DNA of 64,000 nucleotides from positions 5,691,501 to 5,755,500 of the forward strand of contig NZ_CP109485.1 of the NCBI RefSeq assembly GCF_035918235.1, written 5' to 3'. Origin of the DNA: Streptomyces sp. NBC_01445. Lineage in GTDB: Bacteria > Actinomycetota > Actinomycetes > Streptomycetales > Streptomycetaceae. Made by a program: the position numbers and the translations under genes. Positions 1-64,000 of the stretch are shown in pieces. The notes beneath the pieces were generated by a model that had not been told where the DNA came from, did not search any database, and was given only the letters and a program-made list of their open reading frames with translations. Numbering within the stretch: the first letter of the stretch is position 1; every line of letters starts with the position of its first letter.

Positions 1-83
1 AGGACTCCCTGTGGGAGATCGAGGACGGGCGGCCCCTGGCGCCGGACCACATGGAGACGGCTCGGAGGCTGCTCGGGCGGTGA
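1..83 (+). CDS. 3' end of an unidentified protein (truncated by window edge)
   Basis: Only the last 26 codons are visible, in the frame starting at base 3 and ending with TGA at 81-83. The peptide contains the stretch PLAPDHMETARRLLGR. The frame is open to the window edge and has Streptomyces codon use. I cannot name the family from this fragment. Confidence 0.5.
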   Translation, partial: DSLWEIEDGRPLAPDHMETARRLLGR

Positions 84-141
84 GCCGGCCCGTGCGGGGC
101 GGGACGCGGTGACGGGTCGGCCCGCGTGCGGGGCGCGCCAC

Positions 142-221
142 GGTGACTGGTGAACCGGGCCGTCCGGCCGTCCCGCGGTGACTGGTGAACCGGGCCGTCC
201 GGCCGTCCCGCGGTGACTGGT
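142..221. repeat. 35-bp tandem repeat, two full copies plus a partial
   Basis: A 35-bp unit beginning GGTGACTGGTGAACC starts at 142 and 177, and a third truncated copy starts at 212. Copies one and two are identical. A degenerate older copy is visible from about 108 (GGTGAC again, 34 bp earlier). The array fills the gap between the truncated gene and the acetyltransferase, ending about 12 nt before its ATG. Replication slippage is likely; no function is evident. Confidence 0.85.
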
Positions 222-233
222 TAGCCTGCCGTC

Positions 234-707
234 ATGATTCGTACCGCCACGTCCGCCGATGTCCCCGTCATCCACGCCCTGGTCCGTGAACTCGCCGACT
301 ACGAGGAGGCGCTGCACGAGGCGCGGGCCACCGAGGAGCAGCTGCGCGAGGCGCTGTTCGGGGAGCGGCCCGCCGCGTTCGCCCACATCGCCGAGGACGA
401 CACGACGGGCGAGCCCGTCGGCTTCTGCCTCTGGTTCCTGAACTTCTCCACGTGGCGCGGCGTGCACGGGATCTACCTGGAGGACCTGTACGTACGGCCC
501 GAGGCGCGCGGCGGCGGCCACGGCAAGGCGCTGCTGACCGAACTTGCGCGGATCTGCGTCGAGCGCGGGTACGCGCGCCTGGAGTGGTCGGTCCTCAACT
601 GGAACGAGCCGTCGATCGACTTCTACAAGGCGCTCGGCGCGGCGCCGCAGGACGAGTGGACGGTGTACCGGCTGACGGACGGGGCGCTGGCGCGGCTCGG
701 GTCGTAG
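234..707 (+). CDS. GNAT-family N-acetyltransferase (spermidine/diamine acetyltransferase-like)
   Basis: A 157-residue single-domain protein, the usual GNAT length. Seen: the acetyl-CoA loop RPEARGGGHGKALL near residues 87-100, preceded by the IYLEDLYV strand, and a C-terminal NEPSIDFYKALGA segment typical of the last GNAT helix. The EDLYV...RGGGHGKALL pattern and NxxSIxFYxxLGA ending resemble spermidine/thialysine acetyltransferases (SSAT/Ard1-unrelated branch). Family knowledge: acetyl transfer from CoA to a small amine. The substrate is inferred only. It stands alone; the upstream tandem repeat may carry the promoter. Confidence 0.85.
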   Translation: MIRTATSADVPVIHALVRELADYEEALHEARATEEQLREALFGERPAAFAHIAEDDTTGEPVGFCLWFLNFSTWRGVHGIYLEDLYVRPEARGGGHGKALLTELARICVERGYARLEWSVLNWNEPSIDFYKALGAAPQDEWTVYRLTDGALARLGS

Positions 708-750
708 CGCGCCCAGCCGGCCCGGCGCGCCCTTGGACCCGGGCTGCGGG

Positions 751-1755
751 TCACGGGATCAGGACCACCTTGCCGATCGTGCCGCGGTTCTCCAGGGCGC
801 GGTGGGCCGCGGCCGCCTCGGCGAGCGGGAAGCGGGTCACCGCGGGACGCAGGCGGCCGGCCTCGGCCTCCTTCAGGGCGGCCAGTTCCAGCGTGCGGAC
901 GGGGTTGTCGCCGCCCGCACGCCGCATCATCGGCGGGCCGAGCACCTGTTCCTGGGTGATGCCGCGCCGGGTGAGTTCGTCCTCGGAGAAGGTGAGGGGC
1001 TCGCCGTCGTGCAGGCCCTTGCCGGACCAGCCGAAGACGACGTGGACGCCGCCGGGGCCGAGCAGGTCGACGGCGGCCAGGCCCGCGTCGCCGCCCACCC
1101 CGTCGAAGACGACGGTCGCGGTGCGGCCGCTGAGGAACCAGCGGACCTGTTCGGGCCAGTCGGGGGCGGTGTAGTCGACGGCCAGATCGGCGCCGTTCGC
1201 GCGGACGCGGGCCACCTTCTCGGGGCCGCCCGCGAGGCCGACGACGGTGGCGCCCGCGTGCTTCGCGTACTGGACGAGCAGGGTGCCGACGCCGCCGGCC
1301 GCGGCCGGGATCACGGCCACCGACGCGGGGCCGAGCGGCGCGAACTGGAGGATCCCCATCGTCGTACGGCCCGTGCCGATCAGGGCGACGGCCTCGGCGA
1401 AGTCCAGGCCCGGCGGGAGTTCGTGCAGGCGGGCCGCGTCGATGACGGCGAGCTCGGCGTAGCCGCCCGGGGCGAATCCGAGGTGGCCCACGACGTGCTT
1501 GCCGAGCCAGGACGCGTCGGTGCCCTCGCCGAGCGACTCGACGGTGCCGGCGACCTCGCGGCCGGGGACGGTGGGCAGTGCGGGCGGCTCGGGCGCGGGG
1601 CCCTTCATACCCTCGCGCAGGGCGGTGTCCAGGAGGTGCACGCCGGCCGCGGCCACGGCGATCCGGACCTGGCCGGGGCCGGGCAGGGGGTCGTCGGTCT
1701 TCTCGTAGGTGAGGTTCTCGGCGGGGCCGAAGGCGTGCAGTCGTACGGCGTGCAT
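751..1755 (-). CDS. Zinc-binding-dehydrogenase-family quinone/NADPH oxidoreductase (SoxR target)
   Basis: A 334-residue MDR-superfamily protein. Start chosen at the ATG reading MHAVRLHAFG because GAGGGAG lies 6 nt upstream; a longer open frame to 1824 has no ribosome site and overlaps the operator. Seen: N-terminal GroES-like domain (GPGQVRIAVAAAGV), PGREVAGTVESLG, then the nucleotide-binding AAAGGVGTLLVQYAKHAGATVVG segment near the middle, with no catalytic zinc cysteines, as in quinone oxidoreductases (QOR/ZTA1). A SoxR box lies in its promoter. By synteny and operator I take it as the counterpart of the S. coelicolor SoxR-regulon oxidoreductase (SCO4266 from memory). Likely role: reducing or detoxifying redox-cycling quinones such as self-made antibiotics. 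Confidence 0.88.
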   Translation of the reverse strand: MHAVRLHAFGPAENLTYEKTDDPLPGPGQVRIAVAAAGVHLLDTALREGMKGPAPEPPALPTVPGREVAGTVESLGEGTDASWLGKHVVGHLGFAPGGYAELAVIDAARLHELPPGLDFAEAVALIGTGRTTMGILQFAPLGPASVAVIPAAAGGVGTLLVQYAKHAGATVVGLAGGPEKVARVRANGADLAVDYTAPDWPEQVRWFLSGRTATVVFDGVGGDAGLAAVDLLGPGGVHVVFGWSGKGLHDGEPLTFSEDELTRRGITQEQVLGPPMMRRAGGDNPVRTLELAALKEAEAGRLRPAVTRFPLAEAAAAHRALENRGTIGKVVLIP

Positions 1756-1812
1756 GGTGGGCTCCCTCGGGCGTACGGCCCCTTGCTGGGCCAGGTGTGC
1801 ACCACCTTTCAG

Positions 1813-1830
1813 CCTCAAGCTCACTTGAGG
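1813..1830 (-). promoter_or_regulatory. SoxR box in the promoter of the oxidoreductase gene
   Basis: A perfect inverted repeat CCTCAAG-N4-CTTGAGG. This is the consensus SoxR-binding palindrome known from soxS of E. coli and the S. coelicolor SoxR regulon. On the minus strand TTGACC (1834-1829) is a good -35 and the palindrome fills the spacer before a possible -10 around AAAGGT. That is the MerR-family activator layout with a long (about 19 bp) spacer. It lies 58 nt upstream of the start codon at 1755. Confidence 0.88.
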
Positions 1831-1843
1831 TCAAGCGCAGGGG

Positions 1844-3019
1844 TCAGGCCGCGCGGAGACCCGGGCGGGAGGCGGTGAGCGCGAGCGTGGTCGCCTCGAT
1901 GGCGCTGTTGAACGACACCTCGGAGAGCACGCCGGGCGCCGCGACCTGGTCACCCGCCAGATAGACGCCGTCCCCGCGGTCGATCGCGGGCCGGTCCCGC
2001 CAGGTCGTGCCGGGCAGGTCGACCGCCCCCGTACGCCCGTTCGCGAGCGCGTCCCTGCGCCACATCGCACGGTCGCGCCAGCCGGGGAATCCCAGGTCGA
2101 GCAGGCGTTCGGCGCGTGCCGTGCCGTCGGCCTTCGACTCGTGCGGCGCTACGGGGACCTGGCCCTGGACGAGCTGCTGCCCGTGCGGCGCCAGGCTCCG
2201 GTCCTGGGCCGTGAACCGCTCGAGCCAGGCCGGGAAGTCGAGCCCGGACACGGCGAAGGCGTCGCCGCGGCGGGTGCGCACGGCCAGGTCGATCAGCGTC
2301 GTACGGCCGCTGTCCCACGTCAGCGACGAGTCCCCGAGGAGGCGGCGCGCCGAGTCGAGGGACGTCGCCACGATCACCGGGCCACCGCCCGTCGGAAGGG
2401 TGTCGACGCGGGACAGCGTCTCCACGCGCACGCCCAGATTCCAGGCGCGGGCCGCCATCCGGTCGATCACACAGGCCCAGCCGCCGCGCGGATAGTGCGC
2501 CTCTGGCGGCACCTTCGCGGCGCGGCGCAGGCGCTCCTGGACGAAGGCGGCGGACAAGGAGCCCGGGTCGTGGTGGAAGAGCGCGACGGACGTGTAGTGG
2601 GCGGCCGCGCGGGCCCCCTCCTCGCCGACGTGCCGCGTCGCCCACGTCATGAAGTCCAGGTCCACGGGCGCGTGTTCGGACCGGTGGCGAAGGAGGCGCA
2701 GGAGGGCCAGAGGTGGGGTGCGGCGCAGGGCTCCGCGGTGGTGGAAGCGCAGACGGGAGCCCTCGACGGGCGGGATCGGGGCGAGCGGGCCGAGCAGGTC
2801 GCGCTGCTTGAGCCAGGTCCAGTGCGGGCCGCCGTTGTAGAGGGCGTGCGGTCCGTCGTGCGTGCGGTACGGGCCTTCGGCGGTGCGGGCGCGGCCGCCG
2901 AGGGTGTGGTGCGACTCGTGGACGGTGACGCGCGCTCCGGCCTCGGCGGCGGTGACGGCCGCGGTGAGGCCGGCGAATCCGCCGCCGATGACGGTGAGGT
3001 CGGGCTTGGTCGTTGCCAT
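1844..3019 (-). CDS. NAD(P)/FAD-dependent oxidoreductase, phytoene-desaturase-like
   Basis: 391 residues from the ATG reading MATTKPDLTV. An N-terminal dinucleotide fold VIGGGFAGLTAAVTAAEAG is followed by the adenine-contacting VHESHHTLGGRAR (residues about 9-45). A C-terminal FAD-closing motif GVYLAGDQVAAPGVLSEVSFNSAIEA ends the protein. This is the amine-oxidase/phytoene-desaturase superfamily layout at a usual length. It reads away from the SoxR-regulated gene's upstream region but on the same strand, so it is transcribed towards that gene. No carotenoid cluster is nearby, so the substrate is unknown. A longer open frame to 3139 is rejected because it crosses into the divergent neighbour. 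Confidence 0.82.
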   Translation of the reverse strand: MATTKPDLTVIGGGFAGLTAAVTAAEAGARVTVHESHHTLGGRARTAEGPYRTHDGPHALYNGGPHWTWLKQRDLLGPLAPIPPVEGSRLRFHHRGALRRTPPLALLRLLRHRSEHAPVDLDFMTWATRHVGEEGARAAAHYTSVALFHHDPGSLSAAFVQERLRRAAKVPPEAHYPRGGWACVIDRMAARAWNLGVRVETLSRVDTLPTGGGPVIVATSLDSARRLLGDSSLTWDSGRTTLIDLAVRTRRGDAFAVSGLDFPAWLERFTAQDRSLAPHGQQLVQGQVPVAPHESKADGTARAERLLDLGFPGWRDRAMWRRDALANGRTGAVDLPGTTWRDRPAIDRGDGVYLAGDQVAAPGVLSEVSFNSAIEATTLALTASRPGLRAA

Positions 3020-3137
3020 ACCGCTCTTCCCTTCGGGCTGCCTTTGTCTGTACGACGGCTGCGAGTGGCGGAATGTGACATGGGCGGGGGAGAGGCGGCG
3101 GTCACCGATTGTCAGTGGGGGCGGGCAGCATGGGGGC

Positions 3138-3839
3138 ATGGCGGAGAAACGAGTGGTGCGGTCGGCGAAGTCGTCGTCGGCGAAACCGGCGGCGGTGAAG
3201 AAGGCGCGGCGGCCCGAGGTGCGGCTGCCCCCGCTGGCGCCCTGGACCGGCGGCGAGCTCGAGCCGGACGGGGACTACGACGGGGTGGAGTTCACGGCGG
3301 CCGACTTCACCGGGCAGGACGGCGGAGGCGCCCGCTTCATGGACTGCGCGCTCGAAGGGTGCGCGCTCGACGAGACGCGGCTGACCCGCGCCCGGATCCT
3401 CGATTCCACGCTGACAGGGATACGGGGTGTGGGCACGGACCTCGCGGAGGCGACGCTGCGGGACGTCGAGGTGGTGGACGCGCGCCTCGGCGGGGTCCAG
3501 CTGCACGGGAGCGTGCTGGAGCGGGTCGTGGTGCGCGGCGGGAAGATCGAGTACCTGAATCTGCGCAAGGCGCGCCTGAAGGACGTCGTCTTCGACGGGT
3601 GCGTGCTGGTGGAGCCGGACTTCGGGGGCGCGCGGCTGGACCGGGTCGAGTTCCAGGGCTGTGTCGTGCGGGGTGCGGACTTCACGGGCGCTGTGATGGC
3701 TGACGTGGATCTGCGGGGCGTGGCGGAGCTGGGGATCGCCCGGGGGGTGGACCGGCTGGCGGGGGCGGTCATCAGCCCGGCCCAGCTCTTCGACCTGGCA
3801 CCGGCGTTCGCGGCGCAGATCGGGGTGCGGGTGGAGTAG
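3138..3839 (+). CDS. Pentapeptide-repeat protein
   Basis: 233 residues from the ATG reading MAEKRVVRSAK. After a Lys/Ala-rich N-terminus of about 40 residues, the chain from about residue 60 to 200 consists of tandem five-residue repeats of the A(D/N)LXX type. Examples are FTAADFTGQD, CALEGCALDETRL, LAEATLRDVEV, GGARLDRVEF and VRGADFTGAV. These fold as a right-handed quadrilateral beta-helix. Some members mimic DNA and protect gyrase (Qnr, MfpA); most have no known role, and nothing here supports a specific one. It is divergent from the FAD oxidoreductase with about 118 bp between starts. Confidence 0.88.
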   Translation: MAEKRVVRSAKSSSAKPAAVKKARRPEVRLPPLAPWTGGELEPDGDYDGVEFTAADFTGQDGGGARFMDCALEGCALDETRLTRARILDSTLTGIRGVGTDLAEATLRDVEVVDARLGGVQLHGSVLERVVVRGGKIEYLNLRKARLKDVVFDGCVLVEPDFGGARLDRVEFQGCVVRGADFTGAVMADVDLRGVAELGIARGVDRLAGAVISPAQLFDLAPAFAAQIGVRVE

Positions 3840-3867
3840 CCGGGGGGCTTGTGTGCGTTTTTTGGGG

Positions 3868-4377
3868 CTAGCGCTCGTCCGGGATGCGGGGGAAGCGGGC
3901 CTGCAGGTCCCAGATCGCCGGGTTGTCCGCCAGGTCCTCGTGCATGTCGGTGAGGTCGGCGATCAGGTCGTGCAGGAAGTCGCGGGCCTCGCGGCGCAGC
4001 GCGGTGTGGGAGAACGTCAGGGGCGGCTCGTCGGCCTCCATCCAGTCGGCCTCGATGTCGACCCACCCGAAGCGGCGCTCGAAGAGCATCCGGTCCGTCG
4101 ACTCGGTGAAGTCGAGTTCGGCGTACTGCGGCCTCGACGCGCGGCTGCCGCGCGGGTCGCGGTCCAGCTGCTCGACGATGTCGCACAGCGCCCACGCGAA
4201 GTCCAGTACCGGCACCCATCCCCAGGCTGTGGACAGCTCCCGGTCGGCCTTGGTGTCGGCGAGGTAGACGTCGCCGCAGAAGAGGTCGTGGCGCAGCGTG
4301 CGGACGTCCGCGCGGCGGTAGTCCAGCTGGATCGGGTCCGGGAAGCGGCGGGAGAGGGCGTAGCCGATGTCGAGCAC
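3868..4377 (-). CDS. Conserved hypothetical protein
   Basis: 169 residues from a GTG. It is acidic and Trp/Asp-rich (AWGWVPVLDFAWALCDIVEQL; WVDIEADWMEADEPP), with no signal peptide or membrane segment, so cytoplasmic. I do not recognise the family with confidence; it looks like a Streptomyces-restricted protein. The reading frame stays open upstream (codons for ARDTISY precede the GTG) but no canonical start or ribosome site was found there, so the N-terminus is uncertain. The next gene upstream on this strand is the response regulator pair, whose end lies 105 nt away. Confidence 0.7.
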   Translation of the reverse strand: MLDIGYALSRRFPDPIQLDYRRADVRTLRHDLFCGDVYLADTKADRELSTAWGWVPVLDFAWALCDIVEQLDRDPRGSRASRPQYAELDFTESTDRMLFERRFGWVDIEADWMEADEPPLTFSHTALRREARDFLHDLIADLTDMHEDLADNPAIWDLQARFPRIPDER

Positions 4378-4482
4378 GTAGCTGATGGTGTCACGGGCGG
4401 GAGGTCGTGCCGTCCATGGGCGGGAGGGGTGCCCGCACGGCTGTCGCGGTCACCACGGTCGCCGTCGCAGCAGTCGCCGCAA

Positions 4483-5124
4483 TCAGCCCAGCAGCCGCTG
4501 CTCCTTCGCCACCGCCACCGCGCCCGCCCTCGTGTCCACGCCGAGCTTGTCGTAGATCCGGCCGAGGTGGGTCTTCACCGTCGCCTCGCTGATGAACAGG
4601 GCGCGGGCGATGTCCCGGTTGCCCAGGCCCTGGGCGAGCTGGGCGAGGATGTCGCGCTCGCGGTCCGTGAGGGACGGGCGCGGGCTGCGCATGCGGGCCA
4701 TGACGCGGCTCGCGACCGGCGGGGACAGCGTCGTACGGCCCTCGGCGGCGGCCTGGATCGCGGCGAACAGCTCCTCGGGACGCTCCGCCTTGAGGAGGTA
4801 GCCCGTCGCGCCCGCCTCGATGGCCCGGGTGATGTCCGCGTCCGTGTCGTACGTGGTCAGCACGAGGACGTGCGGGTGCGGGCCCGCCTCGGGCGGCGCG
4901 GTCGTGATGCGCCGCGTGGCCTCCACGCCGTCGATGCCCTCGCCCAGCTGGAGGTCCATCAGGACGACGTCCGGCGTCAGCTTCGCGGCGAGCGCCACCG
5001 CCTCGTCGCCCGTGCCCGCCTCGCCGACCACCTCGATGCCGGGCGTGCTGCCGAGCAGGGCGAGCAGTCCCGCGCGCACCACCACGTGGTCGTCGCAGAC
5101 GAGCAGCCGTACGGGGTCACTCAC
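4483..5124 (-). CDS. senR: NarL/FixJ-family response regulator, SenR-like
   Basis: 213 residues. An N-terminal receiver carries the acidic pair at 11-12 (LVCDDH), phosphoacceptor Asp57 (VVLMDLQ), Thr90/Thr91 and Lys112 (YLLKAE). The C-terminal LuxR-type helix-turn-helix spans about 150-205 (LTDRERDILAQLAQG...ATVKTHLGRIYDKLG). The GTG start overlaps the kinase stop by 4 nt (GTGA), so the pair is translationally coupled. The divergent HbpS gene identifies it as the SenS-SenR system of Streptomyces, which senses haem and oxidative stress and controls catalase-peroxidase and iron genes (family knowledge). The symbol is assigned by context. Confidence 0.88.
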   Translation of the reverse strand: MSDPVRLLVCDDHVVVRAGLLALLGSTPGIEVVGEAGTGDEAVALAAKLTPDVVLMDLQLGEGIDGVEATRRITTAPPEAGPHPHVLVLTTYDTDADITRAIEAGATGYLLKAERPEELFAAIQAAAEGRTTLSPPVASRVMARMRSPRPSLTDRERDILAQLAQGLGNRDIARALFISEATVKTHLGRIYDKLGVDTRAGAVAVAKEQRLLG

Positions 5125-6302
5125 GAGGCCTCCAGCGGAATCGCCACCGACAGCACCGTGCCCTCGCCCGGCGCCGACTCGATCGTCAGGGTGCCACCCA
5201 GCTGCCGCGTGCGCGCCCGGATCGCCGGGAGGCCGTGCCCGCGCACGCCGCCCTCCCGCGGGGGTTCGGGCGTGAAGCCGCGGCCGTTGTCCGCGATGTC
5301 GAGGACGACCTGGTCGCCGAGGTGCGTCAGCGTGATCGCGGAGGCCGTCGCGTCCGCGTGCTCCCGTACGTTCGCGAGGGCGCCCTGCGCGATTCTCAGC
5401 AGCGCGGACTCGACCCGGTCGGGCAGCGGCGCCGGGGTGCCCTCCGCGTGGAAGCGGACCGCGAGCCCCGCCTCCGACTCCCGCGCCGCCAGCGTCCGCA
5501 GCGCCTCGTCCAGGCCGCCGCCCGCAAGGTCCGCCGGCGCCAGGTCATGCACGAACCGGCGCGCTTCCACGAGGCCCCGCTCGGTCACCGATTCCGCTGT
5601 CCGCACATGGGCGCGGGCCCGCTCGGGGTCGGCGTCCCACAGCCGGTCCGCCGCCTGGAGCAGCATCTGCTGGCTGGAGAGGGACTGGGCGAGCGTGTCG
5701 TGGATCTCCATCGACAGGCGCTGCCGTTCGGCGAGCGTGCCCTCGCGGCGCTCCGTCGCGGCGAGTTCCCTGCGGGTGCGCCGGAGGTCGTCGATCAGGG
5801 CGCGCTGGCGTTCCGCCTGGCGCTCCATGTGGACGAAGACGGCGGTCGCCAGGGCCGCGACGGCCGGCGGTGCGAGCAGCAGGTTCGGGTCGAAGTTCCC
5901 CGCGAGGCGCAGCTGAGCCGCGACGACGAACACCGTGAGCACGCCGATCAGGACGAGCGCGGCGCGGGCGGGCAGGGTGCGCAGGCCCGTGTAGAACAGC
6001 GGGACCGCGCACCAGGCGAAGCTCGGCGCGAGGACGACGAGGACCACCCACACGGCGACGACCAGGGCCAGCCAGGTGATGCGGCGCGGGGTGGGGCGGG
6101 CGCCGCGGCCCGGGCCGAGCGCGGGGCCGAGCACGTACAGGGCGGCCAGGACCACGGACAGCGCGATGATCCACGGGGTGCGGGCCTCGCCGGGGTGGCG
6201 CAGCAGGAACCGGGCGAGGGCTCCGCCGAGCAGCAGGAAGAACGCGGCGTGCATGACCGCGGCCAGCCAGCGGGCGTCCGGATCCCGCGTCTCGTGTTCC
6301 AC
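5121..6302 (-). CDS. senS: Sensor histidine kinase, SenS-like
   Basis: 393 residues from the GTG reading VEHETRDPDAR, chosen because GAGAGGGG sits about 7 nt upstream. A longer frame to a GTG at 6374 adds 24 residues without a good ribosome site. Five hydrophobic segments lie in the first 160 residues (about 11-35, 43-63, 74-106, 114-130, 142-158). Then come a coiled linker, the HisKA_3 box RQRLSMEIHDTLAQSL with phospho-accepting His201, and a HATPase domain with DIADNGRGF. The short extracytoplasmic loops fit a kinase that senses through an accessory protein. SenS is known to interact with secreted HbpS, encoded divergently here. Confidence 0.88.
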   Translation of the reverse strand: MEHETRDPDARWLAAVMHAAFFLLLGGALARFLLRHPGEARTPWIIALSVVLAALYVLGPALGPGRGARPTPRRITWLALVVAVWVVLVVLAPSFAWCAVPLFYTGLRTLPARAALVLIGVLTVFVVAAQLRLAGNFDPNLLLAPPAVAALATAVFVHMERQAERQRALIDDLRRTRRELAATERREGTLAERQRLSMEIHDTLAQSLSSQQMLLQAADRLWDADPERARAHVRTAESVTERGLVEARRFVHDLAPADLAGGGLDEALRTLAARESEAGLAVRFHAEGTPAPLPDRVESALLRIAQGALANVREHADATASAITLTHLGDQVVLDIADNGRGFTPEPPREGGVRGHGLPAIRARTRQLGGTLTIESAPGEGTVLSVAIPLEAS

Positions 6303-6346
6303 GCCCGTGCCCCTCTCCGCTTCCGCCGCTGCCCGGCCGTCGCGCC

Positions 6347-6360
6347 GCGGAAGCTTCCGC
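6347..6360. promoter_or_regulatory. 14-bp perfect palindrome in the senS-hbpS intergenic region
   Basis: GCGGAAGCTTCCGC is a perfect palindrome 45-58 bp upstream of the chosen senS start and about 240 bp upstream of hbpS. The 293-bp divergent region also holds TGACGTCA near 6469 and GTCAACCGATCGGCTGAC near 6440-6457. One of these may be the SenR or another redox-regulator operator. No consensus can be checked here, so the assignment is a guess. Confidence 0.35.
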
Positions 6361-6595
6361 CGCTGTGCCGTCACCGCACCGCTCTCGCGCTGCTGAACTG
6401 GTCAAACACCCCCATTGTGGCCCCCTCGGGCGGTACGCGGGTCAACCGATCGGCTGACCCTGACGTCAGCCGAGCCGCGCTCCGGTCGCAGCCGGTACGT
6501 CGACGGTGCGGGCCGGTTTCCGGCCGGAGGATCGATGGCAGAGCGACTCACCGACCGCCTCTGACCGACCCGACCGCCTCCAAGGAGCACCCGTC

Positions 6596-7150
6596 ATGAA
6601 GAAGATCTCGAAGCGCGCCCGTGTCCTGACCGGTGGCGCCGTCCTCGCCGGCGTCGTCGCCGGTACCTTCGGCGCGGTCTCGGCCAGCGCCGACGCCCCG
6701 GCCGCGGCCCCCGCCGCCGTGACCGCGGACGCCCCGGCCAAGAACCTCACCCAGTCCACGCACCTGACGACGGCCGCCGCCACGAAGGCCGCGCAGGCCG
6801 CCCTCGACGCCGCGAAGAAGGAGAACCAGCGCGTCTCCGTCGCCGTCGTCGACCGCAACGGCAACACGATCGTCACCCTCCGCGGCGACGGCGCCGGCCC
6901 TCAGTCGTACGAGTCCGCCGTGAAGAAGGCGTACACCGCGGTGTCCTGGAACGCGCCGACGTCCGAGCTCGCCAAGCGCCTCGAGCAGGCCCCGAACCTG
7001 AAGGACATCCCGGGCACCCTGTTCCTCGCGGGCGGCGCGCCCGTCGCGGCGAAGGGCGCCCCGGTCGCGGGCATCGGCGTCGCGGGTGCGCCGTCGGGCG
7101 ACCTGGACGAGAAGTTCGCCCAGGCCGGCGTCGCCGCGCTGAACCGCTAG
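6596..7150 (+). CDS. hbpS: Secreted GlcG/HbpS-family haem-binding-type protein
   Basis: 184 residues from the ATG reading MKKISKRARV; a ribosome site (AAGGAG) lies 10 nt upstream. Positively charged N-terminus, hydrophobic core and VSASADA give a clear signal peptide ending near residue 36. After a Pro/Ala linker the GlcG/HbpS domain runs from about 55: AAQAALDAAKKENQRVSVAVVDRNGNTIVTLRGDGAG...KKAYTAVSW...GGAPV...GAPVAGIGVAGAP. HbpS assembles as an extracellular octamer, binds haem and modulates SenS autophosphorylation (family knowledge). Divergence from senS-senR makes the assignment strong. Haem-ligand residues cannot be verified without alignment. Confidence 0.85.
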   Translation: MKKISKRARVLTGGAVLAGVVAGTFGAVSASADAPAAAPAAVTADAPAKNLTQSTHLTTAAATKAAQAALDAAKKENQRVSVAVVDRNGNTIVTLRGDGAGPQSYESAVKKAYTAVSWNAPTSELAKRLEQAPNLKDIPGTLFLAGGAPVAAKGAPVAGIGVAGAPSGDLDEKFAQAGVAALNR

Positions 7151-7157
7151 AGCCAGT

Positions 7158-7271
7158 CGTTCGGATCAGGCCGGGCTCGCGAGGTCGGGCACGCACGCCC
7201 CGAGCTCTCGACTGCGCTCGAGCAGGGGAGACCCCCGTGACCCCGCTCCCTGATCCAGCCCGATCCGAACG
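7158..7271. repeat. Intergenic inverted-repeat element with a Streptomyces interspersed hairpin
   Basis: Ten-base arms CGTTCGGATC (7158-7167) and GATCCGAACG (7262-7271) bracket about 94 bp. Inside, at 7197-7236, lies an imperfect hairpin (CCCCGAGCTCTCGA, loop CTGCGC, TCGAGCAGGGG) followed by AGACCCCC. From memory, close variants of this hairpin recur between genes in many Streptomyces genomes. It sits just after the hbpS stop and may act as its terminator. A small non-autonomous element is possible; no transposase is present. Confidence 0.55.
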
Positions 7272-7356
7272 AAGGACCCCGGTGACGCCATGACCCCCGT
7301 GGAGGCGCCCGCCCGTTGGCAGGCGCCTCCACGGCGTTCGCCCCTACGATCGCTCT

Positions 7357-8742
7357 GTGCCCCGTAGCCCACGAAGTGTCCCCGCCCCCGCGCTCGCTCT
7401 CGTCCTGGCCCTCGGCGCCTGTTCCGCCGCCGGTGTGCACGGCACGCCCGGTGCCGCGGGCGTCCGGGACCCGTACTTTCCGAAGCTGGGCAACGGCGGC
7501 TACGACGCCACGCACTACGACCTCACCCTCGATGCCGACCGGCACCGGCTGACCGGCACCGCCGGCATCACCGCGAAGGCCACCCAGGACCTCAGCGCGT
7601 TCAATCTCGACCTCAAGGGCCTGACGGTCGACGGCGTCACCGTCGACGGTCAGAAGGCCCGGTTCGAGCGGGCCGGGCACGAGCTGACGATCCGTCCGGC
7701 CGAGACGCTGCGGAAGGGCTCCGCGTTCCGCACGGTCGTGCGGTACTCCGGGAAACCCGTGACCATCACCGACCCGGACGGCTCCGAGGAGGGCTGGCTC
7801 CCCACGCAGGACGGGGTCCTCGCGCTCGGCGAGCCGACGGGGTCCATGGCCTGGTTCCCCGGGAACAACCACCCCTCCGACAAGGCGTCGTACGACCTCC
7901 ATATCACCGTCCCCAAGGGCCTGAAGGCCGTATCCAACGGGGAGTTGACGAAGGAGCGGACGGCCGGCGGGCGGACGACGTTCGACTGGCACGTCCCGCA
8001 GCCCATGGCCGGCTACCTGGCGATGCTGGCGATCGGGAAGTTCGAGACCAAGGCCTACAAGACGCCCGACGGGCTGCCCGTGTACACCGCCGTGGACCCG
8101 GTCGAGGCGGCCGCGAGCGCCAAGGTCCTGGCCAAGATCCCGGCCGTCATGGCGTGGGAGTCCAAGACCTTCGGTCCCTATCCCTTCTCCTCCACCGGCG
8201 CCGTCGTCGACCGGCACGGCGACGCCGGGTACGCGCTCGAGACCCAGAACCGGCCCGTCTTCCCCGGCGCCCCTCCGCTGTCCACGCTCGTCCACGAGAT
8301 GGCCCACGAGTGGTACGGGGACTCCGTCACGCCGGAGTCGTGGCGCGACATGTGGCTCAACGAGGGCTTCGCGACCTACGCCGAATGGCTCTGGGCGGAG
8401 CAGCACGGCGGCGACAGCGCGCAGAAGACGTTCGACTCCTACTACGCGAAGGGCAGCGGCGACCCGATCTGGGCCTTCCCGCCCGCCAGGCCGTCGAGCG
8501 CCGCGCACATCTCGGATCCGCCCGTCTACGAGCGCGGCGCGATGGTGCTGCACAAGATCCGCGAGACGGTCGGGGACGCCAAGTTCTTCGAGCTGCTCAA
8601 GAGCTGGCCCGCCGCGCACCGTTACGGCAACGCGGACACGGCCGACTTCACCGGGTACGTGGAGAAGCAGAACCCGGGCAAGGATCTGCAGCCGGTGTGG
8701 GACGACTGGCTGTACGGAAAGGGAAAGCCGGACCACCCGTAG
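7357..8742 (+). CDS. M1-family metallopeptidase, lipoprotein
   Basis: 461 residues from a GTG. A short signal peptide ends in the lipobox LALGAC (Cys about residue 22), so the enzyme is predicted to be anchored to the outside of the membrane. The N-terminal beta-domain is followed by the substrate-recognition strand GYALETQNR, then the gluzincin motif HEMAH at 313-317 with the third zinc ligand Glu336 in NEG (HExxH-N18-E). Glu314 is the general base. The aminopeptidase tyrosine is probably in YERGAM. It is shorter than full PepN (about 850), lacking the C-terminal helical domains, as is common for secreted actinobacterial M1 enzymes. It converges on the M4 protease gene; a weak hairpin (8741-8764) lies between. 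Confidence 0.9.
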   Translation: MPRSPRSVPAPALALVLALGACSAAGVHGTPGAAGVRDPYFPKLGNGGYDATHYDLTLDADRHRLTGTAGITAKATQDLSAFNLDLKGLTVDGVTVDGQKARFERAGHELTIRPAETLRKGSAFRTVVRYSGKPVTITDPDGSEEGWLPTQDGVLALGEPTGSMAWFPGNNHPSDKASYDLHITVPKGLKAVSNGELTKERTAGGRTTFDWHVPQPMAGYLAMLAIGKFETKAYKTPDGLPVYTAVDPVEAAASAKVLAKIPAVMAWESKTFGPYPFSSTGAVVDRHGDAGYALETQNRPVFPGAPPLSTLVHEMAHEWYGDSVTPESWRDMWLNEGFATYAEWLWAEQHGGDSAQKTFDSYYAKGSGDPIWAFPPARPSSAAHISDPPVYERGAMVLHKIRETVGDAKFFELLKSWPAAHRYGNADTADFTGYVEKQNPGKDLQPVWDDWLYGKGKPDHP

Positions 8743-8779
8743 TCCCGGATGGCCCGGCCGGACTTCCCTGCGGTGAGGG

Positions 8780-10417
8780 CTACTTCACGTTCACCGCGGT
8801 CCAGGTCGCCGCGACGGCCTGCTGTTCGGCGCTGTTCGCGCCGTACAGGTCGCTCGCCGCCTGGAGCGTGGCGGTGCGGGCGGCCGCGTAGTTCGTCGTC
8901 GATGTCATGTACGTGGAGAGGGCCTTGTACCAGATCTGCTCGGCCTTGGCCCGGCCGATGCCGGTGAGCGTGGAGTTGTCGGAGGTCGGGGAGTTGTACG
9001 AGACCCCGTTGATGGTCTTCGCGCCGCTGCCCTCGCTCAGGAGGTAGAAGAAGTGGTTGGCGACGCCCGACGAGTAGTGCACGTCGAGGCGGCCGACCGT
9101 CTTGGACCAGTAGTCGGCGGAGCCGCCGTCCTTGCTGGGCTTGTCCATGTAACGCAGCGGGGTGCCGTTGCCGTTGATGTTGATCTTCTCGCCGATGAGG
9201 TAGTCGCCGACGTCGCTGCTGTTGTTCGCGAAGAACTCCACCGACGTGCCGAAGATGTCGGACGTCGCCTCGTTCAGGCCGCCCGACTCACGGCTGTAGT
9301 TGAGGCCCGCGGTGGACGCGGTCAGGCCATGGCTCATCTCGTGGCCGGCCACGTCGAGCGCCGTGAGCGGGTGCTGGTTGCTCTGCCCGTCGCCGTACGT
9401 CATGCAGAAGCAGGCGTCCGACCAGAAGGCGTTGACGTAGGCGTTGCCGTAGTGGACGCGGGAGTACGCGGCCTTGCCGTCGCCCGCGATGCCGTTCCGG
9501 TTGAACGCGCTCTTGTAGTAGTCCCACGTCTCCGCGGCGCCGTACGCGGCGTCGACCGCGGCGGTCTGCCGGTTCGTCACCGTCCCGTCGCCCCACTGGT
9601 CGTCGGCGTCGTGGAAGAGCGTGCCCGTGCCGGACGTCCCGCCGTTCAGGTCGTACGTCTTGTGGCCGCCGCGCCCGCCGTCGGTGAGGTCGAACCCGCC
9701 GCCGGCCGATGCGGTGCTGCCGACCGAGACGGTGCCGCTGTACTCGCTGGTGCCGGTGCCGTTCTCGATGCCCTCGTACGAGTACAGCTTCTTGCCGGTG
9801 GCGGCGTCGGTGACGACGTGCAGCTCGCTCGGCGTCCCGTCGGCCTGAGTGCCGGTCACGACCGTCTCGTAGGCGAGGACCGGCTTGCCGGAGGCGGCCC
9901 AGACGACCTTGCGGACGTTCTTGGCGGCGGCGCTCTTGGCGTCCGAGACAGCGAGGGCCGACTTCTTGGCGGCGGTGGGGGCGAGGGAGGCGTCCGTCGA
10001 CGCCACGGATATCGCGCCCTTGTGCGCCTTGGAGACGCCCTTGAGGTCGCCGTTCTTCGCGGTGTGCGTGACGAGGTCGCCGCCGAGCACGGGCAGACCG
10101 TCGTAGGTGCGCTCGTAGCGGGTGTGTGTCGTGCCGTCGGCGTCCTTGACGACATCGCGGGCGACGAGCTTCTCCCCGCTGCCGAGCCCGAGTCGGCGGG
10201 CGGCCGCCGGGGCTTCGGTCTGTGCGTCCTTGAGGGCCGTGGCCCGCTGGGAGGCGCTGAGCGGAACGGCGGTGGCGCCGGCGGTGCGGTCGGCGGCGGT
10301 CGCCGCGGTGCCGCTCTGCAGAGCCAGGACGACCATCGCGGCCGACGCGGCGAGCGCGGTGGCTCGTGCGGCAGTCCTGCGGCCGGCGGTGCGGGGAGCG
10401 GGGGAGTGGCGTGTCAC
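8780..10417 (-). CDS. Secreted M4 (thermolysin-like) metallopeptidase, preproenzyme
   Basis: 545 residues. An N-terminal signal peptide ends near residue 42 (AATAA); an FTP/PepSY-type propeptide spans about 45-210. The catalytic domain has HEMSH at 359-363 and Glu383 (GGLNEATSD), which fits HExxH-N19-E thermolysin spacing. A C-terminal lobe carries the catalytic-His segment LDVHYSSGVANHFFYL. The protein ends with the usual WTAVNVK and has no PPC or other appended domain. It is exported and self-processed (family knowledge), probably for nutrient protein breakdown. The promoter region has a TTTGAC/GTCAAA inverted repeat. Confidence 0.93.
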   Translation of the reverse strand: MTRHSPAPRTAGRRTAARATALAASAAMVVLALQSGTAATAADRTAGATAVPLSASQRATALKDAQTEAPAAARRLGLGSGEKLVARDVVKDADGTTHTRYERTYDGLPVLGGDLVTHTAKNGDLKGVSKAHKGAISVASTDASLAPTAAKKSALAVSDAKSAAAKNVRKVVWAASGKPVLAYETVVTGTQADGTPSELHVVTDAATGKKLYSYEGIENGTGTSEYSGTVSVGSTASAGGGFDLTDGGRGGHKTYDLNGGTSGTGTLFHDADDQWGDGTVTNRQTAAVDAAYGAAETWDYYKSAFNRNGIAGDGKAAYSRVHYGNAYVNAFWSDACFCMTYGDGQSNQHPLTALDVAGHEMSHGLTASTAGLNYSRESGGLNEATSDIFGTSVEFFANNSSDVGDYLIGEKININGNGTPLRYMDKPSKDGGSADYWSKTVGRLDVHYSSGVANHFFYLLSEGSGAKTINGVSYNSPTSDNSTLTGIGRAKAEQIWYKALSTYMTSTTNYAAARTATLQAASDLYGANSAEQQAVAATWTAVNVK

Positions 10418-10507
10418 TCGGAACTCCTTCTGTGTCCAACGACCCGTGGGTGGTGACCCGTCGGGGGTGGGGGGCGCGGAGGAGAGAGTGACACCAGGTG
10501 CGCTGTG

Positions 10508-10527
10508 TTTGACAGGGCGCCGTCAAA
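10508..10527. promoter_or_regulatory. Inverted repeat upstream of the M4 protease gene
   Basis: TTTGAC-N8-GTCAAA, with 6-bp perfect arms, lies 91-110 bp upstream of the protease start at 10417. On the minus strand TTGACG can serve as a -35. It is a candidate promoter/operator; I recognise no specific regulator. Confidence 0.4.
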
Positions 10528-10625
10528 GATTTAACAGTTCGTGTCCGAATGCAGGTGGCGGCTGTCCGTTATTTGCCGCTTGACAGGGAAGCGTCGGTCG
10601 GGAGAGTGCTCGCCGAGCGCACGCA

Positions 10626-10663
10626 GAAGGGCCCCGGCCGGATATGCCCGGCCGGGGCCCTTC
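10626..10663 (-). terminator. Strong hairpin terminator after terD
   Basis: Sixteen-base perfect arms (GAAGGGCCCCGGCCGG / its complement) surround a 6-nt loop, 34 nt beyond the terD stop. There is no long U-tract, as is usual in Streptomyces. It separates terD from the M4 protease promoter. Confidence 0.85.
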
Positions 10664-10696
10664 AACTGCTGTGCTGCGGCGGTGACTCCGCTCAGG

Positions 10697-11272
10697 TCAG
10701 ACGTTCACGCCGAAGTCCTGCGCGATGCCGACGAGGCCCGACGCGTAACCCTGGCCCACCGCGCGGAACTTCCACTCCGCGCCGTTGCGGTACAGCTCGC
10801 CGAAGACCATGGCGGTCTCGGTGGCGGCGTCCTCGGAGAGGTCGTAGCGGGCGATCTCGGTGCCGCCGGCCTGGTTGACGATGCGGATGAACGCGTTGCG
10901 CACCTGGCCGAAGTTCTGCGAGCGGTTCTCGGCGTCGTAGATCGAGACCGGGAAGACGATCTTGTCGATGTCGGCCGGGAGGCCCGCCAGGTTGACGTTG
11001 ATCTGCTCGTCGTCGCCCTCGCCCTGGCCCGTGACGTTGTCACCGGTGTGGACGATGGTCTGGTCCGGCGTCGCCTTGTTGTTGAAGAAGACGAAGTGGC
11101 CGTCCGAGTAGACCTTGCCCTGCGGGTTCACCGCGATCGCGGAGGCGTCGAGGTCGAAGTCGGTGCCGGTGGTGGTGCGGACGTCCCAGCCGAGGCCCAC
11201 GGTGACGGCGGTCAGGCCCGGAGCCTCCTTGGTGAGCGAGACGTTGCCACCCTTGGACAGGCTTACTGCCAT
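10697..11272 (-). CDS. terD: TerD-family stress protein (calcium-binding)
   Basis: 191 residues, the canonical TerD length. Starts [16 protein letters not shown] with GGAAGGA upstream. Seen: the GLGWDVR strand, DFDLDASA, and the paired Ca2+-binding signature [19 protein letters not shown] around residues 75-95, then [17 protein letters not shown] and [20 protein letters not shown]. TerD proteins bind calcium and are tied to tellurite resistance, phage resistance and general stress or development in Streptomyces (family knowledge). No other ter genes are adjacent, so the exact role is open. Three 9-bp-spaced GTAAAG repeats lie upstream. Confidence 0.92.
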
Positions 11273-11370
11273 TGTTGGGAGTCCTTCCCTCGTTAGCGAT
11301 GCGTGCGCTTCGTAGACGAAGCTACTCGTACCCCTATGAACGCCAAGGGGGGATCCAGGGTTCCAGGTGT

Positions 11371-11394
11371 CTTTACTTTCTTTACCCGCTTTAC
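11371..11394 (-). repeat. Three GTAAAG direct repeats at 9-bp spacing upstream of terD
   Basis: On the minus strand GTAAAG occurs three times (plus-strand CTTTAC at 11371-11376, 11380-11385 and 11389-11394), exactly 9 bp apart. The nearest copy is 99 bp upstream of the terD start. Helically near-phased short repeats suggest cooperative binding by an activator or repressor. The same stretch is upstream of arfB on the other strand. Confidence 0.5.
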
Positions 11395-11461
11395 CCGGGA
11401 TGGGTGTGCCGCCGGGAAAAGGGGGTGACGCGGTGCGTGTCCAGGCGCGACCATGGAACCC

Positions 11462-11890
11462 ATGTCCGGTCCTTACTTCATCCGCGGCTCGGTGGTCCTT
11501 CCGGAGGCCGAGCTCCTCTGGCGATTCTCGCGGTCGTCCGGGCCGGGCGGCCAGCATGTGAACACCAGCGACTCCCAGGTCGAGCTCCGCTTCGACCTCG
11601 CCAGGACCGAGGCGCTGCCCGAGGTGTGGAAGGCGCGGGCCCTGGAGCGGCTCGCCTCCCGACTCGTCGACGGCGTCATCTCCGTACGGTCCTCGGAGCA
11701 CCGCTCCCAGTGGCGCAACCGCGAGACCGCCGCCGTGCGCCTCGCGTCCCTCCTCGCGGAGGCCACCGCCCCGCCGCCCAAGCCGCGCCGCGCGACCCGT
11801 ATCCCCCGGGGGATCAACGAGCGCCGCCTGCGCAACAAGAAGGCACGGTCGGACACGAAACGGGGCCGGTCGGGGCGCGGCTGGGACTGA
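11462..11890 (+). CDS. arfB: ArfB (YaeJ/ICT1) alternative ribosome-rescue peptidyl-tRNA hydrolase
   Basis: 142 residues from the ATG reading [10 protein letters not shown]; an ATG 9 nt upstream is also possible and neither has a strong ribosome site. The class-I release-factor-like domain carries [14 protein letters not shown] with the catalytic GGQ at about 29-31. The C-terminal tail from about 110 is very basic ([21 protein letters not shown]), as needed to enter the empty mRNA channel. Family role: frees ribosomes stalled without a stop codon, a backup to tmRNA. It is divergent from terD. Confidence 0.93.
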
Positions 11891-11919
11891 ACAGCCTCAG
11901 GGGGGCCGGGCGTCGGGCC

Positions 11920-12438
11920 TCAGCCCAACTGCCGGTACTTCCCCTTGAAGTAGGCCAGGGGTCCGCCCTCGCCGCCGGGCAGCGACGCCGTGAGCACCCG
12001 GCCGATCACCAGCGTGTGGTCCCCGGCCGGCACCCGCTGCTCCGTACGGCACTCGAGCGTCGCGAGCGCGCCGCCCACCAGGGGCGCGCCGGACACCTCG
12101 CCGCGTACGTACGGGATGTCCTCGAAGAGCAGACGGTCGCTGATGCGGCCCTTCATCGCGAAGCGGCCCGCGATGTGGCGCTGGTTCTCGGAGAGCACGG
12201 ACACCGCCCACAGGGGCTGTTCGTCGAGCAGGTCGTCCATGCGGGAGCCGTTGCGCAGGCTGACAAGGACGAGCGGCGGGTCGAGGGAGACCGACAGGAA
12301 CGCCGTGGCCGTCATGCCGACGTCCTCGCCCAGGGGAGCCGACGGGTCGTCCGGGTCGAGCGGCACCTCGCGCGCGGTCACCAGGACCACGCCCGCGGCC
12401 AGTCGGGACATGGCGGCGCGGAACTCGTCGTTGCTCAC
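11920..12438 (-). CDS. Flavin reductase-like FMN-binding protein
   Basis: 172 residues from the GTG reading VSNDEFRAAMSRLAAGVVLVTA. The ribosome site (GAGGGA) abuts this GTG, so the true start may be a few codons off; a longer open frame to 12558 has a Pro-rich leader that looks untranslated. Motifs: AAGVVLVTA, GMTATAFLSVSLDPPLVLVSL (flavin-contacting), FAMKGR, HTLVIGRVL and the C-terminal YFKGKYR. This matches the flavin-reductase-like (PF01613) fold, used as the reductase partner of two-component monooxygenases. No monooxygenase is adjacent, so the partner is unknown. Confidence 0.85.
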   Translation of the reverse strand: MSNDEFRAAMSRLAAGVVLVTAREVPLDPDDPSAPLGEDVGMTATAFLSVSLDPPLVLVSLRNGSRMDDLLDEQPLWAVSVLSENQRHIAGRFAMKGRISDRLLFEDIPYVRGEVSGAPLVGGALATLECRTEQRVPAGDHTLVIGRVLTASLPGGEGGPLAYFKGKYRQLG

Positions 12439-12723
12439 TCCCTCAGCATGCCCGGCCAGGGCGGGTGCGGGGACGAAAGCGCCAGGGGGGTATGTGGGGG
12501 TCGTGCGGGCGGTGGGGGAGAGCGGGGGATTCTTCAGCGGCGGGGGAGTCTTCAGCACGTCTCGACGCTAGCTTCGGTGCCGTGCCCGCCACATCGGGCC
12601 TTGGGCCGAGGCCGGTCCTAGGACCTGTGGTGGATCTCGTCCGGATATGGAGGTGTTCGGGGGTGTTTTTCGTTCAGGAAGTGCAGGGGGCGTGCGCCGG
12701 AGCGCTCCTCAACCCTTCATCTC

Positions 12724-12747
12724 CTCCTGTGACTTGAGTCACAGGAG
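12724..12747. promoter_or_regulatory. Crp-type palindrome upstream of cdgB
   Basis: Eleven-base perfect arms around TG, centred at 12735/12736, contain TGTGACTTGAGTCACA (12728-12743). This is an exact TGTGA-N6-TCACA CRP site and also fits the S. coelicolor Crp consensus GTG-N6-GNCAC. It lies about 145-168 bp upstream of the cdgB ATG and 12 bp before the BldD-like box. Binding is predicted from sequence only. Confidence 0.75.
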
Positions 12748-12758
12748 CCATATTTTGT

Positions 12759-12771
12759 TGACCCTGTGTAC
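12759..12771 (+). promoter_or_regulatory. bldD box: BldD-box-like site upstream of cdgB
   Basis: TGACCCTGTGTAC matches the BldD consensus TNACNCWGNGTNA at every defined position except the last (C for A). BldD with c-di-GMP represses developmental genes, and cdgB of S. coelicolor is, from memory, a reported BldD target. The distance to the ATG at 12892 is 121 bp. Confidence 0.65.
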
Positions 12772-12891
12772 CGGGTGGACAGCTCGCTGTGATTCAGTGG
12801 CGGAGACACTGCAACAAGAGCGTGCATACGCGCGTGCGGAATCGGCGATCAGAATTCTGGAGTGCTGTCGAGGTCTCGGGGAGAGCTGAGC

Positions 12892-14601
12892 ATGGAGACC
12901 GAGTCGGAGCCGTACGTCCGTCTTGCGACCCTGCGGCAGCTTCACCAGGTGATGGCGGACATGAACACCGCCCGCAGCCTGGCAGACACCCTGCAGACGG
13001 TCTCCGACGGAGTCGTGAACGGCCTCGGATTCGAGCTGGCCTGCGTCAATCTCGTGCGCCCCGACGGTGACCTCGTCGTCGCCGCCTTCTCCGGCGACTC
13101 CTCCGCCGAAGCCCTCATCACCGGCCGGGTCGGCTCCCGTGCCTCCTGGGACCGTCGCCTGTCCATGGGCGAGGCCTGGGGCGACCTGCGGTTCATCCCG
13201 CACACCGAGGGCTGGGTCCTCGACGAGGACGACGTACCGCAGTGGTTCACCGACGGGCCGCCGCCCCGCTTCGAGGACGAGTGGCACCCGTCGGACCGCC
13301 TCTTCGCCCCGATGTACGCCACCGGCGGCTCCGGCGGCGAACTCCTCGGCGTGATCTCCGCCGACCGCCCGCGCAACGGCAGGCGCCCCGGCGCCTGGGG
13401 CCGCGAGGCCCTGCAGATGTACGCCTTCCAGGCCGCCATCGCCATCAGCAACGCACGGCTGCGCGCCAACATGCAGCGCGCCCTGGTCCGGCTCGAACGC
13501 GAGCAGCAGGCCCTGCGCGCCAGCGAGGAGTCCTTCCGCCAGGCCTTCGAGTACGCGCCCAGCGGCATGGCCATCGCCGAGATGGGCGGCGACCAGCACG
13601 GGCGGCTCCTGCGCACGAACGACGCCCTGTGCCGGTTGCTCAGCCGCCCGGCGTCCGCCATGCGCCGCTACTCGTTCTCCGACCTCGTCCACCCCGAGGA
13701 CATCGGCACGCTGCTGCGCACCTCCGCCGAGGGCGGCCGCGCCGAGCTGCGCCTCGGACGGCGCGACGGCACCTATGTGTGGGTGTCCCTGCGGAACTCG
13801 GTGGTGGCCGACGCCGCCGACGGGCCGCGCTTCCTGCTCACCCACGTCGAGGACATCGAGGAGCGCAAGCGCCGCGAACTGCATCTCGCGCACCGCGCGT
13901 CCCACGACTCCCTCACCGGCCTGCCGAACTCGGCGGAGCTGCGCTCCCGCCTCTCGGCCCGCTTGTGCCGCCGCCCCCAGCTGCCCGAGCCGAGCGCCGT
14001 GGACTCCCTGGACGCGGCGTACGGGGACCGCACCGGCGGCTCGTACGACACGAACGGGCACGGATTCGACTTCGCGGGGGCCGCTGCCGCCGTGGCCGGA
14101 CAGCAGAACGGCGGGTCCGGGCCCTCCGGCGGGATCTACGACGACTATGGCTTCGATCACCACGTCCATATCGACGCGCCCGAGGGGGACACCGACGACG
14201 GCACGAAGGGCCTGGCGGTCCTCTTCTGCGACCTGGACGGCTTCAAGTCGATCAACGACCGGTTCGGGCACCACACCGGAGACGTCGTCCTGATCGAGGT
14301 CGCACGGCGGCTGACCAGCGGTGTCCGTGACGGGGACACCGTCGCGAGGCTCGGTGGCGACGAGTTCGTCGTGCTCGCCGACGGGCTCGGCCGGGCCGAT
14401 GCAGAGGACCTCGCCGTCCGTCTGCGGAACGCGATCATTCCACCCATCCGGGTCGACGGAAGAGCGGTTCGTGTGGGCGCCAGTTTCGGCATCGGCTGGG
14501 CGCACTGCGGGATGACGGCCGACGAGGTGTTGAAATCCGCTGACCAGCGGATGTACATCGAGAAAAGGTCGCGTGCCAAGCAGCACCGACGGGCCGGATG
14601 A
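12892..14601 (+). CDS. cdgB: Diguanylate cyclase CdgB (GAF-PAS-GGDEF)
   Basis: 569 residues from the ATG reading METESEPYVRL. GAF domain about 20-205; PAS/PAC about 210-330 (ESFRQAFEYAPSGMAIAEM; HPEDI; HVEDIEERKRRE); then GGDEF. The active-site GGDEF is at 488-492 and the inhibitory RxxD I-site at 479-482 (RDGD), so an active, product-inhibited c-di-GMP synthase is expected. No EAL domain, no membrane segment. Odd: about 75 residues rich in Gly/Asp/His (about 360-437) split the start of the GGDEF domain (HDSLTGLPN) from its core strand (LAVLFCDLDGFKSIND). S. coelicolor CdgB (SCO4281 from memory) has this domain order and controls development. Confidence 0.93.
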   Translation: METESEPYVRLATLRQLHQVMADMNTARSLADTLQTVSDGVVNGLGFELACVNLVRPDGDLVVAAFSGDSSAEALITGRVGSRASWDRRLSMGEAWGDLRFIPHTEGWVLDEDDVPQWFTDGPPPRFEDEWHPSDRLFAPMYATGGSGGELLGVISADRPRNGRRPGAWGREALQMYAFQAAIAISNARLRANMQRALVRLEREQQALRASEESFRQAFEYAPSGMAIAEMGGDQHGRLLRTNDALCRLLSRPASAMRRYSFSDLVHPEDIGTLLRTSAEGGRAELRLGRRDGTYVWVSLRNSVVADAADGPRFLLTHVEDIEERKRRELHLAHRASHDSLTGLPNSAELRSRLSARLCRRPQLPEPSAVDSLDAAYGDRTGGSYDTNGHGFDFAGAAAAVAGQQNGGSGPSGGIYDDYGFDHHVHIDAPEGDTDDGTKGLAVLFCDLDGFKSINDRFGHHTGDVVLIEVARRLTSGVRDGDTVARLGGDEFVVLADGLGRADAEDLAVRLRNAIIPPIRVDGRAVRVGASFGIGWAHCGMTADEVLKSADQRMYIEKRSRAKQHRRAG

Positions 14602-14699
14602 TCTCCTTCCGCGGGTATCGGTGAGGTCAACGCCACCCCTTCGGACCACTCCCACCGGGTACGCTCGCCGGGTAAGCGATACGTAGGGAGTGATCAGGG

Positions 14700-15668
14700 A
14701 TGGCGCCCGCTGACAACGGCGAGGGCACGCCCGCGGACGACGATCCGTTCGGCTATCTGTACGCCGACGGGCAGGCGGCCGGGGCGACACCGCCCAGCGG
14801 GGGCGGCGGCTACGGCTACCCGGGTCCCCGGTCCTACCACCAGGTCCGGCCGGTCGGTGAGCGCCAGTACGGGCAGCAGCCGCAGCAGGCGCCGACCGCC
14901 GCGTACGGGCAGGCGCCCCCGCAGCAGCAGCCCCAGGGCTACGGCCAGCCGAACGCGCACTACTCGGCCCCCGAGACGCTGCCCGGCGGCGCGCCGACCA
15001 CGGTGACGCCCACGCAGCACGGCGGTGGCGGCGGCCGGGGCCGCGGGCCCAACACCAAGGGCCTGCTCATCGGCGCGCTCGCCGTCGTGGCGGCCGTGGT
15101 CATCGGCATCGGGGTCGCGGTCCTCGGCGGCGACTCGAACGACGACGCGAAGGGCGGCGACGCGGGCGGGCAGCCGTCCGGCGGCTCGCAGTCGGTCCAG
15201 CCGAGCGAGACGGCCTCCAAGAAGGCCGACGAGCCGGTCGACCTGCCGAAGACGGATGCCAAGGCGCTGAAGCTCGAGGGCGGCACGGCCACCGCGTCGG
15301 ACGTCAAGGGCGCCAAGGCCGACGGCGGCACCTATGTGGCCGGCTTCAACCAGGTGGGCGCCAAGCTCACCTGGACGGTCAACGGCATCCCGAAGGACGG
15401 CGCGTACAGCCTGCGCGTCAACTACGGAGTGCCCGGCAAGAACGCCAACGCGACCATCACGGTCAACGGCAAGGTGCAGACCCGCCCGCTCAACATGGAG
15501 AACTTCTCCGACGCCAAGGAAGGCGACTGGGAGAAGGGGTGGACCAACACCTGGTCCGTCGTCCAGCTCAGCAAGGGCACGAACGCGATCTCGATCTCGT
15601 GCGAGCAGGGCAACCAGTGCGACGCCAACTTCGACCAGATGTGGCTGGTCAAGGGCGCCAACGGCTGA
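14700..15668 (+). CDS. Membrane-anchored carbohydrate-binding-module protein (CBM35/CBM6-like)
   Basis: 322 residues. N-terminal about 115 residues are a cytoplasmic, Gly/Pro/Gln/Tyr-rich low-complexity tail, followed by one membrane helix (LLIGALAVVAAVVIGIGVAV, about 121-140). A Ser/Lys-rich linker leads to a C-terminal beta-sandwich from about 185: KLEGGTATASDVKGAKADGGTYVAGFNQVGAKLTWTV, the pattern of CBM35/CBM6 modules that bind uronic acids or other glycans. No catalytic domain is present. It follows cdgB on the same strand after 98 bp and may be co-transcribed, which would tie c-di-GMP to a cell-surface glycan binder; that link is inference. Confidence 0.75.
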   Translation: MAPADNGEGTPADDDPFGYLYADGQAAGATPPSGGGGYGYPGPRSYHQVRPVGERQYGQQPQQAPTAAYGQAPPQQQPQGYGQPNAHYSAPETLPGGAPTTVTPTQHGGGGGRGRGPNTKGLLIGALAVVAAVVIGIGVAVLGGDSNDDAKGGDAGGQPSGGSQSVQPSETASKKADEPVDLPKTDAKALKLEGGTATASDVKGAKADGGTYVAGFNQVGAKLTWTVNGIPKDGAYSLRVNYGVPGKNANATITVNGKVQTRPLNMENFSDAKEGDWEKGWTNTWSVVQLSKGTNAISISCEQGNQCDANFDQMWLVKGANG

Positions 15669-15683
15669 TCGACAGAGGCTTGC

Positions 15684-15719
15684 CGACAGCGGCCTGGGGC
15701 GTGCCCTAGGCCGCTGTCG
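15684..15719. terminator. Bidirectional terminator between convergent genes
   Basis: Arms CGACAGCGGCCT (15684-15695) and AGGCCGCTGTCG (15708-15719) pair perfectly, with further GGGC/GCCC pairing inside. It lies just after the CBM-protein stop and reaches into the stop codon of the convergent PfkB gene. Confidence 0.8.
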
Positions 15720-16638
15720 TCGTCTGTTGGGTCACCGCGACCCGGCCGAGCAGTTCCTCGTACGCCGCGCGGTCGAACTCCCCTGCCACCGGGGCCAGTA
15801 CCGTCGCCGCGGACAGGGCGACCGCGCGGGCCAGGCGGTCCGGCCACGGCAGGTCTTCCACGTAACCCGAGAGCAGGCCCGCGACCGCCGAGTCGCCGGC
15901 GCCCGTCGGGTTGCCCTTCACGCGGTCCGGGGCCGGGGCGCGCCAGCTGCCGTCCGGGGTGACCGCGAGGAGGCCCTCCGGGCCGAGTGAGGCGACCACG
16001 GAGTGCGCGCCGCGGCGGCGGGCGTCGCGGGTGGCGCGCAGCGGCTCGTGGGAGCCGGTGAGCTCGGCGAGCTCGTCGGAGTTCGGCTTGATGACGTCGG
16101 GGCGGGCCGCGAGCCCCCGGCGCAGGGGTTCCCCGGACGAGTCGAGCAGCACGGGCACGGACGCGGCGCGGGCCGCGCGGACCAGCTGGGCGTACGCGCC
16201 GACGGGGACGCCCGGCGGGAGGCTGCCGCACAGGGCCACCGCGGACGCGGACGTGAGCAGCTCCTCGTAGGCCTCGGTGAACGCGGACCACTCGGTGGGG
16301 GCGACGAGCGGGCCCGGCTCGTTGAGCTGGGTCGTGTCGCCTGACGCGCCGTCGACGACGGCGATGGTGCGGCGGGTGGCGCCCGAGACCGGGACGAGCG
16401 CGTCCCGGATGCCGGGGGAGTCCAGGAGCTGCTCCCTGAGGGCGCGGCCCGTGCCGCCGCCCGCGAAGCCGGTGACGGTCACGTCGTGGCCGAGCGCGGC
16501 GAGCACGCGCGCGACGTTGAGGCCCTTGCCGCCGGGGCGTTCAGTGACCTTGGTGACGCGGTGCGACGCGTGCGGGTGCAGCGCCGGCACGTCGTACGTG
16601 ATGTCGAGCGCGGCGTTCAGTGTGACCGTGAGGATCAC
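15706..16638 (-). CDS. PfkB-family hexose kinase (1-phosphofructokinase/tagatose-6-P kinase type)
   Basis: 310 residues from the GTG reading VILTVTLNAALDITYDV. PfkB signatures: RPGGKGLNVARVLAALG near 35-50 and the C-terminal NPTGAGDSAVAGLLSG with the catalytic Asp near 250. LDSSGEPLRRGL and KPNSDELAELTG support the hexose-phosphate kinase group. It lies 84 bp downstream of nagA on the same strand, so it is likely the third gene of the nagK-nagA operon. Its substrate could be a sugar phosphate from amino-sugar breakdown, but fructose-1-P or tagatose-6-P cannot be excluded. Confidence 0.83.
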   Translation of the reverse strand: MILTVTLNAALDITYDVPALHPHASHRVTKVTERPGGKGLNVARVLAALGHDVTVTGFAGGGTGRALREQLLDSPGIRDALVPVSGATRRTIAVVDGASGDTTQLNEPGPLVAPTEWSAFTEAYEELLTSASAVALCGSLPPGVPVGAYAQLVRAARAASVPVLLDSSGEPLRRGLAARPDVIKPNSDELAELTGSHEPLRATRDARRRGAHSVVASLGPEGLLAVTPDGSWRAPAPDRVKGNPTGAGDSAVAGLLSGYVEDLPWPDRLARAVALSAATVLAPVAGEFDRAAYEELLGRVAVTQQTTTAA

Positions 16639-16722
16639 GAGACCCCAGCCCACCCCTCAGTTCGGGACTACCTTCAGTAACGCGGCCTGATCATGCCAAA
16701 GACCGGGCGGTAGGCCCAGACC

Positions 16723-17868
16723 TCACGCGAGCTGGGGTTCCACGATCCACCGGCCCTTGCGCATGACGCCCTTGAGGCCGAAGTCCTCGTCCAGGACGAC
16801 GAGGTCGGCGTCCTTGCCGGGCTCCAGCGAGCCCACCCTGTCGTCCACGCCGAGCAGGCGGGCCGGGTTGGCGGAGATCGCGCGGACGATGTCCTCGACG
16901 GGCAGCTTGTCGATGGTGGCGGCGCGCTTGAACGCGCGGTCCAGGGTGAGCGTCGAACCGGCGATGGAGTTGCCCTCGACGAGCCGCGCGACGCTGTCCT
17001 TCACCTCGACCTCCAGGGTGCCGAGCATGTAGCGGCCGTCGCCGAAGCCCGCCGCGTCCATGGCGTCGGTGATGAACGCGACGCGCCCGCTGCCCACATG
17101 ATGGAACGCCAGCTCCAGGGCGGCCGGGTGCAGATGCGTGCCGTCGTTGATGAGCTCGACGGTGATCCGCTCGTCCTCCAGGAGCGCCGAGATCGGGCCC
17201 GGGGCGCGGTGGCCCATGGCCGGCATCGCGTTGTAGAGGTGCGTGGCGACGGTGGCGCCCGCGTCGATGGCCTCGACGGTCTGCTCGTACGTGGCGTCGG
17301 TGTGGCCGATCGCGGCGATCACGCCGTGCTCGGCGAGGAGGCGTACGGAGTCGATGCCGCCGGGGAGTTCGGGGGCGAGGGTGAGCATCTTGGCCTGGCC
17401 GCGCGCCGCGTCGAGCAGCTTGCGGACCTCGGCGGGGTCGGGGTCGCGCAGGAGCGTTTCGTCATGGGCGCCCTTGCGGCACGGGGAGATGAACGGGCCC
17501 TCGAAGTGGATGCCCGCGATCTCGCCCTGCTCGGCCAGCTCGGACAGCAGGCCCGCGCGCTGGGTGAGGAAGTCCGCCGCGCCGGTGACGAAGGACGCGA
17601 CGACCGTCGTGGTGCCGTGCAGGCGGTGCGTGCGGACGCCCTTGAGGATGTCGTCGATCGATCCCGAGGTGAAGGAGGCCCCGCCGCCGCCGTGGTTGTG
17701 CATGTCGACGAAGCCGGGCACGACCCAGTGGCCGGTCAGATCGGTGGAGGGGGCGCCGGCCGGCGCGCTGCCGGCGATCCTCGCGCCGTCCACGATCACG
17801 CGTCCGTTCTCGACGACGCCGGCCGGCAGGACGACGCGGGCGCCGGAGAGAACATTCAGAGCGGCCAT
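16723..17868 (-). CDS. nagA: N-acetylglucosamine-6-phosphate deacetylase
   Basis: 381 residues, normal NagA length. An amidohydrolase TIM barrel: FVDMHNHGGGGASF (N-terminal metal-site region), HFEGPFIS with the metal-binding Glu, AIGHTDATYEQT, THLYNAMPAM, and TDAMDAAGFGDG with the catalytic Asp. Reaction: GlcNAc-6-P to glucosamine-6-P plus acetate, in the cytoplasm. The ATG shares one base with the nagK stop (TGATG), so the two are translationally coupled. Glucosamine-6-P made here is also the ligand that releases DasR, so this enzyme sits inside its own regulatory loop. Confidence 0.95.
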   Translation of the reverse strand: MAALNVLSGARVVLPAGVVENGRVIVDGARIAGSAPAGAPSTDLTGHWVVPGFVDMHNHGGGGASFTSGSIDDILKGVRTHRLHGTTTVVASFVTGAADFLTQRAGLLSELAEQGEIAGIHFEGPFISPCRKGAHDETLLRDPDPAEVRKLLDAARGQAKMLTLAPELPGGIDSVRLLAEHGVIAAIGHTDATYEQTVEAIDAGATVATHLYNAMPAMGHRAPGPISALLEDERITVELINDGTHLHPAALELAFHHVGSGRVAFITDAMDAAGFGDGRYMLGTLEVEVKDSVARLVEGNSIAGSTLTLDRAFKRAATIDKLPVEDIVRAISANPARLLGVDDRVGSLEPGKDADLVVLDEDFGLKGVMRKGRWIVEPQLA

Positions 17869-18815
17869 CAGGCGACTACCTCCGTGGAATCGGTGGACTG
17901 GGCGAGCAGGTCCCAGGCGAGCAGGCCCGCGCCCAGGCAGCCGGCGGTGTCCCCGAGGGCCGCCGGGACGATCGTGGGCAGCTTCTGGAACGTCACGCGT
18001 TCCTCGACGGCGGCCCGCAGTGGTGTGAACAAGGTTTCCCCCGCCTCGGCCAGACCGCCACCGATGATCAGGGTGCGCGGGTCCAGCAGAGTGAGCGCCG
18101 TGACGAGCCCGTCGGCGAGCGCGTCCACGGCCTCCAGCCAGACCTGCCGCGCCCTGGGGTCCCCGGACTCGACGGCCTTGGCGCAGTCCGCGGCGTCCGC
18201 CTCCGGGTCGCCGGTGGCCTCGGCCCAGGCCAGCGAGACCGCCGACGCGGAGGCGTAGCGCTCCAGGCAGCCGCGCTGCCCGCAGCTGCAGTCCGTGCCG
18301 CCGGGGCGTACGACGATGTGGCCGATCTCCCCGGCCGAGCCGTGCGCGCCGGGTTCGATGCGGCCACCGATGCCGATGGCGCCCGCGATGCCCGTACCCA
18401 GCGGCACGAACAGGAAGCGGTCCGCGCCCTTGCCCGCGCCGAGCCGCCCCTCACCGAGGCCGCCGGTGCGCACGTCGTGGCCGAGGGCGACGGGGATGCC
18501 TTCCAGCCGCTCGCTCAGCAGCCTGCGCATCGGCACGTCGCGCCAGCCGAGGTTCGACGCGTACAGGGCGATGCCGTGCTCGTCGTCGACGATGCCGGGC
18601 ACCGCGACGCCGGCCGCGGCGGCCGGCTCCCCGAGGTGCTCCTCGCCGTACGCGCGCAGGTCGGCGGCGAAGCCGAGTATGGTCTCGACGATCGCGTCGG
18701 GCCCCCGCTCGCGGCCGGTGGCGCGCCGCGCCTGGTGGAGCAGGGTGCCGTCGGCCCCGACCAGGGCGGCCTTCATTCCGGTGCCGCCCACATCGAGGGC
18801 GATGACGTGTCTCAC
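17868..18815 (-). CDS. nagK: ROK-family N-acetylglucosamine kinase
   Basis: 315 residues. N-terminal ATP-binding DVGGTGMKAALVG (about 6-18); GHDVRTGGLGE; the ROK zinc motif CSCGQRGCLERYAS around 170-185; and LIIGGGLAEAGE near 245. Sugar-kinase ROK proteins lack an N-terminal DNA-binding domain, as here, so this is a kinase and not a NagC-type repressor. It is the first gene of nagK-nagA(-pfkB) and lies 28 bp from a strong DasR site. It phosphorylates GlcNAc arriving by non-PTS routes, for example from chitobiose hydrolysis. Confidence 0.9.
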   Translation of the reverse strand: MRHVIALDVGGTGMKAALVGADGTLLHQARRATGRERGPDAIVETILGFAADLRAYGEEHLGEPAAAAGVAVPGIVDDEHGIALYASNLGWRDVPMRRLLSERLEGIPVALGHDVRTGGLGEGRLGAGKGADRFLFVPLGTGIAGAIGIGGRIEPGAHGSAGEIGHIVVRPGGTDCSCGQRGCLERYASASAVSLAWAEATGDPEADAADCAKAVESGDPRARQVWLEAVDALADGLVTALTLLDPRTLIIGGGLAEAGETLFTPLRAAVEERVTFQKLPTIVPAALGDTAGCLGAGLLAWDLLAQSTDSTEVVA

Positions 18816-18842
18816 GGGTACAGTCTCGCGCCTCGACCCGCG

Positions 18843-18858
18843 AGAGGTCTAGTCCACT
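18843..18858. promoter_or_regulatory. DasR-responsive element (dre) upstream of nagK
   Basis: AGAGGTCTAGTCCACT matches 14 of 16 positions of the dre consensus A(C/G)TGGTCTAGACCA(C/G)T. It is 28-43 bp upstream of the nagK start, where repressor binding would block transcription. DasR control of nagKA by this kind of site is known in S. coelicolor. Confidence 0.9.
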
Positions 18859-18937
18859 TGCATGGATCTTGCGTCGATGTGTACGGATGACGCGTTTCTG
18901 CTTTCCCGGCGAAGGCCCGTTGCGGGTGCGAAACCCG

Positions 18938-18953
18938 TGTGGTGTAGACCTTA
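18938..18953. promoter_or_regulatory. Second, weaker dre-like site towards the sugar-binding lipoprotein gene
   Basis: TGTGGTGTAGACCTTA keeps 9 of the 10 core bases (GGTCTAGACC) and matches 11 of 16 overall. It lies about 70 bp upstream of the divergent solute-binding-protein gene. Together with the strong site it would let DasR control both directions. Confidence 0.55.
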
Positions 18954-19023
18954 TGACCGGGCCTCGTGAACTTTCCGGGTCCGAAATCTGGATGAGAGAC
19001 TTCAAGAGGGTGGGAAACCGGCT

Positions 19024-20286
19024 GTGCAGCGGCGCATGACAGGTCTGACGGCGGCGGTGGCCGCGCTCGGCATGGCGGCGACGCTGGCCGCCTGCGGAGG
19101 CCCCGGCTCCGAGGACGTGACCCTGAAGCTGGTGGCCGCCGACTACGGCGACTCCCCGGCGAACAGCTCCCAGAAGTACTGGGACAAGCTGGCCGCCGCC
19201 TTCGAGAAGAAGAACCCCGGCATCAAGGTCGACGTCAGCGTCTACTCCTGGAGCGACGTCGACGCCAAGGTCAAGAAGATGGTCGCGGACGGCCACGCGC
19301 CCGACATGGCGCAGATCGGCGCGTACTCCGACTACGCCGCGAGCGGCAAGCTCTACAGTGCGAACGACCTGCTCTCCATCCCCGTGCAGTCCGACTTCCT
19401 GCCGCAGCTCGCCGCCGCCGGCGAGGTCTCCCGCGTCCAGTACGGCATGCCCTTCGCGTCCTCCACGCGGCTGCTGTTCTACAACAAGACCCTCTTCGAC
19501 AAGGCCGGCCTGACCCCGCCGCAGACCTGGGCCCAGCTCCAGGCCGACGCCAAGGCCCTCAAGGCGCGCGGCGTGAAGATCCCCTACGCGCTGCCGCTGG
19601 GCCCCGAAGAGGCGCAGGCCGAGACCATGATGTGGATGCTGAGCGGCGGCTCCGGTTACACCGACGACGTCGGCACCTACAGCCTCGACTCCCCGCAGAA
19701 CGTCAAGACCTTCGAGTGGCTGAAGAACGACCTGGTCGGCCAGGGCCTCACCGGTCCGACGCCGCCCGCCAAGCTCGACCGCGCGCAGGCCTTCGCGGCC
19801 TTCACGCGCGGTGACGTCGGCATGCTCAACGGGCACCCGACGCTGATGCAGATGGCCGCCAAGAAGGGCGTGAAGTTCGGCATGGTGCCGATGCCCGGCA
19901 TCAACGGCAGGGCCGGGTCGACCATGGGCGTCGCAGACTGGATGATGGCGTTCCGGCAGAACGGCCACAAGGACCAGGTCGGCAAGTTCCTCGACTACGT
20001 CTACAGCGAGAAGAACGTCCTCGACTTCTCCCGCGAGTACGACCTCCTGCCGGTCACCAACTCCGCGTCGGACACGATGGCCGACGACAAGCGCGACCAG
20101 AAGCTCTGGAAGTTCCTCGGCGAACTGCAGAACTCGGAGCTCTACCCCGTCGGCAAGACGTCCTGGGCCCAGGTCAGCGCCGGCGTCAAGCGCGAGATCG
20201 GCTCGACCGTCGGCCCCAACGGCAACCCGGGTGCCACCCTCGGCCGGCTGGAGCGGGCGGCCGACGCGGCGGAGAACGCGGAGTAG
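19024..20286 (+). CDS. ABC-transporter sugar-binding lipoprotein (family 1)
   Basis: 420 residues from a GTG; ATG four codons in (MTGLTAAVAA) is also possible. Signal peptide ends in lipobox LAACGG (Cys about 24), so the protein is membrane-anchored outside. MalE/family-1 features: NSSQKYWDKLAAAFEKKNPGIKVDV, APDMAQIGAYSDYAASGKL, YGMPFASSTRLLFYNKTLFDKAGL, PPQTWAQLQADAKAL. No permease or ATPase genes follow, so it must share a transporter encoded elsewhere (MsiK-type ATPase is general in Streptomyces). Divergence from nagKA with DasR sites between suggests an amino-sugar or chito-oligosaccharide ligand. Confidence 0.88.
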   Translation: MQRRMTGLTAAVAALGMAATLAACGGPGSEDVTLKLVAADYGDSPANSSQKYWDKLAAAFEKKNPGIKVDVSVYSWSDVDAKVKKMVADGHAPDMAQIGAYSDYAASGKLYSANDLLSIPVQSDFLPQLAAAGEVSRVQYGMPFASSTRLLFYNKTLFDKAGLTPPQTWAQLQADAKALKARGVKIPYALPLGPEEAQAETMMWMLSGGSGYTDDVGTYSLDSPQNVKTFEWLKNDLVGQGLTGPTPPAKLDRAQAFAAFTRGDVGMLNGHPTLMQMAAKKGVKFGMVPMPGINGRAGSTMGVADWMMAFRQNGHKDQVGKFLDYVYSEKNVLDFSREYDLLPVTNSASDTMADDKRDQKLWKFLGELQNSELYPVGKTSWAQVSAGVKREIGSTVGPNGNPGATLGRLERAADAAENAE

Positions 20287-20296
20287 CGTCGCTGCC

Positions 20297-20584
20297 GTGA
20301 GCGAACCGCCGTACGCAGAGCCCGAACCGCCCGCTGAGGACGCGGAGGATGCGCCGCCCGTCGGCCTGTCCCCCCGTGAGCAGGGCGTTCTCGCCCTGGA
20401 GCGGCGCGGGTGGGCGTCGGCCGGGGCCAAGGAGCGCGCCGTGCGCGAGGAGCTGGGCCTCGCCCCGGTGCGCTACTACCAGCTCCTCAACGCGCTCCTC
20501 GACGACCCGAGGGCCCTCGCCCACGACCCGGTCACGGTCAACCGGCTGCGCCGCATACGGGAGGCCCGCCGCGAGGAGCGCTGA
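20297..20584 (+). CDS. DUF3263-domain protein
   Basis: 95 residues from the GTG reading VSEPPYAEPEPP, 10 nt after the binding-protein stop and so probably co-transcribed. An acidic, Pro-rich N-terminal 30 residues precede the DUF3263 domain (LSPREQGVLALERRGWASAGAKERAVREELGLAPVRYYQLLNALLDD...VNRLRR). The helical composition resembles a helix-turn-helix (AGAKERAVREELGLAPVRYYQLL), so DNA binding is possible. The family is restricted to actinobacteria and its function is unknown. Confidence 0.85.
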   Translation: MSEPPYAEPEPPAEDAEDAPPVGLSPREQGVLALERRGWASAGAKERAVREELGLAPVRYYQLLNALLDDPRALAHDPVTVNRLRRIREARREER

Positions 20585-20636
20585 CCCGCACCCGCGCATC
20601 GGAGTACGGTCCGCCTCCCGCGGATAGGCTCGGCCC

Positions 20637-21488
20637 ATGGGCAGCCCACAGCACGACCTGCCGTCGCCTGTGACCTCCGCCGGGCGTGACGGCCTCGACG
20701 CACTCCTCTCGGACCCCGCGCGGGCCGTGATCGCGCTCGACTTCGACGGCACGCTCGCGCCGATCGTGCCCGACCCCGAACAGGCCCGGGCGCACCCGGA
20801 CGCCGTCCGCGCGCTCGCCGCGCTGGCCCCCCAGGTCGCCTCCGTCGCCGTGATCACCGGCCGCCCCGCGGGCGTCGCCGTGCGCCACGGCGGTTTCGCG
20901 GGCGTCCCCGGACTCGAACACCTCGTGGTTCTCGGCCACTACGGCGCCGAGCGCTGGGACGCCGTCACCGGCACCGTCCACGCCCCCGCCCCGCACCCCG
21001 GCGTCGCGGCCGTCCGCGCCGAACTGCCCGGAGTCCTGGAGTCCGTGGGGGCCTGGCGCGGCACCTGGGTGGAGGAGAAGGGCCGTGCCGTCGCCGTCCA
21101 CACGCGCCGCGCGGGCGACCCGCAGGCGGCGTTCGAGGCGCTGCGGGCGCCCTTGTCCGACCTCGCGGCCCGCCACGGCCTGATCGTCGAGCCCGGCCGC
21201 CTCGTCCTGGAACTGCGCCCGCCCGGCATGGACAAGGGCGCGGCGCTCACGGCGTACGTACGCGAGGTGGGCGCGACGTCGGTGCTCTACGCGGGCGACG
21301 ACCTCGGCGACCTGCCCGCGTTCGCCGCCGTCGACAAGCTCCGCAAGGACGGGGTGCCGGGCCTTCTGGTGTGCAGCGGCAGCTCGGAGGTCACGGAACT
21401 GGCCGAACGGGCGGACGTCGTGGTGGACGGGTCGCAGGGAGTTGTGGAACTCATGGCGGACCTGGCCCGCGCGATCAGCGGGCCCTAG
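20637..21488 (+). CDS. otsB: Trehalose-6-phosphate phosphatase
   Basis: 283 residues. HAD-superfamily motif I LDFDGTLAPI (Asp nucleophile near residue 36), motif II VITGRPAGVA, the trehalose-phosphatase GHYGAERWD and RLVLELRPPGMDKGAAL segments, and motif IV YAGDDLGDLPAF. Converts trehalose-6-P to trehalose in the cytoplasm. It converges on otsA with only 24 nt between stop codons, an unusual arrangement compared with the otsBA operon order. The stop codon lies in the palindrome GGGCCCTAGGGCCC (21480-21493). Confidence 0.94.
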   Translation: MGSPQHDLPSPVTSAGRDGLDALLSDPARAVIALDFDGTLAPIVPDPEQARAHPDAVRALAALAPQVASVAVITGRPAGVAVRHGGFAGVPGLEHLVVLGHYGAERWDAVTGTVHAPAPHPGVAAVRAELPGVLESVGAWRGTWVEEKGRAVAVHTRRAGDPQAAFEALRAPLSDLAARHGLIVEPGRLVLELRPPGMDKGAALTAYVREVGATSVLYAGDDLGDLPAFAAVDKLRKDGVPGLLVCSGSSEVTELAERADVVVDGSQGVVELMADLARAISGP

Positions 21489-21490
21489 GG

Positions 21491-21543
21491 CCCGCAGCGC
21501 GTTCAGCAGGCCCTAGCCCCCCAGCCCCCGCAGCGCGTTCAGC
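21491..21543. repeat. Direct duplication of the otsA 3' end
   Basis: The 17-mer CCCGCAGCGCGTTCAGC occurs at 21491-21507 and 21527-21543, 36 bp apart. The right copy is the last codons of otsA (LNALRG...); the left copy lies beyond the otsA stop and reads LLNALRAL followed by its own TAG. It looks like a small tandem duplication of the otsA C-terminus including the stop. Confidence 0.75.
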
Positions 21544-22919
21544 TGGTCGAGGAACCACTGGGCGGGCGGCAGTGCGGTCGCGGCGGCGGCGAGCCGCTTC
21601 GCGCGCTCGCCGCGCTCCCCGCTGCCCATGACCAGCCCCGCGTGCAGTGCCTCGGCCGTCGCCGACACGTCGTACGGGTTCACCACGAGCGCGTCCTCGC
21701 CCAGTTCCTCGTACGCCCCCGCCTCCCGCGACAGGACCAGCGCGCACCCCTCGTCGGAGACGACCGGGACCTCCTTGGCGACGAGGTTCATGCCGTCCCT
21801 GATCGGGTTGACCAGCGCCACGTCGGCCAGCCGGTACGCGGCCAGGGAGCGCGCGAAGTCGTCCTTCACATGGAGTACGACCGGGGTCCAACTCTCCGTA
21901 CCGAAGCGGGAGTTGATCTCCTCGGCGACCCGGGACACCTCGTCGGTGTACTCCCGGTAGACCGCCAGGTCCTGCCGTGACGGGTAGGCGAAGGCGACGT
22001 GCACGACCCGCTCGCGCCACTCGGGGTGCTCATCGAGGAGGAGCCGGTACGCGCGCAGGCCGCGCACGATGTTCTTCGACAGCTCCGTGCGGTCCACGCG
22101 GACGATCACCTTGCGGTCCGGGTCGCCGATCTGCTCCCGCAGCGCGGCCAGCCGCTCCTCGACGTCGGGGCGCCGCGACCGCTCCCGCAGGAAGTCCGCG
22201 TCCGCGCCGAGCCCGTGCACCCCGATCTCCGTACCGAACGTGCCGCCCACCACGGCCTCGCAGCACGCCGTGAACGTGTCCGCCCAGCGCCGCGTCAGGA
22301 ACCCCAGCCGGTCCGCGCCCAGCATCCCCCGCAGCAGCTGCCCCGCGATGTCGTCCGGCAGCATCCGGAAGTAGTCGACCGGCGCCCACGGGGTGTGCGA
22401 GAAGTGCCCGATGCGCAGGTCGTCGCGCAGCTCGCGCAGCATCCCCGGCACGAGCGCCAGGTGGTAGTCCTGCACGATGACCGCCGCGCCCGGCCCGGCC
22501 TCCGCGGCCAGCGCCTCGGCGAACGCCCGGTTGTAGGCCTCGTACGACGCCCACCGCGCACGGAACTCGGGCCCGAAGACCGGCTCAAGAGGCGTCTGGT
22601 ACAGCATGTGGTGGACGAACCAGAGGACCGAGTTCGCGATGCCGTTGTACGCGTCGGCGTACACCTCGGGGTCGATGTCGAGCATCCGCACCCCCGGCTC
22701 TCCGACGCCGCGCCGTACCGCCTCGCGGTCACCCGCGCCGAGGGCCGCGCACACCCACACCGCGCTCGCGCCGTCCGGGTCCTGCCCGATCGCGGAGAGC
22801 CCGGAGACGAGCCCGCCCCCGCCGCGCCGCGCGTCGAGCGTCCCGTCGGCCCCGAGCTCGTACGAGACAGGACCGCGGTTGGACGCGACGAGGATCTGTG
22901 CACCCTGCGTGGAAGCCAT
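21513..22919 (-). CDS. otsA: Trehalose-6-phosphate synthase (GT20)
   Basis: 468 residues, the typical OtsA length. Motifs: ILVASNRGPVSYE at the N-terminus; the glycine-rich donor loop GGGGLVSGLSAI; QDYHLALVPGMLRELRDDLRIGHFSHTPW; RVDRTELSKNIVRGLRAY; and the C-terminal nucleotide-sugar segment LVNPIRDGMNLVAKE followed by LSREAGAYEELGEDALVVNPYD. Reaction: UDP/GDP-glucose plus glucose-6-P to trehalose-6-P. Partner of the convergent otsB. Streptomyces also uses the GlgE/TreYZ routes; this is the ots pathway for osmotic and spore trehalose. Confidence 0.95.
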   Translation of the reverse strand: MASTQGAQILVASNRGPVSYELGADGTLDARRGGGGLVSGLSAIGQDPDGASAVWVCAALGAGDREAVRRGVGEPGVRMLDIDPEVYADAYNGIANSVLWFVHHMLYQTPLEPVFGPEFRARWASYEAYNRAFAEALAAEAGPGAAVIVQDYHLALVPGMLRELRDDLRIGHFSHTPWAPVDYFRMLPDDIAGQLLRGMLGADRLGFLTRRWADTFTACCEAVVGGTFGTEIGVHGLGADADFLRERSRRPDVEERLAALREQIGDPDRKVIVRVDRTELSKNIVRGLRAYRLLLDEHPEWRERVVHVAFAYPSRQDLAVYREYTDEVSRVAEEINSRFGTESWTPVVLHVKDDFARSLAAYRLADVALVNPIRDGMNLVAKEVPVVSDEGCALVLSREAGAYEELGEDALVVNPYDVSATAEALHAGLVMGSGERGERAKRLAAAATALPPAQWFLDQLNALRGLGG

Positions 22920-22956
22920 ACGGGCAAACGTAGCCCGGCCCGTAAACGCTCAAACG

Positions 22957-22987
22957 TACGGCCGGACTCCGTGGGAGCCCGGCCGTA
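22957..22987 (-). terminator. Hairpin terminator after the LAxTG surface-protein gene
   Basis: Perfect 14-base arms TACGGCCGGACTCC / GGAGCCCGGCCGTA with loop GTG. It lies 43 nt beyond the stop of the surface-protein gene and ahead of the otsA start on the same strand. Confidence 0.85.
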
Positions 22988-23029
22988 TACGATCCGCCGT
23001 TCGTCTGTCCTGACACCTACCCCTGCGCG

Positions 23030-25138
23030 TCAGTCACGCCGGCTGCGCGCCGCTGCCACCGCGAGGACGCCGAGCCCCCACAGGGCCGCCGCGAGACCGC
23101 CGTACAGGAGCGTGTGCGAGTCGCCCGTCGTGGCCAGCTCCGAGCCGTCCACAGGCCGGTGCGGCCCGTGCGACTCCCCGGGCGGGCCCGGGCGGCCCTG
23201 CTGTCGCCTGGCCGTGATGACCGACGTGCACGGGTCGCCCTCGCCGCGCGGGCCCTTCGGGCAGTTGGTGCGCGGCACGTCCGACGTCACGGTGATCACG
23301 GTGGTCCCGCCCGTCGTGCAGGACGCCTTCACACGTTGCGAGATGACTACCTTGCCGTGGGTGGCGACGTCACCCTTCCAGACGTAGACGGACCCCCGCT
23401 TCGTGATGGTCCCGGTGGACGCGACCGGGGCCGAGCCCGCCGTCACGGGCCACTCGACGGCGGCGCCGGTGCGGTTCCTGGCCGAGAAGTCGGCGATCGT
23501 GATGGTGTTCCCGGTCTCCTCGCAGGGCGGCACGACGGGCCGCTCCGGCACGTTCGTGATGAGCAGGGCGGGCGGCGCCGGGGGCTGCGGCTTCTCGATC
23601 TCGGGGGCGGTCCCGCAGCTCGGGTCGGTGCTGCCGGCCCCGCAGTTGGAGAGCGGTGACTGCACCTCGACGCCGCCCGGCAGCCTCCCGTCGCCACGGA
23701 CCGGGTCGTGGACCTTCACCGAGTACGTGATGGTGGCGGTCTTCCCGGCCGGGATGTCGCCGGTGTAGCCGATCCTCGGCGCGGTGTACGAGACGTGGCC
23801 GAGGTCCGTGCGCACGTCGCCGTTGTACGTCGCGTCGTCGAGGTTGCCGGTCAGGTCGTCGCTGAACTCGGCGTTCGGGTAGTCGAGCGAGCTGATGTTC
23901 TTCGCCTTCACCGTGTAGGTGATGGTGTCGCCGGGGCGCACCGCCTTCGGGCTCGCCGTCCTGGTGACCTCCAGGTCGGGGACCGGGACGGACAGGGCGA
24001 GCGCCGAGGGGACGTAGGCGTCGCCCTTGGTGGTGAACGTCAGCTGGGTGGAGGTGGCGCCCGGCGGGACGGCCCCGTCGGGGAGCTCGAACTCCTTCGC
24101 GTCGATGCTCAGGTTGTTGACCGTCTTCGGAGAGACGGCGCCGTCGTCCTGGCTGATGAAGAAGTTGTTGGTGTTGCCGGTGTGAGCTTCGGTGACGTTC
24201 TTGCCGTCGACCAGGAACCGGTCGCCCGGCATGTTCCAGTCGCTCTCGTACGCGGTGACGCCCGCCCGCACCTTGCCGTCGCCCGCGCGGTGGAAGCCGC
24301 TCACGCCGATCGTGGTCGCGGGCGAGACGGGGCGCTGGAGGACATGCCCGCCGTAGACGTACACGGTGCGCCGGCCCGGGGCGTACATGGAGTTCGGCGC
24401 GTCGTACTTGTAGACGACGGTCATCGACCAGCCGGCCGCGCAGCCCTTGCCGTTGGGTGCCCAGATGCCGCCGACCGCGACGGGGACGGGCGCGCCGGTG
24501 CCGGTGACGCCGGCGAACAGGCTCGTGACGTCGGCCTCGCCCGTGTAGTAGTGCGGGCCGTCGGCGGCCGCCGGGTCCCGGACCAGGTACTCGGTGGAGA
24601 CGCTCGCCGCGGCCCTGCCGTTCACGGCGACCACGGGCAGGGCGGCGAGCGGGGCGCTCGGCGAGGGCTCCACATCGGCGCCGGAGATGTCGCACCGCGC
24701 GAGCTCCGCGCCGCTCGGGCCCTTGTACGTGCCGTCGTTGCCGCCGTAGAACAGGCGGGCGTACGCCACTTTCGCCCCCGGTGGGATCGTCACCCGGCCG
24801 GTGCTCGAGCCGTAACCGCCCGTCGTACCGGCCGTGTTGACGCGCTGCATCACGAACGCGTTGTTGCTGTCGCTGCCCCGGCCGCCGGCGGCGACCGCGC
24901 AACGGGCCGCCAGGTCGGCCGGCGCGGCCGGACAGCCCATGACGGTGTTGCCGATGGTCACGAAGTCCCCGTACAGCGCTTCGTCGTAGCGCTTGGTGAA
25001 CGGGGTGACCACGTCGGCCGAGGCGGGGGTCGCGGCGCCGAGCGCCGTCAGCGCGGTGGCCGTGGCGACGAGCGCCCCGGCGGTGCGGGTCGCGGCTGCG
25101 CGCAGCCGTCGCCCACCCGAAACTTGTCTGAGCCACAT
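23030..25138 (-). CDS. Large secreted DUF11-type surface protein with a sortase-E LAxTG anchor
   Basis: 702 residues from the ATG reading MWLRQVSGGRR. Signal peptide ends near residue 42 (ATPASAD). A long Ser/Thr/Gly-rich beta region follows, then a DUF11-type domain around 390-480 (DLEVTRTASPKAVRPGDTITYTVKAKNIS). A Pro/Gly linker leads to LATTG at 668-672, a hydrophobic segment (LLYGGLAAALWGLGVLAVAAA) and the basic tail RSRRD. LAxTG plus helix plus basic tail is the class-E sortase signal of Streptomyces, used by the long chaplins. So the protein should be covalently attached to the cell wall. No sortase gene is in the window. No ribosome site is visible: TACATT lies 7 nt before the ATG, so a leaderless mRNA is likely. 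An in-frame TTG at 25156 is the alternative start. Confidence 0.82.
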   Translation of the reverse strand: MWLRQVSGGRRLRAAATRTAGALVATATALTALGAATPASADVVTPFTKRYDEALYGDFVTIGNTVMGCPAAPADLAARCAVAAGGRGSDSNNAFVMQRVNTAGTTGGYGSSTGRVTIPPGAKVAYARLFYGGNDGTYKGPSGAELARCDISGADVEPSPSAPLAALPVVAVNGRAAASVSTEYLVRDPAAADGPHYYTGEADVTSLFAGVTGTGAPVPVAVGGIWAPNGKGCAAGWSMTVVYKYDAPNSMYAPGRRTVYVYGGHVLQRPVSPATTIGVSGFHRAGDGKVRAGVTAYESDWNMPGDRFLVDGKNVTEAHTGNTNNFFISQDDGAVSPKTVNNLSIDAKEFELPDGAVPPGATSTQLTFTTKGDAYVPSALALSVPVPDLEVTRTASPKAVRPGDTITYTVKAKNISSLDYPNAEFSDDLTGNLDDATYNGDVRTDLGHVSYTAPRIGYTGDIPAGKTATITYSVKVHDPVRGDGRLPGGVEVQSPLSNCGAGSTDPSCGTAPEIEKPQPPAPPALLITNVPERPVVPPCEETGNTITIADFSARNRTGAAVEWPVTAGSAPVASTGTITKRGSVYVWKGDVATHGKVVISQRVKASCTTGGTTVITVTSDVPRTNCPKGPRGEGDPCTSVITARRQQGRPGPPGESHGPHRPVDGSELATTGDSHTLLYGGLAAALWGLGVLAVAAARSRRD

Positions 25139-25175
25139 AAAGGGCAATGTAGGCAAAACATACGATTGCCCCCGG

Positions 25176-26123
25176 CTACGCCACGCGGCGCTCCGCGTAC
25201 TCGGTGATTTCGGTCATCGGGGGGCGTTCCTCGGTGTCCACGTCGTGCGTGCGCGGCTCGAATCCCTGTTCCCCGCGCTCGAACTGGGTGAGCACGGGAC
25301 GTACGAGGTGCCCGCGCGCGAGCCGCAGCTGTGCGGTGCGGTAGATCGCCGCCGCCATTCGCCCGAGCGCCTGCCCGTCCTGGTGCCGGTGCTTGCGCAC
25401 GCCGACGTCGACCTGCCCGAGCGCGTCCAGGCCCACCGTGTGCAGCGCGTCGACGAGGAGGCCCAGCTCAACCCCGTAACCGACCGGGAACGGCAGGCGC
25501 TCGAGGAGCGACCGGCGGGCCGCGTACTCGCCGCCGAGCGGCTGCACGAACCCCGCAAGGAGCGGCCAGTGCAGATTCAGGAGCGGGCGCGCCACCAGCT
25601 CCGTGACCCGGCCGCCCTGACCCGCGGCGGACCCGAGCGGACGGTCGTACATCGCCTTCACGAAGTCCACGCCGGGATCCGTGAGCAGCGGGCCCACGAT
25701 CCCCGAGACGAAGTCCGCGGAGAACTCCTTCAGGTCCGCGTCCACGAAACAGACGATGTCGCCGCTGGTGACGAGCAGCGAGCGCCACAGCACCTCGCCC
25801 TTGCCGGGCACGGCCGGGATCCTCGGCAGGATCGTGTCCCGGTGCACGACCCGCGCCCCGGCGGCCCGCGCGACCTCGGCCGTGCGGTCCGTCGAACCCG
25901 AGTCGATCACCACCAGCTCGTCGACCAGGGGCACCCGCTCCGTCATCAGGGCGCGCCGGATCTCGGCGACGATCTCGCCGACTGTCTCCTCCTCGTTCAG
26001 CGCGGGCAGCACCACGCTCACCGAGGTGCCCGCGGCGCGCTTCGCGGCGATCAGCTGAGGGAGCGGGCGGTCGGTCACCGACCAGGAACGCCTGCTCAGC
26101 CAGCGCTCTACTTCTTCCAGCAC
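25176..26123 (-). CDS. gpgS: Glucosyl-3-phosphoglycerate synthase (GT81)
   Basis: 315 residues. GT-A fold: SVVLPALNEEETVGEIVAEI near 35-55, VVIDSGSTDRTAEVA, the acceptor-site PGKGEVLWRSL, the metal-binding DxD as CFVDADL (Asp128, Asp130), and GGEYAARRSLLERLPFPVGYGVELGLLVDAL. Reaction: NDP-glucose plus 3-phosphoglycerate to glucosyl-3-phosphoglycerate, the precursor of glucosylglycerate and, in mycobacteria, of methylglucose polysaccharide. Position beside otsA/otsB fits compatible-solute synthesis. The dedicated phosphatase (GpgP) is not nearby. Confidence 0.9.
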   Translation of the reverse strand: MLEEVERWLSRRSWSVTDRPLPQLIAAKRAAGTSVSVVLPALNEEETVGEIVAEIRRALMTERVPLVDELVVIDSGSTDRTAEVARAAGARVVHRDTILPRIPAVPGKGEVLWRSLLVTSGDIVCFVDADLKEFSADFVSGIVGPLLTDPGVDFVKAMYDRPLGSAAGQGGRVTELVARPLLNLHWPLLAGFVQPLGGEYAARRSLLERLPFPVGYGVELGLLVDALHTVGLDALGQVDVGVRKHRHQDGQALGRMAAAIYRTAQLRLARGHLVRPVLTQFERGEQGFEPRTHDVDTEERPPMTEITEYAERRVA

Positions 26124-26140
26124 AGTGCGCGGCTCCTCAC

Positions 26141-26172
26141 CTGTCGGATCACTGTCGGATCACTGTCGGATC
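26141..26172. repeat. Three 11-bp tandem repeats upstream of gpgS
   Basis: CTGTCGGATCA repeats at 26141-26151 and 26152-26162, with a third copy from 26163 (last base changed). Right after it, TCGGTTCT occurs twice in 9-bp register. The array is 18-50 bp upstream of the gpgS start, on the template of its leader or promoter. Eleven-base spacing is one helical turn, so stacked protein binding is conceivable; slippage is the plain alternative. Confidence 0.6.
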
Positions 26173-26314
26173 TCTCGGTTCTATCGGTTCTGCCGAACCC
26201 GCTGGGTCACGCACTGTGATCCATCTCGCGGTTCGGACGACTATCTCAAGCGTCCAGGCCTTCGGTTACAGTCTTGAACAACGCCGGTGACCATCGCATG
26301 TCGGGGTCGCCGCC

Positions 26315-26334
26315 GCGCTTGAGTGATCAAGCGC
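26315..26334 (+). other. Stem-loop just upstream of the SAM riboswitch
   Basis: GCGCTTGA-GTGA-TCAAGCGC, perfect 8-bp arms with a 4-nt loop, 21 nt before the riboswitch P1 stem. It may be an operator (the palindrome centre TTGAGTGATCAA) or part of the folded leader. No family is recognised. Confidence 0.45.
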
Positions 26335-26355
26335 CAGCTCAACAACCGAATAGCG

Positions 26356-26483
26356 CTCATCCAGAGGGACAGAGGGATACGGCCCGTTGAAGTCCCGGCA
26401 ACCCTCCCGCCGACCTTGCCGAGGTCCAGGTGGGGAAGGTGCCAATTCCGTCTCGTGGCGAGATGCGCCGCGAGGAAGATGAG
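26356..26483 (+). promoter_or_regulatory. SAM-I (S-box) riboswitch
   Basis: Conserved S-box landmarks in order: P1 5' arm CTCATC (26356-26361) followed by CAGAG; GGCCCGTTGAAGTCCCGGCAACC (kink-turn/J region, from 26381); AAGGTGCCAATTCC (26436-26449); P4 stem CTCGTGGCG/CGCCGCGAG (26452-26460 with 26466-26474, loop AGATG); and closing GAAGATGAG pairing P1 (26478-26483). It ends 19 nt before the ATG of the threonine-synthase-like gene, so regulation is probably translational. There is no intrinsic terminator between aptamer and gene. Confidence 0.93.
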
Positions 26484-26502
26484 GAGAAAGGGCCTCGCCA
26501 TC

Positions 26503-27789
26503 ATGGCTGCGCAGACTGTCGCCACCACCACTTCCGTTGATCTCGGACCCGCCTCGGCGCTTTCCTGCCGCGAGTGCGGCACCAGCTTCCCGCTCGGACC
26601 GATCTTCGCCTGTGCCGAGTGTTTCGGGCCGCTCGAAGTCTCCTACGACCTGCCGACGGGCGACCCCGAGTCGCTGCGCAAGGAGATCGAGGCCGGACCC
26701 GCCAACATCTGGCGCTACGCCCCTCTCCTGCCCGTCCCGGCCGACGTCGCCGAGAAGCCGAACCTGAACCCCGGCTGGACCAAGCTCGTCAAGGCGGACA
26801 ACCTCGCCCGTGAACTCGGCGTCGAGCAGGGCAAGTTGTTCGTCAAGGACGACTCCGGCAACCCCACGCACTCCTTCAAGGACCGCGTCGTCGCCCAGGC
26901 CATCGAGGCCGCCCGCGCCTTCGGCTTCACCACCCTGTCCTGCTCCTCCACCGGCAACCTCGCCGGCGCCGTCGGCGCCGCCGCGGCCCGCGCCGGCTTC
27001 CGCTCCTGCGTGTTCATCCCGCACGACCTGGAGCAGGGCAAGGTCGTCATGGCCGCGGTCTACGGCGGCGAACTCGTCGGCATCGAGGGCAACTACGACG
27101 ACGTCAACCGCTTCTGCTCCGAGCTCATCGGCGACCCGCTCGGCGAGGGCTGGGGCTTCGTCAACGTCAACCTGCGCCCGTACTACGGCGAGGGTTCCAA
27201 GACCCTGGCGTACGAGATCTGCGAGCAGCTCGGCTGGCGGCTCCCGGACCAGCTGGTCATCCCGATCGCGTCCGGCTCCCAGTTCACGAAGATCGACAAG
27301 GGTCTCCAGGAGCTGATCAAGCTCGGCCTCGTCGAGGACAAGCCGTACAAGCTCTTCGGCGCCCAGGCCGAGGGCTGCTCGCCGGTCTCCGTCGCCTACA
27401 AGGGCGGTCACGACGTCGTGCGGCCCCAGAAGCCGAACACGATCGCCAAGTCGCTCGCCATCGGCAACCCGGCCGACGGCCCGTACGTCCTCGACATCGC
27501 CCGCCGCACCGGCGGCGCCGTGGAGGACGTCAACGACGAGCAGGTCGTCGAGGCGATCAAGCTCCTCGCACAGACCGAGGGCATCTTCGCGGAGACCGCG
27601 GGCGGTGTGACGGTCGGCGTGACGAAGAAGCTGATCGAGGCCGGCCTGATCGACCCGGCGCTCACCACCGTCGTCCTCAACACCGGCGACGGCCTCAAGA
27701 CCCTCGACGCGGTCGCCGAGACGTCCCAGGCGACCGCCACCATCCGCCCGAGCCTGGACGCGTTCCGCGACGCGGGCCTCGCCCACTGA
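26503..27789 (+). CDS. thrC: Threonine-synthase-family PLP enzyme, possibly an O-phosphohomoserine-dependent homocysteine synthase
   Basis: 428 residues from the ATG reading MAAQTVATTT. An N-terminal zinc-ribbon-like pair CxxC (Cys22/25 and Cys37/40) precedes the fold-type II PLP domain, with the Schiff-base Lys126 in NPTHSFKDRVV, the SSTGNLAGAVGAAAA phosphate/PLP loop, and a C-terminal GGVTVGVTKKLIE. Annotated by family as threonine synthase (O-phosphohomoserine to threonine). However, it is preceded by a SAM riboswitch and followed, after 59 nt, by a CysO-like sulfur carrier. Streptomyces usually has another thrC in a hom-thrC-thrB cluster. Context therefore suggests sulfhydrylation of O-phosphohomoserine by CysO-thiocarboxylate. 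I recall a recent Streptomyces report along these lines (metM/metO) but cannot verify it here. Confidence 0.85.
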   Translation: MAAQTVATTTSVDLGPASALSCRECGTSFPLGPIFACAECFGPLEVSYDLPTGDPESLRKEIEAGPANIWRYAPLLPVPADVAEKPNLNPGWTKLVKADNLARELGVEQGKLFVKDDSGNPTHSFKDRVVAQAIEAARAFGFTTLSCSSTGNLAGAVGAAAARAGFRSCVFIPHDLEQGKVVMAAVYGGELVGIEGNYDDVNRFCSELIGDPLGEGWGFVNVNLRPYYGEGSKTLAYEICEQLGWRLPDQLVIPIASGSQFTKIDKGLQELIKLGLVEDKPYKLFGAQAEGCSPVSVAYKGGHDVVRPQKPNTIAKSLAIGNPADGPYVLDIARRTGGAVEDVNDEQVVEAIKLLAQTEGIFAETAGGVTVGVTKKLIEAGLIDPALTTVVLNTGDGLKTLDAVAETSQATATIRPSLDAFRDAGLAH

Positions 27790-27848
27790 AGACCCCGCGA
27801 AGACCCGCGAACCCTCGCGACACCCGCACGGAAAGGCTGCAGCCCGAC

Positions 27849-28124
27849 ATGAGCGTCAACGTCCGCATCCCCACCATCCTGCGCACCTACACCGGCGGCA
27901 AGGCCGAGGTCGCCGCCGAGGGCGCCACCCTCTCCGAGGTCATCGCCGACCTGGAGAAGAACCACACGGGCATCGCGGCCCGCGTCCTGGACGACCAGGG
28001 CAAGCTGCGCCGCTTCGTCAACGTGTACGTCAACGACGACGACGTGCGCTTCGAGCAGGGCCTCGAGACGGCGACGCCGGCGGGCGCGGGCGTCTCGATC
28101 ATCCCGGCCGTCGCCGGAGGCTGA
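27849..28124 (+). CDS. cysO: CysO-like sulfur-carrier protein (ThiS/MoaD fold)
   Basis: 91 residues with the ubiquitin-like fold and the obligatory C-terminal Gly-Gly (PAVAGG), which is adenylated and converted to a thiocarboxylate by a MoeB-type enzyme. The sequence closely follows mycobacterial CysO: VRIPTILRTYTGGKAEV, LRRFVNVYVNDDDVRFEQGLETATPAG. CysO feeds sulfide to CysM for cysteine made from O-phosphoserine. Here no cysM or mec is adjacent; instead it forms an operon with the threonine-synthase-like gene under one SAM riboswitch, so it may supply that enzyme. A hairpin terminator follows at 28185. Confidence 0.9.
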   Translation: MSVNVRIPTILRTYTGGKAEVAAEGATLSEVIADLEKNHTGIAARVLDDQGKLRRFVNVYVNDDDVRFEQGLETATPAGAGVSIIPAVAGG

Positions 28125-28184
28125 CCGTCGAGCACAGTGCCGGCGGCTGATCGCCCGGCCCGACGAGGCCACACAGAGTTACCT

Positions 28185-28223
28185 GAATTGCCCCCTCCGC
28201 GAGAGAAGCGGAGGGGGCAATTC
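28185..28223 (+). terminator. Terminator of the thrC-cysO operon
   Basis: Sixteen-base perfect arms GAATTGCCCCCTCCGC / its complement, loop GAGAGAA, 60 nt after the cysO stop. Confidence 0.92.
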
Positions 28224-28575
28224 TGCAGGGTTGAGCGCGGTAGAGTTGGGAACCGCGCTTCGCGCTTGTGCCGAGCGCATATACGAAGTCGGCCCCGGTC
28301 CGACAAGAAGCAGCCAAAGTGCCCAGCCCTTATCGGGTGTTCGTGGCATTTGTCGGGCCCGAGTTGCCCCGGAATCCAATGGCTCCGCCGCTTTTTACCG
28401 CTCTGCCGTGCCCAGATTTCTCGTCCGATTGACCTGTTGCAGACGGCAGTTGGGCAGATACATTCAGCCGCGGTCGACGCGTTCCGGCGCACACCCCCAA
28501 CCAATGGGGGGTGAGGTCTGACCCGGGTCCGCGAAGTGCGGGCCTGTGCAAGGGCCAGTAATAGGGGAGTTAGTC
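28224..28575. other. 352-bp region upstream of the cold-shock gene
   Basis: No gene seen. It is less GC-rich than its surroundings. It contains a candidate promoter at 28437-28464 and, if that is used, a leader of about 105 nt for the cold-shock mRNA, which is typical of cspA-type genes. Short open frames here lack Streptomyces codon bias. Confidence 0.55.
28437..28464 (+). promoter_or_regulatory. Candidate sigma-70-type promoter of the cold-shock gene
   Basis: TTGCAG (28437-28442), 16-bp spacer, TACATT (28459-28464). Good -35 and -10 for a housekeeping HrdB promoter. The start of transcription would be near 28471. Confidence 0.45.
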
Positions 28576-28779
28576 ATGGCTCAGGGCACCGTCAAGTGGT
28601 TCAACGCGGAGAAGGGGTACGGCTTCATCGCGGTCGACGGTGGTGCGGATGTATTCGTCCACTACAGCGCCATCCAGATGGACGGATACCGCACCCTTGA
28701 AGAGGGTCAGCGAGTCGAATTCGAGATCTCGCAGGGCCAGAAGGGTCCGCAGGCGGACATGGTCAAGCTCGCCGTCTGA
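28576..28779 (+). CDS. Cold-shock-domain protein (CspA family)
   Basis: 67 residues, the size of Streptomyces SC7.0-type cold-shock proteins. RNP1 KGYGFIAV and RNP2 VFVHYSAI frame the five-stranded OB fold; [17 protein letters not shown] is diagnostic. GGGGAG lies 7 nt before the ATG. A single-stranded RNA/DNA-binding RNA chaperone, usually abundant and not strictly cold-induced in Streptomyces. A perfect hairpin terminator follows. Confidence 0.95.
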
Positions 28780-28812
28780 TCTCGGCGCGATCGGCCACCG
28801 ACACACTCACGC

Positions 28813-28850
28813 CGAGAGGCCCGTATCCCGCGAGGGGTACGGGCCTCTCG
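28813..28850 (+). terminator. Terminator after the cold-shock gene
   Basis: A 17-bp stem (CGAGAGGCCCGTA... with one T-G pair) capped by a GCGA tetraloop, 34 nt after the stop codon. Confidence 0.92.
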
Positions 28851-28908
28851 TGCGTGTGCGGGCGGCCCGCGCGCGCCGCCCGCGGCGACCGCGCGTCTGC
28901 CGGAGGCG

Positions 28909-28952
28909 CTTGCACTCTCCTAGGTCGAGTGCTAATCATTGCGTTAGCACTC
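28909..28952 (+). promoter_or_regulatory. CIRCE (HrcA operator) plus an extra half-site at the groEL2 promoter
   Basis: GAGTGCTAA at 28927-28935 is a perfect CIRCE right arm. The left arm 9 bp before it is degenerate (CTTGCACTC, two mismatches to TTAGCACTC). A perfect left-type arm TTAGCACTC occurs again 8 bp downstream at 28944-28952. TTGCAC (28910-28915), a 17-bp spacer and TAATCA (28933-28938) give a good promoter overlapped by the operator. HrcA repression released on heat shock is known for Streptomyces groEL genes. Confidence 0.9.
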
Positions 28953-28990
28953 TGAAGGTGAGAGTGACAGAACTTGGATCGGGTCGGTGA

Positions 28991-30724
<1,734 letters not shown>

Positions 30725-30748
30725 GCCTGACGGTTCAGCCTGTCCTTT

Positions 30749-30789
30749 CCGAGGGCGGCACTCCTCTTCACGAGGGGTGCCGCCCTCGG
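30749..30789 (+). terminator. groEL2 terminator
   Basis: An 18-bp near-perfect stem (CCGAGGGCGGCACTCCTC and partner) with a 4-5 nt loop, 25 nt after the groEL2 stop. Confidence 0.92.
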
Positions 30790-30878
30790 GCGTTCCCCGG
30801 TCGGTTTTCCTTGTCCGCCCGGTGATCACGGGTTAAGGTCCCCGGGCATATGTCAGGGGATCGGGGCGGGTGGGGGAC

Positions 30879-31589
30879 ATGACCGACAGTGACGACGTGC
30901 CCAAGAAGGGCATGAACGCGTGGGGACAGGCGATATCGGCCGTGGCGCTGGTGGCCGCGCTCGCCATCGGGTTCTGGGCGATCGCGAAGACGGACGCCGA
31001 GAGCAGCGCTGAGCCGAAGCCGGCGACCTGCTCGGGCGGGGAGGCCGAGAAGGGCGCGAAGGCCGGTGAGGCGGCGGGGCAGGTCTCCGGCGCCCAACTG
31101 TGCGGAGTACTCAACCGGCGGGACCTCGCCGAACTGCTCGGCACACCGACGGAGATCGCGAAGTCCGCGTCGGGCAGCGCGAGTTCGATCAAGACGGCCG
31201 GTGGACGCGAGATCTCCACGCCCTCGGCGCGGGTCGAGTTCGAGACGTACACCGTGACGCTGGAGGGCACCTACGACGGCCATCCGGTCGCCGACACCGC
31301 CGGCCTCTTCGGGGACACGCAGAAGCGGCGGACGTTCCTGGGCCACCGGGCGGTCCTCTACTCGGACCGCACCATCAGCATCAGGTTCCGCCTCGACGGC
31401 AGCGACTCGAGCAGCGCTCCCGGGGTCCCGGCCCGTGTTCTGTCCGTGGCGCAGGACGCGAAGGACAAGGGGGGCTCCTTCGAGCTGTCGCTGTGGCGCT
31501 CGGACGGCGCGGTGCCGGACGACACGATGCTGTTCCAGGTCGCCGAGAAGGTGCTGCCGAGGATCCCGGGGTGGGCGGCCGCCGAGTGA
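30879..31589 (+). CDS. DUF6215-type membrane-anchored protein
   Basis: 236 residues from the ATG reading MTDSDDVPKKG; a GTG 9 nt upstream is possible. One N-terminal membrane helix (AISAVALVAALAIGFWAIAK, about 17-36), then an extracytoplasmic domain with two Cys (ATCSGG; QLCGVL) and LNRRDLAELLGTPTE. This matches the Streptomyces-specific DUF6215 pattern. It has no enzymatic motif and an unknown role, probably cell-envelope. It follows groEL2 but is separated by the terminator. Confidence 0.75.
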   Translation: MTDSDDVPKKGMNAWGQAISAVALVAALAIGFWAIAKTDAESSAEPKPATCSGGEAEKGAKAGEAAGQVSGAQLCGVLNRRDLAELLGTPTEIAKSASGSASSIKTAGGREISTPSARVEFETYTVTLEGTYDGHPVADTAGLFGDTQKRRTFLGHRAVLYSDRTISIRFRLDGSDSSSAPGVPARVLSVAQDAKDKGGSFELSLWRSDGAVPDDTMLFQVAEKVLPRIPGWAAAE

Positions 31590-31611
31590 CGGCCCGCGCA
31601 CGGTGAGCTTC

Positions 31612-31668
31612 GGTCGGTGCAGGTCGGTGCAGGTCGGTGCAGGTCGGTGCAGGTCGGTGCAGGTCGGC
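31612..31668. repeat. 10-bp tandem repeat, five copies plus a partial
   Basis: GGTCGGTGCA is repeated five times from 31612 to 31661 without a change, then decays (GGTCGGCG). Located just after the DUF6215 gene. The 10-bp period is close to one DNA turn. Copy number probably varies between strains. Confidence 0.92.
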
Positions 31669-31716
31669 GTGTGCGTGCCAGGCCCCGCGACCGGGACACG
31701 ATCCGACTGACAGGCC

Positions 31717-32013
31717 CTAGAAGTGCGGGACCGGCGATTCCTCGTAGCTGGTCCAGGCTTCGCGGCCGGCCTGGACCGCGCTCTGGGCGGCGGTCTGCGC
31801 CTGGTGGAGGGTCCGGGAGGCCATCTCGCCGGGTGGCACCTCCCAGCTGCTGGTCCAGGTACGGCCCGCGCGGACCAGTTCGAACACGAGCAGGCCGACA
31901 CCGGCCGCTCCGATCAGCATCCCGGCGCCGGTCAGCGCGGCGCCGGTGGTCAGCCGCCCCTGATCGGGACGGAACTCGGTCCAGGAGATCTTCGAGAACG
32001 TGCTCTCAGCCAT
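31717..32013 (-). CDS. Small hypothetical membrane protein
   Basis: 98 residues from the ATG reading MAESTFSKISW. One clear hydrophobic segment (LTTGAALTGAGMLIGAAGVGLLVFELV, about 21-47), then an amphipathic Gln/Ala-rich part (RTLHQAQTAAQSAVQAGREAW). I do not recognise the family; it looks Streptomyces-specific. Likely expressed with the lipoprotein gene upstream on the same strand, 59 nt away. Confidence 0.7.
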   Translation of the reverse strand: MAESTFSKISWTEFRPDQGRLTTGAALTGAGMLIGAAGVGLLVFELVRAGRTWTSSWEVPPGEMASRTLHQAQTAAQSAVQAGREAWTSYEESPVPHF

Positions 32014-32072
32014 GAATTCAGGATGCGGGACGGCGGGGCGGGTCGCATGCGGAGAGAGTGTCCGCAGGCCGA

Positions 32073-32885
32073 TCAGCCCAGCATGGGGCCGTCGAACCCG
32101 GGCACGGGGGAGGTCTGCCCGGCATCGGGAACCGCCACCCGGACCGGCTTGCCGTGCTGCGACAGCGACAGCGTGACGGTCATGCGGACCCCGCCCAGGT
32201 TCAGGTCCGTCCGGGCGCGGACGATGCGGCCCTTGCCGTCGATCCAGGCGTCGGCGAACACCGGCAGGTCGCTGCCGAGGTAGTCCCTGGCCTCCTCGGC
32301 CTTGTCGCGGATCTTGGAGGTCGTGCGCAGGGTCAGGGTGGAGTGCCCGAGGGTGCCGCGGTAGTGCGTGGCGGGGGTCTTGTCGAGGGTCTCGGTGCCG
32401 CTCTCGGTGACCTGACGCATCGCGGAGATCTGCTCGAGGACGTACTCGGGGTCGTTGAGCGGGGCGCGCAGCATGGCGTGCGCCTTCGCCGCCGAGCGGG
32501 AGGTCGAGCCCCAGCCGTCCATGGCGAGATCGCCGGTGCCGCGTACGTAGACCGTGTCGTCGGCGAAGACCTCGTCGATCCTGCCCGTGGGGCCCCCGGG
32601 CATCCGAACCGAGAGTGCGCCGCGGTCGGCGTCCAGGTCGAAGCCGCCGGTGATGTCGATCCGGTAGGTCTGCCCCTGGCCGTCGGAGATCTTGACGTTC
32701 TGCCGGGTGTGCGCGGAGGTGGCACGGGTGGCCTTGACCGCGGCGCGCACGGCGTCGGCCGGGGCGGTCTTCGCGGCCGTGCTCTTCGCGGCGGAGCCGT
32801 CCCCGGCGTCGTCGTGCGAGGCGCAGCCCGCGCACAGGGCGGCGACGGTCACGAGGGCAGCGGTGAAGGGCAAGGGGGCGCGCAT
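32073..32885 (-). CDS. Putative LppX/LolA-type lipoprotein
   Basis: 270 residues from the ATG reading MRAPLPFTAALV. Signal peptide with lipobox LCAGC (Cys about 20). The mature part has repeated beta-strands (YRIDITGGFDLDADRGALSVRM; TVYVRGTGDLAMDGWGS; GRIVRARTDLNLGG). These resemble the open beta-barrel of LppX/LprG/LolA lipid carriers, but similarity is judged by eye only. A longer open frame to 33152 overlaps the divergent neighbour and is rejected. Confidence 0.7.
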   Translation of the reverse strand: MRAPLPFTAALVTVAALCAGCASHDDAGDGSAAKSTAAKTAPADAVRAAVKATRATSAHTRQNVKISDGQGQTYRIDITGGFDLDADRGALSVRMPGGPTGRIDEVFADDTVYVRGTGDLAMDGWGSTSRSAAKAHAMLRAPLNDPEYVLEQISAMRQVTESGTETLDKTPATHYRGTLGHSTLTLRTTSKIRDKAEEARDYLGSDLPVFADAWIDGKGRIVRARTDLNLGGVRMTVTLSLSQHGKPVRVAVPDAGQTSPVPGFDGPMLG

Positions 32886-33027
32886 GGATGCTCCGGCGTC
32901 GGTCGTGCGGCCGAAGGATGTGTGCGGCCTGTGAAGGTGATTGCGGCTTGAACGATATCGCGGGGCATCGGGGCTCGCGGACGGTGCTCCGGGGTGACCT
33001 GACGCGGTGCCGTTCGTTGCGCCGGGC

Positions 33028-33300
33028 ATGACGATGAACATGCCCGTGCGGGCTCTGGTGACAGGGGTGTTGGCGGCTTCGGCGGTGGCGGGGGTGTTCG
33101 CCCCGGGCGCGTACGCCGCCGATCCGGAGCCGCCGCACCAGACGGTGATCATGTCGAACGAGGAGGCGGAGGCGGCCGGCCTGGTGTCGCCCGGGTTCGC
33201 ACCAGCCCCGTGCTACGAGCCCGGGGTCTACTACTTCGGGAGCCCTGCGCCGCCGGCACCGTCCGGATACGCACCCGGCTGGTGCGGCCTGCGGCTCTGA
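33028..33300 (+). CDS. Small secreted protein
   Basis: About 90 residues from the ATG reading MTMNMPVRAL; in-frame GTG at 33007 and ATGs at 33034 and 33040 are alternatives and none has a good ribosome site. Signal peptide ends near AYAAD (about residue 30). The mature chain is about 60 residues, Pro/Gly/Tyr-rich, with two cysteines (APCYEPG; GWCGL) that could form a disulfide. Unknown family. Ends right at a hairpin. Confidence 0.6.
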   Translation: MTMNMPVRALVTGVLAASAVAGVFAPGAYAADPEPPHQTVIMSNEEAEAAGLVSPGFAPAPCYEPGVYYFGSPAPPAPSGYAPGWCGLRL

Positions 33301-33319
33301 CCCGCCCGTCGCGGGCGGG
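33301..33319 (+). terminator. Short hairpin after the small secreted-protein gene
   Basis: CCCGCCCG-TCG-CGGGCGGG, immediately after the stop codon. Confidence 0.65.
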
Positions 33320-33449
33320 GTGTCAGCGGGCCAAGTCCCTTCCCGGGAGTGTCCGGCTTCGCCAACTCGCAGGGAGGGGAGCTGGGTTGAAACCTGCCTC
33401 CCCCTCCTTGAAAGCAGGGCTCGGGGCTGAGGCTTCGGGCGGGGTCCGG

Positions 33450-33659
33450 TCAGCGTCGGCGCAGGTCGTCGATGAACGCGGTCCAGGCCTCCGCCCGGAG
33501 CACGAGCTTCGGGCCGTCGGGGTTCTTGGAGTCGCGGACGGGGACCAGTCCGGGGTGGTCGTGGGTGACTTCGAGGCAGTCGCCGCCGCTGCCGCCGCTG
33601 TACGAGGACTTGTACCAGGTGGCCGAGGTGACGTCAGGCTCCGGATGCGTGATCTTCAT
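33450..33659 (-). CDS. DUF397 protein
   Basis: 69 residues: TWYKSSYSGGSGGDCLEVTHD...VPVRDSKNPDGPKLVLRAEAWTAFIDDLRR is diagnostic of DUF397. These small acidic proteins are nearly confined to actinomycetes and are encoded next to XRE-DUF5753 regulators, as in the whiJ locus; they are thought to modulate the partner. The start overlaps the 3' end of the XRE gene by 26 nt, so the two are co-translated. Confidence 0.93.
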   Translation of the reverse strand: MKITHPEPDVTSATWYKSSYSGGSGGDCLEVTHDHPGLVPVRDSKNPDGPKLVLRAEAWTAFIDDLRRR

Positions 33660-34485
33660 GCGTGTAATCCTCCGCCACTGCTGCGATCAGGGCCACTGAT
33701 TGTCTCGGAGTGAGTGCATCGGACCTGAGCAGATCGTAGGACAGCTGGTGGCGGGCGACTGTTGCCCGATCATCGGTCAACTGCCCCATGCTGGAAGCCT
33801 CGACGAAGGAGAGCGGCGGTGCGTCCCTGAAGTACATGAGCTTGAGCGAGCCCTCCAAAGCGGCATGCGCCCCCGCAGAGAACGACACCACCTGAACGAT
33901 CACTCGGCGCCTACGGATCAGCGCGGCGATGTGCCGCAGGGCCTCGGCCATCACCGCAGGTCCGCCGACTTCCCGGCGCAGGGCGGCCTCATCCAGAACT
34001 GCCCACAACAAGGGCTTTGTTGGATCGTCGAGAAGGCGGGTCCGTTCCATCCGGGCCGCCACCAGCTTGTCGATCGCCTCCTCCGGGGCCGTGGGCTGGT
34101 AGGCCAGGAAGACCGCGCGGGCGTATGCCGGGGTCTGGAGCAGGCCAGGGATCAGCAGCGACTCGTACTGCCTGATCTCGATCGCGATGGCCTCCGCCTC
34201 GGCCGCCTCCGCGAAGTGCTCGGGGTGCTTCGACTCGTTCGCCTTCACACCGTGCCGGACGAAGAACCCCGCCGTCCCCAGCGCCGCGTCCAGCCGTTCC
34301 GCCATGTCCGGCAGGATCCTGCGCGTGCCCGCCTCCATCTGGCCGACGTACGACCCGCTGACGAACAGCAGCTCGCCCAGGGCCTGTTGGGTCAGGCCCG
34401 CCCGCTCTCTCGCGTGGCGGAGTTCCTCGCCGACCATGACGCGGCGGGAGGCGGGGTCGAGGTCCTTCGGTCCGGTCACGTGCAT
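33634..34485 (-). CDS. XRE-family regulator with DUF5753 (WhiJ-like)
   Basis: 283 residues from the ATG reading MHVTGPKDLDP, with GGGGAG 6 nt upstream. An N-terminal helix-turn-helix (LRHARERAGLTQQALGELLFVSGSYVGQMEAGTRRI, about 22-57) is followed by the DUF5753 domain from about 95 (IEIRQYESLLIPGLLQTPAYARAVF...VQVVSFSAGAHAALEGSLKLMYF). WhiJ-type proteins repress sporulation or antibiotic genes until relieved by the DUF397 partner. Paired here with DUF397 downstream; two further small genes diverge. Confidence 0.92.
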   Translation of the reverse strand: MHVTGPKDLDPASRRVMVGEELRHARERAGLTQQALGELLFVSGSYVGQMEAGTRRILPDMAERLDAALGTAGFFVRHGVKANESKHPEHFAEAAEAEAIAIEIRQYESLLIPGLLQTPAYARAVFLAYQPTAPEEAIDKLVAARMERTRLLDDPTKPLLWAVLDEAALRREVGGPAVMAEALRHIAALIRRRRVIVQVVSFSAGAHAALEGSLKLMYFRDAPPLSFVEASSMGQLTDDRATVARHQLSYDLLRSDALTPRQSVALIAAVAEDYTHEDHASGA

Positions 34486-34594
34486 CGACTCCCCGAGCAA
34501 CAAAGGGATTGTTGGGCCGGTGGCTCTGGAAAGCCTAGAGCCGATCCCGTCACGCTGGGTGGTGGAAGCGGAACTTGGCGTGAAGGAGCGGGCG

Positions 34595-34813
34595 ATGGTG
34601 GTGCGGGACGCGGAGCGGCTGCGGGTGGTCGAGGAGACCGTCGCGCAACTGCGGGCCGAACTCGGGGTGTTGGGCGTGCTGCTGCCGTCCCTGCGGGTCG
34701 ACCCCGTGTCGGCGGCGGGGGAGGTCGGCTATCCGCTGGTGGACCTGGGGTGCGTGAACCTCGATACGGCGATGCGGCTGGTCGCCGTACTGCACGACAG
34801 GCGCGGCGCGTGA
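34595..34813 (+). CDS. Small hypothetical protein of the WhiJ-like locus
   Basis: 72 residues from the ATG reading MVVRDAERLRVVEE, with AAGGAG 6 nt upstream. An N-terminal heptad-like coiled segment (AERLRVVEETVAQLRAELGVL) is followed by a Leu/Val-rich end. Cytoplasmic. It is divergent from the XRE gene, and its stop overlaps the next start (GTGA). Unknown family. Confidence 0.7.
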   Translation: MVVRDAERLRVVEETVAQLRAELGVLGVLLPSLRVDPVSAAGEVGYPLVDLGCVNLDTAMRLVAVLHDRRGA

Positions 34814-35013
34814 AGATCGGCGCGTACGTGATCGACGTACGGGACGGACGCGTCGGGCAGGTCATGGGGCGCGAGGGCGGTTACGTGCAGTTGCGGCCGC
34901 CCGGCGGCGGGCGCGAGTGGGACTGTCCGCCGGAGGCGGTGGAGCCGGCGCCCGTCGCGGAGGAGCTGCGGGCGCGGGTGCGGCTGGTGAACCGGGAGGG
35001 GCGACTGCCCTGA
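34810..35013 (+). CDS. Small conserved hypothetical protein
   Basis: 67 residues from the GTG reading VKIGAYVIDVRDGRVGQVMGREGGYVQLRPPGGGREWDCPPE. Short beta-rich pattern like an SH3/KOW-type barrel (my reading; no family recognised). GTGA overlap with the preceding gene indicates a two-gene operon. Ends 1 nt before the convergent MarR gene's stop. Confidence 0.75.
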   Translation: MKIGAYVIDVRDGRVGQVMGREGGYVQLRPPGGGREWDCPPEAVEPAPVAEELRARVRLVNREGRLP

Positions 35014-35523
35014 TCAGTTACGCGCCTCTCCGGGCGCGGGGATGAGGCTGTGCAGTGCCTCCTGCTGGGCGGCGCCGACGAACTGGGCGATGGCGTCGGT
35101 GACCGTGGCGGCCAGGGCGGCCGAGGCCTGTCGCAGGAGGGTGCGGGCCTTGTCGGTGAGGGCGACCTCGACGCCGCGCTTGTCGCCGCAGGCCGAGGCG
35201 CGGGTGACGAGTCCGGCCCGCTGGAGCAGGGCCACCTGGTAGGTGAGGCGGGTCTTGGGGCGGCCGAGCAGGTCGGCGATGCGGGTCATGCGGACGCCGC
35301 CTTCCGTGGACTCGCCCTTCTCCTCCGCGAGCAGGCACAGGATGAGGAACTCGTCGTGGGAGACACCGAGTTGCTCCTTGACGACGGAGCGCAGCCGCTG
35401 TTCCACGCCGCCCGTGGCCGCGAGCAGCAGCATCCACGCGCGCAGCTCGGGCGGCAGCAGGCCGGCGCCCGCGCTCGGACAGCCGGACGGGCTCTCGTCG
35501 GGTTCTGCCGCGTCGTCGCTCAT
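35014..35523 (-). CDS. MarR-family transcriptional regulator
   Basis: 169 residues. Winged helix: MRTRIADLLGRPKTRLTYQVALLQRAGLVTRASACGDKRGVEVALTDKARTLLRQA-like region from about 75 to 140, with the wing basic residues DKRG. The N-terminal 25 residues are acidic and low-complexity. Divergent from yceI with three AAATTT-centred palindromes between, so it probably represses yceI and itself. Ligand unknown. Confidence 0.9.
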   Translation of the reverse strand: MSDDAAEPDESPSGCPSAGAGLLPPELRAWMLLLAATGGVEQRLRSVVKEQLGVSHDEFLILCLLAEEKGESTEGGVRMTRIADLLGRPKTRLTYQVALLQRAGLVTRASACGDKRGVEVALTDKARTLLRQASAALAATVTDAIAQFVGAAQQEALHSLIPAPGEARN

Positions 35524-35543
35524 GGGGTCAGAGTTTACCGGTT

Positions 35544-35620
35544 GTCCAAATTTGCCCTATCGGTTGTGCAAATTTGGATCAGTGGCTAACGTGAGGTGCA
35601 CGAGTGATCCAAATTTGGAT
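35544..35620. promoter_or_regulatory. Three AAATTT-centred operators between marR and yceI
   Basis: Box 1 GTCCAAATTTGCCC (35544-35557), box 2 GTGCAAATTTGGAT (35566-35579), box 3 ATCCAAATTTGGAT (35607-35620, a perfect palindrome). Centre-to-centre distances are 22 and 41 bp, about two and four helical turns. MarR proteins bind such short symmetric sites. This AT-rich patch stands out in the GC-rich surroundings. Confidence 0.8.
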
Positions 35621-35684
35621 TACCCAAGCTCAGTGATCCGTGCTCAGTGATCAGCAGCCGAGTGATCAGCAACCGGGAGAAGTC

Positions 35685-36215
35685 ATGACCGTCGCCGTGG
35701 AAACGGGGCAGTGGCAGCTCGACGCCGACGCCTCCACCGTCGCGCTCAAGCACCGCACCATGTGGGGGCTCGTCACCGTCAAGGGCGCCTTCGGTGTCGT
35801 CGGCGGGGGCGGTGAGGTCCGGCCCGACGGGGCCGTCACCGGGGCCGTGACCCTGGACGCCGCCTCGCTCGACACCAAGAACGCCAAGCGCGACACCCAT
35901 CTGCGCTCTGCGGACTTCTTCGACGTCGAGAAGCACCCGGAGATCACCTTCGAGGTGCGGGGCGTCGAGACCGGTGCGGACGCCGCGGCGCAGGTGGACG
36001 GTCAGCTGACCGTGCGCGGTGTCAGCAGGCCGGTGTCCGTACCGGTGCGGCTGACCCGGGAGGGCGCGGACGCGGTCACGCTGGCGGCCGAGTTCACCGT
36101 GGACCGGGCGGACTTCGACATGGGGTGGAACCAGCTGGGGATGCTGCGCGGGCTGACCGCCGTCGCCGGGTCGCTCCGTTTCACGCGAGTGCCGGGCGGC
36201 GTACAGGAAAGCTGA
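35685..36215 (+). CDS. YceI-family lipid-binding protein
   Basis: 176 residues from the ATG reading MTVAVETGQWQLDADAS, with GGGAGAAG upstream. YceI lipocalin-like signatures: STVALKHRTMWGLVTVKGAFG, LDAASLDTKNAKRDTHLRSADFFDVEKHPEITFE, LTVRGVSRPVSVPVRLTR, FTVDRADFDMGWNQLGM. No signal peptide, so cytoplasmic, as many actinobacterial YceI. The family binds isoprenoid quinones or lipids. Probably the target of the divergent MarR regulator. Four AGTGATC repeats lie in its leader. Confidence 0.92.
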   Translation: MTVAVETGQWQLDADASTVALKHRTMWGLVTVKGAFGVVGGGGEVRPDGAVTGAVTLDAASLDTKNAKRDTHLRSADFFDVEKHPEITFEVRGVETGADAAAQVDGQLTVRGVSRPVSVPVRLTREGADAVTLAAEFTVDRADFDMGWNQLGMLRGLTAVAGSLRFTRVPGGVQES

Positions 36216-36247
36216 GAGCCGGGGCCCGTGCGGGCCCCGGCTCTCAG
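36212..36247. terminator. Bidirectional terminator between yceI and the PTS gene
   Basis: Seventeen-base perfect arms CTGAGAGCCGGGGCCCG / complement with a TG turn, overlapping the yceI stop and 15 nt from the PTS stop. Confidence 0.9.
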
Positions 36248-36262
36248 GGAGTGAGTGGCCGG

Positions 36263-37765
36263 TCAGACCTTCGCGGGTTCCTTCGGTGCCGTCGGTTCCG
36301 TCGTGCCCGCGGGGGCCGGGGACTCGCCCGCGGCGGCCGGGGAGTCCACGTTCAGATCCACCAGCATCTGCTTGCTGAAGCCGAAGAAGTACGTGGCCAC
36401 GAAGCCCACGATGTAGCCGACCAGCAGGCCCGCGCCGTAGATCGCGACCGTCGTGCCGAGGCCCTTGTTGCCGTCGAGGAGGGGGAACAGGGCCCAGCCC
36501 GAGGGGCCGATCGCCGTCGAGCCGACCTTGTCGCCGATCATCGAGAAGAAGCCTACGAACGCGCCGCCCGCCGCGCCGCCCACGCACGCCGTGATGAACG
36601 GGCGGCCGAGGGGGAGCGAGACGCCGTAGATCAGGGGTTCGCCGACGCCGAGGAAGCCTGCGGGGAGCGCGGACTTGATCGTCGTACGGATCGACTTGTT
36701 GTGCTTGAGGCGCTTGAACACCGCGATCGCACAGCCGACCTGGCCCGCGCCCGCCATGGCCAGGACGGGGAGGAGGACGGTGTAGCCCTGCTGCTCGATG
36801 AGCGTGGTGTGGATGGGGATGAGGGCCTGGTGCAGGCCCAGCATGACCAGGGGGAGGAACAGCCCGCCGAGGATGAGGCCCGCGAAGGCGCCCGTGTTGT
36901 CGAGGAGCCAGTTCGCCGCGGTGCCGATGCCCGTGGAGATCTCACCCGCCACGAACATCAGGCCGAAGATCGTGACCAGGCCGGAGACCAGGACCGTGAG
37001 GGTGGGCGTGACCAGCACGTCCACGGCCTCCGGGACCCACTTCCTGCACCACTTCTCGATGTACGTCGCGAGAACCGCGGCGCCCAGCGCGCCCAGCACG
37101 CCGCCCTGCCCGGGCGACAGTTTCTGGCCGAACGCCTCGATGTTCGCGACGCCCGCGTACACGATGATCGCCGCGACCGCGCCGCCCAGGATCGGTGTAC
37201 CGCCGAACTCCTTCGCCGCGTTGTAGCCGACGAACACCGCGATCAGCGCCATGAATCCGGAGGCGATGGCGGCCAGGGCGGGGGTGACGCCCGGCAGCCA
37301 GTGCAGGTTGATCAGCAGGCCGTTGATGCCGGCGATGATGCCGCAGCCGATCAGCGCGGGGATCAGTGGCACGAAGATGTTCGCGATCCGGCGCAGGAAC
37401 AGCTTGAACGGGGTGGCGTTCTTCGCCTTACGGGCCGCCTTCAACTCGGCGCCCTGGGCGGCGAGTTCGTCAGCGGTCACCGCGTGCGGCTCCGGTGCGG
37501 CCGTCTTGCCGTCCTGCATCAGATCCTCGAACTCCGGGGTGACCCGGGCGACCTTTCCCGGTCCGAGGACGATCTGGTACGTCTCGTCGTCGACCACGCC
37601 CATGACGTCGGGCAGCGCCTTCAGCGCGTCGTCGTCGACGAGAGCACGGTCGGCGAGGCCGAGACGGAGCCGGGTCATGCAGTGGGCTACGGACGTGACG
37701 TTCGATGCGCCGCCGACGAGAGGAAGGATCGCGGCGGCGATGGCGCGGTTCTTGGAGTCAGCCAT
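36263..37765 (-). CDS. murP: PTS EIIBC transporter, MurP-like (N-acetylmuramic acid)
   Basis: 500 residues. EIIB at the N-terminus with the phospho-cysteine Cys29 in SVAHCMTRLRL, and YQIVLGPGKVARV near 65. A linker is followed by EIIC from about 115 with about ten membrane helices (FVPLIPALIGCGIIAGINGLL; SGFMALIAVFVGYNAAKEFGG; LGVGEPLIYGVSLPLGRPF). The glucose-superfamily GEPLIYG motif is clear. EIIA is absent, as in E. coli MurP, so it relies on a general IIA (Crr). Third gene behind murR and murQ, which sets the substrate as MurNAc. Confidence 0.85.
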   Translation of the reverse strand: MADSKNRAIAAAILPLVGGASNVTSVAHCMTRLRLGLADRALVDDDALKALPDVMGVVDDETYQIVLGPGKVARVTPEFEDLMQDGKTAAPEPHAVTADELAAQGAELKAARKAKNATPFKLFLRRIANIFVPLIPALIGCGIIAGINGLLINLHWLPGVTPALAAIASGFMALIAVFVGYNAAKEFGGTPILGGAVAAIIVYAGVANIEAFGQKLSPGQGGVLGALGAAVLATYIEKWCRKWVPEAVDVLVTPTLTVLVSGLVTIFGLMFVAGEISTGIGTAANWLLDNTGAFAGLILGGLFLPLVMLGLHQALIPIHTTLIEQQGYTVLLPVLAMAGAGQVGCAIAVFKRLKHNKSIRTTIKSALPAGFLGVGEPLIYGVSLPLGRPFITACVGGAAGGAFVGFFSMIGDKVGSTAIGPSGWALFPLLDGNKGLGTTVAIYGAGLLVGYIVGFVATYFFGFSKQMLVDLNVDSPAAAGESPAPAGTTEPTAPKEPAKV

Positions 37766-37817
37766 GGTCGTGGTGCCTTGCTGTGCGTGGGGGGTGGAGC
37801 GATACGGGACTGCGGGA

Positions 37818-38771
37818 TTACGGGGTCGTGGCCGAGGCCTGGAGCGCGGCGCGCAGATGACCCTTGCTGTCGGACAGGAGACGGGCGGCCGTCGGGCCGT
37901 CGACCGAGCCGAGGATCACGAGGATGGCGTTCTTCACCTCCCCGTCCGTCGCGGCGAGCGCGGCCTCGATGGCGGCGTCGTCCGCGCCGGTGGCCAGGGC
38001 GACGATCCGGCGGGAGCGGGCCCGCAGCTTCTCGTTCGAGGCGCGTACGTCGACCATCAGGTTCCCGTACGTCTTGCCGAGCCGGATCATGGTGATCGTC
38101 GACAGCATGTTGAGGACGAGCTTCTGGGCCGTGCCCGCCTTCAACCGGGTGGAACCGGTGAGGAGCTCGGGGCCGACGACGACCTCGATGCCGTGGTCGG
38201 CGGCCGCCGCGAGCGCGCTGTCCGCGTTGCAGGACAGGCCGATCGTGAGGGCGCCCCGGCCGCGCGCGTGCTCGACCGCGCCGATCGCGTAAGGGGTGCG
38301 GCCCGAGGCCGAGATGCCCACCACGACGTCGTCCGCCGTCAGACCCAGCGCGTCCAGGTCCTCGGCCGCGAGCTCCTTGGAGTCCTCGGCGCCCTCGACC
38401 GCCTTGACCATGGCGCTCGGGCCGCCCGCGATCAGACCGACGACCTCGCTCGGGTCGGTGTTGAAGGTGGGCGGGCACTCGGACGCGTCCAGGACGCCGA
38501 GCCGGCCCGCCGTGCCGGCGCCCGCGTAGACGAGGCGGCCGCCGCGGGCCATCCGCTCGGCCGTGCCGTCGATCGCCGCGGCGATCTGCGGGAGCCGCTC
38601 GGCGACGGCGGTGGGGACGCTCGCGTCCTCGCCGTTCATGATCTGCGCGATCTCCACCGTCGACAGCTGGTCGATCTCGGAGAGTTCCGGGCGGAACGCC
38701 TCGGTGGTGAGCGTGGCGAGCTGGGCGCGCAGTTCGCTGTAGTTGTCGGCGGCGTCGGTCGTGGAGGTCAT
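37818..38771 (-). CDS. murQ: N-acetylmuramic acid 6-phosphate etherase
   Basis: 317 residues, normal MurQ length. SIS-domain enzyme: RLVYAGAGTAGRLGVLDASECPPTF near 80-104, the catalytic-Glu region SKELAAEDLDAL, VVGISASGRTPYAIGAV, and KLVLNMLSTITMIRLGKTYGNLMVDVRASNEKLRARSRRIV. Cleaves the lactyl ether of MurNAc-6-P to GlcNAc-6-P and D-lactate, feeding NagA. Between murR (77 bp upstream) and murP (52 bp downstream) on the same strand. Confidence 0.96.
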   Translation of the reverse strand: MTSTTDAADNYSELRAQLATLTTEAFRPELSEIDQLSTVEIAQIMNGEDASVPTAVAERLPQIAAAIDGTAERMARGGRLVYAGAGTAGRLGVLDASECPPTFNTDPSEVVGLIAGGPSAMVKAVEGAEDSKELAAEDLDALGLTADDVVVGISASGRTPYAIGAVEHARGRGALTIGLSCNADSALAAAADHGIEVVVGPELLTGSTRLKAGTAQKLVLNMLSTITMIRLGKTYGNLMVDVRASNEKLRARSRRIVALATGADDAAIEAALAATDGEVKNAILVILGSVDGPTAARLLSDSKGHLRAALQASATTP

Positions 38772-38847
38772 GACGTGTGCGGCTCTTTCCGGTGCGGCGG
38801 TGGGGTCCGGTGCTGCAGTGGATTCAGGGGGAGTGCGGGCGCGTCGC

Positions 38848-39768
38848 CTAGCGGGAGCCGCGCGGCGTGTGACGGTGTGCGAGCGCCTCGTACGAAGCGG
38901 ACAGGGCGGGGGCCGCGGTCTCGTACGTACGCTGCGCGACGCCCACGAACAGGCAGTCCACGACGAGCAGCTGGCTCGTGCGGGACGACATAGCGGCCGG
39001 CCGCAGCTCGCTCTCGCGGGCCGTGGACGTGGTCAGTATGTGGTCGGCGTACTGCGAGACCGGGCCGTCGGGGCGGCCGGTGATCGCGATCGTGGCGGCC
39101 CCGTGCTCGAAGGCGACGCGGAGCGGCTCGATCACGTCGCCGGTCGATCCCGAGTGCGTGATCGCGATGGCGACGTCCTTGGCGCGCAGCTGTACGGCGT
39201 TGGTGATCGCCAGGTGCGTGTCGCCGTGGGCGTGGGCGATCAGGCCGATGCGCAGGAGCTTCTGGGCGAGGTCCTGGCCGACGAGGCTGGACGCGCCGAT
39301 GCCGTAGATGTCGATGCGGCGGGCGCCCGCCAGCGCGTTCACGGCCGCGCCGAGCTGCACGGTGTCGAGTCCGGCCGCGGTGTCGGCGAGGGTCTGCTGC
39401 TCGTCGTACGCGAGCTTCGCGACGACGTCGGCGATGGGGTCGTCGACCGCTATGTCCGCGGTGACGGCGGGGGCGCGGCCCGACTGCTGCTGGGCGGCGA
39501 GCCCGGCGAGGGCGAGGCGCAGGTCCCGGTATCCGGGGTAGCCGAGGAGGCGGGCGGTACGGACCACCGTCGCCTCGCTGGTGCCGGTGAGCTCGGCCAG
39601 GCCGGTGACCGTGAGGGCCGCGCAGCCGGCCGGGTCACCGGCGACGGCCTCGGCGACCCGCTGCATGGAGCGGGTCATCGACGGCGCGAGGGTCCGCACC
39701 TTGGCCGCGAGGGCGGCCGGGGCGGGCGGCGCGTCGCCTCCGAAAATTTCCTTCACGTTGCTGGTCAC
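38848..39768 (-). CDS. murR: RpiR/MurR-family transcriptional regulator
   Basis: 306 residues from a GTG; a second GTG 12 nt inside (VKEIFGG) has the better-placed AAAGG and may be the true start. An N-terminal HTH_6 domain (LTVTGLAELTGTSEATVVRTARLLGYPGYRDLRLALAG, about 52-90) is followed by a C-terminal SIS sugar-phosphate-sensing domain from about 140 (ARRIDIYGIGASSLVGQDLAQKL; AIAITHSGSTGDVIEPL). By position it controls murQ-murP, with MurNAc-6-P as the likely ligand. A TGAAA/TTTCA palindrome just upstream suggests autoregulation. Confidence 0.88.
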   Translation of the reverse strand: MTSNVKEIFGGDAPPAPAALAAKVRTLAPSMTRSMQRVAEAVAGDPAGCAALTVTGLAELTGTSEATVVRTARLLGYPGYRDLRLALAGLAAQQQSGRAPAVTADIAVDDPIADVVAKLAYDEQQTLADTAAGLDTVQLGAAVNALAGARRIDIYGIGASSLVGQDLAQKLLRIGLIAHAHGDTHLAITNAVQLRAKDVAIAITHSGSTGDVIEPLRVAFEHGAATIAITGRPDGPVSQYADHILTTSTARESELRPAAMSSRTSQLLVVDCLFVGVAQRTYETAAPALSASYEALAHRHTPRGSR

Positions 39769-39771
39769 CTT

Positions 39772-39786
39772 TGAAAGATATTTTCA
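39772..39786. promoter_or_regulatory. Candidate MurR operator
   Basis: TGAAA-GATAT-TTTCA lies 4-18 bp upstream of the murR start. A related GAAAATTTC (39742-39750) falls inside the first codons about three turns away. RpiR-family operators are commonly AT-rich palindromes of this type. The position suits repression. Confidence 0.55.
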
Positions 39787-39899
39787 GGGGGGTGCGGCGT
39801 CAAGAGTCCCTCGGCTGTGCCGTACGGCACGTCTTCCCGGGTCCTTCGGCCGTGCTGAGGGGTAGGTGGGCGCGTACGCCGAGGGAGCACAATGGCTAC

Positions 39900-40265
39900 A
39901 TGGAGATCAGCCCCCTCGAACAGGCGCTGCACGCGGCCCGCGCCCTCGTACTCGCCGACCTCGGCTCCGGCGAGATCGCCCACGCCGACGTCGTGTCCCT
40001 CGTCGAGGACTCGATAGTGCACCGTCGCTGGTGGGTCGAGCAGTGGCCGGAAGGGATCGAATACGTCGCCGGGCTCGTCGCGCAGGACGTCCAGGACGGA
40101 CTCCTCGAACGCGCCGGCCGCTGGCCCCTGTGCCCGGTGTGCGGCTCAGGCGAACCCCACGCCCTCGATGTGGAACCGGAGTTGGGCCCCGACCCGCACT
40201 GGGTGTGCAGCGAGGCGGGCGTGGTCGTGGCGCCCGTGGGGTCCCTCGGCACCGTCGCGCGATGA
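39900..40265 (+). CDS. Hypothetical protein with a C-terminal cysteine pair
   Basis: 121 residues from the ATG reading MEISPLEQALHAARALVLAD; GAGGGAG is 8-9 nt upstream. All-helical N-terminal half, then LCPVCGSGEPHALDVEPELGPDPHWVCSEAG, a CxxC plus HxxxC arrangement that could bind zinc. Unknown family. Its stop overlaps the DUF4031 start by 4 nt (ATGA), so the two are coupled. Confidence 0.78.
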   Translation: MEISPLEQALHAARALVLADLGSGEIAHADVVSLVEDSIVHRRWWVEQWPEGIEYVAGLVAQDVQDGLLERAGRWPLCPVCGSGEPHALDVEPELGPDPHWVCSEAGVVVAPVGSLGTVAR

Positions 40266-40537
40266 CCGTCTACATCGATCCGCCGACCTGGCCCGGGCAC
40301 GGGCGCATGTGGTCCCACCTGGTCAGCGACGTCTCCTTCGGCGAGCTCCATCTCTTCGCCGAGCTGCTCGGCGTCCCGCCCCGCGCCTTCGAGCGCGACC
40401 ACTACGACCTGCTGTCGCACCGCTACGAGGACGCGGTGCGGGCCGGGGCCGTGCAGATCGGCTCGAAGGAGCTGGTGCGCAGGCTCACCGAGGCGGGGCT
40501 GCGGAGGCCGAAGGGGCGTCCCGCGGTGGAGAGTTGA
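40262..40537 (+). CDS. DUF4031-domain protein
   Basis: 91 residues: MTVYIDPPTWPGHGRMWSHLVSDVSFGELHLFAELLGVPPRAFERDHYDLL is the diagnostic DUF4031 block. Asp/His-rich and probably metal-binding (my inference). Function unknown. Translationally coupled to the preceding gene; its 3' end overlaps the convergent MFS gene by 53 nt. Confidence 0.9.
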   Translation: MTVYIDPPTWPGHGRMWSHLVSDVSFGELHLFAELLGVPPRAFERDHYDLLSHRYEDAVRAGAVQIGSKELVRRLTEAGLRRPKGRPAVES

Positions 40538-41819
40538 GGCCCGACTTGGGGGACGTGGCGATCACCTTCGTGGTCGACCGGTGCATGCGCAGTGACACCG
40601 CCGTCGCGCCGATCGCCGTCACCGTCATCGCGGCGCCCGCCCACGCCGTCGCCGGGTAGCCGAGCCCCGCGTCGATCACCGTGCCGCCGAGCCACGGCCC
40701 GCCCGTGTTGCCCAGGTTGAACGCCGCCGTCGTCGTCGCCCCCGCGAGCGTGGGGGCCGCGCCCGCCACGTTGAACATGCGGGCGTTCAGCGCCGGCGCC
40801 GTATAGAACGCCGAGAAGCCCATCAGGAACGACAGCGCCACCGCCGCCACCGCGAACCCGCCGAGCAGCGCCAGCGCCACCAGGAACACCGTGGATGCCG
40901 CGATCCCGCTCAGCAGCACCCCGAAGAGGTGGGCGTCCGCGACCCGGCCACCGACCGTCGTACCCACCAGCGCGCCGACGCCGAAGAGCGCGAGGACCGT
41001 CGGGACCCAGCCCTCGTCGAGGCCCGCCACATCCGTGAGCAGCGGTGACAGATAGCTGAACGCGCAGAACACGCCGCCCGCCGCCAGCGCCGTCACGGTG
41101 ATCGAGAGCCAGACCTGGCTGTCCCGGTAGATCGCCAGCTCGCGCCGCGGCTGCGGCCTCTGCGCGGGGAGCGGGATCCGCGGGATCAGCGTCACCACCC
41201 CCACCAGCGCGATCGCCGAGGCCGCGCCCACCGCCCAGAACGCCGCCCGCCAGCCCAGACCGTCACCGAGGAACGCGCCCGCCGGGACGCCCAGCACGTT
41301 CGCGATCGACAGACCGCCGATCATCACCGCCATGGCCCTCGCCCGCTGCGTCACCGGCACCAGGCCGATGGCCACCGCCGCGCCCACGGCCCAGAACCCC
41401 GCGCAGGCCAGCGCGCTCACGACCCGCGACGCGAACAGGACCGCGTACGTCGGCGCCAGCGCCCCCGCGACCTGGCCCAGGCCGAACACCGAGATCAGCG
41501 CGATGAGCGCGGTGCGGCGCGGCAGGCGCAGCGTCGCCACGGCGAGCAGCGGCGCGCCCACCACCATGCCGAGCGCGAAGGCCGATATCAGCAGGCCCGC
41601 CTGCGGGATCGTGACGTCCATGTCGTCGGCGATCGCGGGCAGGATGCCTGACAGCATGAACTCGGACGTGCCCAGCGCGAATACCGCCAGGCCCAGGATG
41701 TAGACGGCCAGCGGCATGCGGGTGGGGGCGTCCACGGGGGCGTCCACAGGGGCAGTCGCGACGGCGTCCGCGGGGGCTTCGGCGGCGTCTTCGGGAGCTT
41801 TTCGAGCAGAGTCAGGCAT
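40485..41819 (-). CDS. MFS drug-efflux transporter (DHA1, Cmx/AraJ type)
   Basis: 444 residues from the ATG reading MPDSARKAPE; an Ala/Asp/Pro-rich cytoplasmic N-terminus of about 33 residues, then twelve membrane helices. MFS landmarks: ALGTSEFMLSGILPAIADDM after helix 1, GAPLLAVATLRLPRRTALI (loop 2-3), and motif C-like LSIANVLGVPAGAFLGDGLGWRAAFW. Resembles the Cmx/CmlR chloramphenicol and sugar-efflux groups. The substrate cannot be read from sequence. A GNAT acetyltransferase is adjacent. Confidence 0.87.
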   Translation of the reverse strand: MPDSARKAPEDAAEAPADAVATAPVDAPVDAPTRMPLAVYILGLAVFALGTSEFMLSGILPAIADDMDVTIPQAGLLISAFALGMVVGAPLLAVATLRLPRRTALIALISVFGLGQVAGALAPTYAVLFASRVVSALACAGFWAVGAAVAIGLVPVTQRARAMAVMIGGLSIANVLGVPAGAFLGDGLGWRAAFWAVGAASAIALVGVVTLIPRIPLPAQRPQPRRELAIYRDSQVWLSITVTALAAGGVFCAFSYLSPLLTDVAGLDEGWVPTVLALFGVGALVGTTVGGRVADAHLFGVLLSGIAASTVFLVALALLGGFAVAAVALSFLMGFSAFYTAPALNARMFNVAGAAPTLAGATTTAAFNLGNTGGPWLGGTVIDAGLGYPATAWAGAAMTVTAIGATAVSLRMHRSTTKVIATSPKSGLNSPPRDAPSASAAPPR

Positions 41820-41847
41820 GACGTGACACAACGCGACGCAGCGGTGC

Positions 41848-42348
41848 TTAAATTCCCAACAGTTCGTACGCGCAGAGGTCCTCTGTCGTCGGAATCCGTA
41901 CGAAACCGGCCCGCTCCAGTACCCGTTGGGACGGGCCGTTGTCCAGGTCAGTGTTCGCCGTCACCGCGGTGACGGCCGACTGCGACAGCGCCCATGCCGC
42001 TATCGCCCGCACCGCCTCCGTCGCGTAGCCCCGGCCGCGCGCCCCCTCCGTCACGTCGTAGCCGATCTCGACGCGGCCCTCCTCGTCCGGAGCGCTGTGG
42101 AAGCCGATCCCGCCGACCGCGCGTCCGTCCTCGATCCGCACGATCGCGTACGTTCCCCAGCCCTCGCGGTACGTGCCCGCCGCGTGCGCCTTCACCGTGA
42201 TCCCGGAGCCGGTCCGGGTGCCGTCCGGTGCGTCCCCGTCCAGCCAGGCGAACCCGCCCGACCCGCTGTCCGCGTTCAGGTCCCTGGCCGACTCCAGGGA
42301 CAGTTCGTGCAGGCGTACGCGGGCGGCCGCGATGGTGAGGAGTGTCAT
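41848..42348 (-). CDS. RimJ/RimL-type GNAT acetyltransferase
   Basis: 166 residues. VRLHELSLESARDL at the start, VGGIGFHSAPDEEGRVEIGYDVTEGARGRGYATEAVRAIAAWAL with the acetyl-CoA loop RGRGYA near 105-110, and TANTDLDNGPSQRVLERAGFVR. This is the RimL/ribosomal-protein or small-molecule branch. 28 nt downstream of the MFS gene's start on the same strand, so it is transcribed first; joint resistance function is possible but unproven. Confidence 0.87.
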   Translation of the reverse strand: MTLLTIAAARVRLHELSLESARDLNADSGSGGFAWLDGDAPDGTRTGSGITVKAHAAGTYREGWGTYAIVRIEDGRAVGGIGFHSAPDEEGRVEIGYDVTEGARGRGYATEAVRAIAAWALSQSAVTAVTANTDLDNGPSQRVLERAGFVRIPTTEDLCAYELLGI

Positions 42349-42379
42349 GGGGCGAGGATGCGGCAGCCGCTCGCGCCGA

Positions 42380-43030
42380 TCAACCGGTTTGGGGAGTCAG
42401 CAGGTCAAGCTCCGCCGTGAGGTTCTCGCGGGCCCGCTCCTCCCAGTGCGCAGCGCCGTACGGGGTGCGGAACAGGCGGGGCAGGGCGAGGAGTTGCCGC
42501 AGGACGGCGGCGCGGCCCTCGCGGAACGGTTCGTCCGGTACGAAGCCGTACTCCTCCCGGACCGCCGCCGCGTAGGCCGCGTACGCGTCCGGGGCCGCCG
42601 CCAGGATCGCCAGGTCCGCGTCGCACAGGACCTCGCCGTTGTGGTCGTCCTCGTCCGGGTCGTGCGTCACCGTGAGCAGGACCAGGCGGCTCACCTCGTC
42701 GATCTGCTGATCCGTCAGGCCCGCTTCCGACAGGGCCCGTTCGGCCAGGCGCGCGGAGCGCTCCTCGTTCGTCGAGCGCTCGGGGAGGTACACCGCGTCG
42801 TGGAACCAGGCCGCGAGGCGGACCAGGGCCGGGTCGTCGGCGTGGTCCTCCAGTACGTCGATGTGGTCCAGGACCGCCTTGAGGTGCGTCGTCGTGTGGT
42901 AGCGGCGCTGTGGCTCCGACCAGCGGGCCAGGAGGTCGTCCGCGTAGGCGTCCGGGGTGGTGGGTGTGGCTGTCGCGTGCTGCGCCGTGGCGAGTGTCTC
43001 AGCCCAGGCTTTCCTCAGGTCGTCCCGCAT
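42380..43030 (-). CDS. Predicted metal-dependent HD-type phosphohydrolase
   Basis: 216 residues. Conserved YHTTTHLKAVLDHID near 44-58 and LAAWFHDAVYLP near 72-83, with VTHDPDEDDHNGEVLCDADLAILA further on, supply the His/Asp ligands. Pattern of the uncharacterised HD-superfamily group found as stand-alone proteins in many bacteria. Substrate unknown. Confidence 0.85.
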   Translation of the reverse strand: MRDDLRKAWAETLATAQHATATPTTPDAYADDLLARWSEPQRRYHTTTHLKAVLDHIDVLEDHADDPALVRLAAWFHDAVYLPERSTNEERSARLAERALSEAGLTDQQIDEVSRLVLLTVTHDPDEDDHNGEVLCDADLAILAAAPDAYAAYAAAVREEYGFVPDEPFREGRAAVLRQLLALPRLFRTPYGAAHWEERARENLTAELDLLTPQTG

Positions 43031-43085
43031 GCGGCGACCCTAGACCCTGCCGGTGAACCTCGTCGGCAGGCCCCGTCGGCACTCC

Positions 43086-43304
43086 CTAATCCGGGGGTGG
43101 CCCGTACGGTCCTGAATCCGGGGGTGGCCCGTACGGTCCTGATCGTTTCTGTACGCCGGCCTCCTCGTCGTACTCGCCCAGAAGGATCACGCCGAGCGCC
43201 GAGGTCACGATGACCTTGGCCGCTCGCAGGACGTTTCCGAGGCGGTGGGGGTGGTGGGTCTCCGTGACTGCGGTGGCACCGTGAGTGAACGTCATGGTCG
43301 TCAT
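43086..43304 (-). CDS. Small protein with a duplicated GPYGPPPD tail
   Basis: 72 residues from the ATG reading MTTMTFTHGATAVTETHH; GGGG lies just upstream. The middle (NVLRAAKVIVTSALGVILLGEYDEEAGV) could be one membrane helix. The C-terminus repeats SGPYGPPPD, encoded by the 27-bp tandem DNA duplication. A longer open frame upstream to 43565 crosses the helD leader and is not supported. Coding status is likely but not certain. Confidence 0.6.
   Translation of the reverse strand: MTTMTFTHGATAVTETHHPHRLGNVLRAAKVIVTSALGVILLGEYDEEAGVQKRSGPYGPPPDSGPYGPPPD
43088..43141. repeat. 27-bp tandem duplication inside the small gene's 3' end
   Basis: Two identical 27-bp copies at 43088-43114 and 43115-43141. 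The length is a multiple of three, so the duplication adds nine residues (SGPYGPPPD) without a frameshift. Confidence 0.93.
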
Positions 43305-43570
43305 GTCCCCATGGTGGAATACGGGCATTCCGTGCACATCGGTCCGGAGGTGTAGGTTGCGGCGGCGGGCGTGCGTCCTGGGGGTGACTCCGTCCCCTAG
43401 GGCCCTCACGGCTCCCCGGAAAACGGGAAATAAATGTGTTGGTCGCGTGTTGAGGCGGGAGTAAGGTGGTCCGCCTTGCCCGCCTCCCTCCGTGGAGCGC
43501 CGCCGCCCGGACGGAAACCGGTCGGCTGCCGTGTGTAACCGACCCCCCCCGGAGCCCGGAGGCATCGCCC

Positions 43571-45610
43571 GTGTCCCTCGACGACCCGCTCTCCCGCGAG
43601 CGCGCCCACCTCACGTCGTCCCGTTCCGCCCTGCGCGCCATGCGCGAGGACGTGGAGTCCCTCAACATCGCCGACGTCACCGCGAACTGGGTGAACGCCG
43701 CCGTTCTGCAGCGCCAGATCGACGACCGGATCAAGGCCCTGGCCGACCTGTCGCACACCCCCTTGTTCTTCGGGCGGCTCGACTACCTGCACGCCCCCGG
43801 CGCCGACCAGGCCGAAGGGGCCGGCGGGGAGCGGTTCTACATCGGGCGGCGGCATGTTCATGACGCGGCCGGCGATCCGATGGTCATCGACTGGCGCGCC
43901 CCCGTCTCGCAGCCCTTCTACCGCGCCTCGAAGAAGGACCCGATGGACGTCGGGCTGCGCCGGCGGTTCGGGTACACGGGCGGGGACCTCACCGCGTACG
44001 AGGACGAGCGGCTGTCCGATCCCGCCGAGGCCGAGGTCGTGAGCGCGCTGCTCCAGGCCGAGATCGAGCGCCCCCGCGTCGGGCCCATGCGCGACATCGT
44101 TGCCACCATCCAGCCCGAGCAGGACGAGATCGTGCGGAGCGGGCTCTCGGGGTCCGTGTGCGTCCAGGGAGGGCCCGGTACCGGAAAGACCGCCGTCGGC
44201 CTCCACCGTGTCGCCTATCTGCTGTACGCCCACCGCGAGCGGCTCGCCCGCACAGGGACCCTGGTCATCGGGCCGAACCGGTCCTTCCTCCACTACATCG
44301 AGCAAGTGCTGCCCGCGCTGGGTGAGCTGGAGGTCAAGCAGGCCACCGTCGACGACCTCGTCGCCCATGTGGAGGTGCGGGGCGCCGACGGCGCGGACAC
44401 CGCCGTGGTCAAGGGCGACGCGCGGATGGCCGAGGTCCTGCGGCGGGCCGTGCGGTCGCACATCACGCTGCCCGTGGAGCCCCTCGTGGTCGTGCGCGGG
44501 TCCCGGCGGTGGCGGGTGCCCGCGTACGAACTGGAGGAGATCGTGCGGGAGTTGATGGCGCGCGACATGCGCTACGGCGCCGCCCGAGACGCGCTTCCGC
44601 AGCGCATCGCCCACGCCGTCCTCGTACAGATGGAGCGGTCGGGAGAGGCGCCCGACGACCGTGTGCAGGACGCCGTGGCCAGGAACGCGGCCGTCAAGGC
44701 CGCCGTGAAGGTCCTCTGGCCCGCCGTCGATCCCGCGAAGCTCGTGCTGCGGCTGCTGTCCGACGCCGAGTTCCTCGCCGAGCACGCGGAGGGTGTCCTC
44801 AGCGAGGACGAGCAGAAGTGCGTGCTGTGGGAGCGGCCGGCGCGCAGTGTGCGGGCCGCCAAGTGGTCCTCCGCCGACGCCGTGCTGATCGACGAGGTCA
44901 CCGATCTCGTCGCCCGTACGCACTCCCTCGGGCATGTGGTGCTCGACGAGGCGCAGGACCTCTCGCCGATGCAGTACCGGGCCGTCGGGCGGCGCTGCAC
45001 CACCGGGTCCGCCACCGTCCTCGGCGACCTCGCGCAGGGCACGACGCCCTGGGCCACGCGCAGCTGGGCCGAGGCGCTGCGGCATCTGGGCAAGGAGGAG
45101 GCCGTGGTCGAGGAGCTGACCGTCGGATTCCGCGTGCCGCGCGACGTCATCGCGTACGCGTCCCGGCTGCTGCCCCACATCGCGCCCGGACTCGCGCCCG
45201 TCTCGTCCGTCCGTGAGAACCCCGGCGCCTTCGAGGTCCGGGAGGCTGCGCGCGGGACCGACGACGTGGTCGCCGCGTGTACCGAGGCGCTGGAGCGGGA
45301 GGGGTCCGTGGGTCTCATCGCCGCCGACGCCCGCCTCCCCGCACTGGCCGCAGCCCTCGCGGACGCCGGGATCACCTACCTGGGCCCCGGCGAGGAGACC
45401 ACCGCCGAGACCCGCCTCACCCTCGTACCGGCCTCGCTCGCCAAGGGCCTCGAATACGACTACGTGGTCCTCGACGAGCCCGCCGCCGTCGTCGACGGCG
45501 AACCCGACGAGCGGACCGGACTGCGGCGTTTGTACGTGGCGCTGACCCGGGCCGTCTCCGGTCTGGTCGTGGTCCACGCCGCGGAGCTGCCGGAGCAGCT
45601 GGCGGTGTGA
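43571..45610 (+). CDS. helD: HelD-type RNA-polymerase-recycling ATPase
   Basis: 679 residues from a GTG with GGAGG 8 nt upstream. The N-terminal helical arm (about 1-70: ERAHLTSSRSALRAMREDVESLNIADVTANWVNAAVLQRQIDDRI) is the secondary-channel coiled coil of HelD. Then comes the UvrD-like core: Walker A GGPGTGKT at 200-207, a HelD-specific insertion, VVLDEAQDLSPMQYRAV (Walker B), VGFRVPRDVIAYA, and the late motif YVALTRAVSGLVVVH. HelD proteins pry stalled or antibiotic-bound RNA polymerase open; the actinobacterial HelR members give rifamycin tolerance. No exact rifamycin-associated element was seen upstream, so the rifamycin link is untested. Confidence 0.9.
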   Translation: MSLDDPLSRERAHLTSSRSALRAMREDVESLNIADVTANWVNAAVLQRQIDDRIKALADLSHTPLFFGRLDYLHAPGADQAEGAGGERFYIGRRHVHDAAGDPMVIDWRAPVSQPFYRASKKDPMDVGLRRRFGYTGGDLTAYEDERLSDPAEAEVVSALLQAEIERPRVGPMRDIVATIQPEQDEIVRSGLSGSVCVQGGPGTGKTAVGLHRVAYLLYAHRERLARTGTLVIGPNRSFLHYIEQVLPALGELEVKQATVDDLVAHVEVRGADGADTAVVKGDARMAEVLRRAVRSHITLPVEPLVVVRGSRRWRVPAYELEEIVRELMARDMRYGAARDALPQRIAHAVLVQMERSGEAPDDRVQDAVARNAAVKAAVKVLWPAVDPAKLVLRLLSDAEFLAEHAEGVLSEDEQKCVLWERPARSVRAAKWSSADAVLIDEVTDLVARTHSLGHVVLDEAQDLSPMQYRAVGRRCTTGSATVLGDLAQGTTPWATRSWAEALRHLGKEEAVVEELTVGFRVPRDVIAYASRLLPHIAPGLAPVSSVRENPGAFEVREAARGTDDVVAACTEALEREGSVGLIAADARLPALAAALADAGITYLGPGEETTAETRLTLVPASLAKGLEYDYVVLDEPAAVVDGEPDERTGLRRLYVALTRAVSGLVVVHAAELPEQLAV

Positions 45611-45617
45611 CGGCCGC

Positions 45618-46310
45618 CTAGGGGGTGTCGACCGCCTCGCGCCACGTGCGGACCGCCTCCGTCGACACCGGGGCCGTCCAGCCCCGGGGGCGGGCCGCGC
45701 CGCCGATGTGGAAGGCGTCGATGCCCGCCGCCTTCAGGCGCGGCAGGTGGTCGAGGCGGAGGCCGCCGCCGACCAGGATCTGCTGCTCGTAACCAGGTTC
45801 GCCCGAGCGGGCCGCCTCCGCCGCCAGGACGTCGAGCCCGGCGTCCACGCCGTCCGGTGAACCGGCCGTCAGGTAAGTGTCGAGGCCCGGCGCGTGCGCG
45901 AGGTGCTTGCGCAGGCCGGCGCGGTCCGCGGTCCGGTCGATCGCGCGGTGGAACGTCCAGCGGCAGCCGTCCAGCTCGGCCGTGATCCGTTCGACCGCCG
46001 CGAGGTCGGGGCCGCCCGCCGGGTCGAGGAAGCCGAGCACGAACTCGTCGGCCCCCTCCGCGCGCAGCCCGCGCGCGGTCTCGGCCAGCGCGTCCAGATC
46101 GCCCGCGGCGAATCCGTCCGCGAGCCGGATCATGACCCGCAGCGAGATGCCGACGGCCGCGCGGATCCGGCCGAACGTCTCGCGCGACGGGGTGAGCCCG
46201 TCCGCCGCCATGTCGGTGACCAGCTCAAGGCGGTCGGCGCCGCCCGCCTGGGCCGCGACGGCGTCCTCGGCGCCGAGCGCGATCACCTCCAGGACTGCAC
46301 GCTTGCTCAT
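45618..46310 (-). CDS. cutC: CutC-family TIM-barrel protein
   Basis: 230 residues from the ATG reading MSKRAVLEVIALGAEDAV. Family blocks: AGGADRLELVTDMAADGLTPS, SLRVMIRLADGF, GADEFVLGFLDPAGG, CRWTFHRAIDRTADR, ILVGGGLRLDHLPRLKAAGIDAFHIGGAARPRG. Named for copper homeostasis, but the biochemical role is unsettled. A strong DasR site 80 bp upstream, not a copper operator, suggests a role linked to N-acetylglucosamine metabolism. It converges on helD with 7 nt between stops. Confidence 0.92.
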   Translation of the reverse strand: MSKRAVLEVIALGAEDAVAAQAGGADRLELVTDMAADGLTPSRETFGRIRAAVGISLRVMIRLADGFAAGDLDALAETARGLRAEGADEFVLGFLDPAGGPDLAAVERITAELDGCRWTFHRAIDRTADRAGLRKHLAHAPGLDTYLTAGSPDGVDAGLDVLAAEAARSGEPGYEQQILVGGGLRLDHLPRLKAAGIDAFHIGGAARPRGWTAPVSTEAVRTWREAVDTP

Positions 46311-46389
46311 GGGACCCCTTTGTCGGTTGCGAAGGCGGGTGCGGATGCGGTGGCGCCGGGCTCCAGGGCCTGTCGTCACAACAGGTCCT

Positions 46390-46405
46390 AGAGGTCTAGT
46401 CCAAT
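46390..46405. promoter_or_regulatory. DasR-responsive element upstream of cutC
   Basis: AGAGGTCTAGTCCAAT shares its first 14 bases with the nagK dre in this same window. It matches 13 of 16 consensus positions and is 80-95 bp upstream of the cutC ATG. No other gene start is in range. Confidence 0.85.
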
Positions 46406-46444
46406 AGGCCAGACTACGCGCAGACGGCCCGCGCCGACAGACGA

Positions 46445-47395
46445 TCAGTGGCCGTGCCCCTCCGAATGATCACCCGCGCTCCGCCCGGCGTGCACCGTGA
46501 ATTCCGCCGTGCGCACGGTGCCGTTGTGCTTGAAGTCCAGGAAGAGGCGGTACGTCCCGTTGCTGGGCGCCGTCGCCGTGAACGAGACCTCCGGCCCCGG
46601 CCCGCCCTTGTTCGGGTGGACGTGGAGATACGCGAGGTCGCCGGAGCGCAGGGCGACCAGATGCCCGTACGAGCCGAGGTAGGGCTGGAGGTCGGTGACC
46701 GGCCTGCCGTTCTTCGCGACGCTCAGGGTCAGCTCGCTCGCCGAGCCCGCGGCGAGGTCCCCGCCCAGCCGCACCTCGTAGCCGTCGCCGGCGTCGGCGG
46801 TGCGCGAGGCTGCCGGGAGGTCTCGGGGTGCGTACTTTCCGGCGACCGACAGGTCCGCCCCGAGGGTGAGGCCCTCCTTCTCCGCCTGCGGGGCGAAGTC
46901 GGCGAAGACCCGGTATCCGCCCGCCTTCGGCAGCTCGACCGGCGTCTTCCAGGTGCCGTCCGCCGCGCGGGCCGGGTGCAGATGGCGGTAGACCGTGAGG
47001 TCCCGCGAGGCCACGATCAGGTGCAGCTGCTTGCCGTGCTCCGTCCGGTACGCGGTGACCTTGCGGCCCGTGTCGTCCTTCGTGATCGCGAAACTCAGCT
47101 CGGTGCGCTCTCCGGCGGCGGCGATGCGCCGGGTCCGCAGGTCGAGCGTGTAGCCGCGCTCGGAGATCTGCAGCCCGCCGGGGGCGGCGGCCGCGGTGTC
47201 CGATGCGCCGTGGCCGGCGTGCCCGTCCGGCGCCTCCTGCGTACGTCCTTTCTCCGCATGCCCTCCCTCCGCATGCCCTGCCGTCTTCTGTTCGCCTGCG
47301 GCTATGGGGTCGACGCCCCTGCCCACCCCGTACGCGGTGCCGAAGGTCGCGGCGACGGCGGCTGCGAAGGCGGTGATCTTCAGTCCGGTCTTCAT
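46445..47395 (-). CDS. Secreted His-rich protein of the copper locus
   Basis: 316 residues from the ATG reading MKTGLKITAFAAAVAATFG, an N-terminal export or anchor segment. Then a His-rich stretch about 38-65 (GHAEGGHAEKG...DGHAGHGA) and beta-sandwich segments (LHLIVASRDLTVYRHLHPARAADGTWKTPVELPKAGGYRVFADF). It ends in HSEGHGH. The His-rich ends suggest metal binding. Divergent from copA with CsoR boxes between, so it is copper-induced by inference. Resembles uncharacterised secreted proteins found beside actinobacterial copper genes; no named family. Confidence 0.8.
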   Translation of the reverse strand: MKTGLKITAFAAAVAATFGTAYGVGRGVDPIAAGEQKTAGHAEGGHAEKGRTQEAPDGHAGHGASDTAAAAPGGLQISERGYTLDLRTRRIAAAGERTELSFAITKDDTGRKVTAYRTEHGKQLHLIVASRDLTVYRHLHPARAADGTWKTPVELPKAGGYRVFADFAPQAEKEGLTLGADLSVAGKYAPRDLPAASRTADAGDGYEVRLGGDLAAGSASELTLSVAKNGRPVTDLQPYLGSYGHLVALRSGDLAYLHVHPNKGGPGPEVSFTATAPSNGTYRLFLDFKHNGTVRTAEFTVHAGRSAGDHSEGHGH

Positions 47396-47456
47396 GACGG
47401 CTCCTGGTGTGCGGACGGTGCGGACGGTGTCGGTGTCCGGTGGCTGATAGCCCGAC

Positions 47457-47555
47457 CATACCCCTGGGGGGTATGAAGTCAAGCGGTGGGAGCGCTTGCG
47501 TCAGATACCCCCCATGGGTATAGATTGGATCTCGTAAGCGATACCCACCCCAGGT
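47457..47555. promoter_or_regulatory. CsoR-type copper operators between the secreted protein and copA
   Basis: Box 1 CATACCCC-TGG-GGGGTATG (47457-47475), box 2 ATACCC-CCCAT-GGGTAT (47505-47521), and a weaker box 3 TACCCACCCCAGGTA (47542-47555). They fit the G/C-tract pseudo-palindrome of CsoR (TAnCCCC...GGGGTAnT). Box 1 is placed for the leftward gene, boxes 2 and 3 for copA. A csoR gene is not in the window. Confidence 0.85.
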
Positions 47556-47586
47556 ACCGGAGTCGGACCGCAACCGAGGAGGCCTC

Positions 47587-49863
47587 ATGTCGGTGCACCC
47601 AGCCGCCACCGCGCCCTCCGCCGCCCCGGCGGCAGAGGTGGAACTCGCCATCGGCGGCATGACCTGCGCCTCGTGCGCCGCCCGGATCGAGAAGAAGCTG
47701 AACCGTATGGACGGCGTGGCGGCGACCGTCAACTACGCGACGGAGAAGGCGAAGGTCACCTTCGCCGACGGGGTGGCCGTGGCCGACCTGATCGCGACGG
47801 TCGAGGCCACCGGGTACACGGCCCAGGAACCGCCCGCGACCGACGAGGAGAAGGCCGAGGAGGCGGAATCGCAGGCGTCGGCCGACTCACTCGCGCCGCT
47901 CCGGCAGCGACTGATCACCGCCGTGGTGCTGGCCGTGCCCGTCGTGGCGATGGCGATGGTCCCCGCCTTCCAGTTCGAGTACTGGCAGTGGCTGTCGCTC
48001 ACGCTGACGGCACCCGTCGTGACGTACGCGGCCTGGCCCTTCCACAAGGCCGCCTTCACGAACGCGCGGCACGGCGCCGCGACGATGGACACGCTCATCT
48101 CCGTCGGGACGTCGGCCGCGTTCCTCTGGTCGGTGTGGGCGCTCTTCTTCGGAACCGCCGGCATGCCCGGCATGACGCACGCCTTCGAGCTGACCATCGC
48201 CCGCAGCGACGGCGCCGGGAACATCTACCTGGAGGCCGCCGCCGGAGTCACCGCCTTCATCCTCGCCGGGCGCTACTTCGAGGCCAGGTCCAAGCGGAAG
48301 GCCGGCGCGGCGCTCAAGGCGTTGCTCGAACTCGGGGCCAAGAACGTCACGCTCGTGCGCGAGGAAGGACGTGAAGAGACCGTCCCCGTAGCCGAGTTGA
48401 AGGTCGGCGACCGGTTCCTCGTACGGCCCGGCGAGAAGATCGCCACCGACGGCGCAGTGGTCGAGGGCGCTTCCGCCGTCGACGCCTCGATGCTGACCGG
48501 CGAGTCCGTCCCCGTGGAGGTCGCAGTCGGGGACGCCGTCACCGGCGCGACGCTGAACGTCGGCGGACGCCTCGTCGTCGAGGCCACCCGAGTCGGCGCG
48601 GACACCCAACTCGCCCGTATGGCACGTCTCGTGGAGGACGCGCAGAACGGCAAGGCCGCCGCGCAGCGCCTCGCCGACCGGATCTCCGCCGTGTTCGTGC
48701 CGGTCGTCATCGGGCTCGCGCTGGCCACGCTCGGGTTCTGGCTCGGCAACGGCGCCGGGATCACGGCCGCCTTCACCGCGGCCGTCGCCGTCCTCATCAT
48801 CGCCTGCCCCTGCGCCCTGGGCCTCGCCACACCGACGGCGCTGATGGTCGGCACGGGGCGCGGCGCGCAGCTCGGCATCCTCATCAAGGGCCCGGAGGTC
48901 CTGGAGACCACGCGGGCGGTCGACACGATCGTCCTGGACAAGACCGGAACGGTCACGACCGGCCGGATGACGCTGCTCGCCACACACGTGGCGGACGGCA
49001 CGGACGCAGGTGAAGTCCTGCGTGTCGCGGGGGCGTTGGAGCACTCCTCGGAGCACCCGATCGCGCAGGCCATCGCGGACGGGGCCCGCGAGAAGGTGGG
49101 CGAGCTCGGCGCCGTCGAGGACTTCGCGAACCTTCCCGGGCTCGGCGTGCAGGGCATCGTGGACGGCCACGCCGTACTCGTCGGCCGCGAAAAGCTCCTC
49201 GCCGAGTGGGAGATCCGTCTGCCGGTGGAGCTGGAGCGCGCCAAGGCGGAGGCCGAGGCGGCGGGGCGCACGGCCGTCGCGGTGGCCTGGGACGGGGAGG
49301 CCAGGGCGGTCCTCGAAGTCGCGGACGCGGTGAAGGAGACCAGCGCGGAAGCGGTACGGCGACTGCGGGGCCTCGGCCTGACACCCATCCTCCTCACCGG
49401 CGACAACGAAGCCGTGGCGCGTTCGGTGGCCGCCGAGGTCGGCATCGACGAGGTGATCGCGGAGGTCATGCCGCAGGACAAGGTCGACGTGGTGAAGAGG
49501 CTTCAGGGCGAAGGGCGTTCCGTGGCCATGGTCGGTGACGGCGTCAACGACGCGGCGGCCCTGGCGCAGGCCGACCTCGGGCTCGCGATGGGCACGGGCA
49601 CGGACGCGGCGATCGAGGCCGGCGACCTGACGCTGGTCCGGGGCGACCTGAGGGCGGCGGCCGACGCGATCCGCCTGTCCCGGCGGACGCTGGGGACGAT
49701 CCGCACCAACCTGTTCTGGGCGTTCGCCTACAACGTCGGCGCGCTGCCGCTGGCCGCGGCGGGCCTGCTGAACCCGATGATCGCGGGCGCGGCGATGGCG
49801 TTCTCGTCGGTGTTCGTCGTGGGCAACAGCCTGCGCCTGAGGAACTTCAGGCCGCAGTCGTAG
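47587..49863 (+). CDS. copA: Copper-exporting P1B-type ATPase
   Basis: 758 residues. One N-terminal metal-binding domain with GGMTCASC (Cys27, Cys30), eight membrane helices, the transport-site CPC at 407-409 in [11 protein letters not shown], the phosphorylated Asp451 in DKTGT, actuator TGES ([10 protein letters not shown]), the HP motif SSEHPIAQA, and [16 protein letters not shown]. The CPC motif plus NA/YN-type C-terminal helices mark Cu(I) export. Divergent from the His-rich secreted protein with CsoR boxes upstream. No copZ chaperone follows; a terminator does. Confidence 0.95.
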
Positions 49864-49873
49864 GAATGAGCAA

Positions 49874-49906
49874 CAGGGCCCGTCCACACACCGTGGACGG
49901 GCCCTG
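49874..49906. terminator. Bidirectional terminator between copA and the XPB helicase gene
   Basis: Fourteen-base perfect arms CAGGGCCCGTCCAC / complement, loop ACACC, 11 nt after copA and 12 nt from the convergent stop. Confidence 0.92.
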
Positions 49907-49917
49907 CTTGCTGATGG

Positions 49918-51570
49918 TCAGCTGCCCTGCTCGCCCGCGAGGAGCTCGTCGGCGTCGACGATCCGGTACGCGTAGCCCTGCTCGGCGAGGAAGCGCTGGC
50001 GGTGGGCCGCGAAGTCCTGGTCGATGGTGTCGCGGGCGACGACGGAGTAGAAGCGGGCCTCGTGCCCGTCGGCCTTCGGGCGCAGGACCCGGCCGAGGCG
50101 CTGTGCCTCCTCCTGCCGGGACCCGAAGGTGCCGGACACCTGGATCGCGACCGTGGCCTCGGGCAGGTCGATCGAGAAGTTGGCGACCTTGGACACGACG
50201 AGGACGGAGATCTCGCCGTTGCGGAACGCGTCGAACAGCTTCTCGCGCTGGGCGTTGCTGGTCTCGCCCTTGATGACGGGGGCGTCCAGATGCTCGCCCA
50301 GCTCGTCGAGCTGGTCGATGTACTGCCCGATGACGAGGGTCTGCTCACCCTGGTGCTTGCGCACGAGGGCCTCCGTCACCTTCCGCTTGGTCGCGGTGGT
50401 GGCGCAGAAGCGGTACTTCTCCTCGGCCTCCGCGGTCGCGTAGGCGAGCCGCTCGCTGTCGGTCAGATTGACGCGTACCTCGACACAGTCGGCGGGCGCG
50501 ATGTAACCCTGGGCCTCGATCTCCTTCCACGGAGCGTCGAAGCGCTTGGGGCCGATCAGCGAGAAGACGTCCGACTCGCGCCCGTCCTCACGCACCAGCG
50601 TCGCGGTGAGGCCGAGGCGCCGCCGGGCCTGGAGGTCGGCGGTGAACTTGAAGACGGGAGCGGGCAGCAGATGCACCTCGTCATAGATCACGAGCCCCCA
50701 GTCGCGGGAGTCGAAGAGCTCCAGATGCGGATAGATGCCCTTCCGCTTCGTGGTCAGCACCTGATACGTGGCGATGGTGACGGGCCGGATCTCCTTCTTC
50801 GTCCCGCTGTACTCGCCGATCTCGTCCTCGGTCAGGCTCGTCCGCTTGACCAGCTCGTGCTTCCACTGCCGGGCGGAGACCGTGTTGGTGACGAGGATGA
50901 GCGTCGTCGCCTTGGCCTCGGCCATCGCGCCGGCGCCCACCAGCGTCTTACCGGCGCCACAGGGCAGCACGACCACGCCGGACCCGCCGTGCCAGAAGCC
51001 CTCGACGGCCTGCTTCTGGTAGGGGCGCAGCGCCCAGCCGTCCTCCGCGAGTTCGATCTGGTGCGCCTCGCCGTCCACGTAACCGGCGAGGTCCTCGGCG
51101 GGCCACCCCAGCTTGAGGAGCGTCTGCTTGATCTGGCCGCGCTCCGAGGGGTGCACGGCGACGGTGTCCGCGTCGATGCGGGCGCCGACCAGCGGGGCCA
51201 CGCGCTTGGAACGGAGGATCTCCTCGAGCACCGGCCGGTCCGTGGTGGTCAGGACGAGGCCGTGCGCCGGGTGCTTGGACAGCGTGAGACGCCCGTACCG
51301 GTCCATGGTCTCGGCGATGTCGACCAGGAGCGCGTGCGGGACGGGGTAGCGGCTGTACTCGACGAGGGCGTCCACGACCTGCTCGGCGTCGTGGCCGGCG
51401 GCCCGCGCGTTCCACAGCCCGAGCGGCGTCAGCCGGTAGGTGTGGATGTGCTCCGGGGCGCGCTCCAGCTCGGCGAAGGGCGCGATGGCGCGACGGCAGG
51501 CGTCGGCCTGGTCGTGGTCGACCTCCAGGAGCAGCGTCTTGTCACTCTGGACGATGAGCGGTCCGTTCAC
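49918..51570 (-). CDS. xpb: XPB/Ssl2-type DNA helicase
   Basis: 550 residues from the GTG reading VNGPLIVQSDKTLLLEV with AAGGG 7 nt upstream. N-terminal damage-recognition-like region about 1-180 (helicase-associated, EHIHTYRLTPLGLWNARAAG). SF2 core: RPYQKQAV (Q motif area), LPCGAGKTL (Walker A), IYDEVHLL (DEVH box), LGLTATLVREDGRE, and the second RecA domain ending QRLGRVLRPK (motif VI), with the RED motif present. Bacterial XPB unwinds 3' to 5' in repair; common in actinobacteria. The adjacent gene shares the helicase-associated architecture. Confidence 0.93.
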   Translation of the reverse strand: MNGPLIVQSDKTLLLEVDHDQADACRRAIAPFAELERAPEHIHTYRLTPLGLWNARAAGHDAEQVVDALVEYSRYPVPHALLVDIAETMDRYGRLTLSKHPAHGLVLTTTDRPVLEEILRSKRVAPLVGARIDADTVAVHPSERGQIKQTLLKLGWPAEDLAGYVDGEAHQIELAEDGWALRPYQKQAVEGFWHGGSGVVVLPCGAGKTLVGAGAMAEAKATTLILVTNTVSARQWKHELVKRTSLTEDEIGEYSGTKKEIRPVTIATYQVLTTKRKGIYPHLELFDSRDWGLVIYDEVHLLPAPVFKFTADLQARRRLGLTATLVREDGRESDVFSLIGPKRFDAPWKEIEAQGYIAPADCVEVRVNLTDSERLAYATAEAEEKYRFCATTATKRKVTEALVRKHQGEQTLVIGQYIDQLDELGEHLDAPVIKGETSNAQREKLFDAFRNGEISVLVVSKVANFSIDLPEATVAIQVSGTFGSRQEEAQRLGRVLRPKADGHEARFYSVVARDTIDQDFAAHRQRFLAEQGYAYRIVDADELLAGEQGS

Positions 51571-51688
51571 GTGTATCCCTTCCACCGCGCTCCGCGAGGC
51601 GCGGGGCCAAACGTCCAGTGTGCCGCATGACGCGTACGAACCGCGTACGGTCGGCGGCCGACGGGACGTGGGGGCACGGACCCCGGCG

Positions 51689-54208
51689 TCAGGCCTCGGC
51701 CTCCAGCTCGGCCACCCCGGTCACCCGGTGCAGCGGATACGTCCGCACCTCGTCCGCCGTGTGGTCGTACGCGGTGACGAACCCGCCCTCGACCCGGATC
51801 GGGGCGATCACGCGCTGGCTGGCGGAGCCCTCCGCGTTCACATAGCCGATCCACACGGCCTCACCCGTCAGGACGGCCGCCTGCATCGTGGCCAGCGTGT
51901 CCGCCGCGCTGGTACGGGGAAGCGCCCCGCTCTGCTCGCCCGGCGCGTGCTTGCGCGGTGTCGTGGAGGCGAGGTCACCCGCGCGGATCGCGCGCACGGC
52001 GGCGGTCAGGAGCGTGCCGTCCGGGACGGGCGGCCCCTCCGGGACGGGCTCGGGGGCGCTGCGCGGCGGAGTGCGGCGGGCGTGGGCGCGGGTGATCAGC
52101 ACATCGCCCTCGGGACTCTCCGCGGCGGGCGCGAACCCCATCTGCCGCAGGCCCTCCAGGAGCGCCGCGGGGTCGGCCTGCGCGGCGAGGACGGTCGGCG
52201 CGAGCCGCCGCAGGCGCAGGGCGGCGGAGCGCTTGTCGGCGAGGATCTCGCCCAGGAGTACGTCGTCGTCGCAGCGCACGTACGCGGAGGCGGCGCCGAT
52301 GCGCAGATGCCCGTGCTTACGGGCCACGTCGTCGATGAGGTACGCGAGGGGCTGCGGGACGGGCGTACGGGAGTGCGTGTTCAGGAAGTCGTGCAGGTCG
52401 GAGGCGGTGCGGCCGGAGTCGAGTGCGCGCCGTACGGACCCGGGCGTGAACCGGTAGACGGTCGCGCCGCCCTTGGACTCCACGTCGGCGAGGACGGAGA
52501 GCGCCTCGGCGAGGGGCCGTTCCAGGGGCCCGGGGGCGACCGCGGTCAGGTCGGCCTGAAGAAGGACATGGTCCAGCGGCTCGGGCAGCAGCGGAGCGAG
52601 CAGAGCGACGGCGGCCGCCTCCGCAGCAGTCGTCACACCGCCCTCAAGAAGTGCCCGCCCGTGCTCGGACAGGGCACCCCGACCCGTGAAGCCGAGCAGT
52701 TCCGCCTCCGTGAGGGTCCACCGGGCGATGCGGGCGCGCAGGTCGTCGGGGTCACCGGCCTCGTCGGAGGAGGCGGCGGCGCCGCGCAGGGGCCGCTCCC
52801 AGCGGAGCCGGGCGAGGAGGGTCTCGGGGTCGGGGGAGGCGCCTTCGGGCAGCTCGGAGAGGAGCGCGAGCACGCGGCGGCGGACCTCCGGAGCGGCGGA
52901 GCGGTCGAGGTGCGGCCCGAGCACGGAGAGGGTGCGCCCGGCCGCGGAGACGGCGACGGCGCCGTCGCGCCCGCCGACCAGGCCGGAGGTGCGGGTGGCG
53001 GGGAGCCAGGCGGCGACGAGCCGCGCCCAGCGGTCGGCGGCGGGCTGCTCCAGCCAGTCGTCGTAGGCGGGCGTCGCGGCGTACTGCTCGTCGGCCTCGC
53101 CGTCGGACGCGATGAGCCCGGCGGCGTAGGCGAGTTCGACCCAGAACGCGGCGAGGGGCTCGGTGGTGTCGAGGGCGGCGGCGGTGCGCTTGAGGTCGCG
53201 CACGCTGAGCCCCCCGGCGCGGAGAACGGCGGGCCCGCCCTCGTCCCAGTCCTTGAGCAACTCCTCGACGGTGGCGAGCGCGGTGTAGGCCTGCCCGGCG
53301 CCGGTCGCGTTCACGACGGTGGGGCGGTGGGTGGCGGCGGGTTCGACGGCGGGGGGTACGGGTTCCAGGGCGCGGTGGGCGCGTCCGCCGCGCAGGTGGA
53401 GGGCGGCCTCGCGGGGCAGCACGACGGTCCCGGGCGCCGTCGGCAGGAGGAGTCCGCGGTCGAGGAGCCAGCGCAGATGGGCGGCGGGCTCGGCGGTGAC
53501 CTGGCCGTAGGGCGGGCCCCAGACGAGCCGGGAGAGGACCTCGACGGCGTCCGCGGGCGCCTCGTCGAGGAGGGCCGACATGCGCGGCCGGTCGGTGAAG
53601 AGCGCGGTCAGCGAGGCGACGGCGGAGACCGGGTCGTGCGTGGAGGCGAGGCCCGCGGCCGTCACGATCTCCTGGACACGGCCGGGGGACATGCCCGAGG
53701 TGGCCTCGGCGACGGTGGGGCCGAGGCCGGTGGGGGAGGGCCGCTGTGGCGCGGGGGCGAGCAGCTCACGGGCGGTGCGCACGAGGCGGAGCCGGTCGTC
53801 GGGCCCCCAGAGCAGGGCCTGTTCGCGCAGGGCGGCGACGGCGTGCGGCAGAGCGGCGGAGACCGTACGGGCGTCCACGCCCGCGTCGTCCCCCTCGTCC
53901 CCGGCGAGCAGAGCGAGGAGGGTGCCGTATGTGGTGGGGTCCGGGGCGACGGCCAGCGCCTCCGCGGTCTGGAGCGTGAAGCGGTCCAGGTGCTCGAGCG
54001 CACGGATCACGGACGCGCGGGTGCCCGCACGGGTGGCGAGCTGCGTGAGGTCGCCGGGAACAGGGTTGAGCAGATCGGGGCGGGCGCGCAGGAGTGCGCC
54101 GAGGGAGGCGTCGTCGCGGGCGCGCAACGCCTCGGCGAGGGACCGGGGGGCCGTACTCCCCGCCCCGCTCCCGTCCTCGGCGGCGCGGTCCGGCTCGTGA
54201 GTGCTCAT
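51689..54208 (-). CDS. Helicase-associated-domain protein (XPB-like N-terminal module, no helicase core)
   Basis: 839 residues from the ATG reading MSTHEPDRAAEDG. Leu/Ala-rich repeats of winged-helix type fill about 20-550 (SLAEALRARDDASLGALLRARPDLL; LDRFTLQTAEALAV). A C-terminal part from about 590 resembles the helicase_C_3/XPB N-terminal domain (ADLTAVAPGPLERPLAEALSVLADVESKGGATVYRFTPGSVRRAL...LAYLIDDVARKHGHLRIG). A WYL-like end follows (AVWIGYVNAEGSASQRVIAPIRVEGGFVTAYDH). No Walker motifs, so not a helicase itself. 118 nt upstream of xpb on the same strand: likely a partner. Longer open frames to 55342 are shadows of the divergent gene. Confidence 0.83.
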   Translation of the reverse strand: MSTHEPDRAAEDGSGAGSTAPRSLAEALRARDDASLGALLRARPDLLNPVPGDLTQLATRAGTRASVIRALEHLDRFTLQTAEALAVAPDPTTYGTLLALLAGDEGDDAGVDARTVSAALPHAVAALREQALLWGPDDRLRLVRTARELLAPAPQRPSPTGLGPTVAEATSGMSPGRVQEIVTAAGLASTHDPVSAVASLTALFTDRPRMSALLDEAPADAVEVLSRLVWGPPYGQVTAEPAAHLRWLLDRGLLLPTAPGTVVLPREAALHLRGGRAHRALEPVPPAVEPAATHRPTVVNATGAGQAYTALATVEELLKDWDEGGPAVLRAGGLSVRDLKRTAAALDTTEPLAAFWVELAYAAGLIASDGEADEQYAATPAYDDWLEQPAADRWARLVAAWLPATRTSGLVGGRDGAVAVSAAGRTLSVLGPHLDRSAAPEVRRRVLALLSELPEGASPDPETLLARLRWERPLRGAAASSDEAGDPDDLRARIARWTLTEAELLGFTGRGALSEHGRALLEGGVTTAAEAAAVALLAPLLPEPLDHVLLQADLTAVAPGPLERPLAEALSVLADVESKGGATVYRFTPGSVRRALDSGRTASDLHDFLNTHSRTPVPQPLAYLIDDVARKHGHLRIGAASAYVRCDDDVLLGEILADKRSAALRLRRLAPTVLAAQADPAALLEGLRQMGFAPAAESPEGDVLITRAHARRTPPRSAPEPVPEGPPVPDGTLLTAAVRAIRAGDLASTTPRKHAPGEQSGALPRTSAADTLATMQAAVLTGEAVWIGYVNAEGSASQRVIAPIRVEGGFVTAYDHTADEVRTYPLHRVTGVAELEAEA

Positions 54209-54349
54209 CCGGGCCACGGTAGCGCCTGACCGGCCCGCCGGGCGGTGGCCCCGCTGGGCCCGGAAGAGGCCCCCGGTGCCGCGCCGGGCACGGTAACGTC
54301 GTAAAACGGGTGAACGAACCGTCAACACCACCACCCCGGAGGGCACTTC

Positions 54350-55351
54350 GTGGGGATCGAGAGCGATCAGCTCGTCTTCGACTATCTGAGCCGGGTCGGC
54401 GACCTGGCCCAGCAGCGTCAGCTGCCCTCCGGCACGCGGATGCGCCTGGTGTCGGAGCTGCGCAACGAGATCGAGACGCGGCGCGCGAAAACGACGGTGG
54501 ACAGCCCGGCCGCGGTGCGCCGGATCCTGGAGCGCCTCGGCACGCCGGACGAGGTGGTGATGGGCGCGGGCAGGGGCCGCGGCCCGGCGGAGCCGGAGGC
54601 GCCGCGGGCGGCGGTGCCCGTGCAGAGGTCGAAGGAGCAGCGGCCCAAGGAGCCCCGTCCGAAGGGCCTTCGGCGGATCGTGCCGGGCCCGCGCACGGAG
54701 CCGCAGGAGGACGAAGAGGTGCGGGACGCGCCGTCGCCGCCGCATCTGGCGGGGACGGACGAGCTGGGGGAGCCGGGTTCGGAGCCGGACTGGTGGCGCG
54801 TGGACAGCAGCCCGTTCGGCGTTGCGGACACCGTGCCGGGGTTCGTGGGCGGCGTCGAGATCCCGGAGATACTCAAGCCGCCGGGCAAGGACGACCCGCG
54901 CCTGCCCAAGGCACGCAGGGCCGCGGCCGGGACGGAGGACGAACTCCCGGACGACGAGCCGGAGACGGGCACGGAGAAGACGCTCCGGGGGCGCCGCCTC
55001 CCGACCCTGCCCGGCCGGCCGAACCCACTCCTGCTGCTCGCCGCCGCGCTCCTCGTGGCCGGCGCGGTCATGGGCAACTGGTTCGCGCTGGGCCTCGGCT
55101 GGATCATCGCGTACGCGTCGCGGCGCCTCAGCGAGGGCGAGTCGAAGGTGGCCGTGCTGTGGCTGCCGGGGCTCGCGGTGACGGCCGGGCTCGTGTGGCT
55201 GTGGGGCCGCAACACCGGGCGGTGGGGCGAGCCGATCGCGGACGGGCGGATGAGCGACGCGATCGGCGCGACGTGGCCGTGGGTGGTGCGGGGGGCGGCC
55301 GTCGCCTCCGCGCTCTTCGTGGTGTGGAGATCGCAGCGGCAACGGCCTTGA
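54350..55351 (+). CDS. Membrane protein with an N-terminal HAAS-like domain
   Basis: 333 residues from a GTG with GGAGGGCAC upstream. Residues about 8-72 (VFDYLSRVGDLAQQRQLPSGTRMRLVSELRNEIETRR...AAVRRILERLGTPDEVV) look like the HAAS/DUF1700 helical domain. A long Pro/Glu/Arg-rich linker (75-225) follows. Then about four membrane helices (NPLLLLAAALLVAGAVMG; WFALGLGWIIAYASRRL; VAVLWLPGLAVTAGLVWLWG; VVRGAAVASALFVVW). Function unknown. Divergent from the helicase-associated gene. Confidence 0.78.
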   Translation: MGIESDQLVFDYLSRVGDLAQQRQLPSGTRMRLVSELRNEIETRRAKTTVDSPAAVRRILERLGTPDEVVMGAGRGRGPAEPEAPRAAVPVQRSKEQRPKEPRPKGLRRIVPGPRTEPQEDEEVRDAPSPPHLAGTDELGEPGSEPDWWRVDSSPFGVADTVPGFVGGVEIPEILKPPGKDDPRLPKARRAAAGTEDELPDDEPETGTEKTLRGRRLPTLPGRPNPLLLLAAALLVAGAVMGNWFALGLGWIIAYASRRLSEGESKVAVLWLPGLAVTAGLVWLWGRNTGRWGEPIADGRMSDAIGATWPWVVRGAAVASALFVVWRSQRQRP

Positions 55352-55363
55352 AGAGAGAGGCTG

Positions 55364-56341
55364 TCAGGCGGTCAGGTCCTTCTGGAACTCGTCGAGGATC
55401 TGGTGCGCGGCGGTGTAGCCGATGCCCGCGATCCACAGGTTGTCGTCGACCTTGAAGACCTTGCCGTCCTCGGACGCCCTGAGGTTCTTCCACAGGCCGC
55501 TCTTCATCGTCTCTGTCGCCTTGGCCTTGCCCGGGTCGCCGTAGGTCGAGGTGAAGATGACGTCCGCGTCCGCGAGGTCGACCTTCTCGGGGCTCACGTC
55601 GTACGAGAACCCGTCCTTGGCCTTGTCGGTGATGGCGGGGCGGCCGACGCCGAGGTCGGCGAGGATCGAGCCGATGTAGTTCTGCTTGCCGTAAATGCGG
55701 ATGTCGGCGCCCTCGACGAAGCGGACGAAGTTGATGTCCGTCGCGGCGGCCTTCTCCTTGCCGCCGATCGCGGCGGTCACCTTCGCGACGTGCGCGTCGT
55801 AGTCGGCGATGACCTTCTTCGCCTCGGCCTTCCTGCCGAGCGCGTCGGCGTGGACCTGGAAGTTCTCCTTCCAGGCGGTGCCGGTGGACTCCGTCATCAC
55901 GGTCGGGGCGATGGCGCTGAGCTGCTTGTAGCGGGCGCCGTCGCGGACCTTGCTGGTGAGGATGAGGTCGGGCTTGAGGGCGGCGACGGCCTCCATGTCG
56001 GGGTTGGCGATCTCGCCGACCTCCTTGATGCCCTTCACCTCGTCTCCGGGCAGGTAGGACGGGAAGCCCGCCTCCGTCGCCGCGTGCGTCGCGCCGACGG
56101 GCTTCACGCCGAGGGTGAGCGCGGAGTCGAGCTCGCCGGTGTCCAGGACGACGACGCGCGTGGGGTGTTCGGGCACCTTCACGTCACCCATCGCCGTACT
56201 CACTGTGTGCGTCTTCCGGGATGTCGGGGCAGCCGCGTCGGAGCCGGAGTCCCCGTCGGACGAGCCGCAGGCGGTCAGGGCCAGGGCGCCGGTCAGGACG
56301 AGTGCTCCGGCGGTGAGGGCGCGATGATCGCTGCGGGTCAT
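55364..56341 (-). CDS. Iron-siderophore ABC-transporter binding lipoprotein (FecB/FepB type)
   Basis: 325 residues. Lipobox ALTACGSS (Cys about 25). FecB-like domain: HPTRVVVLDTGELDSALTLGVKPVGAT, VGEIANPDMEAVAALKPDLILTSKVRDGARYKQLSAIAPTV, and the C-terminal lobe ILADLGVGRPA...LADADVIFTSTYGDP. It binds a ferric siderophore outside the membrane. Last gene of the four-gene operon; its ATG overlaps the ATPase stop (ATGA). Placement of the binding protein last is unusual but common in this Streptomyces cluster type. Confidence 0.92.
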   Translation of the reverse strand: MTRSDHRALTAGALVLTGALALTACGSSDGDSGSDAAAPTSRKTHTVSTAMGDVKVPEHPTRVVVLDTGELDSALTLGVKPVGATHAATEAGFPSYLPGDEVKGIKEVGEIANPDMEAVAALKPDLILTSKVRDGARYKQLSAIAPTVMTESTGTAWKENFQVHADALGRKAEAKKVIADYDAHVAKVTAAIGGKEKAAATDINFVRFVEGADIRIYGKQNYIGSILADLGVGRPAITDKAKDGFSYDVSPEKVDLADADVIFTSTYGDPGKAKATETMKSGLWKNLRASEDGKVFKVDDNLWIAGIGYTAAHQILDEFQKDLTA

Positions 56342-57201
56342 GAGGCTGCCTTCCGGGAGAGGGAGTCGGACGGGGCGTCGGGCCGGGCAACGGACCGTTC
56401 GCCGGGCCGGGCGTCGGCCTGCCAGGGCGCGCCCGGCACGATCAGCGGGGAGCCGGTCACCGGGTCGGGGACGACCACGCAGTCCAGGCCGAACACCTCC
56501 CGTACGAGGTCCGCCGTGACGATCTCGGCGGGCGGGCCCTCGGCGACGATGCGGCCGGACTTCATGGCGACGAGGTGGTCGGCGTAGCGCGCCGCCTGGT
56601 TGAGGTCGTGCAGGACGAGGACGACGGTGCGGTCCTTGTCGTGGTTCAACTGGCGTACGAGGTCGAGGACTTCGACCTGGTGGGCGATGTCGAGATATGT
56701 GGTCGGCTCGTCGAGGAGCAGCAGTTCGGTCTCCTGGGCGAGCGCCATGGCGATCCAGACGCGCTGGCGCTGGCCGCCGGAGAGCTCGTCGACGGAGCGG
56801 TCGGCGAGGGCCGCGACGTCGGTGCGTTCCATGGCCTCGGTGACGGCGCGCTCGTCGGCGTCGGACCACTGCTGCCACCAGTGCTGGTGGGGTTGGCGGC
56901 CGCGGGCCACGAGGTCGGCGACGGTGATCGCCTCGGGCGCCACGGGCGTCTGCGGCAGCAGCCCGATCTGCTGGGCGATCTTCTTGGTGGGCAGCTTGGT
57001 GAGCGCTTCACCGTCGAGGAGCACGGAGCCGCTCTTCGGCTTGAGGAGCCGGCCGAGGGCGCGCAGCGTGGTCGACTTGCCGCAGGCGTTGGGTCCGACG
57101 ATGACGGTGACGCGGCCGTCGGGGACGGCGAGGTCGAGGTCGTGGACGACGGTGCGGTCCTCGTAGGCGAGGGTGAGCGCGCTGGTGCTGAGCCGGGTCA
57201 C
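56338..57201 (-). CDS. Siderophore ABC-transporter ATPase (FepC type)
   Basis: 287 residues from the GTG reading VTRLSTSALTLAYEDR. Walker A GPNACGKSTTL near 40, Q-loop GLLPQTPVAPE, signature ELSGGQRQRVWIAMAL, Walker B LLLLDEPTTYLDIAHQVEVL, and H-loop LVLHDLNQAARYADHLVAM. The Pro/Arg-rich C-terminal 35 residues extend past the usual FepC end. Overlaps both neighbours by 4 nt, so the operon is tightly coupled. Confidence 0.95.
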   Translation of the reverse strand: MTRLSTSALTLAYEDRTVVHDLDLAVPDGRVTVIVGPNACGKSTTLRALGRLLKPKSGSVLLDGEALTKLPTKKIAQQIGLLPQTPVAPEAITVADLVARGRQPHQHWWQQWSDADERAVTEAMERTDVAALADRSVDELSGGQRQRVWIAMALAQETELLLLDEPTTYLDIAHQVEVLDLVRQLNHDKDRTVVLVLHDLNQAARYADHLVAMKSGRIVAEGPPAEIVTADLVREVFGLDCVVVPDPVTGSPLIVPGAPWQADARPGERSVARPDAPSDSLSRKAAS

Positions 57202-58259
57202 CGGTTTCCTCCCGTGCGGCTGCGGATGATGAGCCAGATCAGGTACGGCGCCCCGACGGCGGCCGTGAGGACACCCACCGGGAGTTCGGTGGGGGAGAAC
57301 AGGCGCCGGGCCAGCAGGTCGGCCACGACGACGATGAACGCGCCCAGGAGCGCCGAGCACAGGAGCGGGATCTGGGCGGTGCGCGTCACGCGGCGGGCGA
57401 TCTGCGGGGCCAGGAGCGCGACGAAGTCGACGGGCCCTGCGGCGCCGGTCGCCACGGACGCGAGGACGACGCCGAGCAGGACGAGGCCGAGGCGTACGCG
57501 GCCGAGGCGGACGCCGAGCGCGGTCGCCGTGTCGTCGTCCATGGCCACGGTGCGCTGGGCGCGTGCGGCCCACGCCACGAACGGGACGAGGACGAGGAGG
57601 GTCCAGCCGAGCGGGGCGGCCTCCGCCCAGCCGCGGCCGTTGAGCGAGCCCGTCATCCAGATCTGCGCCTGCTGGGCGACGAGGTAGTCGCCCTTCGTCA
57701 TGAAGAGCGTCGTCACCGACCGCAGCGCGATGGCGAAGCCGATGCCGATGAGGACGAAGCGCGTCGCGTGGAGCCCTCCGCGCCAGGCGAAGGCGTACAC
57801 GAGGAGCGCCGCGAGGAGGCCGCCGAGTACGGAGAGGTAGGGCAGGACCGCGTACGACGTGACGCCGAACGTCATCGCGCCGACGGTCAGCGCGCTCGCG
57901 CCCTGGCTGATGCCGATGATGTCGGGGGACGCGAGGGGGTTGCGGGCGACGGTCTGGATGAGGGCGCCCGCGGCGCCGAACGCGGCGCCGACGAGGAGGC
58001 CGACGACCATGCGGGGGGCGCGCAGCGTGCCGACGACGAGTTCGTCCGGCGACGGCCGGCCGGTGATGACCCTGAGGACTTCGCCGGGGGCGATGAACGA
58101 CTCGCCGACGCAGAGGTAGGCGAGGCAGGCGGTCGCGAGGAGGACCACGAGGGACGCGGCGGCGACGGCGGCCCTGCGGTGCAGGAGGAACGCGGCGCTG
58201 CCCGCCCGGACGACGGAGTACCCGGCGGGGCGGACCCGGGGCGCGGTGGTCGTACTCAT
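57198..58259 (-). CDS. FecCD-family siderophore permease, subunit 2
   Basis: 353 residues, about nine to ten membrane helices. FecCD signatures: LRAPRMVVGLLVGAAFGAAGALIQTVARNPLASPDIIGISQGA and the cytoplasmic coupling-helix region near LGVRLGRVRLG, ending LLARRLFSPTELPVGVLTAAVGAPYLIWLI. Pairs with subunit 1 to form the import channel. GTGA overlap with the ATPase downstream and ATGA overlap with subunit 1 upstream. Confidence 0.94.
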   Translation of the reverse strand: MSTTTAPRVRPAGYSVVRAGSAAFLLHRRAAVAAASLVVLLATACLAYLCVGESFIAPGEVLRVITGRPSPDELVVGTLRAPRMVVGLLVGAAFGAAGALIQTVARNPLASPDIIGISQGASALTVGAMTFGVTSYAVLPYLSVLGGLLAALLVYAFAWRGGLHATRFVLIGIGFAIALRSVTTLFMTKGDYLVAQQAQIWMTGSLNGRGWAEAAPLGWTLLVLVPFVAWAARAQRTVAMDDDTATALGVRLGRVRLGLVLLGVVLASVATGAAGPVDFVALLAPQIARRVTRTAQIPLLCSALLGAFIVVVADLLARRLFSPTELPVGVLTAAVGAPYLIWLIIRSRTGGNR

Positions 58260-59272
58260 GCGGGGACCGCCTTGCGCCGGACCAGGGTGACGAGGAACGG
58301 GACGCCGATCAGCGCGGTCATCACACCCGCGGGGACCTCGCTCGGCGGGAAGACGACGCGGCCCACGGTGTCGGAGACGAGGAGCATGACGGGGCCGATG
58401 AGGGCCGCCATCGGCAGGACCCAGCGGTGGTCGCTGCCCACGACGGCCCGGGCTATGTGCGGGACGGCCAGGCCGATGAAGGCGATCGGTCCGGCGGCGG
58501 CGACGCCGACGCCGGTGAGGACGGTCGCGCCGAGGCCGCCGACGATCCGTACGGTAGCGACCCGCTGGCCGAGACCCTTGGCGACGTCCTCGCCGAGCGC
58601 GAGCGCGTCGAGGCCGCGCGCGACGGACAGCACGAGGAGCACGCCGACGACGAGGAACGGCCATATCTGGCCCACGATGTGCGCGTCCCTGCCGGACAGC
58701 GAGCCCACCTGCCAGAACCTGAACTCGTCCATGGCGGACGCCTTCGTGGTGAGGACGGCCGTGGTGACGGAGACCAGGAGCGCGTTGATCGCGGCGCCCC
58801 CGAGCGCGAGTTTCACCGGCGTCGCGCCGCCGCGCCCGCTGGAGGCGATGGCGTAGACGGCGACGGACGCGAGCGCGGCGCCCGCGAACGCGAACCAGAC
58901 GTAGCCGGTGAGCGTGTGGATGCCGGCGAACGCGATCGCGAGGACGACGCCGACGGACGCGCCCTGGCTGATGCCGAGGATCCCGGGGTCGGCGATGGGG
59001 TTGCGGGTGATGCCCTGGAGGACGGTCCCGGCGAGGGCGAGCGCGGCGCCCACCATCAGGCCGACCAGCGTGCGCGGCAGCCGCAGGCCCCTGATGACCT
59101 CGGCGTCGTCGCTGTGGCCGCCGTGCACGAGCGCGTCGAGGACCGCTGACGGGGCGATCGCGCGGGCGCCCACGGCGAGGCTGAACAGGACCGCGAGAAC
59201 GAGGGCCACGAGCGCGGCCGCCGTCCAGACGATGCGTCGCCGCGCGGCGGGGGCGGCTGAGATCTGACCCAT
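58256..59272 (-). CDS. FecCD-family siderophore permease, subunit 1
   Basis: 338 residues. GLRLPRTLVGLMVGAALALAGTVLQGITRNPIADPGILGISQGAS and GLAVPHIARAVVGSDHRWVLPMAALIGPVMLLVSDTVGR...PPSEVPAGVMTALIGVPFLV are textbook FecCD. First gene of the operon, directly behind the iron box. The two permeases are paralogues, as in Fep/Fhu-type heteromeric importers. Confidence 0.94.
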   Translation of the reverse strand: MGQISAAPAARRRIVWTAAALVALVLAVLFSLAVGARAIAPSAVLDALVHGGHSDDAEVIRGLRLPRTLVGLMVGAALALAGTVLQGITRNPIADPGILGISQGASVGVVLAIAFAGIHTLTGYVWFAFAGAALASVAVYAIASSGRGGATPVKLALGGAAINALLVSVTTAVLTTKASAMDEFRFWQVGSLSGRDAHIVGQIWPFLVVGVLLVLSVARGLDALALGEDVAKGLGQRVATVRIVGGLGATVLTGVGVAAAGPIAFIGLAVPHIARAVVGSDHRWVLPMAALIGPVMLLVSDTVGRVVFPPSEVPAGVMTALIGVPFLVTLVRRKAVPA

Positions 59273-59285
59273 GGACCAATCCGAG

Positions 59286-59304
59286 GTTGGTAAGGCTTAG
59301 CTAA
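59286..59304. promoter_or_regulatory. Iron box (DmdR1/IdeR type) upstream of the siderophore importer
   Basis: On the minus strand TTAGCTAAGCCTTACCAAC closely follows the DmdR/IdeR consensus TTAGGTTAGGCTAACCTAA, with three to four differences. It lies 14-32 bp upstream of the permease start, so iron-loaded repressor would block the operon. The HAD gene starts 25 bp on the other side and could be affected too. Confidence 0.8.
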
Positions 59305-59328
59305 GCGGCAATCGTACGCCCAGGCACA

Positions 59329-59985
59329 ATGGCTCCTATGGGTGCATACGAGAGCGCGAACGGATCAGCTTCGGGACCGACGGTCGGCTTCGACCTCGAC
59401 ATGACGCTGATCGACTCACGGCCGGGAATCAGGGACACATGGCTGGAACTCGCCCAGCGCACCGGCGCGCAGCTCGACGCCGATCTCATCGTGACGCGGC
59501 TCGGCCCGCCGCTGGAGCAGGAGCTCGCGTACTGGTTCCCCGAGGAGGGGATCCCGGAGATGGCCGACCTGTACCGGGAGCTCTACCCGGCGCACGCCAT
59601 CACCGGGACGTACGCGATGCCGGGCGTGCACGAGGCCGTCGCCGCGGTGCACGAGGCGGGCGGCAGGGTGATCGTCGTGACGGCGAAGTACGAGCCCAGC
59701 GCGAAGCTCCACCTGGAACACCTGGACATCGCCGCCGACGAGGTCATCGGCAATCTGTGGGCCGAGGGCAAGGCGACGGCGCTGCGCGAGCACGGCGCGT
59801 CCGTGTACGTCGGTGACCACACCGGCGACGTGCGCGGCGCCCGTGCCGCCGAGGCGCTGTCCGTCGCGGTGACGACCGGGCCGTGCGACGCGGCGGAGCT
59901 GCGCGAGGCCGGCGCGGACGTGGTGCTCGCGGATCTGACGGAGTTCCCCGCCTGGCTGGAGGCCTACGTCGCCGAGCGGGCCTGA
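59329..59985 (+). CDS. HAD-superfamily hydrolase (phosphoglycolate-phosphatase-like)
   Basis: 218 residues from the ATG reading MAPMGAYES; the in-frame ATG three codons later is an equal candidate and neither has a clear ribosome site. Motif I GFDLDMTLIDSRPG (Asp about 21, 23), a helical cap, motif II VIVVTAKYEP, the motif III lysine in GKATALREHG, and motif IV VYVGDHTGDVRGARAA. A Gph-type small-molecule phosphatase; substrate unknown. Divergent from the iron operon. Confidence 0.88.
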   Translation: MAPMGAYESANGSASGPTVGFDLDMTLIDSRPGIRDTWLELAQRTGAQLDADLIVTRLGPPLEQELAYWFPEEGIPEMADLYRELYPAHAITGTYAMPGVHEAVAAVHEAGGRVIVVTAKYEPSAKLHLEHLDIAADEVIGNLWAEGKATALREHGASVYVGDHTGDVRGARAAEALSVAVTTGPCDAAELREAGADVVLADLTEFPAWLEAYVAERA

Positions 59986-60212
59986 CGGCGCTGCACGGCG
60001 ATCCCGCGCAGCACTCCGGCCGCGGAGATCAGGAAGCCGACGCCCATCAGCATGCACACCGCGTAGGCGACGGGCGGGAACGGGTCGGTTCCGAGGAACA
60101 GAGGGGCCATGGTGGCCAGGGTGGCCACGGCTCCGACGATGAAGACGATGCCGCCGGCCTTGACGAGGCGGTCGCCGGGTCCTGCGGAATTCGCTTGGGT
60201 TTTGTCACGCAC
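59964..60212 (-). CDS. Small membrane protein
   Basis: 82 residues from the GTG reading VRDKTQANSAGPGDRLVKAGG. Two membrane helices (GIVFIVGAVATLATMAPLFLG and VAYAVCMLMGVGFLISAAGVLRG) with a basic C-terminus. The 3' end overlaps the convergent HAD gene by 22 nt. Unknown function; Streptomyces-conserved type. Confidence 0.75.
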   Translation of the reverse strand: MRDKTQANSAGPGDRLVKAGGIVFIVGAVATLATMAPLFLGTDPFPPVAYAVCMLMGVGFLISAAGVLRGIAVQRRQARSAT

Positions 60213-60399
60213 CCGACCAGGGTAGTTCCCAGCGCGAAGGAACAATCCGGGTTCCTCGGGCCGTCTTGTCACCGCCTCCTGGACCATTAGCCTGGTGCCG
60301 GCGGGTCGGGCGGCCCGCTGCAGTGCTATCCAGAGCCGTTTTCAGCGCCGTTCTTCATCGCTCGGAACGGCATGACGAGTACGAGGACGAGGACTTCAC

Positions 60400-60783
60400 G
60401 TGCCTACCGGCAAGGTCAAGTGGTTCAACAGCGAGAAGGGCTTCGGCTTCCTCTCCCGCGACGACGGCGGCGACGTCTTCGTGCATTCCTCCGTACTTCC
60501 CGACGGCGTGGACGCTCTCAAGCCGGGCCAGCGTGTCGAGTTCGGCGTCGTCGCGGGACAGCGCGGCGACCAGGCGCTCTCCGTGACGATCCTCGATCCG
60601 ACCCCGTCCGTGGCCGCGGCACAGCGCCGCAAGCCGGACGAACTGGCCTCGATCGTCCAGGACTTGACGACGCTCCTCGAGAACATCACGCCGATGCTGG
60701 AAAAGGGCCGCTACCCGGACAAGGCCTCCGGCGCGAAAATCGCGGGCCTGCTGCGGGCGGTGGCCGACCAGTTGGACGTCTGA
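60400..60783 (+). CDS. Cold-shock-domain protein with a helical C-terminal extension
   Basis: 127 residues from the GTG reading VPTGKVKWFNSEKGFGFLSRDDGGDVFVHSSVLPDG. The cold-shock domain (RNP1 KGFGFLS, RNP2 VFVHSSV) ends near residue 66. About 55 extra residues form predicted helices (PDELASIVQDLTTLLENITPMLEKG; KASGAKIAGLLRAVADQLDV). Twice the length of the canonical cold-shock gene at 28576. The extension is widespread in actinobacteria from memory and may mediate oligomerisation or partner binding. Confidence 0.92.
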   Translation: MPTGKVKWFNSEKGFGFLSRDDGGDVFVHSSVLPDGVDALKPGQRVEFGVVAGQRGDQALSVTILDPTPSVAAAQRRKPDELASIVQDLTTLLENITPMLEKGRYPDKASGAKIAGLLRAVADQLDV

Positions 60784-60788
60784 CCGCG

Positions 60789-60872
60789 CTACGGGAACGC
60801 GAGCGCACCCGGGCCGAGGGCGGGCACGAGGCCCTCGGCCGCAGCGCGCGTCAGCAGGCCCCGGATCGCCGC
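60789..60872 (-). pseudogene. Duplicated 3' fragment of mqnD
   Basis: Read on the minus strand this encodes AIRGLLTRAAAEGLVPALG, then PGALAFP and TAG, almost the same as the mqnD C-terminus (AIRGLLTRAAAEGLVPALA, then PGALSFP). The 28 bp at 60829-60856 are identical to 60990-61017 inside mqnD. No start codon or upstream part of the gene is present, so it is a dead 3' copy 161 bp downstream of the original. Confidence 0.85.
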
Positions 60873-60924
60873 GGCCCCTCTTTTCTGCTGCCCTCGCGCC
60901 GCTTCGCAGGCTTCGGGCGGCTGT

Positions 60925-60941
60925 GCCGGACTCCGTCCGGC
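60925..60941 (-). terminator. Short hairpin after mqnD
   Basis: GCCGGAC-TCC-GTCCGGC, 9 nt beyond the mqnD stop and before the duplicated fragment. Confidence 0.6.
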
Positions 60942-60949
60942 CGCTGCGT

Positions 60950-61807
60950 TCAGGGGAATGACAGGGCGCCGGGGGCAAGTGCGGGGACCAGGCCCTCGGC
61001 CGCAGCGCGCGTCAGCAACCCCCGGATCGCCGCGTATCCGTTCTCGCCGAGGTCGGCTGTGAACTCGTTGACGTACAGGCCGATGTGCTGGTCCGCGACG
61101 GACGGGTTCATCTCCTGGGCGTGTTCGAGGACGTAGGGGCGGGAGGCCTCCGGGTCGTCCCAGGCCATGCGTACCGACGTGCGGATCGTGTCGGTGAGCC
61201 GGCGCAGGCGGTCCTCGCCCAGGCTCCGCTTCGCGATGATCGCGCCGAGCGGGATGGGCAGCCCGGTCGTGTTCTCCCAGTGCTCGCCCATGTCGGCGAG
61301 GGAGTGCAGACCGTAGTCCTGGTACGTGAAGCGGGCCTCGTGGATGACGAGTCCGGCGTCGACCTTGCCGTCCCGCACGGCGGGCATGATCTCGTCGAAC
61401 GGCATCACGACGACCTCGCCGACCCCGCCGGGCACGACGTCCGCGGTCCACAGGCGGAACAGCAGGTACGCCGTCGACTTCTCGCTGGGGACGGCGACCG
61501 TCTTCCCGCTGAGGTCGACGCCCGGCTCGCGGGTGAGCACGAGGGGGCCGCAGCCCCGGCCGAGCGCGCCGCCGCAGGGCAGCAGCGCGTAGTCGTCGAG
61601 GACGTACGGCAGGACGGCGTACGACACCTTCAGCACGTCGAAGTCGGGGGAGCGGCGCTCGGCTACGCCGTTCGTGATGTCGATGTCGGCGAAGGTCACG
61701 TCGAGGGCGGGCGCCCCGGGGACGCGGCCGTGGGCCCACGCGTCGAAGACGAACGTGTCGTTCGGGCAGGGCGAGAAGGCGATCCGGAGTTCTTCGGGGT
61801 GCGTCAT
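60950..61807 (-). CDS. mqnD: 1,4-dihydroxy-6-naphthoate synthase, futalosine menaquinone pathway
   Basis: 285 residues from the ATG reading MTHPEELRIAFSPCPNDTFVFDAWAHG. The MqnD fold is a periplasmic-binding-protein-like domain: FSPCPNDTF at the start, DVLKVSYAVLPYVLDDYALLPCGGALGRGCGPLVL, VAVPSEKSTAYLLFRL, and VIHEARFTYQDYGL with the catalytic His. It converts cyclic dehypoxanthine futalosine to 1,4-dihydroxy-6-naphthoate. ATGA overlap with mqnB upstream. Streptomyces make menaquinone only by this route. Its 3' end is duplicated downstream. Confidence 0.95.
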   Translation of the reverse strand: MTHPEELRIAFSPCPNDTFVFDAWAHGRVPGAPALDVTFADIDITNGVAERRSPDFDVLKVSYAVLPYVLDDYALLPCGGALGRGCGPLVLTREPGVDLSGKTVAVPSEKSTAYLLFRLWTADVVPGGVGEVVVMPFDEIMPAVRDGKVDAGLVIHEARFTYQDYGLHSLADMGEHWENTTGLPIPLGAIIAKRSLGEDRLRRLTDTIRTSVRMAWDDPEASRPYVLEHAQEMNPSVADQHIGLYVNEFTADLGENGYAAIRGLLTRAAAEGLVPALAPGALSFP

Positions 61808-62511
61808 GTGCGGTTCCAACTCTCCAGTACGGGCGCGGACTTCCCGAACGCTTCGGTCAGCGCCGCGAGTGCGTCGCCGATGCGCCAGGCCGCGCGGTCG
61901 CGGGGGCCGACGGCGTTGGAGACCGCGCGGATCTCCAGGACGGGCACGCCGTGCGCGGCGGCCGCCTCGGCGACCCCGAAGCCCTCCATCGCCTCGGCGG
62001 CGGCGCCGGGGTGACGGCGTTGCAGCTCGGCGGCGCGGGCCGCGGTGCCCGTCACGGTGGAGACCGTCAGGACGGTGCCGGTGAGCGCACCGGTGGCCGC
62101 GGCGACGTCCCGTACGAGGGAGGGCGGCGGGCGGTGCGTGACCGTGCCGAAGCCGAGCTCGGTGACGGGCAGGAAGCCGTCGGGGGTCTCGGCGCCCAGG
62201 TCGGCGACGGTCAGCGCGTCGGCGACGACGACGGAGCCGAGCGGGGCGTCCGGCTGGAACCCGCCGCCGATGCCGGCGGAGACGACCAGGCCGTACGGCC
62301 GTCCCGACAGGGCGGCGGTGGTGAGGGCGGTGGCGGTACCGGCCGCCGCGGCGGCGGGCCCGACGCCCACCGCGACGACATCGACGGCAGGGTGCGCGGC
62401 GCCCGCCTCGGACAGGCCCCTGACCACCGCGTCCCGCTCCGCGGGGACGGCGGTGGCGATCAGGACCCGCCCGCTGTCCGTCAGGCGTCCTTCTTGAGCT
62501 TGAACGACCAC
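61804..62511 (-). CDS. mqnB: Futalosine hydrolase
   Basis: About 226-235 residues. Nucleoside-phosphorylase/MTAN fold: RVLIATAVPAERDAVV at the start, VVSAGIGGGFQPDAPLGSVVVADALTVADLG, EAMEGFGVAEAAAAHGVPVLEIRAVSN with the catalytic Glu, and SNAVGPRDR. It cleaves futalosine to dehypoxanthine futalosine. The start is unclear: no ATG/GTG/TTG precedes the first conserved strand closely. The in-frame GTG at 62511 overlaps the lipoprotein gene by 31 nt, while a CTG at 62484 would give a CTGA overlap with its stop. I list the GTG. Confidence 0.88.
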   Translation of the reverse strand: MVVQAQEGRLTDSGRVLIATAVPAERDAVVRGLSEAGAAHPAVDVVAVGVGPAAAAAGTATALTTAALSGRPYGLVVSAGIGGGFQPDAPLGSVVVADALTVADLGAETPDGFLPVTELGFGTVTHRPPPSLVRDVAAATGALTGTVLTVSTVTGTAARAAELQRRHPGAAAEAMEGFGVAEAAAAHGVPVLEIRAVSNAVGPRDRAAWRIGDALAALTEAFGKSAPVLESWNRT

Positions 62512-62957
62512 AGGCCGGTCGCCTTCGAGCCGCTGCCCTCGACGATGGAGACCGTCGTGGAGCTGCCCGTGGCGCCGTACTGCTGGTTGAAGAACACGCT
62601 GCCCGGGACGGTGCGGTACGTCTTGTTGCTGGCGTCGGTCAGCGCCTGACCGTTCATCAGCAGGGTCCAGCCCTTGTCCGCGATCTTCGGGTCGACGCCG
62701 AAGCGGACCGTCGCGTCGGGGTCGACCTTGATGGACTTGATGTCCTTGTTCTTGAGGCAGTCCTTCAGCGCGGAGGCGTCCAGGGTCTTGCCGTCGTTGT
62801 AGCAGGCCGCTTCCGACGTCACCGTGGAGCGGCCGACCGTGATGGTCGCCAGCGGCGTCGGCTTGTCGCAGGCCGAGAGGACGAGCAGCCCGGCAGCGAC
62901 GGCGCCGGCGGCTGCCACGGTGCGGCGGTTGCGCACGGTGAAACGCAGGGAGGTCAT
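62481..62957 (-). CDS. DUF2771 lipoprotein
   Basis: 158 residues. Signal peptide with lipobox VLSACDK (Cys about 30). The mature domain has two further cysteines (ACYND; DCLKN), probably a disulfide, and beta-rich segments (TVRFGVDPKIADKGWTLLMNG; FKLKKDA). This is the DUF2771 pattern, regularly found just upstream of mqnB in Streptomyces (from memory). Function unknown. First gene of the mqnB-mqnD operon here. Confidence 0.85.
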   Translation of the reverse strand: MTSLRFTVRNRRTVAAAGAVAAGLLVLSACDKPTPLATITVGRSTVTSEAACYNDGKTLDASALKDCLKNKDIKSIKVDPDATVRFGVDPKIADKGWTLLMNGQALTDASNKTYRTVPGSVFFNQQYGATGSSTTVSIVEGSGSKATGLWSFKLKKDA

Positions 62958-63059
62958 GCGGGCAGGCTATCTGGCGGCCCGCGCACACTCGCCATGCGGG
63001 TGCGGCGTGCCGCATGCTCACGCCATCCGGGGCGGATCTCCCGCTCCCCCGGCCGTCCC

Positions 63060-64000
63060 TCACGCCACGCGGCTGCGTGCCTGGCCGCCGTGGCGCGCGG
63101 CGGCCAGCAGGCCCCGTACGGTCGTCAGCCAGCCCGTTCCGACGATCGCCGCGGCGACACTGAGGCCCAGTGCTCCGTTCAGGGGCAGCGCGATGCCGAT
63201 GGCGCCGCCGAGGACCCACGCCATCTGGAGGAGGGTCTCGGAGCGGGCGAACGCGGAGTTGCGGACCTCCTCGGGGACGTCGCGCTGGATCAGGGCGTCC
63301 AGGGACAGTTTCGAGAGGGCCTGCGCGAACCCGGCGACGGCCGCGAGGCACGCCGTGAGGAACGCGGTGAAGAACAGCGCGGCCGTGATCGCCACGCCGA
63401 GGACCACCGCCACCACCGTCACGATGATGATCTCGGGCGCCCGTGATTTGAGCCACGCCCCGACGGCCGTGCCCAGCGCGTTGCCCGCGCCCGCCGAGAC
63501 GCCGACGATGCTGAGCGACACGGCGGCGCTCTGCCCCGACATGGGGTGCTCGCGCAGCAGGAACGCCAGGAAGAAGATCAGGAAGCCGGAGAGGCAGCGC
63601 TGCGAGGCGTTGACGAACAGCGCGTGCGTCACGGCCGGGCCGACCGTGCGCAGACCGGGGCGCTTCTGCTTGGTGGTCTCCTTGCGCGGGCCGTGCAGAT
63701 GCTGCTCGTCGGCCGCCAGGAGCGCCTTCCCCTCGCCCTTCGCGGAGTCCACCTTGTGCGGCAGCTGGAAGGACAGCACCATCCCCGAAATGAAGATCAC
63801 AAACGCGCCGTAGAGGGGCCAGCGCGGCCCGAGCACCTGGAGCCCGGCGCCGACCGGCGCGGCCACACCGGTGGCGAGGAGTCCGCCGAGCGTCACCCGC
63901 GAATTGGCCTTGACCAGGGAGAAGCGGGGCGGCAGCAGGCGCGGCACGACGGCGCTGCGGACCACTCCGTACGCCTTGGACGCCACCAGGACGCCCAGCG
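63060..64000 (-). CDS. MFS transporter (N-terminus beyond the window)
   Basis: The frame is open to the window edge, so the start lies past 64000; at least 313 residues are visible. Multiple membrane helices (LGGLLATGVAAPVGAGLQVLG; WPLYGAFVIFISGMVLSFQLP; FLIFFLAFLLREHPMSG; IIIVTVVAVVLGVAITAALFFTAF) with a long His/Lys-rich central loop. VPEEVRNSAFARSETLLQMAWVLGGAIGIALPLNG is the second-half MFS repeat. Substrate unknown. Upstream of the DUF2771-mqnB-mqnD operon on the same strand, 102 nt away. Confidence 0.82.
   Translation of the reverse strand, partial: LGVLVASKAYGVVRSAVVPRLLPPRFSLVKANSRVTLGGLLATGVAAPVGAGLQVLGPRWPLYGAFVIFISGMVLSFQLPHKVDSAKGEGKALLAADEQHLHGPRKETTKQKRPGLRTVGPAVTHALFVNASQRCLSGFLIFFLAFLLREHPMSGQSAAVSLSIVGVSAGAGNALGTAVGAWLKSRAPEIIIVTVVAVVLGVAITAALFFTAFLTACLAAVAGFAQALSKLSLDALIQRDVPEEVRNSAFARSETLLQMAWVLGGAIGIALPLNGALGLSVAAAIVGTGWLTTVRGLLAAARHGGQARSRVA

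Follow-up and report, generated by a model that had tools for sequence, protein, structure and literature searches.

A SAM-riboswitch-led metM-metO operon in Streptomyces sp. NBC_01445 encoding a predicted O-phosphohomoserine-dependent homocysteine synthase

We analysed a 64,000-nt stretch of the Streptomyces sp. NBC_01445 genome (contig NZ_CP109485.1, positions 5,691,501 to 5,755,500; henceforth the window), in which a riboswitch aptamer, an enzyme gene and a sulfur carrier gene follow one another on the forward strand (Table 1). A first-pass annotation, made from the letters of this DNA, had described them as an S-box aptamer, a fold-type II PLP enzyme of the threonine-synthase family and a MoaD/ThiS protein ending AVAGG that closely follows CysO, and family models recovered all three. 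The aptamer covers the full RF00162 model (positions 1–108) at a score well above the gathering score of 44.4, and is both the one match in the window and the sole match found in the 11.47 Mb genome (E ≤ 0.001). The enzyme, MetM, scored 215.8 bits against PF00291 and 271.3 bits against the threonine synthase model TIGR00260 (cut-off 167.1), and because the latter score lies above its cut-off, family models name MetM a threonine synthase. Its best start is the ATG at 26503; a 488-aa version of the open reading frame opens at an in-frame GTG at 26323, upstream of the aptamer. The best solved relative of the carrier, MetO, was 3dwg chain C (E 1.5e-28), whose entry names a culture filtrate antigen that we take to be Mycobacterium tuberculosis CysO. 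The first-pass annotation had also placed one terminator after the carrier gene. A hairpin is indeed present there, but it has no T-run and was not listed by a T-run-based terminator scan, so that we infer, rather than observe, that it is the likely terminator of the operon.

Table 1 Features of the metM-metO locus (positions within the window).
Feature	Position	Strand	Basis
SAM-I (S-box) riboswitch aptamer	26354..26485	+	RF00162, 78.2 bits, E 1.1e-16
Likely Shine-Dalgarno AGAAAGG	26485..26491	+	sequence; abuts 3' strand of helix P1
metM (428 aa), PLP enzyme of the threonine-synthase family, predicted to be a homocysteine synthase using O-phosphohomoserine	26503..27789	+	family models, MetM-type residues, clade
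metO (91 aa), sulfur carrier of ThiS/CysO type ending AVAGG	27849..28124	+	PF02597 ThiS, 59.9 bits; best solved relative 3dwg_C
Perfect 16-bp inverted repeat, 7-nt loop, no T-run	28185..28223	.	likely operon terminator

On one side of the operon, a family 2 glycosyltransferase gene (25176–26123, reverse strand) is divergent from the metMO leader; on the other, genes for a cold-shock protein (28546–28779) and a chaperonin (Cpn60; 29099–30724) lie downstream on the same strand. No JAB-type protease was found among the metMO neighbours scanned.

A contig scan confirmed at least 584 relatives, and we analysed the best 80 of these: 79 titled Streptomyces and one (L099) titled Actinobacteria bacterium OV320. 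Among the matches listed, the closest named locus was that of Streptomyces sp. NBC_01446, at 99% identity. Aptamer, MetM and MetO occurred in the same order in all of the best 80, and in every case the MetO gene began 0–279 nt away from where the MetM match ended; given that this order recurs in 80 of 80 relatives, the arrangement is not a matter of chance.

The leader itself points to how the switch may work. The aptamer ends 17 nt before the metM start codon, and the motif AGAAAGG, presumably well matched to the anti-Shine-Dalgarno sequence of Streptomyces, lay near the end of the aptamer and of helix P1 in 73 of the best 80 of at least 584 relatives, in all 80 of which the first ATG or GTG came 15–19 nt past the aptamer. 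With the start codon so close and AGAAAGG lying where P1 ends, the switch more likely controls translation initiation than termination; transcriptional attenuation was judged unlikely, with just 17 nt between aptamer and start codon. P1 was absent from the minimum-energy fold of 26340–26520 computed free of ligand, as may be expected when no ligand is bound, and since that fold lacks P1, the shut state of the switch rests on the Rfam model.

The first-pass annotation had noted that Streptomyces carries a separate hom-thrC-thrB cluster, and our search of the genome bore this out: a second threonine synthase gene (TIGR00260, 326.5 bits) is flanked there by genes for homoserine dehydrogenase and homoserine kinase, and its product shares 37% identity with MetM over residues 71–410. 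One alternative is that the genome has two ordinary threonine synthases, MetM being the one controlled by SAM, and that the neighbouring carrier serves another pathway. Its score of 271 over the cut-off of 167 agrees with this, as do two published observations, in each case as given in excerpts of the source: in the 2021 reannotation of S. lividans TK24 (PMC8079986), RF00162 precedes a pair of genes, SLIV_16930-SLIV_16925, listed as threonine biosynthesis, and a cyanobacterial homologue from Microcystis, with 51.6% identity to S. albulus MetM, behaves in vitro chiefly as a threonine synthase (PMC12172450). Against it stands, besides the canonical thrC already present in hom-thrC-thrB, the nature of the regulation, which would fit methionine and not threonine.

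The residues of the two enzymes also argue against this explanation. We aligned 30 MetM sequences (the window plus L106–L134) with 21 ThrC sequences (L002 plus L135–L154), and found 31 columns in which the groups differ and each residue is held by at least 90% of its group. The PLP lysine K126 is common to all 51 sequences. By contrast, where ThrC has the block N-S-x-N-P-x-R, MetM has N-V-N-x-R-x-[YF]-Y, and GNAG is replaced by ASGS or a near variant of it, so that MetM lacks the ThrC motif combination NSxNPxR and GNAGN; we take these blocks to be the substrate phosphate-binding site. Specifically, R161 of the genome's own ThrC corresponds to Y228 in MetM and SxN to NxR, at positions that, like those of GNAG, are invariant in the 21 ThrC sequences. 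MetM is further marked by Cys292, found in 30 of 30 MetM and 0 of 21 ThrC sequences (alanine in 16, serine in 5), and by cysteines 22, 25, 37 and 40 of an N-terminal CxxC...CxxC ribbon, again in 30 of 30. In a tree of the same sequences a 100/100 branch separated the 30 MetM from the 21 ThrC, so MetM does not group with ThrC, in a set of rows that we chose ourselves, with no other ThrC-type outgroup and a bootstrap that had not fully settled. With a second thrC present and these residues altered, we dropped the plain threonine-synthase reading, to which we assign hardly any probability.

The reading that we prefer instead, that MetM is a homocysteine synthase, had been put forward in the first-pass annotation, and its genomic predictions were supported: besides the second thrC, we found no MetA, mere fragments of MetX and a separate cysO cluster. 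MetA (PF04204) was not found in a search of the organism's own genome, and the MetX model gave there only fragmentary hits of up to 34.3 bits, none of them convincing. Among 16 matches to PF01053, five were strong (276–499 bits). Two of the five passed one model each, for cystathionine gamma-synthase and cystathionine gamma-lyase respectively, and the other three reached no cut-off shown. Two PF01053 enzymes, L012 (C2:241393-242538) and L013 (C2:230299-231444), are separated by about 10 kb on the second contig (1.04 Mb), and neither reaches any NCBIfam cut-off shown.

The enzyme that passed the gamma-synthase model (L011; PRK07811, 679.4 bits, cut-off 513) counts against our reading. Another alternative is that homocysteine is made mainly by a plant-like cystathionine gamma-synthase from O-phosphohomoserine and cysteine, with MetM in a minor role; that no acyl-homoserine-forming enzyme was found in the genome would fit such a route. 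However, L011 also scored 477 bits against the cystathionine gamma-lyase model, under its cut-off of 594, and may serve reverse transsulfuration, while S. albulus MetM is tied to methionine prototrophy in the excerpted text of PMC12172450. We consider a main route through L011 very unlikely. The lack of MetA and of a convincing MetX among our search results is consistent with a need for MetM in methionine prototrophy.

Carriers of the ThiS family were found at five places in the genome. One of them, cysO at C1:6300675, sits between genes for a JAB-domain protein and a cysteine synthase, and because of this position elsewhere in the genome the carrier route to cysteine is probably separate from metMO. 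The synthase passed the model of the cysKM subfamily (370.5, cut-off 344.15), and since it reached the cut-off of neither CysM model, it can be called CysM by position only. The CysO of this genome (L021:1489-1764) reads AVAGGMA, extending two residues past the Gly-Gly at which MetO ends, so that trimming is probably required for CysO but not for MetO. With such a JAB-cysO-cysteine synthase cluster elsewhere, and a ThrC-type partner at our locus, we also dropped the idea that metMO is a misplaced CysO-CysM pair.

We then considered the distribution of MetM in a sample of 396 genomes across Actinomycetota. At a threshold of E 1e-60, 142 genomes held a match; three with only 33–34% hits (G034, G179 and G267) were removed and counted among the 257 genomes without MetM, leaving MetM in 139 of 396, and in G275 and G335 a weak second hit was likewise discarded. 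The tallies were compiled by hand and are uncorrected for shared descent, and their totals for MetX (148) and RF00162 (199) agree with the tool tallies. MetO adjoined MetM in 27 of the 29 loci fetched from this sample (L106–L134; 16 of 18 outside the genus), which again speaks against an ordinary threonine synthase. The two exceptions were L119 (genome G204; MetM at 1483–2748) and L131 (G007), where the sequence stops 772 nt beyond the match to MetM; in each of the two genomes, ThiS-family genes lie elsewhere. RF00162 was found upstream of MetM and on its strand in 14 of 20 loci (L115–L134; 12 of 18 outside the genus), and anywhere in the genome in 110 of 139 genomes with MetM vs 89 of 257 without it. 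An aptamer lay directly upstream of MetM in at least 57 genomes, a lower bound drawn from those RF00162 places that were listed. The filters of this genome-wide RF00162 scan were stricter and lose weak matches.

Two or more ThrC-family matches (E 1e-50) occurred in 133 of 139 MetM genomes vs 4 of 257 without MetM. Among the six exceptions, G127 and G333 have a strong ThrC together with MetM fragments, and in G368 the second match (103 bits, model positions 184–339) may be a fragment of the one gene already counted. In the remaining three, G274, G058 and G149, further ThrC relatives were weak only. G274 (99% complete; L118, MetM at C26:2350-3567) has MetM together with MetO, preceded by a SAM riboswitch, but no clear threonine synthase apart from MetM, its next relative being a PLP enzyme at 75.9 bits, and MetM may do both jobs there; G058 (93%) and G149 (87%) resemble it, but their MetM matches are not full-length. 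These genomes, together with the Microcystis data excerpted from PMC12172450, would suit an enzyme that is bifunctional, i.e., makes threonine when no sulfur is supplied and homocysteine when given MetO-thiocarboxylate, and that is the sole threonine synthase of a few genomes. Such an enzyme would be compatible with our preferred reading. However, two ThrC-family genes in 133 of 139 genomes would be needless if MetM did both, and a 50-contig assembly can miss one gene; bifunctionality thus seems improbable to us.

For MetX, the curated 500-bit cut-off was reached by no genome and no control, and we called it at E 1e-60 or better, which gave 148 of 396 genomes. MetX was present in 36 of 139 MetM genomes (4 of 12 within the genus), with no match at this level in the other 103. 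Co-occurrence was reduced (odds ratio 0.45, Fisher p 5e-4, uncorrected for relatedness), and strict mutual exclusion of MetX and MetM is ruled out by the 36 shared genomes, because of which MetM is not always the only route to homocysteine.

Taken together, we assign a probability of roughly 0.93 to the reading that the locus is a metM-metO methionine operon, in which MetM is predicted from its sequence to be a homocysteine synthase using O-phosphohomoserine and sulfur from MetO. The locus has the three features of such a system, namely a ThrC-family enzyme distinct from the genome's own ThrC, an adjacent ThiS carrier ending in Gly-Gly and an upstream SAM riboswitch. In the mechanism that we propose, the C-terminal Gly-Gly of MetO would be charged as a thiocarboxylate by an E1-like enzyme or sulfurtransferase encoded elsewhere in the genome, and O-phosphohomoserine, supplied by the products of hom and thrB, would be bound by MetM. 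MetM would eliminate phosphate on PLP, and sulfur from MetO would be added at the gamma carbon (vs water at the beta carbon in threonine synthesis), yielding homocysteine for methionine. When SAM is plentiful, P1 would form immediately beside the ribosome-binding site, with the start codon 17 nt further on, and shut off translation.

In the CysO-CysM-Mec route to cysteine, a carrier ending in Gly-Gly (cf. 3dwg) serves a PLP enzyme whose amino-acid substrate is phosphorylated; MetO is CysO-like and ends in Gly-Gly, but the metMO partner is ThrC-type, its scanned neighbours include no JAB-type protease and the cysO cluster lies elsewhere. In Wolinella, MetY forms homocysteine with the carrier HcyS and the protease HcyD; this is likewise carrier-dependent, but uses O-acetylhomoserine and an enzyme of the MetY fold rather than a ThrC-type one. 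Canonical ThrC enzymes (2zsj, 6cgq, 1uim, 2d1f) share with MetM the fold-type II PLP architecture, the lysine of SFKDR and the asparagine of STGN, and differ in the presumed phosphate-site motifs (altered in 30 of 30 MetM), the cysteine ribbon and Cys292.

The system is already known, having been described from another Streptomyces in 2024; the idea, which the first-pass annotation had linked to a recent Streptomyces report, is right and not new. That report exists: Hasebe et al. 2024 (AEM 90:e01247-24), as cited in PMC12172450, identified MetM as a homocysteine synthase in Streptomyces. According to the excerpted text of PMC12172450, S. albulus metM has an upstream SAM riboswitch, its product turns O-phosphohomoserine into homocysteine and prevents methionine auxotrophy, and a gene adjoining thrC in Microcystis, with a sulfur carrier annotation, is similar to S. 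albulus metO (47.25%); the excerpt holds no statement that MetO thiocarboxylate is the sulfur donor or of how MetO delivers sulfur. Likened by description, the S. albulus system matches ours in its ThrC-type enzyme, riboswitch, metO and genus, with no difference found, the nearest sequence compared being that of S. noursei (L048, 91%). The S. lividans pair, likened in the same way, shares RF00162 followed by two genes and differs in being labelled, in the excerpt of PMC8079986, only as threonine biosynthesis. No further paper on the pathway was among the literature matches listed, and the excerpts of PMC12452182 and PMC13257386 are silent on MetM.

The metM-metO reading explains why a methionine-type RNA switch precedes a gene annotated as a threonine synthase, and it supplies the step to homocysteine that would otherwise be missing from a genome in which no MetA or convincing MetX was found. 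We also put forward, as a tentative and rather doubtful proposal, that MetM-MetO may be an old system and a main homocysteine route across much of Actinomycetota rather than peculiar to Streptomyces, and that Cys292, with the four-cysteine ribbon, may dock MetO or hand over its sulfur. If true, this would be a thiol-relay variant of gamma-replacement in fold-type II PLP enzymes, and Cys292 offers a concrete mutagenesis target for sulfur transfer from the carrier. The residues diagnostic of MetM may also permit misannotated threonine synthases to be renamed from their sequences.
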